DNA of 38,525 bases, taken from positions 1 through 38,525 of the forward strand of contig JALOMO010000017.1 in assembly GCA_025455395.1 (NCBI GenBank), written 5' to 3'. This document shows positions 1 through 38,525 of this stretch, in pieces. Origin of the DNA: Bacteroidales bacterium (lineage in GTDB: Bacteria > Bacteroidota > Bacteroidia > Bacteroidales > VadinHA17). The first letter of the stretch is position 1. The number at the start of each line of letters is the position of its first letter. Made by a program: the position numbers and the translations under genes. The notes below the pieces were generated by a model. The model was not told the origin of the DNA. It saw nothing but the letters and a program-made list of their open reading frames with translations, and ran no database searches.

Positions 1-56
1 ACAGTCAAACCAGCCGTGAAAAGAACAATTACAAGAACTGAGAATCCTCGTTTCAT
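1..56 (-). CDS. 5' tip of a secreted or membrane protein gene, cut by the window edge
   Basis: An ATG on the minus strand (complement of 54-56) opens a frame that stays open to base 1. The 18 visible residues begin MKRGFSVLVIVLFTAG: a basic start followed by a hydrophobic stretch, the shape of a signal peptide or first membrane segment. A TATTTTTG box lies 30 nt upstream of the start, which supports it as a real gene start. The rest of the protein is outside the window, so no function can be given. Confidence 0.6.
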   Translation of the reverse strand, partial: MKRGFSVLVIVLFTAGLT

Positions 57-85
57 GATTTTAGCTCATTTATAAAATGGGATAT

Positions 86-117
86 CAAAAATACAAAAAT
101 TTATTTATTAACAACAA
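86..117 (-). promoter_or_regulatory. Bacteroidota-type promoter of the truncated gene
   Basis: On the minus strand TATTTTTG (complement of 86-93) matches the Bacteroidota -7 consensus TAnnTTTG exactly. TTG trinucleotides 18 and 21 nt upstream (complement of 112-114 and 115-117) are candidates for the -33 element. The box is 30 nt from the ATG at 56. The surroundings are strongly AT-rich. Confidence 0.5.
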
Positions 118-153
118 AAAAGCAGTTATTAACATACAAAAAAGTGAGTTTAG

Positions 154-1203
154 TCAAAATTTTTGGGCTTTTTCCAGAATACTATGCTCAAAATGGTAAG
201 ATCTGCAGGCATTGAAAGAGGTAAAAGGATCGGCGACTCCTCCGCCAAACTTCTTCTTTCCGGTGAAGCGCCAGGCCTCATCCCAGAGGCCTGAGGTTAT
301 GAAGCTTTTTATTATAAAGCCCCCTCCCTCCACAAATAGTGACTGAATGCCCATCTGATGGAGGTTAGCCAGTACTTCTCCGATAAAGTCCTGATCTTCT
401 TTAAGATATATTACCCTGGTATTCTGAAATGTAACATCCCTGTTCCTTGTAAACAGGATCACATCTGCTGTCCCGTTAAATATCTTTGATGCCCGATCGA
501 GAGCTCCGCTGCGGCTTATAATAATCTTGACCGGATTTTTTCCTTTCCACAGCCGGACGTCGAGTGATGGATTATCTGCCCTTACTGTTCCTCCTCCGGC
601 AAGGATGGCATCTTCTGCTGCCCTCCAGCGATGAACGAGCACCCTCTCTGTCATTCCTGTTATCCAGTGAGGCTCTGCGGCATCACCAGGTGACCGGTTG
701 AAGTCGATGTATCCGTCTGCGCTGCGTGCCCATTTCAATATGACATATGGCCGGTGCTTCTCATGCCATGTAAAGAACCTCCTGTTAACCCGCCGGCATT
801 CATCTTCAGCTATTCCGGTAATAACCTCAATCCCTGCCGCGCTCATTTTTTCTATTCCCCTTCCCGCAACTTTGAGGCTTGTATCCATTGTGCCAATCAC
901 AACTCGTTTAATGCCGCTCTTAATAATCAGGTCAGTGCACGGGGGAGTACGTCCCTGATGTGAACATGGCTCAAGACTGGCATATAGTGTTGAACTGGGT
1001 AGCAGAGTTTTATCAGCAACGGAATTTATTGCGTGTACTTCCGCATGCGGAGTACCTGCTCTCAGGTGGTATCCCTCTCCTGTTATCCTGCCGTCATGTA
1101 CTATGACCGAACCGACCAGCGGGTTGGGTGAGGTATTCCCTTCTGCCCTGACGGCAAGGTCAAGGCAACGTCTCATATAGAACAGGTCGTCAGGATTAGT
1201 CAT
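154..1203 (-). CDS. ribD: Bifunctional riboflavin biosynthesis deaminase/reductase RibD
   Basis: RibD catalyses two successive cytoplasmic steps of riboflavin synthesis: deamination of diaminohydroxyribosylamino-pyrimidine phosphate, then NADPH-dependent reduction of the ribosyl side chain. The N-terminal deaminase domain shows the zinc motif H53-A-E55 and the cysteines C80 and C89 in PCSHQGRTPPC. The C-terminal reductase domain (about residues 150-345) has the ILKWARSADGYI and FVEGGG segments. At 349 aa it is close to the usual length. I chose the ATG at 1203, which gives MTNPDDLFYMRRCLDLA, over an in-frame TTG nine bases upstream. It diverges from prmC with only 26 bp between the starts. 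No other riboflavin gene and no FMN riboswitch is seen. Confidence 0.95.
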   Translation of the reverse strand: MTNPDDLFYMRRCLDLAVRAEGNTSPNPLVGSVIVHDGRITGEGYHLRAGTPHAEVHAINSVADKTLLPSSTLYASLEPCSHQGRTPPCTDLIIKSGIKRVVIGTMDTSLKVAGRGIEKMSAAGIEVITGIAEDECRRVNRRFFTWHEKHRPYVILKWARSADGYIDFNRSPGDAAEPHWITGMTERVLVHRWRAAEDAILAGGGTVRADNPSLDVRLWKGKNPVKIIISRSGALDRASKIFNGTADVILFTRNRDVTFQNTRVIYLKEDQDFIGEVLANLHQMGIQSLFVEGGGFIIKSFITSGLWDEAWRFTGKKKFGGGVADPFTSFNACRSYHFEHSILEKAQKF

Positions 1204-1217
1204 AGGGTTCAATTTCC

Positions 1218-1225
1218 TATCTTTG
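1218..1225 (+). promoter_or_regulatory. -7 box very close to the prmC start
   Basis: TATCTTTG matches TAnnTTTG exactly and ends only 4 nt before the prmC ATG at 1230. If used as in other Bacteroidota, transcription would start at or next to the ATG, giving a leaderless or nearly leaderless mRNA. No clear TTG lies at the -33 distance, which falls inside ribD. Confidence 0.4.
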
Positions 1226-1229
1226 AATC

Positions 1230-2096
1230 ATGGCCGAAAAGTTACAAACAATAACTGAATTACGTCGTCATGTTGCTAGCCTGCTGTCAGTCCTGTGGCA
1301 ACAGCCTGAAGCAGAGGCAATGGCGTCGGTTATAATAGGCGAATATACAGGTATGGGCAGTGCCCGGCAGCTTGCATTCGGTGACCAGATTACCGATCGC
1401 ACGACGGCAGCGCGGATTTTATCGGCAACAGCACGGGCTGCAAAGGGCGAACCGCTGCAGTATATCTTCGGCTATACAGAGTTTCTTGGCCATCGCATTG
1501 AGGTAGAAACAGGTGTCCTGATACCAAGGCCTGAGACGGAGGAGCTTACCTCTTTGATCATCAGTGAGAACCAAGGATTCAACGGCGTAGCCACCGACAT
1601 CTGCACGGGGTCAGGCTGCATTGCCATTGCTCTCTCCCTTGCATTTCCCGGGGCAACTGTTTACGCTTCAGATATCTCCCAAACTGCCCTTAATATTGCA
1701 TCACGCAACATCATCTCAAACAAAGCCGGTGTAACACTCATTGCTCACGATATCCTTTCTCAGCCCGTGGATGCCATAGAGAAAAGCACTATTATCGTAA
1801 GCAACCCTCCTTACATAACAGTGAGCGAAAAGGAGATGATGCATGTCAATGTAGTTGATTATGAGCCGCATGAGGCTCTTTTCGTGCCTGACAATGACCC
1901 TCTGCTCTTTTACAGGCACCTGGTTAAAATCGCTGATAAACGCCTGTTACCTGGCGGACGCATCTATCTCGAGGCCAATGAGGCCTATGCCGTAGAAACA
2001 TCCCGACTTTTCAACCCTTCATGTTACCGTGAGGTAAAAGTACTGAATGACATAAGAGGAAAGCAGAGGTTCATTAAAGCCGTAAAATATGGATGA
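1230..2096 (+). CDS. prmC: Release factor glutamine N5-methyltransferase PrmC (HemK)
   Basis: PrmC uses S-adenosylmethionine to methylate the glutamine of the GGQ motif of class I release factors, which raises termination efficiency. The 288-aa protein has the N-terminal helical substrate-binding domain (about 1-90), a SAM-binding motif DICTGSGCIAIAL at 123-135 and the catalytic NPPY at 192-195. The PRPETEEL segment at 99-106 is also typical. Its 3' end overlaps recX by 8 nt, so the two are probably co-transcribed. One of its expected substrates, RF2, is encoded 6 kb away in this window. There is essentially no leader if the TATCTTTG box is the promoter. Confidence 0.95.
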   Translation: MAEKLQTITELRRHVASLLSVLWQQPEAEAMASVIIGEYTGMGSARQLAFGDQITDRTTAARILSATARAAKGEPLQYIFGYTEFLGHRIEVETGVLIPRPETEELTSLIISENQGFNGVATDICTGSGCIAIALSLAFPGATVYASDISQTALNIASRNIISNKAGVTLIAHDILSQPVDAIEKSTIIVSNPPYITVSEKEMMHVNVVDYEPHEALFVPDNDPLLFYRHLVKIADKRLLPGGRIYLEANEAYAVETSRLFNPSCYREVKVLNDIRGKQRFIKAVKYG

Positions 2097-2562
2097 GGGA
2101 AAAGAAAAGAAGGAGCTTTTGCAGAGGGCTCAGCAGCTATGCTCAGTAAGAGAGTACTGCGTAAGCGACATAATCTCATTGCTGACCCGGTGGGGAGCAA
2201 GTGACGAAACAACTAAAAACGAAATCATAGACAAACTCAAAGAGGATAAATTCATCGATGAGGCACGATATTGCAGCGCTTTTGCCCGTGATCACTTCAG
2301 GTACAACCAGTGGGGACGGCTAAAGATTACCATGGCGCTGAAAGCCAAAAAGATACCAGACGCAGACATTTCAACAGGGCTGGAGACTATTGACGGAGAT
2401 GAATACCTTGATCTTCTCAGGAAGATAATCGTTACACAGCAAAAAAAGATAAAAGCTAAAAACAGGTTTGACATGAAGGGTAAGCTTCTCAGGCATGCAC
2501 TGGGTAAAGGCTTTGAGAGTCACCTTGTATATGATGTAATCAACTCACTCTTCAGGGACTGA
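2089..2562 (+). CDS. recX: Regulatory protein RecX
   Basis: A 157-aa all-helical protein of the RecX family, which binds RecA filaments and modulates recombination and the SOS response. Recognisable blocks are LLTRWGASDE near residue 27, IIDKLKEDKFIDEARYCSAFARDHF around 42-66 and WGRLKITMALKAKKI around 71-85, matching the repeated three-helix units of RecX. It starts inside the last codons of prmC (8-nt overlap) and converges with the DUF2752 gene, leaving 3 nt between the stops. recA is not in the window. No separate promoter is visible. Confidence 0.88.
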   Translation: MDEGKEKKELLQRAQQLCSVREYCVSDIISLLTRWGASDETTKNEIIDKLKEDKFIDEARYCSAFARDHFRYNQWGRLKITMALKAKKIPDADISTGLETIDGDEYLDLLRKIIVTQQKKIKAKNRFDMKGKLLRHALGKGFESHLVYDVINSLFRD

Positions 2563-2565
2563 GGT

Positions 2566-3045
2566 TCAGAAGAGACTGAGCCACAATGACCTGAGAAACG
2601 GGTAAAAGGCAGCCAGTGCCATTAATACAGAGATAAGGCTATCTGCTATCACGATTTTCTTCAACCCGGCACCGGTCATCATGCTTCTCGTCCCCAGTAT
2701 TATCCGTAAGATCAGCTGAACAGCAAAGAAGAGGAAAACCCCCGGTGAGGCTCTGTTCCATACTACGGCCTCATCTATCCTTCCCCTGACGATGAGTGAG
2801 AAGGCATGCGACAGACCACATGAGGGACACGGCTCTCCTGTAATTTTCTCATGTATGCACGGTACAGGATACATGCTTTCGTCGGGCGAATAAAAACCGG
2901 AGTAACCCATTATTATAAGGATTACTCCGGCGAATATGGCATTGACAGATATGTAAACCTTCTGGTCGGCAGCCCGTTTCACCTGGCAGGTTGCATTACT
3001 TTTCCGGCTCAGGCTTGACTGTATCGACTTTCCCCTCAAGTTCAT
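2566..3045 (-). CDS. DUF2752 small membrane protein
   Basis: The protein carries the DUF2752 signature: a hydrophobic segment, then PCIHEKITGEPCPSCGLSHAF with three cysteines, then two more membrane segments. The function of this family is unknown; the cysteine pattern could bind a metal or form disulfides. The start is uncertain. The ATG at 3045 used here overlaps the upstream gene by 50 nt, another ATG lies at 3066, and a GTG at 2982 would begin 13 nt after the upstream stop and keep the whole domain. It follows the DUF4190-like gene on the same strand, so the two are probably co-transcribed. Confidence 0.7.
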   Translation of the reverse strand: MNLRGKSIQSSLSRKSNATCQVKRAADQKVYISVNAIFAGVILIIMGYSGFYSPDESMYPVPCIHEKITGEPCPSCGLSHAFSLIVRGRIDEAVVWNRASPGVFLFFAVQLILRIILGTRSMMTGAGLKKIVIADSLISVLMALAAFYPFLRSLWLSLF

Positions 3046-3472
3046 CAAGCTTATTTTCAAGCTCATTCTTGCGGGTTGTTGCCTTTATCTCAACTGTCTC
3101 CTCACCGCTGTCGACACGTATGGTGACCTCATTATCTCCGAACTCCCTCTCTATGTCTGACGTAACATCCTGTATCACCTTCTCAATTTCGCCTGCCCAA
3201 TTGTCTGAGTGGTTGGCCACTTTACTTATTACAACTATCTGTGATACAGAGATCATAAGTGCAATTACTGCTACCGCCAGTCCTCCGATAAGGATTCCCT
3301 GGTTGTTCCTGGAACGTGAGAGGCCGACTATTGCCAACACCAGTGCTATCACAGCAGGCAGTATGGCTATCATACCCACACATGGTACTACTGCCAGAAG
3401 GAAAGCTATAATGGCTGTCACGAGTGCTCCCACACCCAGACCTGTTCCCTGTTTGTTTGTTTCTTCTTCCAT
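2996..3472 (-). CDS. DUF4190-like membrane protein with charged C-terminal tail
   Basis: This 158-aa protein has a short cytoplasmic start, two hydrophobic segments (about residues 13-50) joined by a proline-containing turn, a GLSRSRNNQG loop, and a third hydrophobic segment at about 56-78. The arrangement is that of DUF4190-type small membrane proteins. The last 70 residues are highly charged and probably helical or coiled-coil (ENKLDELEGKVD). Function is unknown. It lies 19 nt downstream of the thioredoxin-like lipoprotein gene and overlaps the DUF2752 gene, so the three look like one minus-strand unit. Confidence 0.75.
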   Translation of the reverse strand: MEEETNKQGTGLGVGALVTAIIAFLLAVVPCVGMIAILPAVIALVLAIVGLSRSRNNQGILIGGLAVAVIALMISVSQIVVISKVANHSDNWAGEIEKVIQDVTSDIEREFGDNEVTIRVDSGEETVEIKATTRKNELENKLDELEGKVDTVKPEPEK

Positions 3473-3491
3473 TGGTTCAAGTATTAAGTAT

Positions 3492-4106
3492 TCATTCTTT
3501 TCTCTTCAGGATATCTCTGGTATCCTGTTCTAAAGACGTGACCGGAACTTCAATGATGCGTCCCGTCTCTATTTTATTTTCATAAAAAATGAAGGTTGGC
3601 ACCCTTTCAATACCCAGTGCAGGGTAATCGCCCAGCGGAGCGACCTTATTGATATCTACGCCGATGAACCGGATTTTCTCAACAGGTAATCCCCAGGCAC
3701 TCACAAGTTTCATGAATCTTGGCACCTCCCTGCGGCTGTCAGGGCACCAGGTCCCCAGAACAATCATTATTGTAAGGTCATCGGTCCTGATTGTCCTGAG
3801 CTCTTCGACAATAACCGGATCAGCGACATAATCGATTCCGTTGTACTCTTTGTAATACCATGTAGCATGCGGTTCACGGTCCCTTATCTGCCCGAGTGTG
3901 ATATCTCCCAGGAGCCATGTAGTGGCATCACGGAAATCCCAGACATGGTCAGATGCTTCATCCGGCAACGCAGGAGCCTGTTGACTCATCTCTCCGGTTA
4001 CAGGTGAAACGGCGATCATCTGATCTACCTGCGGTACTCCTTTTTTTGCACTGTGACATCCTGTAAATGAAAGGACTAAAATTAATAAGAGTGTAAATAT
4101 CTTCAT
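3492..4106 (-). CDS. Thioredoxin-fold lipoprotein with a CPDS active site
   Basis: The start at 4106 gives MKIFTLLLILVLSFTGC, a lipoprotein signal with the lipobox cysteine at residue 17; an upstream frame extension lacks this sense. The mature part is a 187-residue periplasmic or membrane-anchored domain with the thioredoxin segment IVLGTWCPDSRREVPRF. The family normally carries CxxC; here the second cysteine is serine (CPDS), so the protein cannot form the usual intramolecular disulfide and may act as a monothiol isomerase/reductase or a structural relative. A later ERVPTF segment supplies the conserved cis-proline. A TATCTTGC sequence at 4127-4134 (minus) is a weak promoter candidate. It leads the membrane-protein genes downstream. 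Confidence 0.8.
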   Translation of the reverse strand: MKIFTLLLILVLSFTGCHSAKKGVPQVDQMIAVSPVTGEMSQQAPALPDEASDHVWDFRDATTWLLGDITLGQIRDREPHATWYYKEYNGIDYVADPVIVEELRTIRTDDLTIMIVLGTWCPDSRREVPRFMKLVSAWGLPVEKIRFIGVDINKVAPLGDYPALGIERVPTFIFYENKIETGRIIEVPVTSLEQDTRDILKRKE

Positions 4107-4140
4107 GTAGCATAACGATTGGCAATGCAAGATAGTTAAA

Positions 4141-4183
4141 AATGAAAAATGGCTGTCAAAATTCTATTGCAGCCATTTTCATT
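4141..4183 (-). terminator. Hairpin terminator behind mutB
   Basis: An inverted repeat pairs 4141-4155 with 4170-4183 (core TGGCTG/CAGCCA with A/T-rich ends) around a 14-nt loop. On the minus strand it is followed by TTTTTAAC. It lies 18 nt past the mutB stop, before the next minus-strand gene. Confidence 0.5.
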
Positions 4184-4200
4184 ATCAGTGTACCCTGTTT

Positions 4201-6363
<2,163 letters not shown>

Positions 6364-8229
6364 TCAGTTTATTCCCAGTAATTTGTTGAACAACCTCAGT
6401 GTCTCCAGGAGGTTTGACTTCACACTTATGAAATGCTCCAGACCCTCAGCCCTGAGTGAATCCATGCAGGGCGGATTACCGGCGACTACAACTATTGCCC
6501 TTCGTGCTGTGAGTGTGAAAATGTCATGTGCTACTATCGCATAATCATCATCGGAGCTGCAGATAACAATTATATCAGCTTTTGCTTCCAGGGCGGCCTT
6601 CACTCCCTCGGCGGCAGTATCAAAGCCGTTGTTATCTCTCACCTCGTATCCTGCACATGCAAAGAAATTTGAAGAGAACTGTGCTCTTGCCCTTCGCATT
6701 GCAAGGTTACCTATTGTTAGCATGAAGGCAAGCGGCCTGCGACCTGAACTCTCTGTGGCCAGCCTTAGTTTTTCAAACTCCTCAGCGCCTCTTGAAGGAG
6801 TGATCTTCTCTACCTCCGGATCTCCAGATGTAACGCCCTGAGGGAAGAGCCTCTCACTCTCAGCATTCACAGGCTTCTGTTCCCTGAAGTTAGGATACTG
6901 ATTTGTTCCGAGAAGTGTCTCCCGTCTTTTCTCCAGGTCGCTCTTCCGGGAAAGATATGCAGCGTTTATCTTCTTCTGGATTATGCCTCTTTTAACAGAT
7001 TCAAGGAAGCCTCCTTCGTTCTCAGTCTCAATAAAAAGTTTCCAGGCCTCACGAGCTATCTCAGAGGTAAGCTTCTCGAGGTAATATGACCCTGCTCCGG
7101 GATCCGCGACTATACCCAGGTGCGACTCCTCCATCAGCAGCAGCTGCTGGTTGCGTGCTATACGCTCAGAGAAGTCGTCAGGATTCCTGAAGATGATGTC
7201 AAATGGTTCAACAGTGATTGAGTCAGCTCCTCCTATAACGGCAGACATTGCTTCTGTCTGAGTACGGAGCATATTTACATACGGATCGTAGAGGGTTTTA
7301 TTCCACCTGCCGGTGACAGAATGAATATGCATCAGAGTGTTCTTCTCTGCTTTTGGTTTGTACCCCTTTACCACAAGCGCCCAGAGCATTCTGGCTGCCC
7401 TCAGTTTTGCTATCTCGGGAAAGAAGTCAGGGCCAATGCCAAAGGTAAACCTGATCTGCGATGCAGCCATGTCAGGGTGAATGCCCCTTGCTGTGAGTGA
7501 GGCCATGTATTCGTTACCGAGACTAAGGGTATAGGCGAGCTCCGTCACGGGCCCCGCTCCGGCATTGCTGAAGAGTGTCCCGGAGGGATTGACGCACCTG
7601 ATGCCGGGGAGTGATGCCGATTCTCTTACAAGGTCAGACAGGTACTCCAGTCCTTCATCAATGGTGACACACAGCTTGCCGTTTGCAACGAGCCTTCCGA
7701 GAGGGTCAGCGGCGATGCTGCCTCTCACCCTGTTCATATCTGCTCCTGCAGCCCATAAAACGGACTTCAATGATGCCAGCAACTCCTTTGCCTTACCGGG
7801 TGTAACGAAGTTGATCTCTACACTTTCACAGTGAATATCAGCGAGCAATGCCGTCATGTTCTCAACGTTCAATGTGGCAGGGTCACTGATGACAAAACCC
7901 AGTGAGGTGACACCCTTCATGAGAATATCAAGGGCCTTGCGATTAGCCTCGTGGTAGTCACTGACAGTAATATCCTGTCTCACCATCCACCTGTTATCAG
8001 TGAGCCTTGCTCCTCGCACCCACGGATAGTCACCCGGGAGGGAGGCCCTGTGGCTGATCTTCTCCAGATCATCATGCCTGTAGAATGGCATGACCTCTAG
8101 GCCTTCACGGGTCTTCCAGACCAGTTTTTTTGAGAAATCGGCACCTTTAAGGTCAGCTGTGATTTTCTCCATCCACTTCTCCGTGGATACAGGCGGAAAC
8201 TTATCAAACAACTTCTCTCTCTTGCTCAT
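6364..8229 (-). CDS. mutA: Methylmalonyl-CoA mutase small subunit
   Basis: The 621-aa non-catalytic partner of MutB in the heterodimeric enzyme. It resembles the barrel domain of the large subunit ([22 protein letters not shown] around 290; DPYVNMLRTQTEAM around 330) and retains a C-terminal flavodoxin-like domain. That domain reads IGNLAMRRARAQF where the catalytic subunit has DGHDRG, so the cobalt-ligating histidine is absent, as expected for this subunit. It lies 73 nt downstream of prfB and immediately upstream of mutB. The short gap holds TTATTTTGC, one base off the spacing of a -7 box, so it may have its own weak promoter or be read from prfB. Confidence 0.95.
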   Translation of the reverse strand: MSKREKLFDKFPPVSTEKWMEKITADLKGADFSKKLVWKTREGLEVMPFYRHDDLEKISHRASLPGDYPWVRGARLTDNRWMVRQDITVSDYHEANRKALDILMKGVTSLGFVISDPATLNVENMTALLADIHCESVEINFVTPGKAKELLASLKSVLWAAGADMNRVRGSIAADPLGRLVANGKLCVTIDEGLEYLSDLVRESASLPGIRCVNPSGTLFSNAGAGPVTELAYTLSLGNEYMASLTARGIHPDMAASQIRFTFGIGPDFFPEIAKLRAARMLWALVVKGYKPKAEKNTLMHIHSVTGRWNKTLYDPYVNMLRTQTEAMSAVIGGADSITVEPFDIIFRNPDDFSERIARNQQLLLMEESHLGIVADPGAGSYYLEKLTSEIAREAWKLFIETENEGGFLESVKRGIIQKKINAAYLSRKSDLEKRRETLLGTNQYPNFREQKPVNAESERLFPQGVTSGDPEVEKITPSRGAEEFEKLRLATESSGRRPLAFMLTIGNLAMRRARAQFSSNFFACAGYEVRDNNGFDTAAEGVKAALEAKADIIVICSSDDDYAIVAHDIFTLTARRAIVVVAGNPPCMDSLRAEGLEHFISVKSNLLETLRLFNKLLGIN

Positions 8230-8302
8230 TAAGTGAAATGTTCGTTGAAGTGCAAAATAACAGATTATATGGAGCTTAAACCATGCGTTTTGTCATGAAG
8301 CA

Positions 8303-9395
8303 TTACTGGCTTCCGCCAAACTCCATGAGGAACGACTTGATAAAATCATCAAGATCGCCGTCGAGCACAGCCTGGGCATTGCCTGTCTCGTACCCGGTTC
8401 GCAGGTCCTTCACCAGCTTGTAGGGATGGAGAGTGTATGACCGGATCTGTGAGCCCCACTCTATCTTTTTCTTTGCCCCCTCGATCTTAGCTATCTCTTC
8501 CTGTCTCTTTCGCAGCTCCATCTCATAGAGGTGGGATCTGAGAAGGCGGAGGGCGTTCTCCTTGTTCTGTCCCTGTGAGCGCGACTCCTGGTTCTCGATT
8601 ACCAGTCCCGTTGGAGCATGACGCAGTCTGACAGCGGTCTCCACCTTGTTTACGTTCTGTCCGCCGGCACCTGATGAGCGGAATGTCTCCCAGGTGATGT
8701 CAGCCGGGTTTATCTCTATCTCTATTTCATCGTCAACAAGGGGCGCAACGTATACCGATGCGAAAGTCGTCTGTCTTTTCCCCTGGGAGTTGAAAGGCGA
8801 AATACGGACCAGGCGGTGAACCCCGTTCTCGCTCTTGAGGTAACCGTAGGCGTTCTCACCCTCGAACTCCAGGGTGACTGTTTTAATGCCGGCTTCATCG
8901 CCTGCCTGGTAGTATGCCTCCGTGATCTTGTACCCGTTATTCTCGCCCCACATGAGGTACATGCGCATGAGCATCTGTGCCCAGTCGTTGCTCTCAGTGC
9001 CACCCGCTCCGGCGTTGATCTTGAGGACGGCCCCCAGCCTGTCCTCCTCACGTCTGAGCATGTTACGGAGCTCGAGCTTTTCTACAGCAGAGAGAGTGGT
9101 ATGGTACTGGGTGGCTATCTCCTCCTCGGTTACTTCTCCCTCCTTATAAAAATCGTATAATACCAACAGGTCCTCAACCGAGGTATTGACGACGTCATAT
9201 GCAGTGGTCCAGCTCTTGACTGAGGAGATCTCCCTCATCAGCTCCTCGGCTTTTTTGGGATCATTCCAGAAGCCGGGTGAGTGGGTGATCTCTTCCTTCT
9301 CTTTGATAAGTTTCAGCTTGCCATCAACGTCAAAGATACCTCCTTAACGCGTCCCGGCGTCCCGTGAGGTCTTTTATCTGGTCATTCGTTATCAT
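8303..9395 (-). CDS. prfB: Peptide chain release factor 2, expressed by programmed +1 frameshift
   Basis: RF2 recognises UGA/UAA codons and triggers peptide release. The zero frame starts at the ATG at 9395 and reads 21 codons ([21 protein letters not shown]) to an in-frame TGA at 9330-9332. Skipping the T at 9332 joins [14 protein letters not shown] and the rest, giving 363 aa, the usual RF2 length. The second frame holds the SPF stop-codon recognition motif ([11 protein letters not shown]) and the catalytic GGQ in [14 protein letters not shown]. The frameshift lets RF2 level regulate its own synthesis: poor termination at the TGA favours the shift. An annotation starting at an internal ATG near 9238 would lose about 50 residues. 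It has its own promoter, and PrmC, which methylates GGQ, is in this window. Confidence 0.97.
9329..9345 (-). promoter_or_regulatory. prfB programmed +1 frameshift site
   Basis: On the minus strand AAGGAGGTATCTTTGAC combines a strong internal Shine-Dalgarno sequence (AGGAGG), a short spacer, the slippery CTT codon (9335-9333), the TGA stop (9332-9330) and the following C. This nearly copies the known bacterial prfB site (AGGGGGTATCTTTGAC in E. coli). The reading frames on both sides fit only if +1 slippage occurs here. Confidence 0.95.
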
Positions 9396-9412
9396 TTCAG
9401 ATCAATTTGTGG

Positions 9413-9442
9413 CAAAGATAGTAAAAGAGGTACAAGGAGCAA
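9413..9442 (-). promoter_or_regulatory. prfB promoter
   Basis: On the minus strand TTG (9442-9440), a 19-nt spacer and TATCTTTG (9420-9413) fit the Bacteroidota -33/-7 pattern. The -7 box is 17 nt from the prfB ATG. The TTG lies inside the flanking 7-bp minisatellite, at the junction of its first two units. Confidence 0.7.
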
Positions 9443-9520
9443 GGAGCATGGAGCATGGAGCAGGGGGCAGGGAGCAGGGAGCAGGGGGCAGGGAGCAGGG
9501 AGCATGGAGCATGGAGCATG
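9434..9520. repeat. 7-bp minisatellite, 12 units, with higher-order structure
   Basis: Twelve tandem heptamers plus a partial unit: AAGGAGC x2, ATGGAGC x2, then twice the triplet AGGGGGC-AGGGAGC-AGGGAGC, then ATGGAGC x2 and ATG. The central part is therefore a 21-bp unit repeated twice, flanked on both sides by the same pair of heptamers. One strand is almost purely purine except for the C and occasional T. Confidence 0.95.
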
Positions 9521-9548
9521 CAGAAAGGATTGAATATATGTAAGGATT

Positions 9549-9594
9549 TCCCCTCCTGAGCCAGGAGGGGAGCCGTCCGCCGGCTGGCGGACGG
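9549..9594. repeat. REP-like double hairpin
   Basis: Two perfect inverted repeats lie side by side. TCCCCTCCT (9549-9557) pairs with AGGAGGGGA (9563-9571) around GAGCC. CCGTCCGCC (9573-9581) pairs with GGCGGACGG (9586-9594) around GGCT. A run of six G's follows. The TCCGCC/GGCGGA core recurs upstream of marC (19889-19904). The shape is that of a dispersed extragenic palindrome; copy number elsewhere cannot be seen. Confidence 0.8.
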
Positions 9595-9617
9595 GGGGTG
9601 GTCTGTAAGTCAAAAAA

Positions 9618-9656
9618 GTGAAACTTCATTTAACTCTGTGAAATCAGTGGTTAAAA
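9618..9656. repeat. Direct repeat, copy 1
   Basis: Begins GTGAAACTTCATTTAACTC and ends GTGGTTAAA. It matches copy 2 at 9721-9759 except for one substitution and one inserted T. Its ACTCTGTG is complemented by CACAGAGT shortly downstream, so the unit can also fold locally. Confidence 0.85.
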
Positions 9657-9720
9657 ACTTTCACCACAGAGTGACACTGAGTAATTTACAGAGTTACACT
9701 GTTGTCTTCAAAACAAAACA

Positions 9721-9759
9721 GTGAAACTCCATTTTAACTCTGTGAAATCAGTGGTTAAA
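9721..9759. repeat. Direct repeat, copy 2
   Basis: Second copy of the element at 9618-9656, starting GTGAAACTCCATTTTAACTC, with the copies beginning 103 nt apart in the same orientation. Confidence 0.85.
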
Positions 9760-9778
9760 TGCTACCTGTGCTTAATAT

Positions 9779-9843
9779 TGGCCGTAGGCCATAAGGTATT
9801 GTAGCAAAACATGCCACAACACAAATTTATACCTCGTAGAGGT
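9779..9843. repeat. Two small hairpins with GTA loops
   Basis: TGGCC-GTA-GGCCA (9779-9791) and ACCTC-GTA-GAGGT (9831-9843) are both perfect 5-bp stems closing the same three-base loop. The shared design suggests a composite dispersed intergenic element rather than chance, but only these two are visible. Confidence 0.5.
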
Positions 9844-9857
9844 TAAGGACAAAACAT

Positions 9858-9887
9858 AAAAAAAGGCCACGAGCGGACGTGGCCTTT
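9858..9887 (-). terminator. Terminator of the T9SS/C1q-like gene pair
   Basis: GGCCACG (9865-9871) pairs with CGTGGCC (9878-9884), extended by AAA/TTT, around a 6-nt loop. On the minus strand the stem is followed by a run of T's (complement of 9858-9864). It lies about 20 nt past the stop at 9906. Confidence 0.85.
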
Positions 9888-9905
9888 GGAAAAGATTCAG
9901 CTCTG

Positions 9906-10844
9906 CTAGTTAACCTTGTAGCCCGCAAATGATCCTGTGCCTGTTTGGGTGGAGATTCCTGTGAATATGACAACGCTCACTGTATCTCCTTTATTTAATT
10001 TTGTTGTGACAGACCTAACTCTTATTGTGGTTCCGGCCCCAATCTCATCTGCGATTATCTCATAAAGTGCGGATTTAACATACAACGAAACTGCCCTTGA
10101 ACCACCACTTCCATCAGCATGATAAGTAATATTAAAAGTATAAATACCATCTGCAGGTGCTGTAAAAATACCAGTATTAGGATTTAACCCCTCTCCAACA
10201 TTTAGGTCAGGTGTGGCATAGGTCATAATGACATTAGTGTTAATAGAAGTACTTTCAGATATATTTTTTCTGGCTCTGAATGCAACGATCGAATCGAGAC
10301 GCACCGTATTACCATTATCTATTGTGAGTGCTTTAGTTTCAATATTGTATGCAAGCTTCTGATCATCCGTTGCAGGGTCACCCGGTATGCCTTGTGGCCC
10401 GGGAGGTCCCTGCGGACCGGGTTCAAGCGATCTCCATGCATACAATGCATAGGGTACTGCCATAAACTGCATCGTACCCATATCCATGAAGAGATTCTCA
10501 AACTTAACCTCTACCTGTAAATAGTGGTCAAAGGAAGACCAGTCTATCGCACCAAAGGTTCCTGTAACCGGAGCACCATCGCCGATAACAAGTGAGAAAA
10601 CACCATATTTTGTGGTAGTCACATTCGTAAATACCTCCTGGTATACTATTGTGCCTGTAGGAGAACCGCTTTTTATGGTGAACCTGACCTCTATCCTCGT
10701 ATTTACAAGTTCCTTGCCTGTATTGTCCCGGGCAACGGCCTGATAGTTTATCCCGCCAGGGACTGTTCCCTGACTCCAGCCTGCTTTGCCTGCAGCAAAG
10801 AGTAGCACCAATGCTGTCAATCCACAAGAAATAATTCTTTTCAT
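9906..10844 (-). CDS. Secreted protein with collagen-like segment and C1q/TNF-like C-terminal domain
   Basis: The start at 10844 gives a signal peptide (MKRIISCGLTALVLLFAAGKAGWSQ), better than a frame extension eight codons upstream. The mature N-terminal part (INYQAVARDNTGKEL, then IVYQEVFTNVTTTKYGVFSLVIGDG) is a domain common in Bacteroidota surface proteins. A short collagen-like GxxGxxG run (GPQGPPGPQGIPG, near residue 143) follows. The C-terminal 130 residues (VAFRARKNIS, GIFTAPADGIYTFNITYHADG, LNKGDTVSVVIF) match the beta-jellyroll of C1q-like domains. Such proteins usually form surface trimers or fibres; ligand unknown. It lies 10 nt downstream of the small T9SS protein and is followed by a terminator. 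Confidence 0.8.
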   Translation of the reverse strand: MKRIISCGLTALVLLFAAGKAGWSQGTVPGGINYQAVARDNTGKELVNTRIEVRFTIKSGSPTGTIVYQEVFTNVTTTKYGVFSLVIGDGAPVTGTFGAIDWSSFDHYLQVEVKFENLFMDMGTMQFMAVPYALYAWRSLEPGPQGPPGPQGIPGDPATDDQKLAYNIETKALTIDNGNTVRLDSIVAFRARKNISESTSINTNVIMTYATPDLNVGEGLNPNTGIFTAPADGIYTFNITYHADGSGGSRAVSLYVKSALYEIIADEIGAGTTIRVRSVTTKLNKGDTVSVVIFTGISTQTGTGSFAGYKVN

Positions 10845-10854
10845 CACTTCAACT

Positions 10855-11373
10855 TTACAGTTTCTCAATTTTAAACGCTCTGTCTATGACTTCGTCGGAA
10901 CTGGTGACCTTTACTATGTAGATGCCGTTAGCGTAATGTTGTATGCTAACCTGATGAATATAATCATGATCAGGTGACAGTTCGATGCTTGTCTGGTAGA
11001 GAACTGACCCCAGAAGGTTGACGATGATAATCTCATAATGTCTCCCAAGTACACCATAAAGCCTGACATTAAGTACGTGGTTGTTTGTCTCTGTAACCGG
11101 ATTAGGGAAAAAGTCGACCCCATTGCCTTGTCTCGGAGGGAGGGCAACCTTAGGTATGAACCGTGGTTGCTGGAAACCCTGTGTCAGAACATAAATTGCA
11201 GGGACTGTGACTTCAACAGCTGTCTCCCCTACCGTTTGCTGATATGATATGCCACCTGCAGTTACCAGTCCTGCTGCCGGCACCAGGACCTGGTGCGACA
11301 GTTCATAAGCCTGCTGTGAAAAGGAGAGCGAACAAGTCACTACCAGAATAACACCTGTAACAATTCCTTTCAT
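10855..11373 (-). CDS. Small secreted protein with type IX secretion C-terminal sorting domain
   Basis: A 172-aa protein starting at 11373 with signal peptide MKGIVTGVILVVTCSLSFSQ. The middle (GGISYQQTVGETAVEVTVP...LTQGFQQP) is a short conserved region often found in such proteins. The last 80 residues (VDFFPNPVTE, LNVRLYG, YEIIIVNLLGSVLYQ, YANGIYIVKV, DRAFKIEKL) form a type A sorting domain for export through the T9SS and attachment to the outer surface. With almost no other domain it may be an adaptor or partner of the C1q-like protein encoded 10 nt downstream. A TATTTTTG box lies 24 nt upstream of the start. Confidence 0.85.
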   Translation of the reverse strand: MKGIVTGVILVVTCSLSFSQQAYELSHQVLVPAAGLVTAGGISYQQTVGETAVEVTVPAIYVLTQGFQQPRFIPKVALPPRQGNGVDFFPNPVTETNNHVLNVRLYGVLGRHYEIIIVNLLGSVLYQTSIELSPDHDYIHQVSIQHYANGIYIVKVTSSDEVIDRAFKIEKL

Positions 11374-11397
11374 TTCAGACTTTTGTCTAATCAGTGC

Positions 11398-11405
11398 CAA
11401 AAATA
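11398..11405 (-). promoter_or_regulatory. -7 box for the T9SS/C1q-like pair
   Basis: TATTTTTG on the minus strand matches TAnnTTTG and is 24 nt from the start at 11373, in the short gap after the flippase gene. No clear TTG stands at the -33 distance. Confidence 0.45.
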
Positions 11406-11422
11406 ATACTTTTTAAATATAA

Positions 11423-12865
11423 TCACCTCTTCGTCAGGATGAGTTTGATGCTTTGAAGAGGCTCAATCATTCTGAAAACCAGTGCGCAGATGAATCCGGT
11501 GATGAGCTGCAGTGCCGCTGCGAGGCCCCACGGCATATCAAAGTGCCTCATTAATTGACCGGCAGCGAATGTGAGAAGGAGCATAGCCAGGAAGAGGGAT
11601 ACTTTTGCTGGAACGACCATGCTGAACATGCTCTTTCGCACCTCAATTACACATGCTGCTGCTACCAGCGACTGTGTCACCAATGCAGAGAGGGCTGCCC
11701 CTGCAGCAGAATATTCAGGTATCAGGAAGAGGTTCATAATTACAGTCACAACCATGGCTGCAAGAGTGATCATTGCCAGTCTTTTCATCAGTCCGGCTGC
11801 CGTGAGCATTGTGCTGAAGACATAAGTAACGCCTGCCGGCACCAGGGTGAACATGAGCAGGGTGAAGGCATCGACGGCAGAGGGTGCCGGAGACCTGTAG
11901 AGCAGGTCAAGTATCTCCTGTGAGAAGGTGGCCATTGTCACGGCAGCGATACCCAACGGTGGCAGCAGTGCTCTCGCCGCTGTCACCGCAAGAGCACGAA
12001 CGTCATTCCCCGCAGCAAGCTCCCTTGACAGTATCGGCAGAAGGAGTCCTCCGAACATGACAGGTATCATTGCAAAGGCATCAAAGAGCCTGAAAGCCTG
12101 CGCATAGTTACCAGCCTCCCTGGCTCCCCCGGGTAACAGTCGTTCTATGAGGACCGTGTCAGTGCGCCAGTAGATCGTCATGGCAAATACAACAACAGCA
12201 TATGGCAGTCCGGAAATAACTATGCCCCTCAGCACTGACATGTCGGGTTTCACCTTTGAGACCCCCCCCCTGCGTATCACGATCATTAATGACAGAGCCA
12301 TCACTGTGAAATATGCTGCCGTCTGCGTCCATACAAACCATTCAATCCGGAAGGGTCCGGAGAGCACCCCTCCCCACAGCAGAACCGAGCAGATAACAAT
12401 CATTATCAGCCTGTCAGAAACCGAGAGCATGCTGTCGAGCAAAAGGTACTGCATGCCGCTTATGTTTGACCTCAGCCAGAGAGTGAGTGATGCCATTACC
12501 TGGTTTATCATCAGGATAAGGAGCATCGATACCTGTCGGGGTGAATAGCCCATTGCCCACGCAACGGTGAGCGTGACTGCAAAATATGCTGCTGTGAGCG
12601 CCAGTCTCAACAGGAGAACATTGCCAAAATAGAGTCTTACCCTCCCGGGGTCGGCTGAGACAGCCCTGTTGTTGAATCCTGACAGACCCATGTCAAGCAG
12701 CAGAGTAAAGAGAACAGAGAAGCTGAAGAGTGAAAAATAGAATCCATAGGCCTCCTCCCCTGCCACATTCTGCACGGTACGGTCAACGGCCAGAACCCAG
12801 AAAGCCTTAACCACCACACTGACAGTGATCAGAAAAATAATATTTACCAGGAATTTTCTCTTCAC
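11423..12865 (-). CDS. Polysaccharide flippase (Wzx/MATE-like, MOP superfamily)
   Basis: A 480-aa inner-membrane protein with about 14 hydrophobic segments. The N-terminus (NIIFLITVSVVVKAFWVLAVDRTVQNVAGEEAYGFYF) and the LLDMGLSGFNNRAVS segment are typical of lipid-linked oligosaccharide flippases. It probably moves a cell-surface glycan precursor to the periplasmic side. It lies 7 nt downstream of the sensor kinase gene. Codons 199-201 contain nine consecutive G's (12262-12270), in a loop after a membrane segment; slippage there would truncate the protein. In this sequence the frame is intact. The GT4 glycosyltransferase gene on the other side of the kinase may serve the same surface glycan. 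Confidence 0.88.
   Translation of the reverse strand: MKRKFLVNIIFLITVSVVVKAFWVLAVDRTVQNVAGEEAYGFYFSLFSFSVLFTLLLDMGLSGFNNRAVSADPGRVRLYFGNVLLLRLALTAAYFAVTLTVAWAMGYSPRQVSMLLILMINQVMASLTLWLRSNISGMQYLLLDSMLSVSDRLIMIVICSVLLWGGVLSGPFRIEWFVWTQTAAYFTVMALSLMIVIRRGGVSKVKPDMSVLRGIVISGLPYAVVVFAMTIYWRTDTVLIERLLPGGAREAGNYAQAFRLFDAFAMIPVMFGGLLLPILSRELAAGNDVRALAVTAARALLPPLGIAAVTMATFSQEILDLLYRSPAPSAVDAFTLLMFTLVPAGVTYVFSTMLTAAGLMKRLAMITLAAMVVTVIMNLFLIPEYSAAGAALSALVTQSLVAAACVIEVRKSMFSMVVPAKVSLFLAMLLLTFAAGQLMRHFDMPWGLAAALQLITGFICALVFRMIEPLQSIKLILTKR
12262..12270 (-). repeat. G9 homopolymer in the flippase reading frame
   Basis: Nine consecutive C's on the plus strand read as AGG-GGG-GGG-GTC in the gene (residues 199-202, R-G-G-V). 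It is the longest G/C homopolymer I noticed in the window. Confidence 0.95.
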
Positions 12866-12872
12866 CTGTGTT

Positions 12873-15533
12873 CTATGCCTTTACATCGACCGATGATGCA
12901 TGGCCCGAAGATTCCGAATAAGGTACGGTAAAGTAAAAAGTGCTTCCCTGGCCCGGGGTTGAGTCAATCCTTATTGTTCCTCCAAGCAGTACCACAAAAG
13001 CCCTGGCAATGGTCAGGCCCAATCCTGTTCCAGAGGTCTTTGTGTTTTTAGGATCTTCAACCTGGTAGAACCGATCGAAGACCTTTGCCTTTTGGTCCGC
13101 TGTTATCCCAATACCGGTGTCTGTTACAAAAAATTCCAGGTCGCTTCCTTTAAGAGTGTAACCGAATGAGACAGATCCTTCAGAAGTAAATTTTATTGCA
13201 TTGCTGATGAGGTTAGATAAAACCTGCAGGAGCTTATTACCATCAGTCATTATTACAGCCCTGTGATCAGATAGATTTCTGTTGAATGATAGTCTCAGCT
13301 TTTTCTGTCCTGCCTGGTGAGAGAAATGGTCATAGGCTGTGACGAGTATCCGGTTCACATTTGTCTCAGTAACAGAGATCCTGGTCTGGCCTGTTTCAAT
13401 ATTGGATATCTCTACAATGTCTGAAATAATCGACAGGAGCTGGTTACTGCTCTGGCTGACCATATCAATATAGTACCTTCTATCTTCGTCGGAGAGGTCA
13501 GGTGAATCAAGCAGGCCTGTAAAACCAACGATTGCATTCATTGGTGTTCTGATCTCATGCGAGATGTTATGAAGAAATGCTGTCTTAAGCCTGTCACTCT
13601 CCTCTGCTTTTTCCTTTGCCGCGATGAGGTCAAGCAATATCTTCTTTTTGTCTGTTATGTCATGAATGATGGAGTGCAGTAGTTCCTTGCCGTCAATCTC
13701 GACCCTGCTAGAGAAGACCTCTACCTCGCGTATGCTTCCGTCAGCAAGCCTGTGATTGGATTCGAACCTGATGCTTCGCTGGTTGACCACATTCTTCATC
13801 AGCTGATCAACGCCCTTCTGGGACATTGTGCTAATTTCATATATCTTCATCTTCCTGAGCCTCTCAGTAGGCCAGCCGTAGAACTCTGCAGCCGCATTGT
13901 TGGCATCGATGACTGATCCGTCTGCAGGATTTATTATCAGCTTTATGGCCGAGTGTGATTCAAAGAGTTTCCTGAAGCGTTCCTCGCTCCTGCGGAGCTC
14001 ATCCTCCGCCTCCTTCCTCAATGTAATATCTGTCGCGACACCAAGTATAGCCGGTTTTTCGTACCCGGGATGGATATATGGTATCTTCACTGTCTGGAAC
14101 CATCCCAGTGAGCCGTCATCGCGTAAGACCTGCTCCTCAGGTATCATCACCGGGATACCCTTTTCGATAACCTTCAGGTCAGCCTTGCGGTACGACTCTA
14201 CCTGCTCGGGCGTAGCGCCGTAATCAGCGTCTGTCTTCCCCTGTGTCTCCGACGGCAGCATCCCGAAGACGCTTGCCAGCGCCTTATTGGTAAGCAGAAA
14301 GCGGCCGTCAATGTCTTTGGCAAAGATATAGCTGGGGACGAGGTCAATGATTCTCTGAAGGTGCTCGCTGTGTATCCGCAGCTCCTCAGCCACCCTCTTC
14401 CTTTCGGTAATATCGACGCCTATTGCGATTATTGCTTCTTCTCCAAAATAGGTTGTCCTGAAAAGGCTTACCTCCTTGGGGAATACCTCCCCGTTCTTTC
14501 TCATCCCCCAGAATTCAAATCTCTGCGGCGTGCCCGAGAATGCCTCAGCTATCATTCTCATAACCTCAGTAAGGTCGTTCCTTCCCGGGGCACTCAGAAA
14601 CTCAGGAGTCTTACCTACAAAGAAATCGCGCTCATAACCATACATCTGTACCGCCCCGTCATTGACATTAACGAACTTCCCCTGACGGTTAAGTATATAC
14701 ATGGCGCTTGCAATACTGTTGAAGAGTGTCCTGTAGCTCTCTGCGCTCTCGCGCAGCAGGTCAGCATCTCTCTTTCGCCCGGTGACATCGCGCATGGTGT
14801 CCATGAAGAACTCCGGCTGCCCCTCTTCATTCTTTATGGCGGTGGTATTGAATTCAGCCCAGAAGAATGATCCGTCTTTCCTCAGGACACGCATCTCAAC
14901 ATTGCTGACAGAACCTTTTTCAATCAGTTTTGCCCAGCTTTCACGAGCCAGACTGTGATCTTCAGGATAAATCAGATCAAATGCATTTTTTTCAAAAAGC
15001 TCCCCGTCGCTTTTGTAACCGAGCATTAAACGCTTCCTCTGGTTGAACCAAAGTAGTTTTCCCATTTTGTCAAACAGTGAGATGCCGTCCTGCATCATCT
15101 CAAGCAGGGTCTGGTATTTTGTCTCACTCTCCCTGAGAGCTGTCTCGGCAGCTTTTCTCCGGGTAATATCTGTCAGCGCCCCCTCGAAATAAATCAACTC
15201 TCCCTGATGATCATACACAGGATGAGAGTGTTCCAGGACAAAGATCTCAGTGCCGTCCCTGCGTCTCAGCCGAAGCTCAATATCGCCGTCGGTACTTTTC
15301 TCTACCAGCTCATTTAGAAGCTTATCGCGATCATCAGGATTGACGTAGAGGTCACGTGCAATATTCAGGGTTTTAAGTTCCTCCTCGCTATCATAGCCCA
15401 GCATCCTGACAAGCGCAGGATTGGCGGTTAAGATCTTACCGTCAGGTGTGCTCTGATAAATGCCCTCCCGGACATTCTCAAACAGCGACCGATACTTCTC
15501 TTCCTCTGAAAGGCTCCGCCCCCGGATTTTCAT
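12873..15533 (-). CDS. Cytoplasmic five-PAS sensor histidine kinase
   Basis: An 886-aa protein with five consecutive PAS/PAC units (about 8-132, 138-258, 265-383, 390-508 and 515-632), each closing with a D[IV]T[RGED][RK]K-type motif. A HisKA dimerisation domain follows with the phosphoacceptor H-box HNISHEIRTPMNAIVGF near residue 660, then an HATPase_c domain with an N-box (NLISNAIKF), VTDTGIGI and GTGLGLTIA. No membrane segment and no receiver domain are present, so it should sense a cytoplasmic signal and phosphorylate a separate regulator, none of which is encoded beside it. It is transcribed with the flippase 7 nt downstream. Ligands of the PAS domains cannot be read from sequence. Confidence 0.93.
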   Translation of the reverse strand: MKIRGRSLSEEEKYRSLFENVREGIYQSTPDGKILTANPALVRMLGYDSEEELKTLNIARDLYVNPDDRDKLLNELVEKSTDGDIELRLRRRDGTEIFVLEHSHPVYDHQGELIYFEGALTDITRRKAAETALRESETKYQTLLEMMQDGISLFDKMGKLLWFNQRKRLMLGYKSDGELFEKNAFDLIYPEDHSLARESWAKLIEKGSVSNVEMRVLRKDGSFFWAEFNTTAIKNEEGQPEFFMDTMRDVTGRKRDADLLRESAESYRTLFNSIASAMYILNRQGKFVNVNDGAVQMYGYERDFFVGKTPEFLSAPGRNDLTEVMRMIAEAFSGTPQRFEFWGMRKNGEVFPKEVSLFRTTYFGEEAIIAIGVDITERKRVAEELRIHSEHLQRIIDLVPSYIFAKDIDGRFLLTNKALASVFGMLPSETQGKTDADYGATPEQVESYRKADLKVIEKGIPVMIPEEQVLRDDGSLGWFQTVKIPYIHPGYEKPAILGVATDITLRKEAEDELRRSEERFRKLFESHSAIKLIINPADGSVIDANNAAAEFYGWPTERLRKMKIYEISTMSQKGVDQLMKNVVNQRSIRFESNHRLADGSIREVEVFSSRVEIDGKELLHSIIHDITDKKKILLDLIAAKEKAEESDRLKTAFLHNISHEIRTPMNAIVGFTGLLDSPDLSDEDRRYYIDMVSQSSNQLLSIISDIVEISNIETGQTRISVTETNVNRILVTAYDHFSHQAGQKKLRLSFNRNLSDHRAVIMTDGNKLLQVLSNLISNAIKFTSEGSVSFGYTLKGSDLEFFVTDTGIGITADQKAKVFDRFYQVEDPKNTKTSGTGLGLTIARAFVVLLGGTIRIDSTPGQGSTFYFTVPYSESSGHASSVDVKA

Positions 15534-15716
15534 TTTAACAGTATTGCAGTTGACCAGACCACAGTTGCACTTCTACAAATATCATAATAAAATCAATCAA
15601 TTTCAATATTATCCGGACAAATCATAAAATCTGATCTGGCGGAGACTATTCGCAGGCAGAGGGTGATAGAATTCCAGTAAGTTATTTGCACATTTGTATC
15701 CGGCAAAGGGAACAAA

Positions 15717-16856
15717 ATGGTTATTGCGGTTAATGCCCGGACGCTGAAGAGGTCTCCGGGCGACGGTATAGGATGGTTCACCCATGAAGTTATCAGGCGT
15801 ATCATAGCTGATCACCCGGAGCACAGGTTCGTGCTTATCAGTGACAGGAGATATGACACACTGCCTCTCGCCGGTGACAATATTGAATATCTTATTATCC
15901 CGCTGCGCAACGTGCATCCTGCTATCTGGTATCTCTGGCATGAGCTGCTTCTTCCCGGCGTTCTTAAGAAGGTAAAAGCTGACCTGTATATTGCCCCTGA
16001 CGGACTGATGCCGCTGCGCACTTCTGTTCCTTGCATCCCGGTGATACATGACCTGAACCATGAGCATCGCCCCAAAGACATACCGTGGTCAGAAAGAATG
16101 TACTACCGCCATTATTTCCCGCTCTTTGCCGCCAAGGCGGTGAGGGTAGCCACGGTGTCGGATTTCTCTGCCGGAGACATTTCGCGTATTTATGGTATCG
16201 ACCGCAAAAAGATTGATGTTGTTCCCAACGGTGTGGCAGATATCTTTTCGCCGCCGCTGCCGGGTGAGGCAGAGGAGACGAGGAAGGAATATTGTGGTGG
16301 CAGGCCTTATTTTCTTTTCGTCAGCAACTTTTCGCCGAGGAAGAATGTCGAGACGGTGATAAAGGCTTACGATATCTTCAGGAGGGAGAGCAGGAATGAA
16401 CACAGGCTGTTGCTTGCAGGCAGGAGGTTATACCTCACGGGGGCTATCGACCGTGCAATTGAGGATTCACCTTACAGTCAGGATATAATATTTACCGGTT
16501 CTGTGGGGCGTGATGTCTTGCGAAGGCTTTACGGTGCGGCTGAGGCTCTTGTATTCGTTCCGTGGCTCGAGGGTTTTGGCATACCGGTGGTAGAGGCGCA
16601 GCGATGCGGCACGCCGTGTATCCTGTCTGACACCTCGTCACTGCCGGAGGTAAGTGGCGGCGCAGCGCTCTGCGCCGGCCCCGCCGGCGCAGAGGCCATA
16701 GCCGGGGCTATGGCCCGCCTCGCCACAGACGAGGCGCTGCGCCGCCACCTATCTGAACAAGGCATCTTAAACTCCCAGCGATACTCATGGGACAACGCCG
16801 CAAAAAAAATGTGGGACTGCATCACCAGTGCATTAAACCCAATTCATGATGCTTAA
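15717..16856 (+). CDS. Glycosyltransferase family 4
   Basis: A 379-aa GT-B fold retaining glycosyltransferase of the GT4 type. The acceptor domain starts [25 protein letters not shown]. The donor-binding half has [22 protein letters not shown] near residue 197, then [42 protein letters not shown], with the E-x7-E region typical of GT4. It probably adds a sugar to a surface glycan. It is divergent from the sensor kinase (183-nt gap with only TTATTTGC/CACATTTG promoter candidates) and overlaps rnhB by 11 nt. The codons for residues 313-344 are much more GC-rich than the rest and build the cloverleaf-like structure listed separately, yet this part still aligns without gaps to other GT4 proteins. 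Confidence 0.92.
16654..16748. repeat. Cloverleaf-like set of nested perfect inverted repeats inside the GT4 gene
   Basis: An outer 14-bp stem pairs GTGGCGGCGCAGCG (16654-16667) with its exact complement at 16735-16748. Inside it are three hairpins: CTCTGCGCCGGC (16668-16679) with 16683-16694, loop CCC; GCCATAGC (16695-16702) with 16707-16714, loop CGGG; and CCTCG (16718-16722) with 16730-16734, loop CCACAGA plus two flanking bases. Only about 17 of 95 bases stay unpaired. All stems are perfect Watson-Crick. The stretch is entirely coding. Confidence 0.95.
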
Positions 16857-17451
16857 ACAATACTACCACCCCACCCTTGCAGAGGCCGGCTGCGACGAGG
16901 CAGGCAGAGGATGTCTCGCCGGACCCGTCTTCGCTGCCGCTGTCATACTGCCCAAAGACTACCGTAATAATGCCCTCAATGACTCCAAAAAACTTACCCC
17001 CCTGCAACGCGAAAAACTCCGCCATGAGATCATCTCCGATGCAATAGCCTGGGAGGTAGCCTCATGCACCAACAGCGAGATAGACGCAATGAATATCCTC
17101 AGGGCTTCAATAACAGCCATGCACCGGGCTATCTGCAGACTGATCCCTCAGCCTCAGCACCTCCTTATAGACGGTAACAGATTCTATCCTTATGGCAACA
17201 TACCCCATCACACAATAGTCCGCGGCGACGCCACATACCTCTCTGTCGCTGCAGCCTCTATACTCGCCAAAACAGAACGTGACCGCTTCATGGAAGAACT
17301 CGATACACTTTTCCCGCAATATGGCTGGCGTCATAATAAAGGCTACCCAACCCCTGAACACCGTAAAGCAATAATCGACCACGGCATCTCACCCTACCAC
17401 CGCCTAACATTTAATCTTAGAGAGATGCAGTCCGAACTCCGTTTCTTATAA
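16846..17451 (+). CDS. rnhB: Ribonuclease HII
   Basis: RNase HII removes ribonucleotides and RNA primers from DNA duplexes. The 201-aa protein has the catalytic GCDEAGRG motif (D17, E18), the DGNRF block with the third acidic residue, [12 protein letters not shown] and the [14 protein letters not shown] segment, all diagnostic of type 2 RNase H. It begins inside the last codons of the GT4 gene (11-nt overlap); ATG-ATG gives two possible starts one codon apart. The type 1 enzyme RnhA is encoded 3 kb downstream on the same strand. Confidence 0.95.
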
Positions 17452-17487
17452 AATGTTAAAGTCATCATTCCGCAATAACTAAATTAA

Positions 17488-17495
17488 TATCTTTG
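17488..17495 (+). promoter_or_regulatory. -7 box of the S46 peptidase gene
   Basis: TATCTTTG matches TAnnTTTG exactly, 32 nt before the chosen ATG at 17528 and behind the rnhB stop. No good -33 TTG was found. Confidence 0.5.
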
Positions 17496-17527
17496 GCCCT
17501 TTGCTGAAAACAATCAACTTATATCTC

Positions 17528-19678
17528 ATGAGAAAACTAATTGCAACAATTATCATCCTTATCACCTTCGCCGGCTCAAGGGCAAAGGCTGATGAAGGGA
17601 TGTGGATCCTTCCCTTACTCGAGAAACTGAATATCGGCACCATGACCGAAATGGGGCTGAAACTTACAGCCGAGGATATCTACAGCATCAACCAGGCAAG
17701 CCTGAAAGATGCCATCGTTATTTTCGGCGGCGGATGCACCGCTGAGATAGTATCAGCTGAAGGCCTTCTGCTTACAAACCACCATTGCGGTTACGGTCAG
17801 ATACAGAATCACAGTACCGTTGAGCACGACTACCTCAACAACGGCTTCTGGGCAATGACACGCGCAGAGGAGCTTTCAAACCCGGGCCTCAGCGTCAGCT
17901 TCCTTGTCCGCATAGAAGATATGACAGCAAGAATGCTTTCCAAAGTAACTCCTGCTATGACAGAAGCAGAAAGGCGTGAGGCGCTTATGGCTGAGAATGC
18001 TGTCATCACTGCTGAGGCAACCAAGGGTAACCACTACCGCGCACAGGTCCAACCCTTCTATGGCGGTAACCAGTACTTCCTCCTCGTGTACGAGATCTAC
18101 AGTGACGTAAGACTCGTTGGCACTCCGCCTAACTCAATTGGCAAGTATGGTCACGATACCGATAACTGGATGTGGCCACGTCATACAGGCGACTTCAGCG
18201 TATTCAGGGTCTACATGGGCCCCGACGGCAAACCTGCACAGTACTCGGCAGATAATGTCCCTCTAAAACCAAAGCACTACCTTCCGATATCAATCAAACC
18301 CCTTCAGAAAAATGACTTCGCCATGGTGATGGGCTACCCGGGTGGTACCACCAGGTATATGACCTCATACGAGGTTGACGAGGCAATGAAGATCACCAAT
18401 GCCAACAGGATCAAGATCCGCGATGCACGCCAGGAGATATGGATGGAAGATATGATGGCCGACCCGAAAGTCAATATCCAGTACTCATCAAAATATGCCG
18501 GTTCATCAAACTACTGGAAGTTCTCGATCGGACAGAACGAAGGTCTTGAAAGACTGCGCACAGCCTCAAAGAAGGCAGCCTTCGAGGCTGAGTTCATGAA
18601 ATGGGTGAAGGCTGACGCCGCACGTACCGAAAAGTACGGCAATGCCCTCTCACTCATTGAGAATGCCGTTAAGAACAGGGCAGAAAAATACAACGTTCAG
18701 CAGTACCTCAACGAGACCTTCAGGGGTTCATGCGAGATGATCGCCTTTGCTTCACAGATGACAGCACTGGAAGAGGCTCTGACAAAAGGTGAAGCAGACA
18801 AGGTTGCTGATATTACCGGCAGGATGTTAAAGAACATGGATAACTTCTATGGCGATTACAACTATCCGACCGACAGAAAGATGACCAGGGCTATGATCAG
18901 GCTCTACAAGGCTGACATCGATCCGAAATACTGGCCCGACTTCTATGCGACTATCGACAAGAAGTTCAAAGGAAACGTTGATGTATTCGTTGATGACATG
19001 TTCACGAAGTCCATCTTCACCACCCCCGATAAATTCAAGGCTTTCCTTGCAAAACCTGACATCAAGGTGCTTTCAAAAGATCCTGCATTCATAGTAGCAA
19101 AATCAATCTCAGCACTTGGTACAACACTTCAGAAAGATCTTGCCGGTTTCAGCGCAGACCTTACAAAGGGACAGCGTACATACCTGGCTGGGGTGATGGA
19201 GTATGCCCCTGACAAGACACAGTATCCGGATGCCAACTTCACTATGAGGTTGACCTATGGCAAAGTGCTTGATTACTACCCTTATGACGCAGTTCATTAC
19301 AACTGGTACACGACTCTTGACGGTGTAATCCAGAAGTACAAGGAGGGCGACTATGAGTTTGACCTGCCCGGGCGACTGATCGAACTAAACAACAAGAAAG
19401 AGTTCGGCAGGTATGCTGCACCGGAAGGTTATATGCCGGTATGCTTCATCACAGACAATGACATCACCGGTGGTAACTCGGGCAGCCCGGTCATCAACGG
19501 CAACGGCGAGCTCATTGGTCTCGCCTTTGACGGCAACTGGGAAGCTATGACAGGCAACATCGCCTTCGAACCTGACCTGCAGAGATGTATCAATGTCGAC
19601 ATCCGCTATGTATTATGGGTCATTGACATCTATTCAGGTGCCGGTCACCTTCTGAAAGAGATGGATATCAGGCAGTAA
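17528..19678 (+). CDS. S46 family dipeptidyl-peptidase (DPP7/DPP11 type)
   Basis: Exported serine peptidases of this family release dipeptides from the N-termini of peptides and feed amino-acid-fermenting Bacteroidota. The start at 17528 gives a signal peptide (MRKLIATIIILITFAGSRAKA) and a 716-aa protein, the usual length. DEGMWILPLLEKLNI follows, then TNHHCGYG with the catalytic histidine (residues 85-86) and GNSGSP with the nucleophile near S651. The downstream FDGNW carries Gly where, from memory of the family, DPP11 enzymes have an Arg that selects acidic residues, so a DPP7-like hydrophobic preference is the better guess. It has its own -7 box and is followed by a terminator. Confidence 0.92.
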   Translation: MRKLIATIIILITFAGSRAKADEGMWILPLLEKLNIGTMTEMGLKLTAEDIYSINQASLKDAIVIFGGGCTAEIVSAEGLLLTNHHCGYGQIQNHSTVEHDYLNNGFWAMTRAEELSNPGLSVSFLVRIEDMTARMLSKVTPAMTEAERREALMAENAVITAEATKGNHYRAQVQPFYGGNQYFLLVYEIYSDVRLVGTPPNSIGKYGHDTDNWMWPRHTGDFSVFRVYMGPDGKPAQYSADNVPLKPKHYLPISIKPLQKNDFAMVMGYPGGTTRYMTSYEVDEAMKITNANRIKIRDARQEIWMEDMMADPKVNIQYSSKYAGSSNYWKFSIGQNEGLERLRTASKKAAFEAEFMKWVKADAARTEKYGNALSLIENAVKNRAEKYNVQQYLNETFRGSCEMIAFASQMTALEEALTKGEADKVADITGRMLKNMDNFYGDYNYPTDRKMTRAMIRLYKADIDPKYWPDFYATIDKKFKGNVDVFVDDMFTKSIFTTPDKFKAFLAKPDIKVLSKDPAFIVAKSISALGTTLQKDLAGFSADLTKGQRTYLAGVMEYAPDKTQYPDANFTMRLTYGKVLDYYPYDAVHYNWYTTLDGVIQKYKEGDYEFDLPGRLIELNNKKEFGRYAAPEGYMPVCFITDNDITGGNSGSPVINGNGELIGLAFDGNWEAMTGNIAFEPDLQRCINVDIRYVLWVIDIYSGAGHLLKEMDIRQ

Positions 19679-19700
19679 TATAAGCCTGCTTCTCAATACT

Positions 19701-19733
19701 AAAAGGGTCGCTCATGCAGTGGCCCTTTTTTTT
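19701..19733 (+). terminator. Terminator of the S46 peptidase gene
   Basis: AAGGGTCGC pairs with GTGGCCCTT (two G-T pairs) around TCATGCA, followed by eight T's. It starts 23 nt after the stop codon. Confidence 0.85.
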
Positions 19734-19800
19734 GTCTTGCAGTCCTGCGGTCCTGCAGTCCTGCGGTCCTGCAGTCTTGCGGTCTTGCGGTCTTGCAGTC
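19734..19800. repeat. 8-bp minisatellite (GTCYTGCR), 8 units
   Basis: Eight tandem octamers plus GTC: GTCTTGCA, GTCCTGCG, GTCCTGCA, GTCCTGCG, GTCCTGCA, GTCTTGCG, GTCTTGCG, GTCTTGCA. Alternation of the last base gives a partial 16-bp higher-order unit. It begins directly on the T-run of the preceding terminator. Confidence 0.95.
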
Positions 19801-19864
19801 TTCTCCCCTTCTCCTCTTCTCCCCTTCTCCTCTTCTCCCATTCTCCTCTTCTCCCATTCCCCCT
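19801..19864. repeat. 8-bp minisatellite (TTCTCCYM), 8 units
   Basis: Eight tandem octamers follow the previous array without a gap: TTCTCCCC and TTCTCCTC alternate, then TTCTCCCA and TTCTCCTC, ending TTCCCCCT. The strand is almost purely pyrimidine. Degenerate CTCC-rich sequence continues to about 19890. Confidence 0.95.
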
Positions 19865-19888
19865 TCGCTCCCCGCTCTCCCCACCTTC

Positions 19889-19904
19889 TCCGCCAGTTGG
19901 CGGA
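19889..19904. repeat. Short REP-like hairpin upstream of marC
   Basis: TCCGCC-AGTT-GGCGGA is a perfect 6-bp stem with a 4-nt loop. Stem sequence and loop length equal the core of the second hairpin at 9573-9594. Confidence 0.7.
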
Positions 19905-19919
19905 TACGGTGGGCGAAGC

Positions 19920-19950
19920 TTGCTCCTTGCCCCTCCTTTTACTACCTTTG
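19920..19950 (+). promoter_or_regulatory. marC promoter
   Basis: TTG (19920-19922), a 20-nt spacer and TACCTTTG (19943-19950) fit the Bacteroidota pattern; the ATG at 19966 follows 15 nt later. The segment 19919-19951 is nearly identical to the prfB promoter (complement of 9412-9443). Confidence 0.75.
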
Positions 19951-19965
19951 CAAAAATTTTCACAA

Positions 19966-20550
19966 ATGAACTTCGACCTTATTGAGATAGTGGCCACATT
20001 CATGGTCCTGTTTGCAATCATCGACATCCCCGGCTCTATCCCTATAATACTGAATATCAAGGCTAAAACAGGCAACGTCAATGCCGGTAAGGCCACCCTG
20101 GTATCACTTGGGATCTTCCTTGCCTTTCTGGTCTTCGGCGAAAAACTGCTGGGATTATTCGGTATCGACGCCAGCTCTTTCGCCATCGCCGGTTCTTTTA
20201 TCATCTTTCTTCTCGGTATGGAGATGGTCCTCGGAGCAGAATTTTTCAAACATGACTCTCCTGGCGGAGGAACAATTGTTCCAATCGCATTCCCTCTTAT
20301 CGCCGGTGCAGGATCAATCACCACTATTCTCTCATTAAGAGCAGAGTATGAGCCTGTCAATATTCTTGTCGCCCTGCTCCTCAACATGATTATTGTCTAC
20401 ATCGTCCTGAGGATGACATCAACAATTGAGAGATGGCTCGGCCCTACCTGGTTGCATATACTGAAGAAGTTCTTCGGCATTATCCTGATAGCAATAGCCG
20501 TCAGACTATTTATTAATAACACCGGTATAAACCTGCCTCATGGCTCATGA
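19966..20550 (+). CDS. MarC family inner-membrane protein
   Basis: A 194-aa protein with about six membrane segments and the MarC-family features (DIPGSIPIIL near the N-terminus, GSFIIFLLGMEMV, the PIAFPLIAGAGSITTI signature around 104-119). MarC proteins were once linked to antibiotic resistance, which was not upheld; the transported substrate, if any, is unknown. I start the gene at 19966 (MNFDLIEIVATFMVLFAIID) because this is the family N-terminus and lies 15 nt after a good promoter; the frame stays open upstream only because the minisatellites lack stops. It overlaps rnhA by 11 nt. Confidence 0.88.
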   Translation: MNFDLIEIVATFMVLFAIIDIPGSIPIILNIKAKTGNVNAGKATLVSLGIFLAFLVFGEKLLGLFGIDASSFAIAGSFIIFLLGMEMVLGAEFFKHDSPGGGTIVPIAFPLIAGAGSITTILSLRAEYEPVNILVALLLNMIIVYIVLRMTSTIERWLGPTWLHILKKFFGIILIAIAVRLFINNTGINLPHGS

Positions 20551-21019
20551 GGTCACCATCTATACTGACGGAGCCTGCAGCGGTAACCCCGGCCCGGGTG
20601 GCTACGGCGTGGTGCTTATTTCCGGACGCCACAGGAAGGAGCTCTCTGAAGGGTTCAGGCTGACAACCAATAACAGGATGGAACTCCTGGCAGCAATCAA
20701 AGGCCTGGAGGCACTGAAAAAACCTGGAACAGACGTAAAGCTGCATACCGACTCGCAATACCTTGTCAATGCGGTCAATCAGGGATGGCTGTTTGGATGG
20801 GAAAAAAAACATTTTGCAAAAAAGAAAAACCCTGACCTCTGGATCCGCTTTCTGAACGTCTACAGGCGCCATAAAGTGACGCTCATCTGGATCAAAGGAC
20901 ATAATAACAACCCTGAAAATGAACGCTGTGACACACTCGCCGTTGCTGCTTCAAGAAACAGCAACCTCACCGATGACACAGGATATCATCCGGAGGATGA
21001 CAATGCCTCACTGCTCTGA
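20540..21019 (+). CDS. rnhA: Ribonuclease HI
   Basis: RNase HI cleaves the RNA strand of RNA-DNA hybrids. The 159-aa protein has the catalytic acids in YTDGACSGNPGPGGYG (D10), RMELLAAIKGLE (E48), HTDSQYL (D71) and ENERCDTLA (D near 134), plus the basic-protrusion segment WLFGWEKKHFAKKKNPDLW that helps hold the hybrid. A short non-conserved tail follows the core. It starts within the end of marC (11-nt overlap) and is probably read from the marC promoter. An A8 run at about residue 91 is in frame. Confidence 0.95.
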   Translation: MAHEVTIYTDGACSGNPGPGGYGVVLISGRHRKELSEGFRLTTNNRMELLAAIKGLEALKKPGTDVKLHTDSQYLVNAVNQGWLFGWEKKHFAKKKNPDLWIRFLNVYRRHKVTLIWIKGHNNNPENERCDTLAVAASRNSNLTDDTGYHPEDDNASLL

Positions 21020-21036
21020 CATATTCAGAACATTTG

Positions 21037-21066
21037 TTGTGAATCATTAAAAATATTGCAAATTTG
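21037..21066 (+). promoter_or_regulatory. Promoter candidate of the SiaC-like gene
   Basis: TTG (21037-21039), a 19-nt spacer and CAAATTTG (21059-21066; one mismatch to TAnnTTTG) lie between rnhA and the ATG at 21082. Confidence 0.45.
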
Positions 21067-21081
21067 CAGAAAAGCCTAATC

Positions 21082-21495
21082 ATGAACAGCTATATACACA
21101 AGGGCACTTCAAGCTCACCGGAGATCTACCTCAGTCCTGATGAAAACAGGTTTGTTTTATCAGGAAGATCTGCCCCGGAAGATGTACGTAGCACATACTA
21201 CCCTGTTTTAGAGTGGATGGATAAATATGTGACTGAAGTCTCTGTCAATAATCCATACCATCATAAGAATCCTTTGCTGTTTAAATTTGACTTCGACTAC
21301 TTTAATTCCTCCTCAGCCAAGTTTCTTTATGATATCATATTCAGACTGAAAGAACTTATGAATACTGGCGTTCCGGTTGAAGTGGAATGGTATTATGACA
21401 CTGAGGATACCGACCTGCACGATGCCGGCGAAGACCTGGCTATTCTGCTTGAAATGCAGTTCAGGTACTGCCCAAAACCTCAAACCAGTAAATGA
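21082..21495 (+). CDS. SiaC-type regulatory phosphoprotein (DUF1987)
   Basis: A 137-aa cytoplasmic protein of the DUF1987/SiaC family. In Pseudomonas, SiaC is phosphorylated by SiaB, dephosphorylated by the SiaA phosphatase, and controls a diguanylate cyclase. Visible family features are SSPEIYLSPDENRFVLSGRSAPEDVRSTYYPVLEWM (residues about 11-46) and DFDYFNSSSAKFLYDIIFRL, where the serine/threonine run holds the phosphorylation site. The ATG at 21082 is preferred to an upstream in-frame TTG. No siaA, siaB or siaD homologue is in the window, so the partners must lie elsewhere. The gene overlaps the next one by 4 nt (ATGA). Confidence 0.82.
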   Translation: MNSYIHKGTSSSPEIYLSPDENRFVLSGRSAPEDVRSTYYPVLEWMDKYVTEVSVNNPYHHKNPLLFKFDFDYFNSSSAKFLYDIIFRLKELMNTGVPVEVEWYYDTEDTDLHDAGEDLAILLEMQFRYCPKPQTSK

Positions 21496-21974
21496 GAGGT
21501 CCGGCAGAACTATATGCTCTGCTTAATGACCTTCAGATACCCTTTGAGTATCATGAACACCCGCCTGTAGCCACTGTTGAGGAGGCAATGAAATACTGGG
21601 CCCCCATCGAGTCAGGTCATTGTAAAAACATCTTCTTCCGCAACCACAAGGGTGACAGGCACTATCTTGTGATACTCTATTATGACTTTCATCTGAATAT
21701 CAAAGAACTGGAACAGAAACTGCACCAGGGTAAACTCTCGTTTGCCTCCGACAGGAGACTTATGCAGTACCTAGGTGTGACCCCCGGTTCCGTATCACCC
21801 TTCGGCCTCATAAATGACCATACACACCATGTCCACCTTTTCATCGACAGGTCTCTGCTTAATCATGAGCGTCTCTCCTTTCATCCTAACACCAACACAG
21901 CCTCGTTAATCATCCCACGCGAGGGACTGTTTAAATTTCTCTCCCACACTGGCCACAGCTGGGAATTCTTCTAG
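21492..21974 (+). CDS. ProX/YbaK-type aminoacyl-tRNA deacylase
   Basis: A 160-aa stand-alone editing domain related to the insertion domain of prolyl-tRNA synthetase. These proteins hydrolyse mischarged tRNA(Pro), chiefly alanyl-tRNA(Pro) in the PrdX/ProXp-ala branch. The N-terminus (LNDLQIPFEYHEHPPVATVEEA), KNIFFRNHKGDRHYLVIL and especially YLGVTPGSVSPFGLIND fit the PrdX branch. The start overlaps the SiaC-like stop as ATGA, so translation is coupled. Substrate choice is inferred from family resemblance. Confidence 0.88.
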   Translation: MRGPAELYALLNDLQIPFEYHEHPPVATVEEAMKYWAPIESGHCKNIFFRNHKGDRHYLVILYYDFHLNIKELEQKLHQGKLSFASDRRLMQYLGVTPGSVSPFGLINDHTHHVHLFIDRSLLNHERLSFHPNTNTASLIIPREGLFKFLSHTGHSWEFF

Positions 21975-22015
21975 CCTTCGCCACTGCCGGCCACAATACT
22001 TAATGGCCTATTTCT

Positions 22016-22097
22016 CAGTCAGCAGTCTGCAGTCTGCAGTCTCCAACATAACTGTGGACTGAAGACTGAGGACTGGAGACTGAGGACTGAAGACTAA
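22016..22097. repeat. Two 7-bp minisatellites in opposite orientation (CAGTCTG / RGACTGA)
   Basis: Left arm 22016-22043: CAGTCAG, CAGTCTG, CAGTCTG, CAGTCTC. Right arm 22056-22097: GGACTGA, AGACTGA, GGACTGG, AGACTGA, GGACTGA, AGACTAA. The right-hand unit is the reverse complement of the left-hand one, and the arms are 12 nt apart, so the whole can fold back on itself. A further CAGTCTCC occurs just downstream near 22121. It fills most of the gap between the tRNA deacylase and the first DUF5916 gene. Confidence 0.92.
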
Positions 22098-22217
22098 TAA
22101 CATGACTGTCTGTCACTTTTCAGTCTCCCCCAAAAAAATACAGTGCCGGATGCAGCAACCAGCCCCTTTTGCCGGTCTTTATACGTATTTGCATTTTGGA
22201 CTTTTACACCTACCGCC

Positions 22218-24854
22218 ATGAAAAGAACCTTATTCATTGCCCTTTTGGCATTTCTATGCACTTTTCTCAGTGCGCAGACTCCAGGAGAGAAAAAAAACTA
22301 CAGAGCAACATTCATCACATCTCCCCCGGTTATTGACGGGGTGATAGATGACGAGAGCTGGCAGACTATCCCCTGGGAGGGCGATTTCATTCAGTTTGAA
22401 CCTGTCAACGGCGGCCCCGTCTCCCAGAAAACAGAGTTCAAAGTTCTCTTTGACGAAAACAATATTTATGTCGCCATTAAAGCATGGGACACAGCACCTG
22501 ACAGCATCAGCAGACGAATCTCACGACGCGATAATGCCGACGGCGACTTTGTCGGAGTATCATTTGACAGCTATCATGACCTCCGGACAGGATTTACATT
22601 TATCGTAAATGCTGCCGGCGTAAAAAACGACTTCATCTGGTCAAACGACGGTCAGAACGAGGATGACACCTGGGACCCGATCTGGTTCACAAAGGCAGAA
22701 ATGTATGACTGGGGCTGGGCTGCCGAGATAAAAATACCCCTTACACAGCTTAGATTCAGAATCTCAGACGGCGGAATCTGGGGGATGGAAGTGGTAAGAA
22801 ACTTGTACCGGAATCAGGAATTCTCAACATGGCAGTTCATCGACCGCAATTCATCAGGTCTGGTTCATAATTTCGGTGAGATCAGTGGCCTGCAGGGTAT
22901 CAAACCACGTAAACAGGCTGACATCACACCCTTTGCAGTGGGAAGTTATGAAAGATACGAAGAGGAAGAGGGCAATCCGTTTGCAGGCGGATCAGACCTT
23001 AAGGGAAACGTCGGACTCGATGCCAAGATCGGGATAACAAACAACATGACTCTTGACCTTACAATCAACCCCGACTTTGGCCAGGTTGAAGCCGACCCGT
23101 CAGAGGTCAATCTCACTGCCTATGAGACCTTCTTCGAGGAGAAGAGACCGTTCTTCATTGAGGGAAAGAGCATAACCAGCTTTAAAGTAGGCATCGGCGA
23201 CGGCGATATCGGCAATGATAACCTGTTTTATTCCAGGAGAATAGGCCGCAGCCCTCATCTCTATGCTGATACTGAGGAAAATGAATTTGCCTCGTCGCCC
23301 CGTAATACGCCAATAATCAGCGCAGCAAAAATAACCGGTAAGACATCTGACGGACTCTCGGTTGGCATCCTCGAGGCCGTGACAGCTGAGGCAAAAGCAG
23401 AGATTGACTCCTTGGGAGAAAGAAGCTACCAGACAGTTGAACCACTGACAAACTATCTTGTCACAAGGGTCATGAAAGACTACGGGGGCGGTAAAACAGT
23501 CATTGGAGGCGCGTTCACCAACACTCACCGCTTCCTTGACGGAACAGGTATTAACGGACTGGTGACAAACGCCAACACCGCCGGAATAGATTTCACACGT
23601 TTCTTCGGAAAAGAACGTGAGTGGATGCTTTCCACCTCCGCCGCTGTAAGTAACCTTACAGGCAGCACCGAGGCAATTGAAGCCCTTCAGTATTCATCTG
23701 CACATTATTATCAGAGACCCGACGCTGACTATGTTGAAGTCGACCCGACCCGTACATCACTCAACGGACACGGAGGAAACATTCAATTCGGGAAGGTCGG
23801 CGGCCACTGGAATTTTGCAGCTTTCGGGTTATGGAAATCACCCGGATTTGATATCAATGACCTCGGATTCATGCAGAGCGCAGATGAACTGACTGCCATC
23901 TTCTGGTCGGCATATATAATAGATAAGCCTTTCAGCATTTTCCGCAGGATCAGATTCAATGGCAACCAGTGGAACTTCTGGGACTGGGGCGGCACCTTCC
24001 TTAACACCGGAGGCAACCTGAGCCTCTTTACACAGTTTAAAAACCTCTGGACCCTGAATATAGGAGGAAACATTAACAGTGAATCAACCGATAACACAAA
24101 ACTCCGAGGCGGACCGGCAATGTACCTTCCTTCGAATACCAATGTCTTTTTAAATATCGGTACAAACTCTTCAAAGAAGCTGTCAATGGATTTCTTCGGA
24201 AACATAAATACCGGGGCGGAAAACTCTTCAAGGTCAATCAATGCCGGATTGGAACTGACAGCCAAACCGGGTCAGTCATTCTATATTAGCCTCTCACCCT
24301 CAATCTCCAACCGGTACAATGTGCTTCAGTATGTAACCAGAAAATCATACGGCGATGATGATCGTTATATTCTTGCCACTATCAACCAACAGATCCTCAA
24401 TATGTCATTGAGATTAAATTATAATATCACACCCGAACTTACCATACAATACTGGGGTCAGCCCTTCCTGGCAGCAATGGATTACAGTGAATACAAGATG
24501 GTAACAGATCCGAAAGCCGATGCTTTCACAAACCGTTTTCATACTTACTCAGATGACCAGATCAGCTTCAACGATAGTGAGAACCGCTATTACATAGATG
24601 AAAACACCGATGGTACAACCGACTATAGCTTTAGTAACCCCGATGGTAACTTTGATGAATTTCTTTCGAACCTGGTTGTACGCTGGGAGTACCGCCCTGG
24701 TTCCATCATATATGTAGTCTGGTCACAGAACAGGGGGTATTTTGACAACACCGGGGAGTTCTCTATGAGCCAGAACATGTCAAATCTTTTCTCGACCAAC
24801 AAACCGTATGACACTTTCCTGATTAAGTTCACATACAGGTTCGGACTGCGGTAG
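22218..24854 (+). CDS. DUF5916 outer-membrane protein with CBM9-like N-terminal domain (copy 1)
   Basis: An 878-aa exported protein. The ATG at 22218 gives signal peptide MKRTLFIALLAFLCTFLSAQ; a GTG 25 codons upstream would only mask it. A beta-sandwich of the carbohydrate-binding family 9 type follows (SPPVIDGVIDDESWQ to about residue 235), then the DUF5916 hallmark LTINPDFGQVEADPSEVNLTAYE and FFEEKRPFFIEG, then a long C-terminal beta-rich part ending FLIKFTYRFGLR, the aromatic end expected of an outer-membrane barrel. The function is not established; sugar or peptide binding and uptake are possible. A close paralogue follows 141 nt downstream. No SusC/SusD pair is nearby. Confidence 0.88.
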   Translation: MKRTLFIALLAFLCTFLSAQTPGEKKNYRATFITSPPVIDGVIDDESWQTIPWEGDFIQFEPVNGGPVSQKTEFKVLFDENNIYVAIKAWDTAPDSISRRISRRDNADGDFVGVSFDSYHDLRTGFTFIVNAAGVKNDFIWSNDGQNEDDTWDPIWFTKAEMYDWGWAAEIKIPLTQLRFRISDGGIWGMEVVRNLYRNQEFSTWQFIDRNSSGLVHNFGEISGLQGIKPRKQADITPFAVGSYERYEEEEGNPFAGGSDLKGNVGLDAKIGITNNMTLDLTINPDFGQVEADPSEVNLTAYETFFEEKRPFFIEGKSITSFKVGIGDGDIGNDNLFYSRRIGRSPHLYADTEENEFASSPRNTPIISAAKITGKTSDGLSVGILEAVTAEAKAEIDSLGERSYQTVEPLTNYLVTRVMKDYGGGKTVIGGAFTNTHRFLDGTGINGLVTNANTAGIDFTRFFGKEREWMLSTSAAVSNLTGSTEAIEALQYSSAHYYQRPDADYVEVDPTRTSLNGHGGNIQFGKVGGHWNFAAFGLWKSPGFDINDLGFMQSADELTAIFWSAYIIDKPFSIFRRIRFNGNQWNFWDWGGTFLNTGGNLSLFTQFKNLWTLNIGGNINSESTDNTKLRGGPAMYLPSNTNVFLNIGTNSSKKLSMDFFGNINTGAENSSRSINAGLELTAKPGQSFYISLSPSISNRYNVLQYVTRKSYGDDDRYILATINQQILNMSLRLNYNITPELTIQYWGQPFLAAMDYSEYKMVTDPKADAFTNRFHTYSDDQISFNDSENRYYIDENTDGTTDYSFSNPDGNFDEFLSNLVVRWEYRPGSIIYVVWSQNRGYFDNTGEFSMSQNMSNLFSTNKPYDTFLIKFTYRFGLR

Positions 24855-24878
24855 AGACCAAAATGCAGAGGTCCGGAC

Positions 24879-24910
24879 GAGCGGGAATAATTTGTTCCCG
24901 CTCATTTTTT
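24879..24910 (+). terminator. Terminator between the two DUF5916 genes
   Basis: GAGCGGGAA (24879-24887) pairs perfectly with TTCCCGCTC (24895-24903) around TAATTTG, followed by ATTTTTT. It separates transcription of the paralogues. Confidence 0.9.
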
Positions 24911-24949
24911 ATAAGAACTTTTAACGCTCTGCTCTGAATTATATTTCTA

Positions 24950-24957
24950 TAAATTTG
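24950..24957 (+). promoter_or_regulatory. -7 box of the second DUF5916 gene
   Basis: TAAATTTG matches TAnnTTTG exactly, 38 nt before the ATG at 24996 and downstream of the terminator. No clear -33 TTG is present. Confidence 0.5.
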
Positions 24958-24995
24958 CATTACCTGAAATAACTTATACCGGAAAGCACCTTGCC

Positions 24996-27638
24996 ATGAA
25001 AAAAGTCCTGCTGTTATTATTTTTGTGCCTGCCTCTCTGGTTACAGAGCCAGGATTATGAAAAGAAAAGCTATACAACCTTTCGGATAAGCACCCCTCCG
25101 GTTATTAACGGACAGCTTGATGATGAAGCCTGGAGCGCCGGTGAATGGGGTGGAGACTTCTTCCAGTTCGAACCCGCTGAAGGAGCCCCGGTGCGTCAGA
25201 AGACCGAATTCAAGATTCTCTATGATGACTCCGATATCTACATAGCCATAAAGGCATATGACAATGCCCCTGACAGCATTGTCTCGAGGATGACCCGCCG
25301 TGATGACACAGATGGCGATGCAGTGATGGTTGCCCTCGATTCATATTTCGACCAGCGCACTGCCTTTGGCTTCGGCGTCAGTGCTGCAGGTGTCAAAGGC
25401 GATCTCATCTGGACCGATGACGGCATGAATGAGGACGAGACCTTTGACCCGATCTGGTATGTTAAAACAGCCATTTATGACTGGGGATGGGCAGCCGAAA
25501 TGCGAATCCCTCTTACGCAGCTGCGCTTCTCAGCAAGTGAAAACCAGGTCTGGGGGCTCGAAGTAATAAGGGAAATTTACCGGCACGATGAGACCGATCT
25601 CTGGCAGCCAATAGCCAGAAATGCTTCCGGGCTTGTTCATAATGCCGGACTGATGAATGGCCTGAGCAATATAAAGCCGCGTACTCTCTTCGACATCACT
25701 CCCTACGGAGTGGCAAAACTTGAAACCTATGAGGCCGAAGAAGGCAACCCTTGGCTCGACGGATCTGATTTCAAGGTCAATGCCGGCCTCGATGCCAAAA
25801 TAGGCATCACAAACAATATGATCATGAGCCTTACCCTTAATCCTGATTTCGGCCAGGTTGAGGCTGACCCCTCGGAAGTGAACCTTACAGCCTTTGAATC
25901 TTACTTCCGGGAGAAGAGACCATTCTTTATTGAAGGAAAAAATATCACAAGTTTCGGACTGGGTATCGGTGACGGCGATGTGGGTAATGATAATCTCTTC
26001 TACTCGAGGAGAATCGGCCGCAGCCCCAGACACCCCGCCAACCCCGATGAGTCTGAATATGCCTATACTCCTGCATTCATCCCTATCCTAGGTGCTGCAA
26101 AGCTGACCGGCAAATCCGGCTCCGGACTCTCAGTAGGTGCGATTGATGCTATGACCTCAGAGGTAAACACAAAGATTTTCAATGAGGAAACCGGCGAAAC
26201 ATCATATGTCAAGGCCGAACCCTTTGCCAACTATGCTGTGGGTAGGGTACAGAAAGATTTCAAGGGAGGAAAGACAATTATCGGGGGTATGATGACCAGC
26301 ACGATCAGGTCACTCGATGAGGAGACTGAAGATTATTTTCATAAGTCAGCAACAGCAGCAGGGTTGGACTTCACTCAGTATTTCAAGGATATGAATTATA
26401 TGCTTCAGATCCGTACTGCCTTCAGTAACATCACCGGAAATGAAAATGACATTGCACGGACCCAGCGGTCTCCTGTACATAATTATGTCAGACCCGATGC
26501 AGACTATGTGGAATATGACCCTAACAGGACAACACTAAGCGGCTACGGAGGTAACCTCGTGGCCGGAAAGATCGGTGGCAATCTTAACCTGCTCTATCTC
26601 GCTTCCTGGAAGTCCCCCGGATTTGAGCTTAACGACCTTGGATATATGAGGGTCGCCGACCAGTTCCTTGGCGTCGGCGTCATAAGCTACAGCATAAATA
26701 AACCCTTCAGCATATTTAACCGCATGTCATTCGGTACCAATGTTATCCATGTAGCTGATTTCGGCGGAAACACACTGCTGATTGGAGATGAATTCTCCTG
26801 GCAGGCAGGGTATAAGAATCTTTGGAATACATACTTCGGAGGAGGAGTAAACAGCCGTGAAAGAGACAATCTCCTTCTTCGCGGCGGACCCTCAATGCTG
26901 ATGCCTGGAACAGCCAGGTTTTATGGAGGTGTAAGTACAAGCGAACGAAAAAGACTCGTGGCGGAGCTCGATCTTCGCTATGGTTGGGGATTTGAAAACT
27001 ACTATGAAGAATACGAGCTGGGAGTTGAACTTAGCTACAGGCCCTTCAACACACTTACCCTGAGTGCCGAACCGGAGTGGAGCAAGTCGAGGAATATAAT
27101 GCAGTATGTAGAAACCACAGAAAATGACGGAGACTCTGATGATCCTCGATATATTTTCGGATCAATAGATCAGGAAATACTGAGTATATCTATCAGGATT
27201 GATTATAGCATCACTCCCGACCTTACAATTCAGTACTGGGGCCAGCCCTTCTTCGGATCAGGATCATATACTGATTTCAAATACATTACTGACCCCAATG
27301 CTGCCGTTTTCACTGACAGGTTTCATCCATACAATGAGAATGAGATAATATTTGATGAAGAGAACGGCAGCTATCAGGTTGATGAAGATATTGACGGCTC
27401 TTTTGACTACAGTTTTGAAAAACCCGATTTCACCGTGAGCGAGTTTCTGAGTAACCTGGTTGTTCGGTGGGAATTCCTTCCCGGTTCAACTGCATACCTT
27501 GTATGGTCACAGACCCGCGACTACTATACCGGTGACGGGTATTTCGATATGAGTGATCAAGTCCATGAACTGCTTACCGCCAGAAGACCATACAACGTCT
27601 TTCTCATCAAATTATCATACAGGTTTGGTCTCAGATAG
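24996..27638 (+). CDS. DUF5916 outer-membrane protein with CBM9-like N-terminal domain (copy 2)
   Basis: An 880-aa paralogue of the preceding protein with the same plan: signal peptide (MKKVLLLLFLCLPLWLQSQ), CBM9-like sandwich (TPPVINGQLDDEAWSAGEWGG), LTLNPDFGQVEADPSEVNLT with FFIEGKNITSFGLGIGDGD, and a barrel ending FLIKLSYRFGLR. Signature blocks are nearly identical between the copies, while loops such as the 385-415 region differ, so they come from an old duplication and may have separate ligands. It has its own promoter and terminator upstream. The tag gene starts 2 nt after its stop. Confidence 0.88.
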   Translation: MKKVLLLLFLCLPLWLQSQDYEKKSYTTFRISTPPVINGQLDDEAWSAGEWGGDFFQFEPAEGAPVRQKTEFKILYDDSDIYIAIKAYDNAPDSIVSRMTRRDDTDGDAVMVALDSYFDQRTAFGFGVSAAGVKGDLIWTDDGMNEDETFDPIWYVKTAIYDWGWAAEMRIPLTQLRFSASENQVWGLEVIREIYRHDETDLWQPIARNASGLVHNAGLMNGLSNIKPRTLFDITPYGVAKLETYEAEEGNPWLDGSDFKVNAGLDAKIGITNNMIMSLTLNPDFGQVEADPSEVNLTAFESYFREKRPFFIEGKNITSFGLGIGDGDVGNDNLFYSRRIGRSPRHPANPDESEYAYTPAFIPILGAAKLTGKSGSGLSVGAIDAMTSEVNTKIFNEETGETSYVKAEPFANYAVGRVQKDFKGGKTIIGGMMTSTIRSLDEETEDYFHKSATAAGLDFTQYFKDMNYMLQIRTAFSNITGNENDIARTQRSPVHNYVRPDADYVEYDPNRTTLSGYGGNLVAGKIGGNLNLLYLASWKSPGFELNDLGYMRVADQFLGVGVISYSINKPFSIFNRMSFGTNVIHVADFGGNTLLIGDEFSWQAGYKNLWNTYFGGGVNSRERDNLLLRGGPSMLMPGTARFYGGVSTSERKRLVAELDLRYGWGFENYYEEYELGVELSYRPFNTLTLSAEPEWSKSRNIMQYVETTENDGDSDDPRYIFGSIDQEILSISIRIDYSITPDLTIQYWGQPFFGSGSYTDFKYITDPNAAVFTDRFHPYNENEIIFDEENGSYQVDEDIDGSFDYSFEKPDFTVSEFLSNLVVRWEFLPGSTAYLVWSQTRDYYTGDGYFDMSDQVHELLTARRPYNVFLIKLSYRFGLR

Positions 27639-27640
27639 CT

Positions 27641-28210
27641 ATGGCTGAAAAGAGTTGCGAGTGGCCCTCAGGTGATGCACTCATGATCCGTTATCATGAT
27701 AATGAATGGGGCATACCTGTACATGATGATATCAGGTGGTTTGAACATATCGTCCTTGATGGAGCCCAGGCAGGGCTCAGCTGGAAGACCATACTCCACA
27801 GAAGGGAAGGATACAGGAGAGCATTTGAAGGATTTGACCCGGTCAGGGTGGCATCTTTTGATGACAGTAAGATCGGAGAACTTCTCAATGACGAAGGCAT
27901 AATACGTAACAGGCTGAAGATACGGTCAGCCGTAACCAACGCCAGGGCATTCCTCAGAATTCAACATGAATTCGGCAGCTTTGACAACTATATATGGCGG
28001 TTTACGAATGGAAAACCGATAGTCAACCACTGGAAGAGTCTCAGCGAACTGCCGGCACGCACACCGCTATCAGACACCATTAGCAAGGACCTGAAGAAAA
28101 GGGGATTTACCTTCGTTGGCTCGACAATAGTCTATGCCTTTATGCAGGCAGCAGGCATTGTGAATGATCACATCATCACCTGCTTCAGGCACCCTTCACA
28201 TTCCTGCTGA
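27641..28210 (+). CDS. tag: DNA-3-methyladenine glycosylase I
   Basis: Tag excises 3-methyladenine from alkylated DNA in base-excision repair. The 189-aa protein aligns along its length with the E. coli enzyme: CEWPSGDALMIRYHDNEWGIPVHDD (with the zinc-binding Cys6 and His19), DGAQAGLSWKTIL carrying the base-recognition residues, FDPVRVASF, LLNDEGIIRNRLKI, DLKKRGFTFVGSTIVYAFMQAAGIVNDHI and a C-terminal His/Cys for zinc. It begins 2 nt after the DUF5916 stop and probably shares its transcript. It converges with the sulfatase-maturase gene; the 3' ends overlap by 26 nt. Confidence 0.95.
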   Translation: MAEKSCEWPSGDALMIRYHDNEWGIPVHDDIRWFEHIVLDGAQAGLSWKTILHRREGYRRAFEGFDPVRVASFDDSKIGELLNDEGIIRNRLKIRSAVTNARAFLRIQHEFGSFDNYIWRFTNGKPIVNHWKSLSELPARTPLSDTISKDLKKRGFTFVGSTIVYAFMQAAGIVNDHIITCFRHPSHSC

Positions 28211-29462
28211 TTCTCTCCCTGGCCCATTGCATGACAAGAGCCGGGGCCCGTTTCTGGGCAAGAAGCATAGCCATGTATTCCATATAGGGTTCAACATGCT
28301 GAAAGTAGTGCTTGAATCCTTCGCAGAGTGCATTAAGTCCCGGTTCACCGCTCTCAGTCTTCATGAACCTGTGCTTCGGACACTCACCCCTGCAGGCGAA
28401 GTAATATTTGCACCTCATGCAGTAGCGAGGCAGAGTGTTCCTCTTGTTGACACCAAATTCAAACTGCTTCGGGCTCTGGTAAAGCAGTGACAGATCGGTC
28501 TCAAGTATATTGCCTAACTTATACTCAGGATAGACAAAATGATCGCATGAGTACACATCACCGTTATGTTCAACAACAAGTGCGTCGCCGCATGTCTCCG
28601 AGTAAATACAAAGTCCGGGTTTTGCCCCTACCCATTGGGCAAGGGTCATGTCAAAGGCCTGAACGAAATACTCTCCCACATCCCTGACAACCCACTCATC
28701 AAAGATATCGGTCATGAACCTGCCGTAGCCGGGGGCAGAGACGCTCCATGGAGCCATGGCTGAACCTTTCGTTCCAGGTCTCGCAATCACCGGTCTCCTG
28801 TTGTCATCGCCCGGAATGATATGTTCAACAACCGGAAGAAACTGCATGAACCGGCTTCCGATCGACTTCAGAAAGCGGTATATCTCCGCGCCTCTGCCTT
28901 CGCTGAGGTTGGTCACAACACTCAGAGTATTGTACTCAACACCGTATTGTTTCATCAGGCTGACAGCTGCCATGACCTTATCAAAGGAAGGACGTCCAGC
29001 CTTGTTCACCCGGTAGGCGTCATGAATATCACGAGGTCCGTCAACAGAGAGTCCGATGAGGAACTTATTGTTATGAAAAAACCTGGCCCAGTCACTGTTC
29101 ACCAACAGTCCGTTGGTCTGGAGAGAGTTTACTATTGCCTTGCCCGATGCATACTTCCGCTGAAATTCTATCGCTTTTTTATAATACTCTATCCCGGCCA
29201 TCAGTGGCTCACCCCCATGCCATACAAATGTCACCTCTGGCACCTCGTTGGCCTGAATGTATTGGCGTGTATACTCTTCCAGCACATTCAGAGGCATCAG
29301 GGGCTGACGGTTCTCATAGATGGTCGGCGCCTTGTCGAGGTAGTAGCAATATGAGCAGTTCAGGTTGCATGCCGAACCCAGCGGCTTCACCATTGATGCA
29401 AAAGCGGCAGGGGCGCCGCTCTTTAACGCATCATGAAATGTTATGTAGTTCTTTTGAGCCAC
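28185..29462 (-). CDS. Anaerobic sulfatase-maturating enzyme (radical SAM/SPASM)
   Basis: A 425-aa radical SAM enzyme that converts an active-site Cys or Ser of sulfatases to formylglycine. MVKPLGSACNLNCSYCYYLDK has the CxxxCxxC cluster motif. VTFVWHGGEPLMAG is the SAM-binding GGEP block. The SPASM region supplies auxiliary-cluster cysteines (CGDALVVEHNGDVYSCDHFV, CMRCKYYFACRGECPKHRF), and the Asp in NGDVYSCD corresponds to the proposed catalytic base. The GTG at 29462 directly follows an in-frame TAA; it keeps the usual 20-odd residues before the first cluster, whereas the next ATG (codon 24) would not. It is last in the fucose operon, 34 nt after fucI. No sulfatase is in the window. Confidence 0.92.
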   Translation of the reverse strand: MAQKNYITFHDALKSGAPAAFASMVKPLGSACNLNCSYCYYLDKAPTIYENRQPLMPLNVLEEYTRQYIQANEVPEVTFVWHGGEPLMAGIEYYKKAIEFQRKYASGKAIVNSLQTNGLLVNSDWARFFHNNKFLIGLSVDGPRDIHDAYRVNKAGRPSFDKVMAAVSLMKQYGVEYNTLSVVTNLSEGRGAEIYRFLKSIGSRFMQFLPVVEHIIPGDDNRRPVIARPGTKGSAMAPWSVSAPGYGRFMTDIFDEWVVRDVGEYFVQAFDMTLAQWVGAKPGLCIYSETCGDALVVEHNGDVYSCDHFVYPEYKLGNILETDLSLLYQSPKQFEFGVNKRNTLPRYCMRCKYYFACRGECPKHRFMKTESGEPGLNALCEGFKHYFQHVEPYMEYMAMLLAQKRAPALVMQWARERISRNVKGA

Positions 29463-29496
29463 TTATGATTTGTCCTCTTGTAACCAGTGGACAAAT

Positions 29497-31269
29497 TTAA
29501 TATAAGGGACCATATGTTTTACATGCTAAAATATCTGCACTGAAATTCTCACCCCCGAAAGAATTCCATGCACTTGGACGAAAAATATGTTCATCAGGCA
29601 CATTATGCATGCATACAGGTATTCTGAGAATGGATGCCAGTGTAATCAGGTCAGCTCCGATATGTCCGTGGGATATTGCGCCATGATTGGCACCCCATGC
29701 AGACATAACCGAATATACATCTCTGAAATGACCGGTCCCGTTTGTGCGAGGCACAAACCAGGTCGTCGGCCATGTGGGATCCGTTCGTTTGTCGAGAGTT
29801 CCATGTACATTCTCATCAAGTTCAATTGTCCATCCTTCGGCAATTTGGAGCACAGGTCCCAGTCCTTTTACGAGATTGAGTCTTGACATAGTCACCGGCA
29901 TCTGTCCTGCTGTTTTAAACTGCGAGGAGAATCCACCTCCGCGGAAGTATTCCAGGTTGGCAGGGCACCAATGTGTCTGTGAAAGGCATTTGTTTACCTC
30001 CTCTTCAGTTATCTCCCAGAATGGTTTCATCACCGGGTTGCCTGCACTGTCGCGTTGCATTGCAGTAGCATCGAGGGTTGTTGAGCCGCTGTTGATTAGG
30101 TGGATGAAGCCATCTGACGCAAGCCCTTTAACCTCTTTGCCAGTGACACGTCTGACAGATTCAGGACTCCAGTATGTTCTTACGTCAGAGAATATCTGGG
30201 CGGTGTTGGTCAGTAGATGTCCGAACAGCATTGAGACACCGTTCAGGCTGTCATTTTCAGTGGCAAATACAAATGCCTCCCTGATGCCGTTCCAGTCAAA
30301 CGATGAATTAAGTATGGCCTCCGTAAAGTCAGCATTGGGAAAATGATCAGTCCAATGACGCTGACCCTGGAAGCCTGCGGCTAAAGCGTTTCTGCCACGC
30401 GCTTCTTCACCGAATCCCATTTCTTCAAGCTTCGGGTTACCGATCATAAGGTCCCTTGAAATCAGTGTCATTTTAACAACCATTTCCCATTCCCAATCCT
30501 TACGTTTGCGATCAGACACCTTCTTGTTCAAATCGGGGCCCTCTTGGCAGTACTTTTTAACCCATTCAAGGGCTTTGATGAATTCATCCTGATCAAAAAT
30601 TCCTTGCTCAACGCGGCGAATAATCTCAGACATATCAACAAACTCCGTCCTCATGTCAAGATAATCCTGGAAGAAATCCGGATTAACCATTGAGCCTGCA
30701 ATCCCCATTGAAGTATAGCCAATTGAAAGATATGTTTTCCCCTTCATGATGGCAACAGCCAGTGCAGCTTTCACAAAACGAAGTATTTTCTCCTGGACAT
30801 CTTCAGGGATAGTGTTATCATCTGCATCCTGTACATGACGACCATATATACCAAATGTGGGTAATCCTTTTTGAGTATATCCGGCAAGGGCTGCAGCCAG
30901 GTATACTGCCCCGGGTCGCTCGCTGCCGTTAAACCCCCAAATAGCCTTCGGTAACATAGGGTCGGTATCCATCACCTCTGTTCCATAACACCAGCACGGT
31001 GTGACTGTCAGAGACACGCCCACTCCCTCCCTGTTAAACAGATCGGCACAGGCAGCGGCATCGGCCACACCTCCGATCGTTGTTGAAGGTATTACGCATT
31101 CAACCTTCTCACCCGATGCGAACCTAAGATTCGACTCTATAAGTAGCGCGGCTCTCTTAGCCATACTGATAGTCTGTTCCTCGAGGGATTCACGTATGCC
31201 TTTCTCCCTGCCGTCAATAACAGGACGGATCCCAATTTTAGGCAATCTGCCAATCAATCTGTCAGCCAT
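29497..31269 (-). CDS. fucI: L-fucose isomerase
   Basis: FucI is a Mn-dependent cytoplasmic isomerase turning L-fucose into L-fuculose (D-arabinose is often also accepted). The 590-aa protein matches the E. coli enzyme over its whole length: [24 protein letters not shown] at the start, [32 protein letters not shown], and the metal-site segments [10 protein letters not shown] (Glu), [10 protein letters not shown] (Asp) and [12 protein letters not shown] (His). It overlaps the upstream symporter gene by 8 nt. Neither a fuculose kinase nor fuculose-phosphate aldolase is in the window, so the later steps must be encoded outside it or done by the operon's other enzymes. Confidence 0.96.
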
Positions 31270-32755
31270 TCTTTTTAAGGTTTGAATTGTTATTCTTCAT
31301 GATTATAGTAAATAGGAATCCTGTCAGAAATATGGCAGAAGTACCAAACACGATGGTGAGGTAGGTGTGGAACCTGGGTATCTCTCCCATGCTTCCCGAT
31401 CTGATCCCTGAAAGACTCATCCACATAATTATGCTGATGCCAATGATTACTCCGATAATTGCGCCCGCAGTGTTTTTACGCTTAGTGGTAATTCCAAGAA
31501 GGAAAAGCCCCAGCATTCCGCCACTGAAGACAGATGCAAGCTTCCACCAGGTATCGAGTACGCTTCTGACATTGATCATGGCAATGGCAATCACAATGCC
31601 GCACAGGCTTATTACCAGCGAAGAGATATAAAGCACCCTCATTGCCTCTCTTTCAGATACAGTCTTGCTGAAGAAGCGTTGATAATAGTCGGTCAGAAAG
31701 ACTGTGGCAGAGCTGTTATAGCTGGTCGAAATGGTACTCATACCGGCAGCGAATATGGATGATATAAGCAATCCTGTAAGTCCTACAGGAAGCTGATTGA
31801 CAATGAAATAGGGAAACACGCCATCACCTCTGCCCTGGGATGTAAGCTGGGCCGGCAGTTCAGCTGCGCCTGAATGGTAAAAGGCAAACAGGGCAGTACC
31901 GATAAAGAGAAAGAGCAATGATACAGGGATATAGAGCATTCCTCCTCTGAAGGCTGCCTTCCCGGCCTCCGTGTCAGTGCGGGCGGCGATATAGCGCTGA
32001 ACATAGTTCTGGTCAATGCCGAAGTTCTGCAGGTTGATGAAGAGTCCATAGACCAGTACCACCCAAAATGTCTGTTCAGACAATCCGGCACTAAAACTAC
32101 CCAGGCTGAACTTGTTGTTTTCCGCTGCTATACGAAATACCTGACCCGGTCCTTCAGGCATACCAGTAAGTATCACAATCACCGCAACAACTGCACCTGC
32201 TATTAACACAAGCCCCTGTATAGCATCAGTCCATACCACAGCCTGAATACCTCCAAGTGTGGAGTAAACCATTACGATGAGTCCTGTTATGATTATCACC
32301 AGCCTTATGTCCCAGCCGAAAATTGTGTGAACAGTCAGAGATAGCAGATAGAGTATTGTTCCTATCCGCATCAGCTGTGTCAGGAAGTAGCTTGCCGAGG
32401 CATAAATTCTTGCCCATGGCCCGAAGCGCTGCTCAAGATATGTATATGCTGACGGGCTGTTGATCTTACGATAGAGGGGAACGAAGAACTTCACCGCCAC
32501 AAGAGCGGCCAAAGGAATTGAAAGGCTGAAGACAAATGCGTTCCAGTCTGACATGAATGAACTGCCAGGCAGTGCGAGATAAGAAATGCTGCTGACATAT
32601 GTTGCAAAGATGGACATCATCACCACCCATCCGGGTATTGACTGGTTACCCAGGGTGAATTGTGAGGCTGTCTTTGACTTCCTGAAGAAGGTCATACCGA
32701 AAAGTGTAACACCTGCCAGGTAAACAATGAATACGATATAATCAGCTGTCTGCAT
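31262..32755 (-). CDS. Sodium:solute symporter (SSS family), probably for a sugar
   Basis: A 497-aa inner-membrane protein with about 13 hydrophobic segments and SSS-family hallmarks: [35 protein letters not shown] at residues 33-67, [43 protein letters not shown] and [22 protein letters not shown]. Members beside glycan genes in Bacteroidota carry monosaccharides with sodium. Position directly upstream of and overlapping fucI suggests L-fucose or a related deoxysugar as substrate; this is inference from context. Confidence 0.9.
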
Positions 32756-32762
32756 TCTCCTT

Positions 32763-34727
32763 TTATTTCCTGTTGCTTCTGATCAGGTAAAAATGGCCAT
32801 CTTCCGCACCTGTGAGCAGGTCAGTCACGCCATCATGGTCCCAGTCAACTATTGTGGGTGAGGTGGTGTGACCTGCCAGCTTTGTCCCTGACAGATTGCC
32901 CCTGAATTTAAAGGAGACTTTTACGTCGTCCGATCCTGTATTTTCGAACCATGCAATATTCTCGCTGTTAACCAGTAGATCAGCATCACCATCTCCATCC
33001 CAGTCGGCAAAACAGAATTTACGCCTCCCACTTGCGCCTGCCTCCCGGTAGTTGAGTCTCAGCGGGCCTGAGGCAGTGTCAGCGACAACATTCTTCTGAT
33101 CAAATGAGGAGCCGTTGGTGCCATGGAAGATTCGCCGGCCTGGTTTTAACATCATTTCTCCGTCAGCCATGAACCTCTCAAAGAATGAGAGGTAGCCTTC
33201 ATGATCGAGCATGACCAGATCAGTCATACCGTCATGGTTCCAGTCTGTGGCGTATGGTGTTGTCCGCCACTGGGTAACAAGTTCCGTTGCTTCAGGTTTC
33301 CACCAGTTCCAGACCGGATGAGGCGGATCACCATTCCAGGCTACAGTCACCGCTCGGGCAGGTTCAATAGAGGGAGATCCCTTTACTCCGTTATTTCTGA
33401 ACCATATTACTTTCCCCCATATTGAATTCACAATAATATCTTTCAATCCGTCTCCATCCCAGTCTGCCGCAGTCAATACCGTATAGCCCCATTTTCTCTC
33501 AGCAGGTCCCTGAATTGATCCATTCGTCCCGGCCATAATCCTCACAGGTTCACCTTCTATTGTCAGGATCACCGGTTGAGCCCATGAAGGAGGGTTACCG
33601 CCATCGAGATTCTCGATAAAAGCAATCTGACCCGCAGTATTACCACAGAGAAGATCCTCATCACCATCATCGTCCCAGTCTACGCTGAAGGGAGTGACCA
33701 GGGCACCGAACTTCAGAAGGTCTGCATTTTGCCTGAAGTAGACAGGATTGCTGAACGATGGCATGTTATCCTTTACCTCTCCCCTGTTCTCAATAAAAGC
33801 GACCCTTCCGTCCTCATCACCAACAATCAGGTCAATGTCACCATCCTTGTCCCAGTCGAGGGATACCGGGATTATCATCTGCAGGTCCATTGTGATAATG
33901 CCATCCTCATTTGACATGAACCTGCCTTCTGCAAACTCAGGCTTATTCCTTGTACCGAAATTCTCAAACCATGTAATCCTGTCTGTGAACTCCCCGCATA
34001 TCAGATCCAGGTCACCATCGCCGTCAAAATCATCCATGCAGGGGGTGGGAGCTCCATATACATCAACAGGTTTGCCTCCGGCCGATATCATCCCCCTGTT
34101 TTCATACTTCTGCCCTCTGTTTTCAAGAAGGAAGACATAACCGTGCAACGGCCCATTCACCCAGTTGCCAAGGCTGTCAAATGCATTATCCCATCCATAG
34201 TCACCCCAATGGTCAATACCGACAATCAGGTCGAGGTCGCCGTCATCCTCATAGTCAACATATTTCCACTGGCTGAATCTTACCCTGGTAAAGGCTTTTT
34301 CAAGGCTGTCAGTAGGGAAGAGTGTAACGGGGTTTGATAATCCTTCTGTCCTGAAATTTTGATATTCAACCCCTTTACCGATAACCCTTGGCTCTCCGTT
34401 GACGAAGCAAATCTGAAGGTGTCTTTCTCCATTACCGATTCTTACCGGGGGAGCAAAAACAGGAGTCACTTCCGTATGCCCTGACATATTTTCAAAGAAC
34501 CAGATACCGTTAAACGGTACGTCTGGACAGGATACAACCATGTCATTGTCACCGTCATTATCATAATCCATAGGCAGCGGCCATGCCCACAATCCCACCC
34601 CCAGATCAGTAATCAGACCGGGATTATTAAAGTAAACCGGCTCAGGCACAATTCTGCCCGATTCTTCATGCACACTATGCTTGCAGCAAGCCAGAAACAT
34701 CAATGTTAGAAACAGAAGATATCGCAT
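32763..34727 (-). CDS. FG-GAP/VCBS-repeat lipoprotein (beta-propeller)
   Basis: The ATG at 34727 gives MRYLLFLTLMFLACCKHSVHEESG, a lipoprotein signal with adjacent cysteines at the lipobox; 18 extra upstream codons are unlikely. The 654-aa protein contains nine calcium-binding DxDxDGDxD-type loops, including DYDNDGDND, DFDGDGDLD, DWDKDGDID, DWDDDGDED, DWDGDGDAD and DWDHDGVTD, spaced as blades of one or two propellers. It is probably anchored on the outer membrane or in the periplasm and binds or processes a glycan. No catalytic residues can be assigned. It lies between the esterase and symporter genes (25 and 7 nt gaps). Confidence 0.88.
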   Translation of the reverse strand: MRYLLFLTLMFLACCKHSVHEESGRIVPEPVYFNNPGLITDLGVGLWAWPLPMDYDNDGDNDMVVSCPDVPFNGIWFFENMSGHTEVTPVFAPPVRIGNGERHLQICFVNGEPRVIGKGVEYQNFRTEGLSNPVTLFPTDSLEKAFTRVRFSQWKYVDYEDDGDLDLIVGIDHWGDYGWDNAFDSLGNWVNGPLHGYVFLLENRGQKYENRGMISAGGKPVDVYGAPTPCMDDFDGDGDLDLICGEFTDRITWFENFGTRNKPEFAEGRFMSNEDGIITMDLQMIIPVSLDWDKDGDIDLIVGDEDGRVAFIENRGEVKDNMPSFSNPVYFRQNADLLKFGALVTPFSVDWDDDGDEDLLCGNTAGQIAFIENLDGGNPPSWAQPVILTIEGEPVRIMAGTNGSIQGPAERKWGYTVLTAADWDGDGLKDIIVNSIWGKVIWFRNNGVKGSPSIEPARAVTVAWNGDPPHPVWNWWKPEATELVTQWRTTPYATDWNHDGMTDLVMLDHEGYLSFFERFMADGEMMLKPGRRIFHGTNGSSFDQKNVVADTASGPLRLNYREAGASGRRKFCFADWDGDGDADLLVNSENIAWFENTGSDDVKVSFKFRGNLSGTKLAGHTTSPTIVDWDHDGVTDLLTGAEDGHFYLIRSNRK

Positions 34728-34752
34728 ATTACATTTGCTGTAATTAACAATA

Positions 34753-35661
34753 TTAGAATTCTGTGAATGATTTGGAAACAAAGGTAAGGACCTCCGGAAG
34801 TTCCTGTCTCCAGTAACTCCAGTTATGAGCCCCCTCCTTTACCCTGTATTCATGAGGTATCTCAGCCTTTCTGAAGGCAATATGCATCAGGCTGTTACCT
34901 TCAAATAAGTAATCATCATCACCGCAGCTTATATACCATCTGATTTTGCGTATTGCATCCATGGTTGTACTATCGGCAGCCGACAGGATCTCCGGGATAC
35001 TGTAAGATCTGTAATATGATTCAAACTGCTCTTCAGAAAAACCATCAATATTGTTCCTTTGCAGTTTCTCAGCCAGATCAATCTTATCCCAGCTTTCCGT
35101 CACAGCGCTGAGAGGTGCGGCAGCCGAGAACATATCAGGATGGTGAAGGGCATAGAAGATGGTCCCGCCTCCACCCATGGACTGGCCCGCTACTGCCCTG
35201 AAACGGCTTTTTGTCCTTACCCTGTAGTTCTTTTCAATATGTGGGATTAGCTCCTTAAAAAAGAAATCCTCATAATTAAAGCCTCCTTTGATAAAGTTAT
35301 AGTATCCCTTAATTTTGTCCTTTGCATTGGGCATTACTATTATCATTTGAGTAGCCCTGCCTTCTGATATGGTTTTATCAGCTAATGCCTGAACCTCACC
35401 TGACTGTATCCAGGTTGAGTGATCGCCTCCTCCTCCGTGCAACAGGTACAGTACCGGGTAGCTGCGGTTGTTATCATCATAGCCGGCTGGCAGATATATT
35501 GAATACTGCCTGTCCATCGCAAGGATATTGCTATGAAAAGAAAGTCCCTCAATAACCTTGCTGGACTGACCTGTTGCTACAACAGGATAAATCAGTATTA
35601 TTAGACAAGTAAATACTTTTCCTGATGATACACCTTTTGATTTCAGACAAGAACGGGGCAT
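34753..35661 (-). CDS. Secreted CE1-like esterase (alpha/beta hydrolase)
   Basis: A 302-aa protein with an N-terminal hydrophobic export segment (VFTCLIILIYPVVATGQ). The esterase D/feruloyl-esterase-like fold shows YPVLYLLHGGGGDHSTWIQSGE (oxyanion region), the nucleophile in GQSMGGGG, an Asp in ISCGDDDYLFEGNS and the His in EGAHNWSYWRQEL. Such enzymes remove acetyl or feruloyl groups from polysaccharides; the substrate here is unknown. The ATG at 35661 begins 2 nt after the aldolase stop and replaces a TTG two codons upstream. Confidence 0.88.
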   Translation of the reverse strand: MPRSCLKSKGVSSGKVFTCLIILIYPVVATGQSSKVIEGLSFHSNILAMDRQYSIYLPAGYDDNNRSYPVLYLLHGGGGDHSTWIQSGEVQALADKTISEGRATQMIIVMPNAKDKIKGYYNFIKGGFNYEDFFFKELIPHIEKNYRVRTKSRFRAVAGQSMGGGGTIFYALHHPDMFSAAAPLSAVTESWDKIDLAEKLQRNNIDGFSEEQFESYYRSYSIPEILSAADSTTMDAIRKIRWYISCGDDDYLFEGNSLMHIAFRKAEIPHEYRVKEGAHNWSYWRQELPEVLTFVSKSFTEF

Positions 35662-35663
35662 GA

Positions 35664-36482
35664 TCAAATATTTATTTTCAGAGTGGATTCATCATGATTT
35701 CCGTCAAGAGCACCTCTCAAAATACCGATATCTTCTTTTATGATTTGTGAGAATCTGTTAATATCACCGCTATGGAGTATAAGGTTAGCTCCTTTTCCTG
35801 CCCATTCGATCTCCCACTTAACAGAGTCATTATAAAACACATGAATCCCTGCACCAATACCGGCACCGCGTGCTGTCTTAAGAATTTTCTCAACGGCTGT
35901 CTTAAAAACCGGGTGATCATACTGTTCAGGCACCCCAAGGTTGCATGACAGGTCATGGGGACCAATCAGCACCGCATCCAGCCCGGGAATCCTGACCAAT
36001 TCATCAAGATGGTCAATTGCTGCCTGACTCTCAATGTTTATGATCAGAACGTGGTTCTGATTGTTCTTCTCAATGTATTCATTCAGTTCAGGTTCAAATG
36101 GTTTTGATCCATTCAGGTAATCAAGGAGTTTTTTGCCCTTTATGGGTCTCGTCTTAACTGCACCCTTCAGCTGCAGCACCTCATCAATCGTCTCAACATA
36201 AGGTGCAACAACTCCTTTTGCTCCGGCATCCATTGCCATACATGCCTGGTATGGATCCGGTGCCGGGATCCTTACTACGGGTACTATACCCTTGCCTGCA
36301 TAACCATGACACATCCATGACAGCTGATGCCTGTCAATAGCAATATGTTCGGTATCAATAAATACAAAATCAATATCAAGCTGGCTGATGACATCAATCC
36401 AGCGCGGTGAAGGACTGACAATCATGGTTCCATAAACCCTTTTGCCGGATCTCAACGCTTCGCGTAATTCTTTTCCAGTCAT
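35664..36482 (-). CDS. HpcH/HpaI family class II aldolase
   Basis: A 272-aa cytoplasmic metal-dependent aldolase related to 2-keto-3-deoxy-L-rhamnonate and 2-dehydro-3-deoxyglucarate aldolases, which cleave 2-keto-3-deoxy sugar acids to pyruvate and an aldehyde. Visible are FVFIDTEHIAIDRHQL (catalytic His), VVRIPAPDPYQACMAMDAGAKGVVAPYVET, the metal ligand Glu in IINIESQAAI and Asp in IGPHDLSCNLG. In a fucose operon the product could be lactaldehyde plus pyruvate. Its true substrate is not set by sequence. Confidence 0.85.
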   Translation of the reverse strand: MTGKELREALRSGKRVYGTMIVSPSPRWIDVISQLDIDFVFIDTEHIAIDRHQLSWMCHGYAGKGIVPVVRIPAPDPYQACMAMDAGAKGVVAPYVETIDEVLQLKGAVKTRPIKGKKLLDYLNGSKPFEPELNEYIEKNNQNHVLIINIESQAAIDHLDELVRIPGLDAVLIGPHDLSCNLGVPEQYDHPVFKTAVEKILKTARGAGIGAGIHVFYNDSVKWEIEWAGKGANLILHSGDINRFSQIIKEDIGILRGALDGNHDESTLKINI

Positions 36483-36503
36483 AATAGTATGTGTCGTTGT
36501 TTA

Positions 36504-37658
36504 TTATTTGAAGTATTTGTTCAGATCGAGTATTCCAAATCTGATATTGGTTCTTTTTACATCCGGATTATCAGAGCTGTCCCACACACAAAGAAAGACT
36601 CCGGGTTCTCGTTCGATAAGGGTTGGATAACTGTTGCGGTTGTTGTCCCAATAGAACAATCTTGGGTCAGACCATCCTTTTCCGGGTTCCTTCACAACAT
36701 AGTAGAGTCCTCTCCTTTCTCTCTTGGGACCATCATTATATACATAGATATGCCTTCCTTTGGAGTCCTTCCCGAAGAATCCCTTGGCAGCGGTGTTATA
36801 AAGAGCTGGTTCTTCAACGGCCATTGACCATGTCTTGCCGTTGTCTTTGCTGACAGATGACCAAGCCCTGGGTACCGGCAGTGCCAGATCACTGTCTTCA
36901 TACTGGGCTGTCCGCATTACAATCTTTAACTCTCCCGGGTTATCTCCCTCTGCAATGTTGCCTTCATGGATCCATACATCAGCCGGTCTCGGGATATAAG
37001 CAGCCAGCTTCCAGTTCAGGAGATTGGTGCTTTCCAGAATGAACTGCTCCCTGTCACCCAGCGGGTCCTTGTCTTTTGAGTTACGGTGAACAGGAAGAAG
37101 ATATTTGGTTGTGCCATTATCATTTATTGTGACAATTCCGGCATTGGTGATCAGGGGTGATGAGAACTCGTTCTGCAGTTCCACGGGCTGCCATGTAATT
37201 CCACCGTCACATGAAAATGATGCAATTAGTTCACTGTCTTCACTGTCACGGTAGTAAATCGGACATCTCATCCCGAAAAGCCAGAGGAATTTATCGCCCT
37301 CAGGCATGAACAGAACACTGTTTGCATATCCATACTGACGACTTCCATTGGGAATCCTGTGATTATAGATCATTGTTGGAGTTGACCAGGTTTTGCCTCC
37401 GTCCTTTGAAATGGAGCATAACATATCTCCCATATCACCCTTGCCCGTTAACTGAAGCCCATATGTTACCACATAGTGGTTTTTCTGCCATTGGGCGATG
37501 TAAGGCTGCCAGATTTTATTGTAGAATCCGTTATCAGGCAGTTTGTCAATGGTAACGACATCTGTAACGTCTCCGGTATACCCCTTGTTCTCCTTCTGTG
37601 CTGTTGCCGCCGCAATGAGCATGAACAGCATGCTGAAAATTGCAATTGTTCTCTTCAT
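36504..37658 (-). CDS. Secreted BNR/Asp-box sialidase-like protein
   Basis: A 384-aa exported protein (signal peptide MKRTIAIFSMLFMLIAAATAQ) with the repeats of the six-bladed sialidase propeller: Asp-boxes SKDGGKTWSTP, SCDGGITWQPV and SKDNGKTWSMA. It is about the size of an exo-sialidase catalytic domain. The arginine triad that holds sialic acid cannot be confirmed by eye, and no sialate lyase or NanE-type gene is nearby, so a glycoside hydrolase or lyase acting on a deoxysugar-containing glycan fits the operon better. It starts 5 nt after the transketolase stop. Confidence 0.78.
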   Translation of the reverse strand: MKRTIAIFSMLFMLIAAATAQKENKGYTGDVTDVVTIDKLPDNGFYNKIWQPYIAQWQKNHYVVTYGLQLTGKGDMGDMLCSISKDGGKTWSTPTMIYNHRIPNGSRQYGYANSVLFMPEGDKFLWLFGMRCPIYYRDSEDSELIASFSCDGGITWQPVELQNEFSSPLITNAGIVTINDNGTTKYLLPVHRNSKDKDPLGDREQFILESTNLLNWKLAAYIPRPADVWIHEGNIAEGDNPGELKIVMRTAQYEDSDLALPVPRAWSSVSKDNGKTWSMAVEEPALYNTAAKGFFGKDSKGRHIYVYNDGPKRERRGLYYVVKEPGKGWSDPRLFYWDNNRNSYPTLIEREPGVFLCVWDSSDNPDVKRTNIRFGILDLNKYFK

Positions 37659-37663
37659 GATAT

Positions 37664-38525
37664 CTATTTGAATTTTGTTTGTAATCTGTATTTATCGAGC
37701 AGGTCCCTTGCCCTTATGGTTATGTGTTCTGCTGATAATCCGAATTTCTTCATTAAATCCCATGGAGATCCGGATGCTCCAAACATATCATTGATTCCCA
37801 TCATGTCGAATGCAAGTGGTTTTCCTATTACCCTTCCGCGTGTAACAGCGCCGGAAATAATGTTTCCGAATCCTCCTGTTTGTTGCTCCTCAACCGTAAG
37901 GATGACCCCGGTTTCATCGGCTGCCTTGACTATACACTGTACATCCAGTGGTTTAATTGTGTGAATGTATATAATCCTTGTTTCGATCCCGTATTCCTGT
38001 TTCAATATCCATGCAGCACGCATGGCTTCTGCAACCATTGGTCCGCACGAAATGATACTCAGGCTCTCACCCTCGTTCATGTATTCAGAGGAAAGTATAA
38101 TCTCAAAAGCCTCTATAAAATTCTCTTTTGCTTCCCGGAAACGGATTACGTTTGCCACTCCGAACTGACATGGAGTATCCTTACCTGTGACAACAGGAGT
38201 GGCTTCCCGGCCAAACCTGATATATGCAGGACCCCTGAGTGAAGCAACATATCTTGTAAGCTTCTCTGTATCAATTGAGTCACACGGAACTACCAGGGTC
38301 ATATTTGGTATGTAATACATAAGGGGAATCTCCTCAAGAGCCTGGTGTGTAGCGCCGTCAGGCCCGACCGAGATCCCGCCATGGGCTCCGGCAATCTTGA
38401 CATTGAGGTTATTGTAGCAGAGGGTTGTCCTGATCTGATCCCAGTTTCTTCCTGACACGAAAACGCCGTATGAACCTATGAAAGAGGTCTTTCCCTCCTT
38501 TGCAAAACCGGCGGCAACGGTTGTC
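37664..38525 (-). CDS. Transketolase C-terminal subunit (partial; 5' end outside window)
   Basis: The frame runs open to the window edge; residues upstream of a GTG at 38458 (AAGFAKEGKTSFIGSYGVFVSGRNW) are clearly part of the protein, so that GTG is not the start. Visible are the pyrimidine-binding domain with the GPDGATHQALEEI motif and the C-terminal transketolase domain (SIISCGPMVAEAM, VILTVEEQQTGGFG). The enzyme moves two-carbon units with thiamine diphosphate. Proteins of this kind in sugar operons are commonly split into two genes, with the N-terminal half just upstream; that half would lie outside the window. It is the first visible gene of the operon. Confidence 0.88.
   Translation of the reverse strand, partial: TTVAAGFAKEGKTSFIGSYGVFVSGRNWDQIRTTLCYNNLNVKIAGAHGGISVGPDGATHQALEEIPLMYYIPNMTLVVPCDSIDTEKLTRYVASLRGPAYIRFGREATPVVTGKDTPCQFGVANVIRFREAKENFIEAFEIILSSEYMNEGESLSIISCGPMVAEAMRAAWILKQEYGIETRIIYIHTIKPLDVQCIVKAADETGVILTVEEQQTGGFGNIISGAVTRGRVIGKPLAFDMMGINDMFGASGSPWDLMKKFGLSAEHITIRARDLLDKYRLQTKFK

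What the first reader, a model, noticed from the sequence alone, without database searches (positions are those of the whole stretch)
16654..16748. Cloverleaf of perfect inverted repeats hidden in a glycosyltransferase coding sequence
A 14-bp outer stem encloses three hairpins (12, 8 and 5 bp) arranged end to end, leaving only about 17 of 95 bases unpaired and no mismatch in any stem. The region encodes the GT4 C-terminal part SGGAALCAG...LRRHL, which matches the expected GT4 spacing (LPEV-G-AAL...EAIA...DEALR) without an insertion, so it is not simply an in-frame inserted palindrome. Codon choice is shifted to very GC-rich synonyms only here. Possibilities are a functional RNA or ssDNA structure controlling GT4/rnhB expression, a palindrome created by template switching, or a coding version of a dispersed palindromic element.
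Basis: seen in the sequence. Interest (0 to 1): 0.72.

Follow-up and report, generated by a model that had tools for sequence, protein, structure and literature searches.

The report
Conserved RNA cloverleaf inside a gene
A 96-base stretch inside a sugar-transferring enzyme gene folds into a four-armed cloverleaf that members of one uncultured bacterial genus have kept by matched mutations, some changing the protein, so the folded shape itself seems to do a job still unknown.

Summary
The cloverleaf is real: window 16653-16748, codons 313-344 of a GT4 glycosyltransferase, predicted -79 kcal/mol, z -7.7. It is a conserved element, not a chance palindrome. In an uncultured Bacteroidales genus all 19 aligned orthologous stretches fold into four arms. 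A covariance model finds it at one place in 20 of 22 genus genomes, in 0 of 95 other family genomes, and only in the window's own genome among 393 of the order and 395 of the phylum. Changes on both sides keep stems paired; several alter the protein. Synonymous constraint peaks exactly over the element. Ten outgroup orthologues have equal length and no fold. A dispersed palindrome is excluded; template switching is unlikely. Best reading: an element of the GT4-rnhB message, about 100 nt before an overlapping rnhB start, controlling processing or coupled expression. Function is inferred; action as RNA rather than DNA is favoured only modestly. Unexpectedly, third-position strand composition flips at the cloverleaf across the genus, unexplained.

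The parts
15717..16856 (+). GT4-family glycosyltransferase gene (379 aa) that carries the element in codons 313-344
   Evidence: ORF; Pfam Glycos_transf_1, Glyco_trans_1_4 and Glyco_transf_4
16653..16748 (+). 96-nt cloverleaf element (four-way junction) in the coding sequence
   Evidence: fold z -7.7; 19 aligned orthologues, 7 pairs with changes on both sides; synonymous conservation peak at codons 313-344
16654..16666 (+). outer helix H1, 5' arm (pairs with 16736-16748)
   Evidence: 99.6% of cells paired, 2 pairs with double changes
16736..16748 (+). outer helix H1, 3' arm
16669..16693 (+). helix H2 (16669-16679 with 16683-16693), loop 16680-16682
   Evidence: 99.0% of cells paired, 2 pairs with double changes, some non-synonymous
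16694..16715 (+). helix H3 (16694-16702 with 16707-16715), loop 16703-16706 variable
   Evidence: 97.5% of cells paired, 2 pairs with double changes; loop columns 51, 53 and 54 changed 6, 6 and 9 times
16717..16735 (+). helix H4, the least conserved arm; re-paired in another register in L021
   Evidence: 86.1% of cells paired in this register; alternative pairing in L021 and the L011-L019 group
16846..17451 (+). rnhB (RNase HII); start codon overlaps the GT4 stop, about 100 nt after the element
   Evidence: Pfam RNase_HII; spacing in relatives

Best explanation
Codons 313-344 of the GT4 gene carry a second, nucleotide-level function: a 96-nt four-way-junction fold that probably arose in the ancestor of this Bacteroidales genus, inside an older GT4-rnhB gene pair, and has been kept by selection. 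SHOWN by comparison: the fold, its single place per genome, its presence through the genus, changes on both sides of pairs, and constraint bounded by the element. INFERRED: the fold acts in the GT4-rnhB messenger RNA as a cis element about 100 nt before the rnhB start. There its long helices would be a site for double-strand-specific processing or a barrier to nuclease and ribosome, setting how much intact GT4 message and how much coupled RNase HII are made.
For: Four-armed fold in 19 of 19 aligned genus sequences (MFE -69 to -84), absent in 10 of 10 outgroup orthologues of equal length (-16 to -37). 96.3% of cells paired against 93.6% in shuffles; 21 cells with double changes against 5.4; covariation 0.134 against 0.082; 0 of 500 shuffles as high for these three. 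On a tree built without the element, helices 1-3 show 7 Watson-Crick to Watson-Crick double changes, 6 changes to G-U, 2 to A-C and 2 to other mismatches. Double changes at columns 23/35, 25/33 and 14/84 alter amino acids (V to A and D to G; S to G; A to G). Synonymous conservation is 0.84 inside (27 codons) against 0.49 outside (234), and the best 32-codon window starts at codon 313. One place per genome in 20 of 22 genus genomes. The element ends 97-98 nt before the Met1-equivalent of rnhB in 17 of 19, and stop and start overlap in 18 of 19. H1 has a mean pairing probability of 0.90 or more in a 496-nt context in 10 of 11 species tested.
Against: No transcript, probing or expression data were available for this uncultured genus. 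Strand preference is weak: the sense RNA is more stable than the antisense in 14 of 19 sequences (mean -1.6 kcal/mol; background sd 5.5), and L002-L005, the window's own group, go the other way. 6 G-U against 2 A-C changes in helices 1-3 is a small number, and in H4 it is 4 against 5. H4 in the named register has a probability of 0.02 or less in 5 of 11 species in context, and in L011 the outer stem has only 0.16. 233 of 500 shuffles reach the observed number of further pair types, and the shuffles do not allow for relatedness. L019 has a different spacing to rnhB (167 nt) and no overlap. GT4-rnhB adjacency is older than the element, so rnhB may be a bystander. The strand-composition flip at the element is not predicted by this explanation.
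Confidence: 0.5

Rival explanations
1. The cloverleaf is cut out of the GT4 message as a stable small RNA that acts in trans (an ORF-internal small RNA with its own target or protein partner).
For: Compact, highly stable fold with sharp edges of constraint; ORF-internal small RNAs such as FtsO are known in E. coli (PMC7815308, abstract and section 18).
Against: Most hairpin-loop positions vary (columns 51, 53 and 54 with 6, 6 and 9 changes; 73-75 with 6, 5 and 3), so pairing to a conserved target through the loops is unlikely. No comparable constraint just upstream that would mark an internal promoter (codons 289-304 score 0.57). No second locus found with the model.
Confidence: 0.2
2. The element works as DNA: a cruciform or folded single strand that is the site of a recurrent DNA transaction (protein binding, nicking, breakage and repair, or fork arrest).
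For: One place per genome. Strand composition at third codon positions flips at the element across the genus, with shifts also at position 2 of GT4 and position 1 of rnhB relative to outgroups, though not at position 1 of GT4 or position 2 of rnhB. Sense and antisense stabilities are similar.
Against: G-U pairs (G-T mismatches in DNA) arose at column pairs 12/86 and 17/41 and persist over clades of 14 (one reversal) and 9 sequences. The upstream half of the flip is missing in L021, which has the element. Two larger change points occur in a 360-kb sample of a congener. T enrichment expected upstream from single-strand C deamination is missing at NNY codons (0.46 against 0.44 and 0.49).
Confidence: 0.22
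3. Template switching between quasi-palindromic arms created and keeps correcting the palindrome without any function.
For: Perfect arms and paired changes are what such correction gives. By eye, outgroups L022 and L027 have 5-6 nt of complementarity at the place of H3 (sequences), though the MFE folds there do not use it.
Against: Correction would remove G-U pairs, yet they persist over clades; L005 shows a state that could be a half-finished compensation in H2, although weak tree supports leave it open; protein changes go with kept pairing. No comparable fold in 360 kb of a congener.
Confidence: 0.05
4. A mobile or dispersed palindromic element inserted in frame.
For: Palindromic, GC-rich, in a coding sequence.
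Against: One place per genome in 20 genomes, none in 95 other family genomes nor, in partly overlapping samples, in 392 of the order and 394 of the phylum other than the window's own; outgroup proteins have the same length over the segment; no phage match, no viral contig with the H2 pattern, and ten viral stretches with an outer-arm pattern do not match the model convincingly.
Confidence: 0.01

Closest known systems
High-stability regions of E. coli coding mRNAs with compensatory mutations (Mao et al. 2013, PMC3785496; abstract and section list seen)
   Same: Coding RNA folds under selection, with lowered synonymous rate and stability-restoring changes.
   Different: Those are studied genome-wide as many regions; this is one 96-nt four-way junction per genome, far outside the distribution in a 360-kb sample, with some non-synonymous compensation.
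ORF-internal small RNAs of E. coli such as FtsO (PMC7815308; abstract and section 18 seen)
   Same: A functional RNA lying inside a coding sequence.
   Different: FtsO is described there as a small-RNA sponge; here most loop positions are variable and no transcript is known.
Rickettsia palindromic elements in coding sequences (only a search listing seen; details recalled)
   Same: Palindromic DNA within open reading frames.
   Different: Those are dispersed in-frame insertions (recalled); this has one place per genome and is not an insertion.
Structured RNA motifs of Bacteroidales from comparative screens (PMC2864571; passages seen)
   Same: Candidate structured RNAs in the same order, such as Bacteroidales-1.
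   Different: That screen took intergenic regions, so a coding element would be missed; no Rfam family reaches its gathering score in the window.

Membership tests
Conserved structured RNA (covariation-supported) | Pairing kept by changes on both sides across species, above shuffles | tested here: met
   7 pairs (1 of 500 shuffles as high) and 21 cells (0 of 500) with double changes; further pair types not above shuffles (233 of 500)
Conserved structured RNA (covariation-supported) | Strand-specific stability or G-U use pointing to RNA | tested here: inconclusive
   6 G-U against 2 A-C in H1-H3, 4 against 5 in H4; sense more stable in 14 of 19
Conserved structured RNA (covariation-supported) | Transcribed and folded in the cell | not testable with these tools
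   no transcript data on hand for this uncultured genus
Dispersed palindromic element (Rickettsia palindromic element type) | Several copies per genome (recalled) | tested here: not met
   one place per genome in 20 genomes
Dispersed palindromic element (Rickettsia palindromic element type) | In-frame insertion relative to relatives (recalled) | tested here: not met
   ten outgroup orthologues have the same length over the segment
Intrinsic terminator | G+C-rich hairpin followed by a T run | tested here: not met
   the only terminator-like site in 15400-17700 is at 17634-17649, minus strand
tRNA or tmRNA | Recognised by ARAGORN | tested here: not met
   0 genes in the window
Known Rfam family | Match above gathering score | tested here: not met
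   none in the window; six sub-threshold matches in 16000-17500
RNase III processing site | Cleavage by RNase III in the double-stranded stems | not testable with these tools
   needs biochemistry; inferred only from helix length

The most novel reading that the evidence does not exclude
The cloverleaf is a single-copy chromosomal site at which a strand-specific DNA process starts or ends throughout the genus, leaving a reversal of strand composition centred on it. It would then be a new kind of coding-embedded DNA landmark beside an RNase H gene, with its own dedicated protein.
Probability: 0.12. Interest if true: 0.88.

Novelty: new variant of a known kind. Interest (0 to 1): 0.68.

Why it matters
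At least one main bacterial screen for structured RNA looked only between genes (PMC2864571, passages). This is a clear case inside a gene, apparently strong enough to make the protein change to preserve a fold, with one place per genome and restricted to one genus in the genomes searched. It offers some 20 natural variants for direct tests of what coding RNA folds do in bacteria. The coincident reversal of strand composition, if linked, would connect such a fold to how the DNA around it mutates.

Tried and rejected
Replication origin or terminus at the element: rejected on my reading of the skew tables. Genes on both strands, left and right, suggest about the same replication component of GC skew; within the window only the GT4 segment stands apart. 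No formal fit was made.

Antisense overlapping gene explaining the composition of GT4: rejected. Every genus member examined has stops in the register-matched antisense frame, at varying places (as few as one in L007 and two in L019).

A long hairpin of GT4 with rnhB was not tested directly. A generally structured GT4 message: no support. Flanks of up to 480 nt fold like their synonymous permutations (40 each), with 40 of 42 segments within |z| 2; exceptions are L003 up z -3.2 and outgroup L028 down z -3.5. The downstream segments run into rnhB in another frame, so 'synonymous' is only approximate there.

Viral or plasmid origin: no phage match; plasmid matches in 10 records cover at most 22% of the query at E 0.2-0.6; no viral contig with the GT4 protein patterns or the H2 pattern; an outer-arm pattern gave 10 stretches whose best model score is 19 bits, E 0.56.

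Alternative pairing of the 3' outer arm with an upstream GGCGCAGCG motif (16595-16603): seen. Its Ala codon 294 is well conserved (GCG in 17 of 19), but nine other four- or six-fold codons outside the element also score 0.7 or more, and L021 lacks the motif. Left open.

One search was a faulty alignment with a two-base second row (unused). The script stopped on a wrong file name after printing the alignments I used. Literature search returned nothing.

Full report
WHAT WAS CLAIMED. A 95-nt cloverleaf of inverted repeats in a GT4 gene at 16654-16748. The sequence, repeat list and fold confirm it. The MFE is -79.2 kcal/mol, 0 of 200 shuffles fold as well, z -7.7. The protein context makes GC-rich complementarity easier (many Ala, Gly and Arg codons), so I also recoded the same 32 residues: 0 of 20000 by window codon usage, 1 of 20000 by permuting the very same codons, and 0 of 20000 with GC-tilted usage reach -79.4. 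In 1922 fixed 100-nt windows it is first by MFE (-64.6) but not by shuffle z-score, where 21981, 19821 and 9541 lead.

WHO CARRIES IT. The window lies in an uncultured Bacteroidales genome; named relatives are MAGs such as UBA4788, UBA4772, UBA4070 and UBA1458. The GT4 protein has orthologues of 59-87% identity in its genus and of 41-48% in the ten outgroup loci used. Of 22 genus genomes 20 gave the element by model. The misses are G016, where an N run starts 15 codons before the element and the sequence resumes near its end, and G004 (71% complete), which gave one weak protein match not shown in the listing (E 8e-5). Alignment A2 holds 19 sequences, 18 of them distinct. L020 (G016) was dropped for its Ns. 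G014, whose gene is split over contigs, was left out of A2 but is found by the model.

CONSERVATION OF THE FOLD. All 19 fold into four arms (-69 to -84 kcal/mol), including L021 at 59% protein identity, while 10 of 10 outgroup orthologues of equal length do not (-16 to -37). For the named structure, 96.3% of cells are standard pairs (shuffles 93.6%), 7 pairs have changes on both sides, 21 cells do (5.4), and the covariation score is 0.134 (0.082); 0 or 1 of 500 shuffles reach these, though 233 of 500 reach the number of further pair types. Shuffles ignore relatedness; the slid controls, which keep it, give 0-3 such pairs. By helix: H1 99.6%, H2 99.0%, H3 97.5%, H4 86.1%. H4 is the weak one: L021 rebuilds it in another register and the L011-L019 group in part.

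EVENTS ON A TREE. With a tree from GT4 without the element plus rnhB (several supports only 57-59), helices 1-3 show 7 Watson-Crick double changes, 6 changes to G-U, 2 to A-C and 2 to other mismatches; H4 shows 1 double change, 4 to G-U, 5 to A-C and 8 to other mismatches. G-U pairs at columns 12/86 and 17/41 persist over clades of 14 (one reversal) and 9 sequences. Loop columns 51, 53 and 54 changed 6, 6 and 9 times against 0.59 per paired column. Protein changes go with pairing: L002-L004 read AGPAG where L006-L019 read VSPAD, by changes on both arms of H2; L005 reads AGPAD, with one mismatch, which could be an intermediate.

CONSTRAINT HAS THE ELEMENT'S EDGES. Among 19 sequences the chance that two share a synonymous codon is 0.84 in the element (27 codons) and 0.49 outside (234). 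Of all 32-codon windows the best begins at codon 313; the best non-overlapping one scores 0.58. For four- and six-fold codons it is 0.82 (19 codons) against 0.40 (131).

COPY NUMBER AND SPREAD. The covariance model finds one place per genome, also scored more weakly on its other strand, in 20 of 22 genus genomes and in 0 of 38 others. In the family it finds the same 20 of 117, none among the 95 outside the genus. In even samples of the order (393) and phylum (395) it finds only the window's own genome. Over 40 genomes the tool uses stricter filters, so weak relatives could be missed. No Rfam family reaches its threshold, no tRNA, no terminator at the site. In 360 kb of G006 nothing comes near it (-78.2 against -57.6).

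NEIGHBOURHOOD. GT4 is followed by rnhB (RNase HII) and an S46 peptidase, with a divergent polysaccharide-transporter gene in most relatives. The GT4-rnhB order is also in outgroup genera without the fold (7 of 10 outgroup loci have rnhB downstream), so the fold arose inside an old gene pair. In 17 of 19 genus members the element ends 97-98 nt before the Met1-equivalent position of rnhB (L019 167, L021 91). In 18 of 19 the rnhB start overlaps the GT4 stop, taking the nearest ATG, GTG or TTG at that position or one codon after it.

AN UNEXPECTED COINCIDENCE. Third-position composition of the coding strand changes at the element. In the window, fourfold sites of GT4 before it are G 54, C 32, T 49, A 18, and in rnhB G 5, C 48, T 23, A 20. 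With the element excluded, the best change point in GT4+rnhB lies within 16 codons of the element in 15 of 18 genus loci (all 18 within 31; log-likelihood gain 8 to 48) against 1 of 6 outgroup loci (gain 2 to 9) (L009 and L040 are the same genome and counted once). Pooled over 17 loci, GC skew goes from +0.45 in the 40 codons before to -0.51 just after, and AT skew from -0.28 to +0.29. GT4 is the most G/T-skewed of 238 sampled genes of G006, but its change point is only the third largest there, so such flips are rare, not unique. The upstream half is absent in L021. NNY codons upstream are not T-rich against the genome, so simple C deamination does not fit. I cannot explain it.

MECHANISM. What is shown is selection on the folded shape. 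That it acts in the message is inferred from its place in a coding strand, from persisting G-U pairs and from its stability in context (H1 in 10 of 11 species; L011 fails; H4 in the named register fails in 5 of 11). Against a firm RNA claim: sense is more stable in only 14 of 19, and the window's own group favours the antisense. The most likely use is control of the GT4-rnhB message by processing, protection or ribosome traffic just before the coupled rnhB start. Published E. [quoted passage not shown]

LITERATURE. The listings of nine searches showed no description of this element; the library is open-access only and most listed papers were not opened. A comparative screen seen in passages used intergenic regions (PMC2864571), which would miss it.

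Noticed in passing
window 15717-17451 and orthologues: Third-position strand composition flips at the cloverleaf across the genus (G/T-rich before, C/A-rich after); cause unknown.
   Followed up: partly
L016-L019, GT4 after residue about 45: Related species carry variable in-frame inserts in the N-terminal domain (L016, L017 and L018 aligned; L019 seen as a split match). By eye they look like degenerate repeats of a short unit; no DNA tandem repeat was called in L016.
   Followed up: partly
window 16595-16603: GGCGCAGCG upstream of the element could pair with the 3' outer arm and compete with the cloverleaf; kept in most of the genus, absent in L021.
   Followed up: partly
window 9419-9543 and 9629-9759: Array of about 7-nt units (GCAGGGA/GCATGGA) and an exact 27-nt direct repeat with starts 104 nt apart, in a region without an ORF of 100 aa.
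   Followed up: no
window 20540-21019: An RNase H (rnhA-type) gene is the third gene after rnhB (RNase HII), so both RNase H types sit near the element.
   Followed up: no
window 22143-27638: Two tandem DUF5916 proteins with a CBM9-like domain, probably paralogues of each other.
   Followed up: no
L020 2392-2486 (G016): An N run begins 15 codons before the element and the sequence resumes near its end; this assembly has four further N runs in the locus, so a link to the hairpin is only a guess.
   Followed up: no
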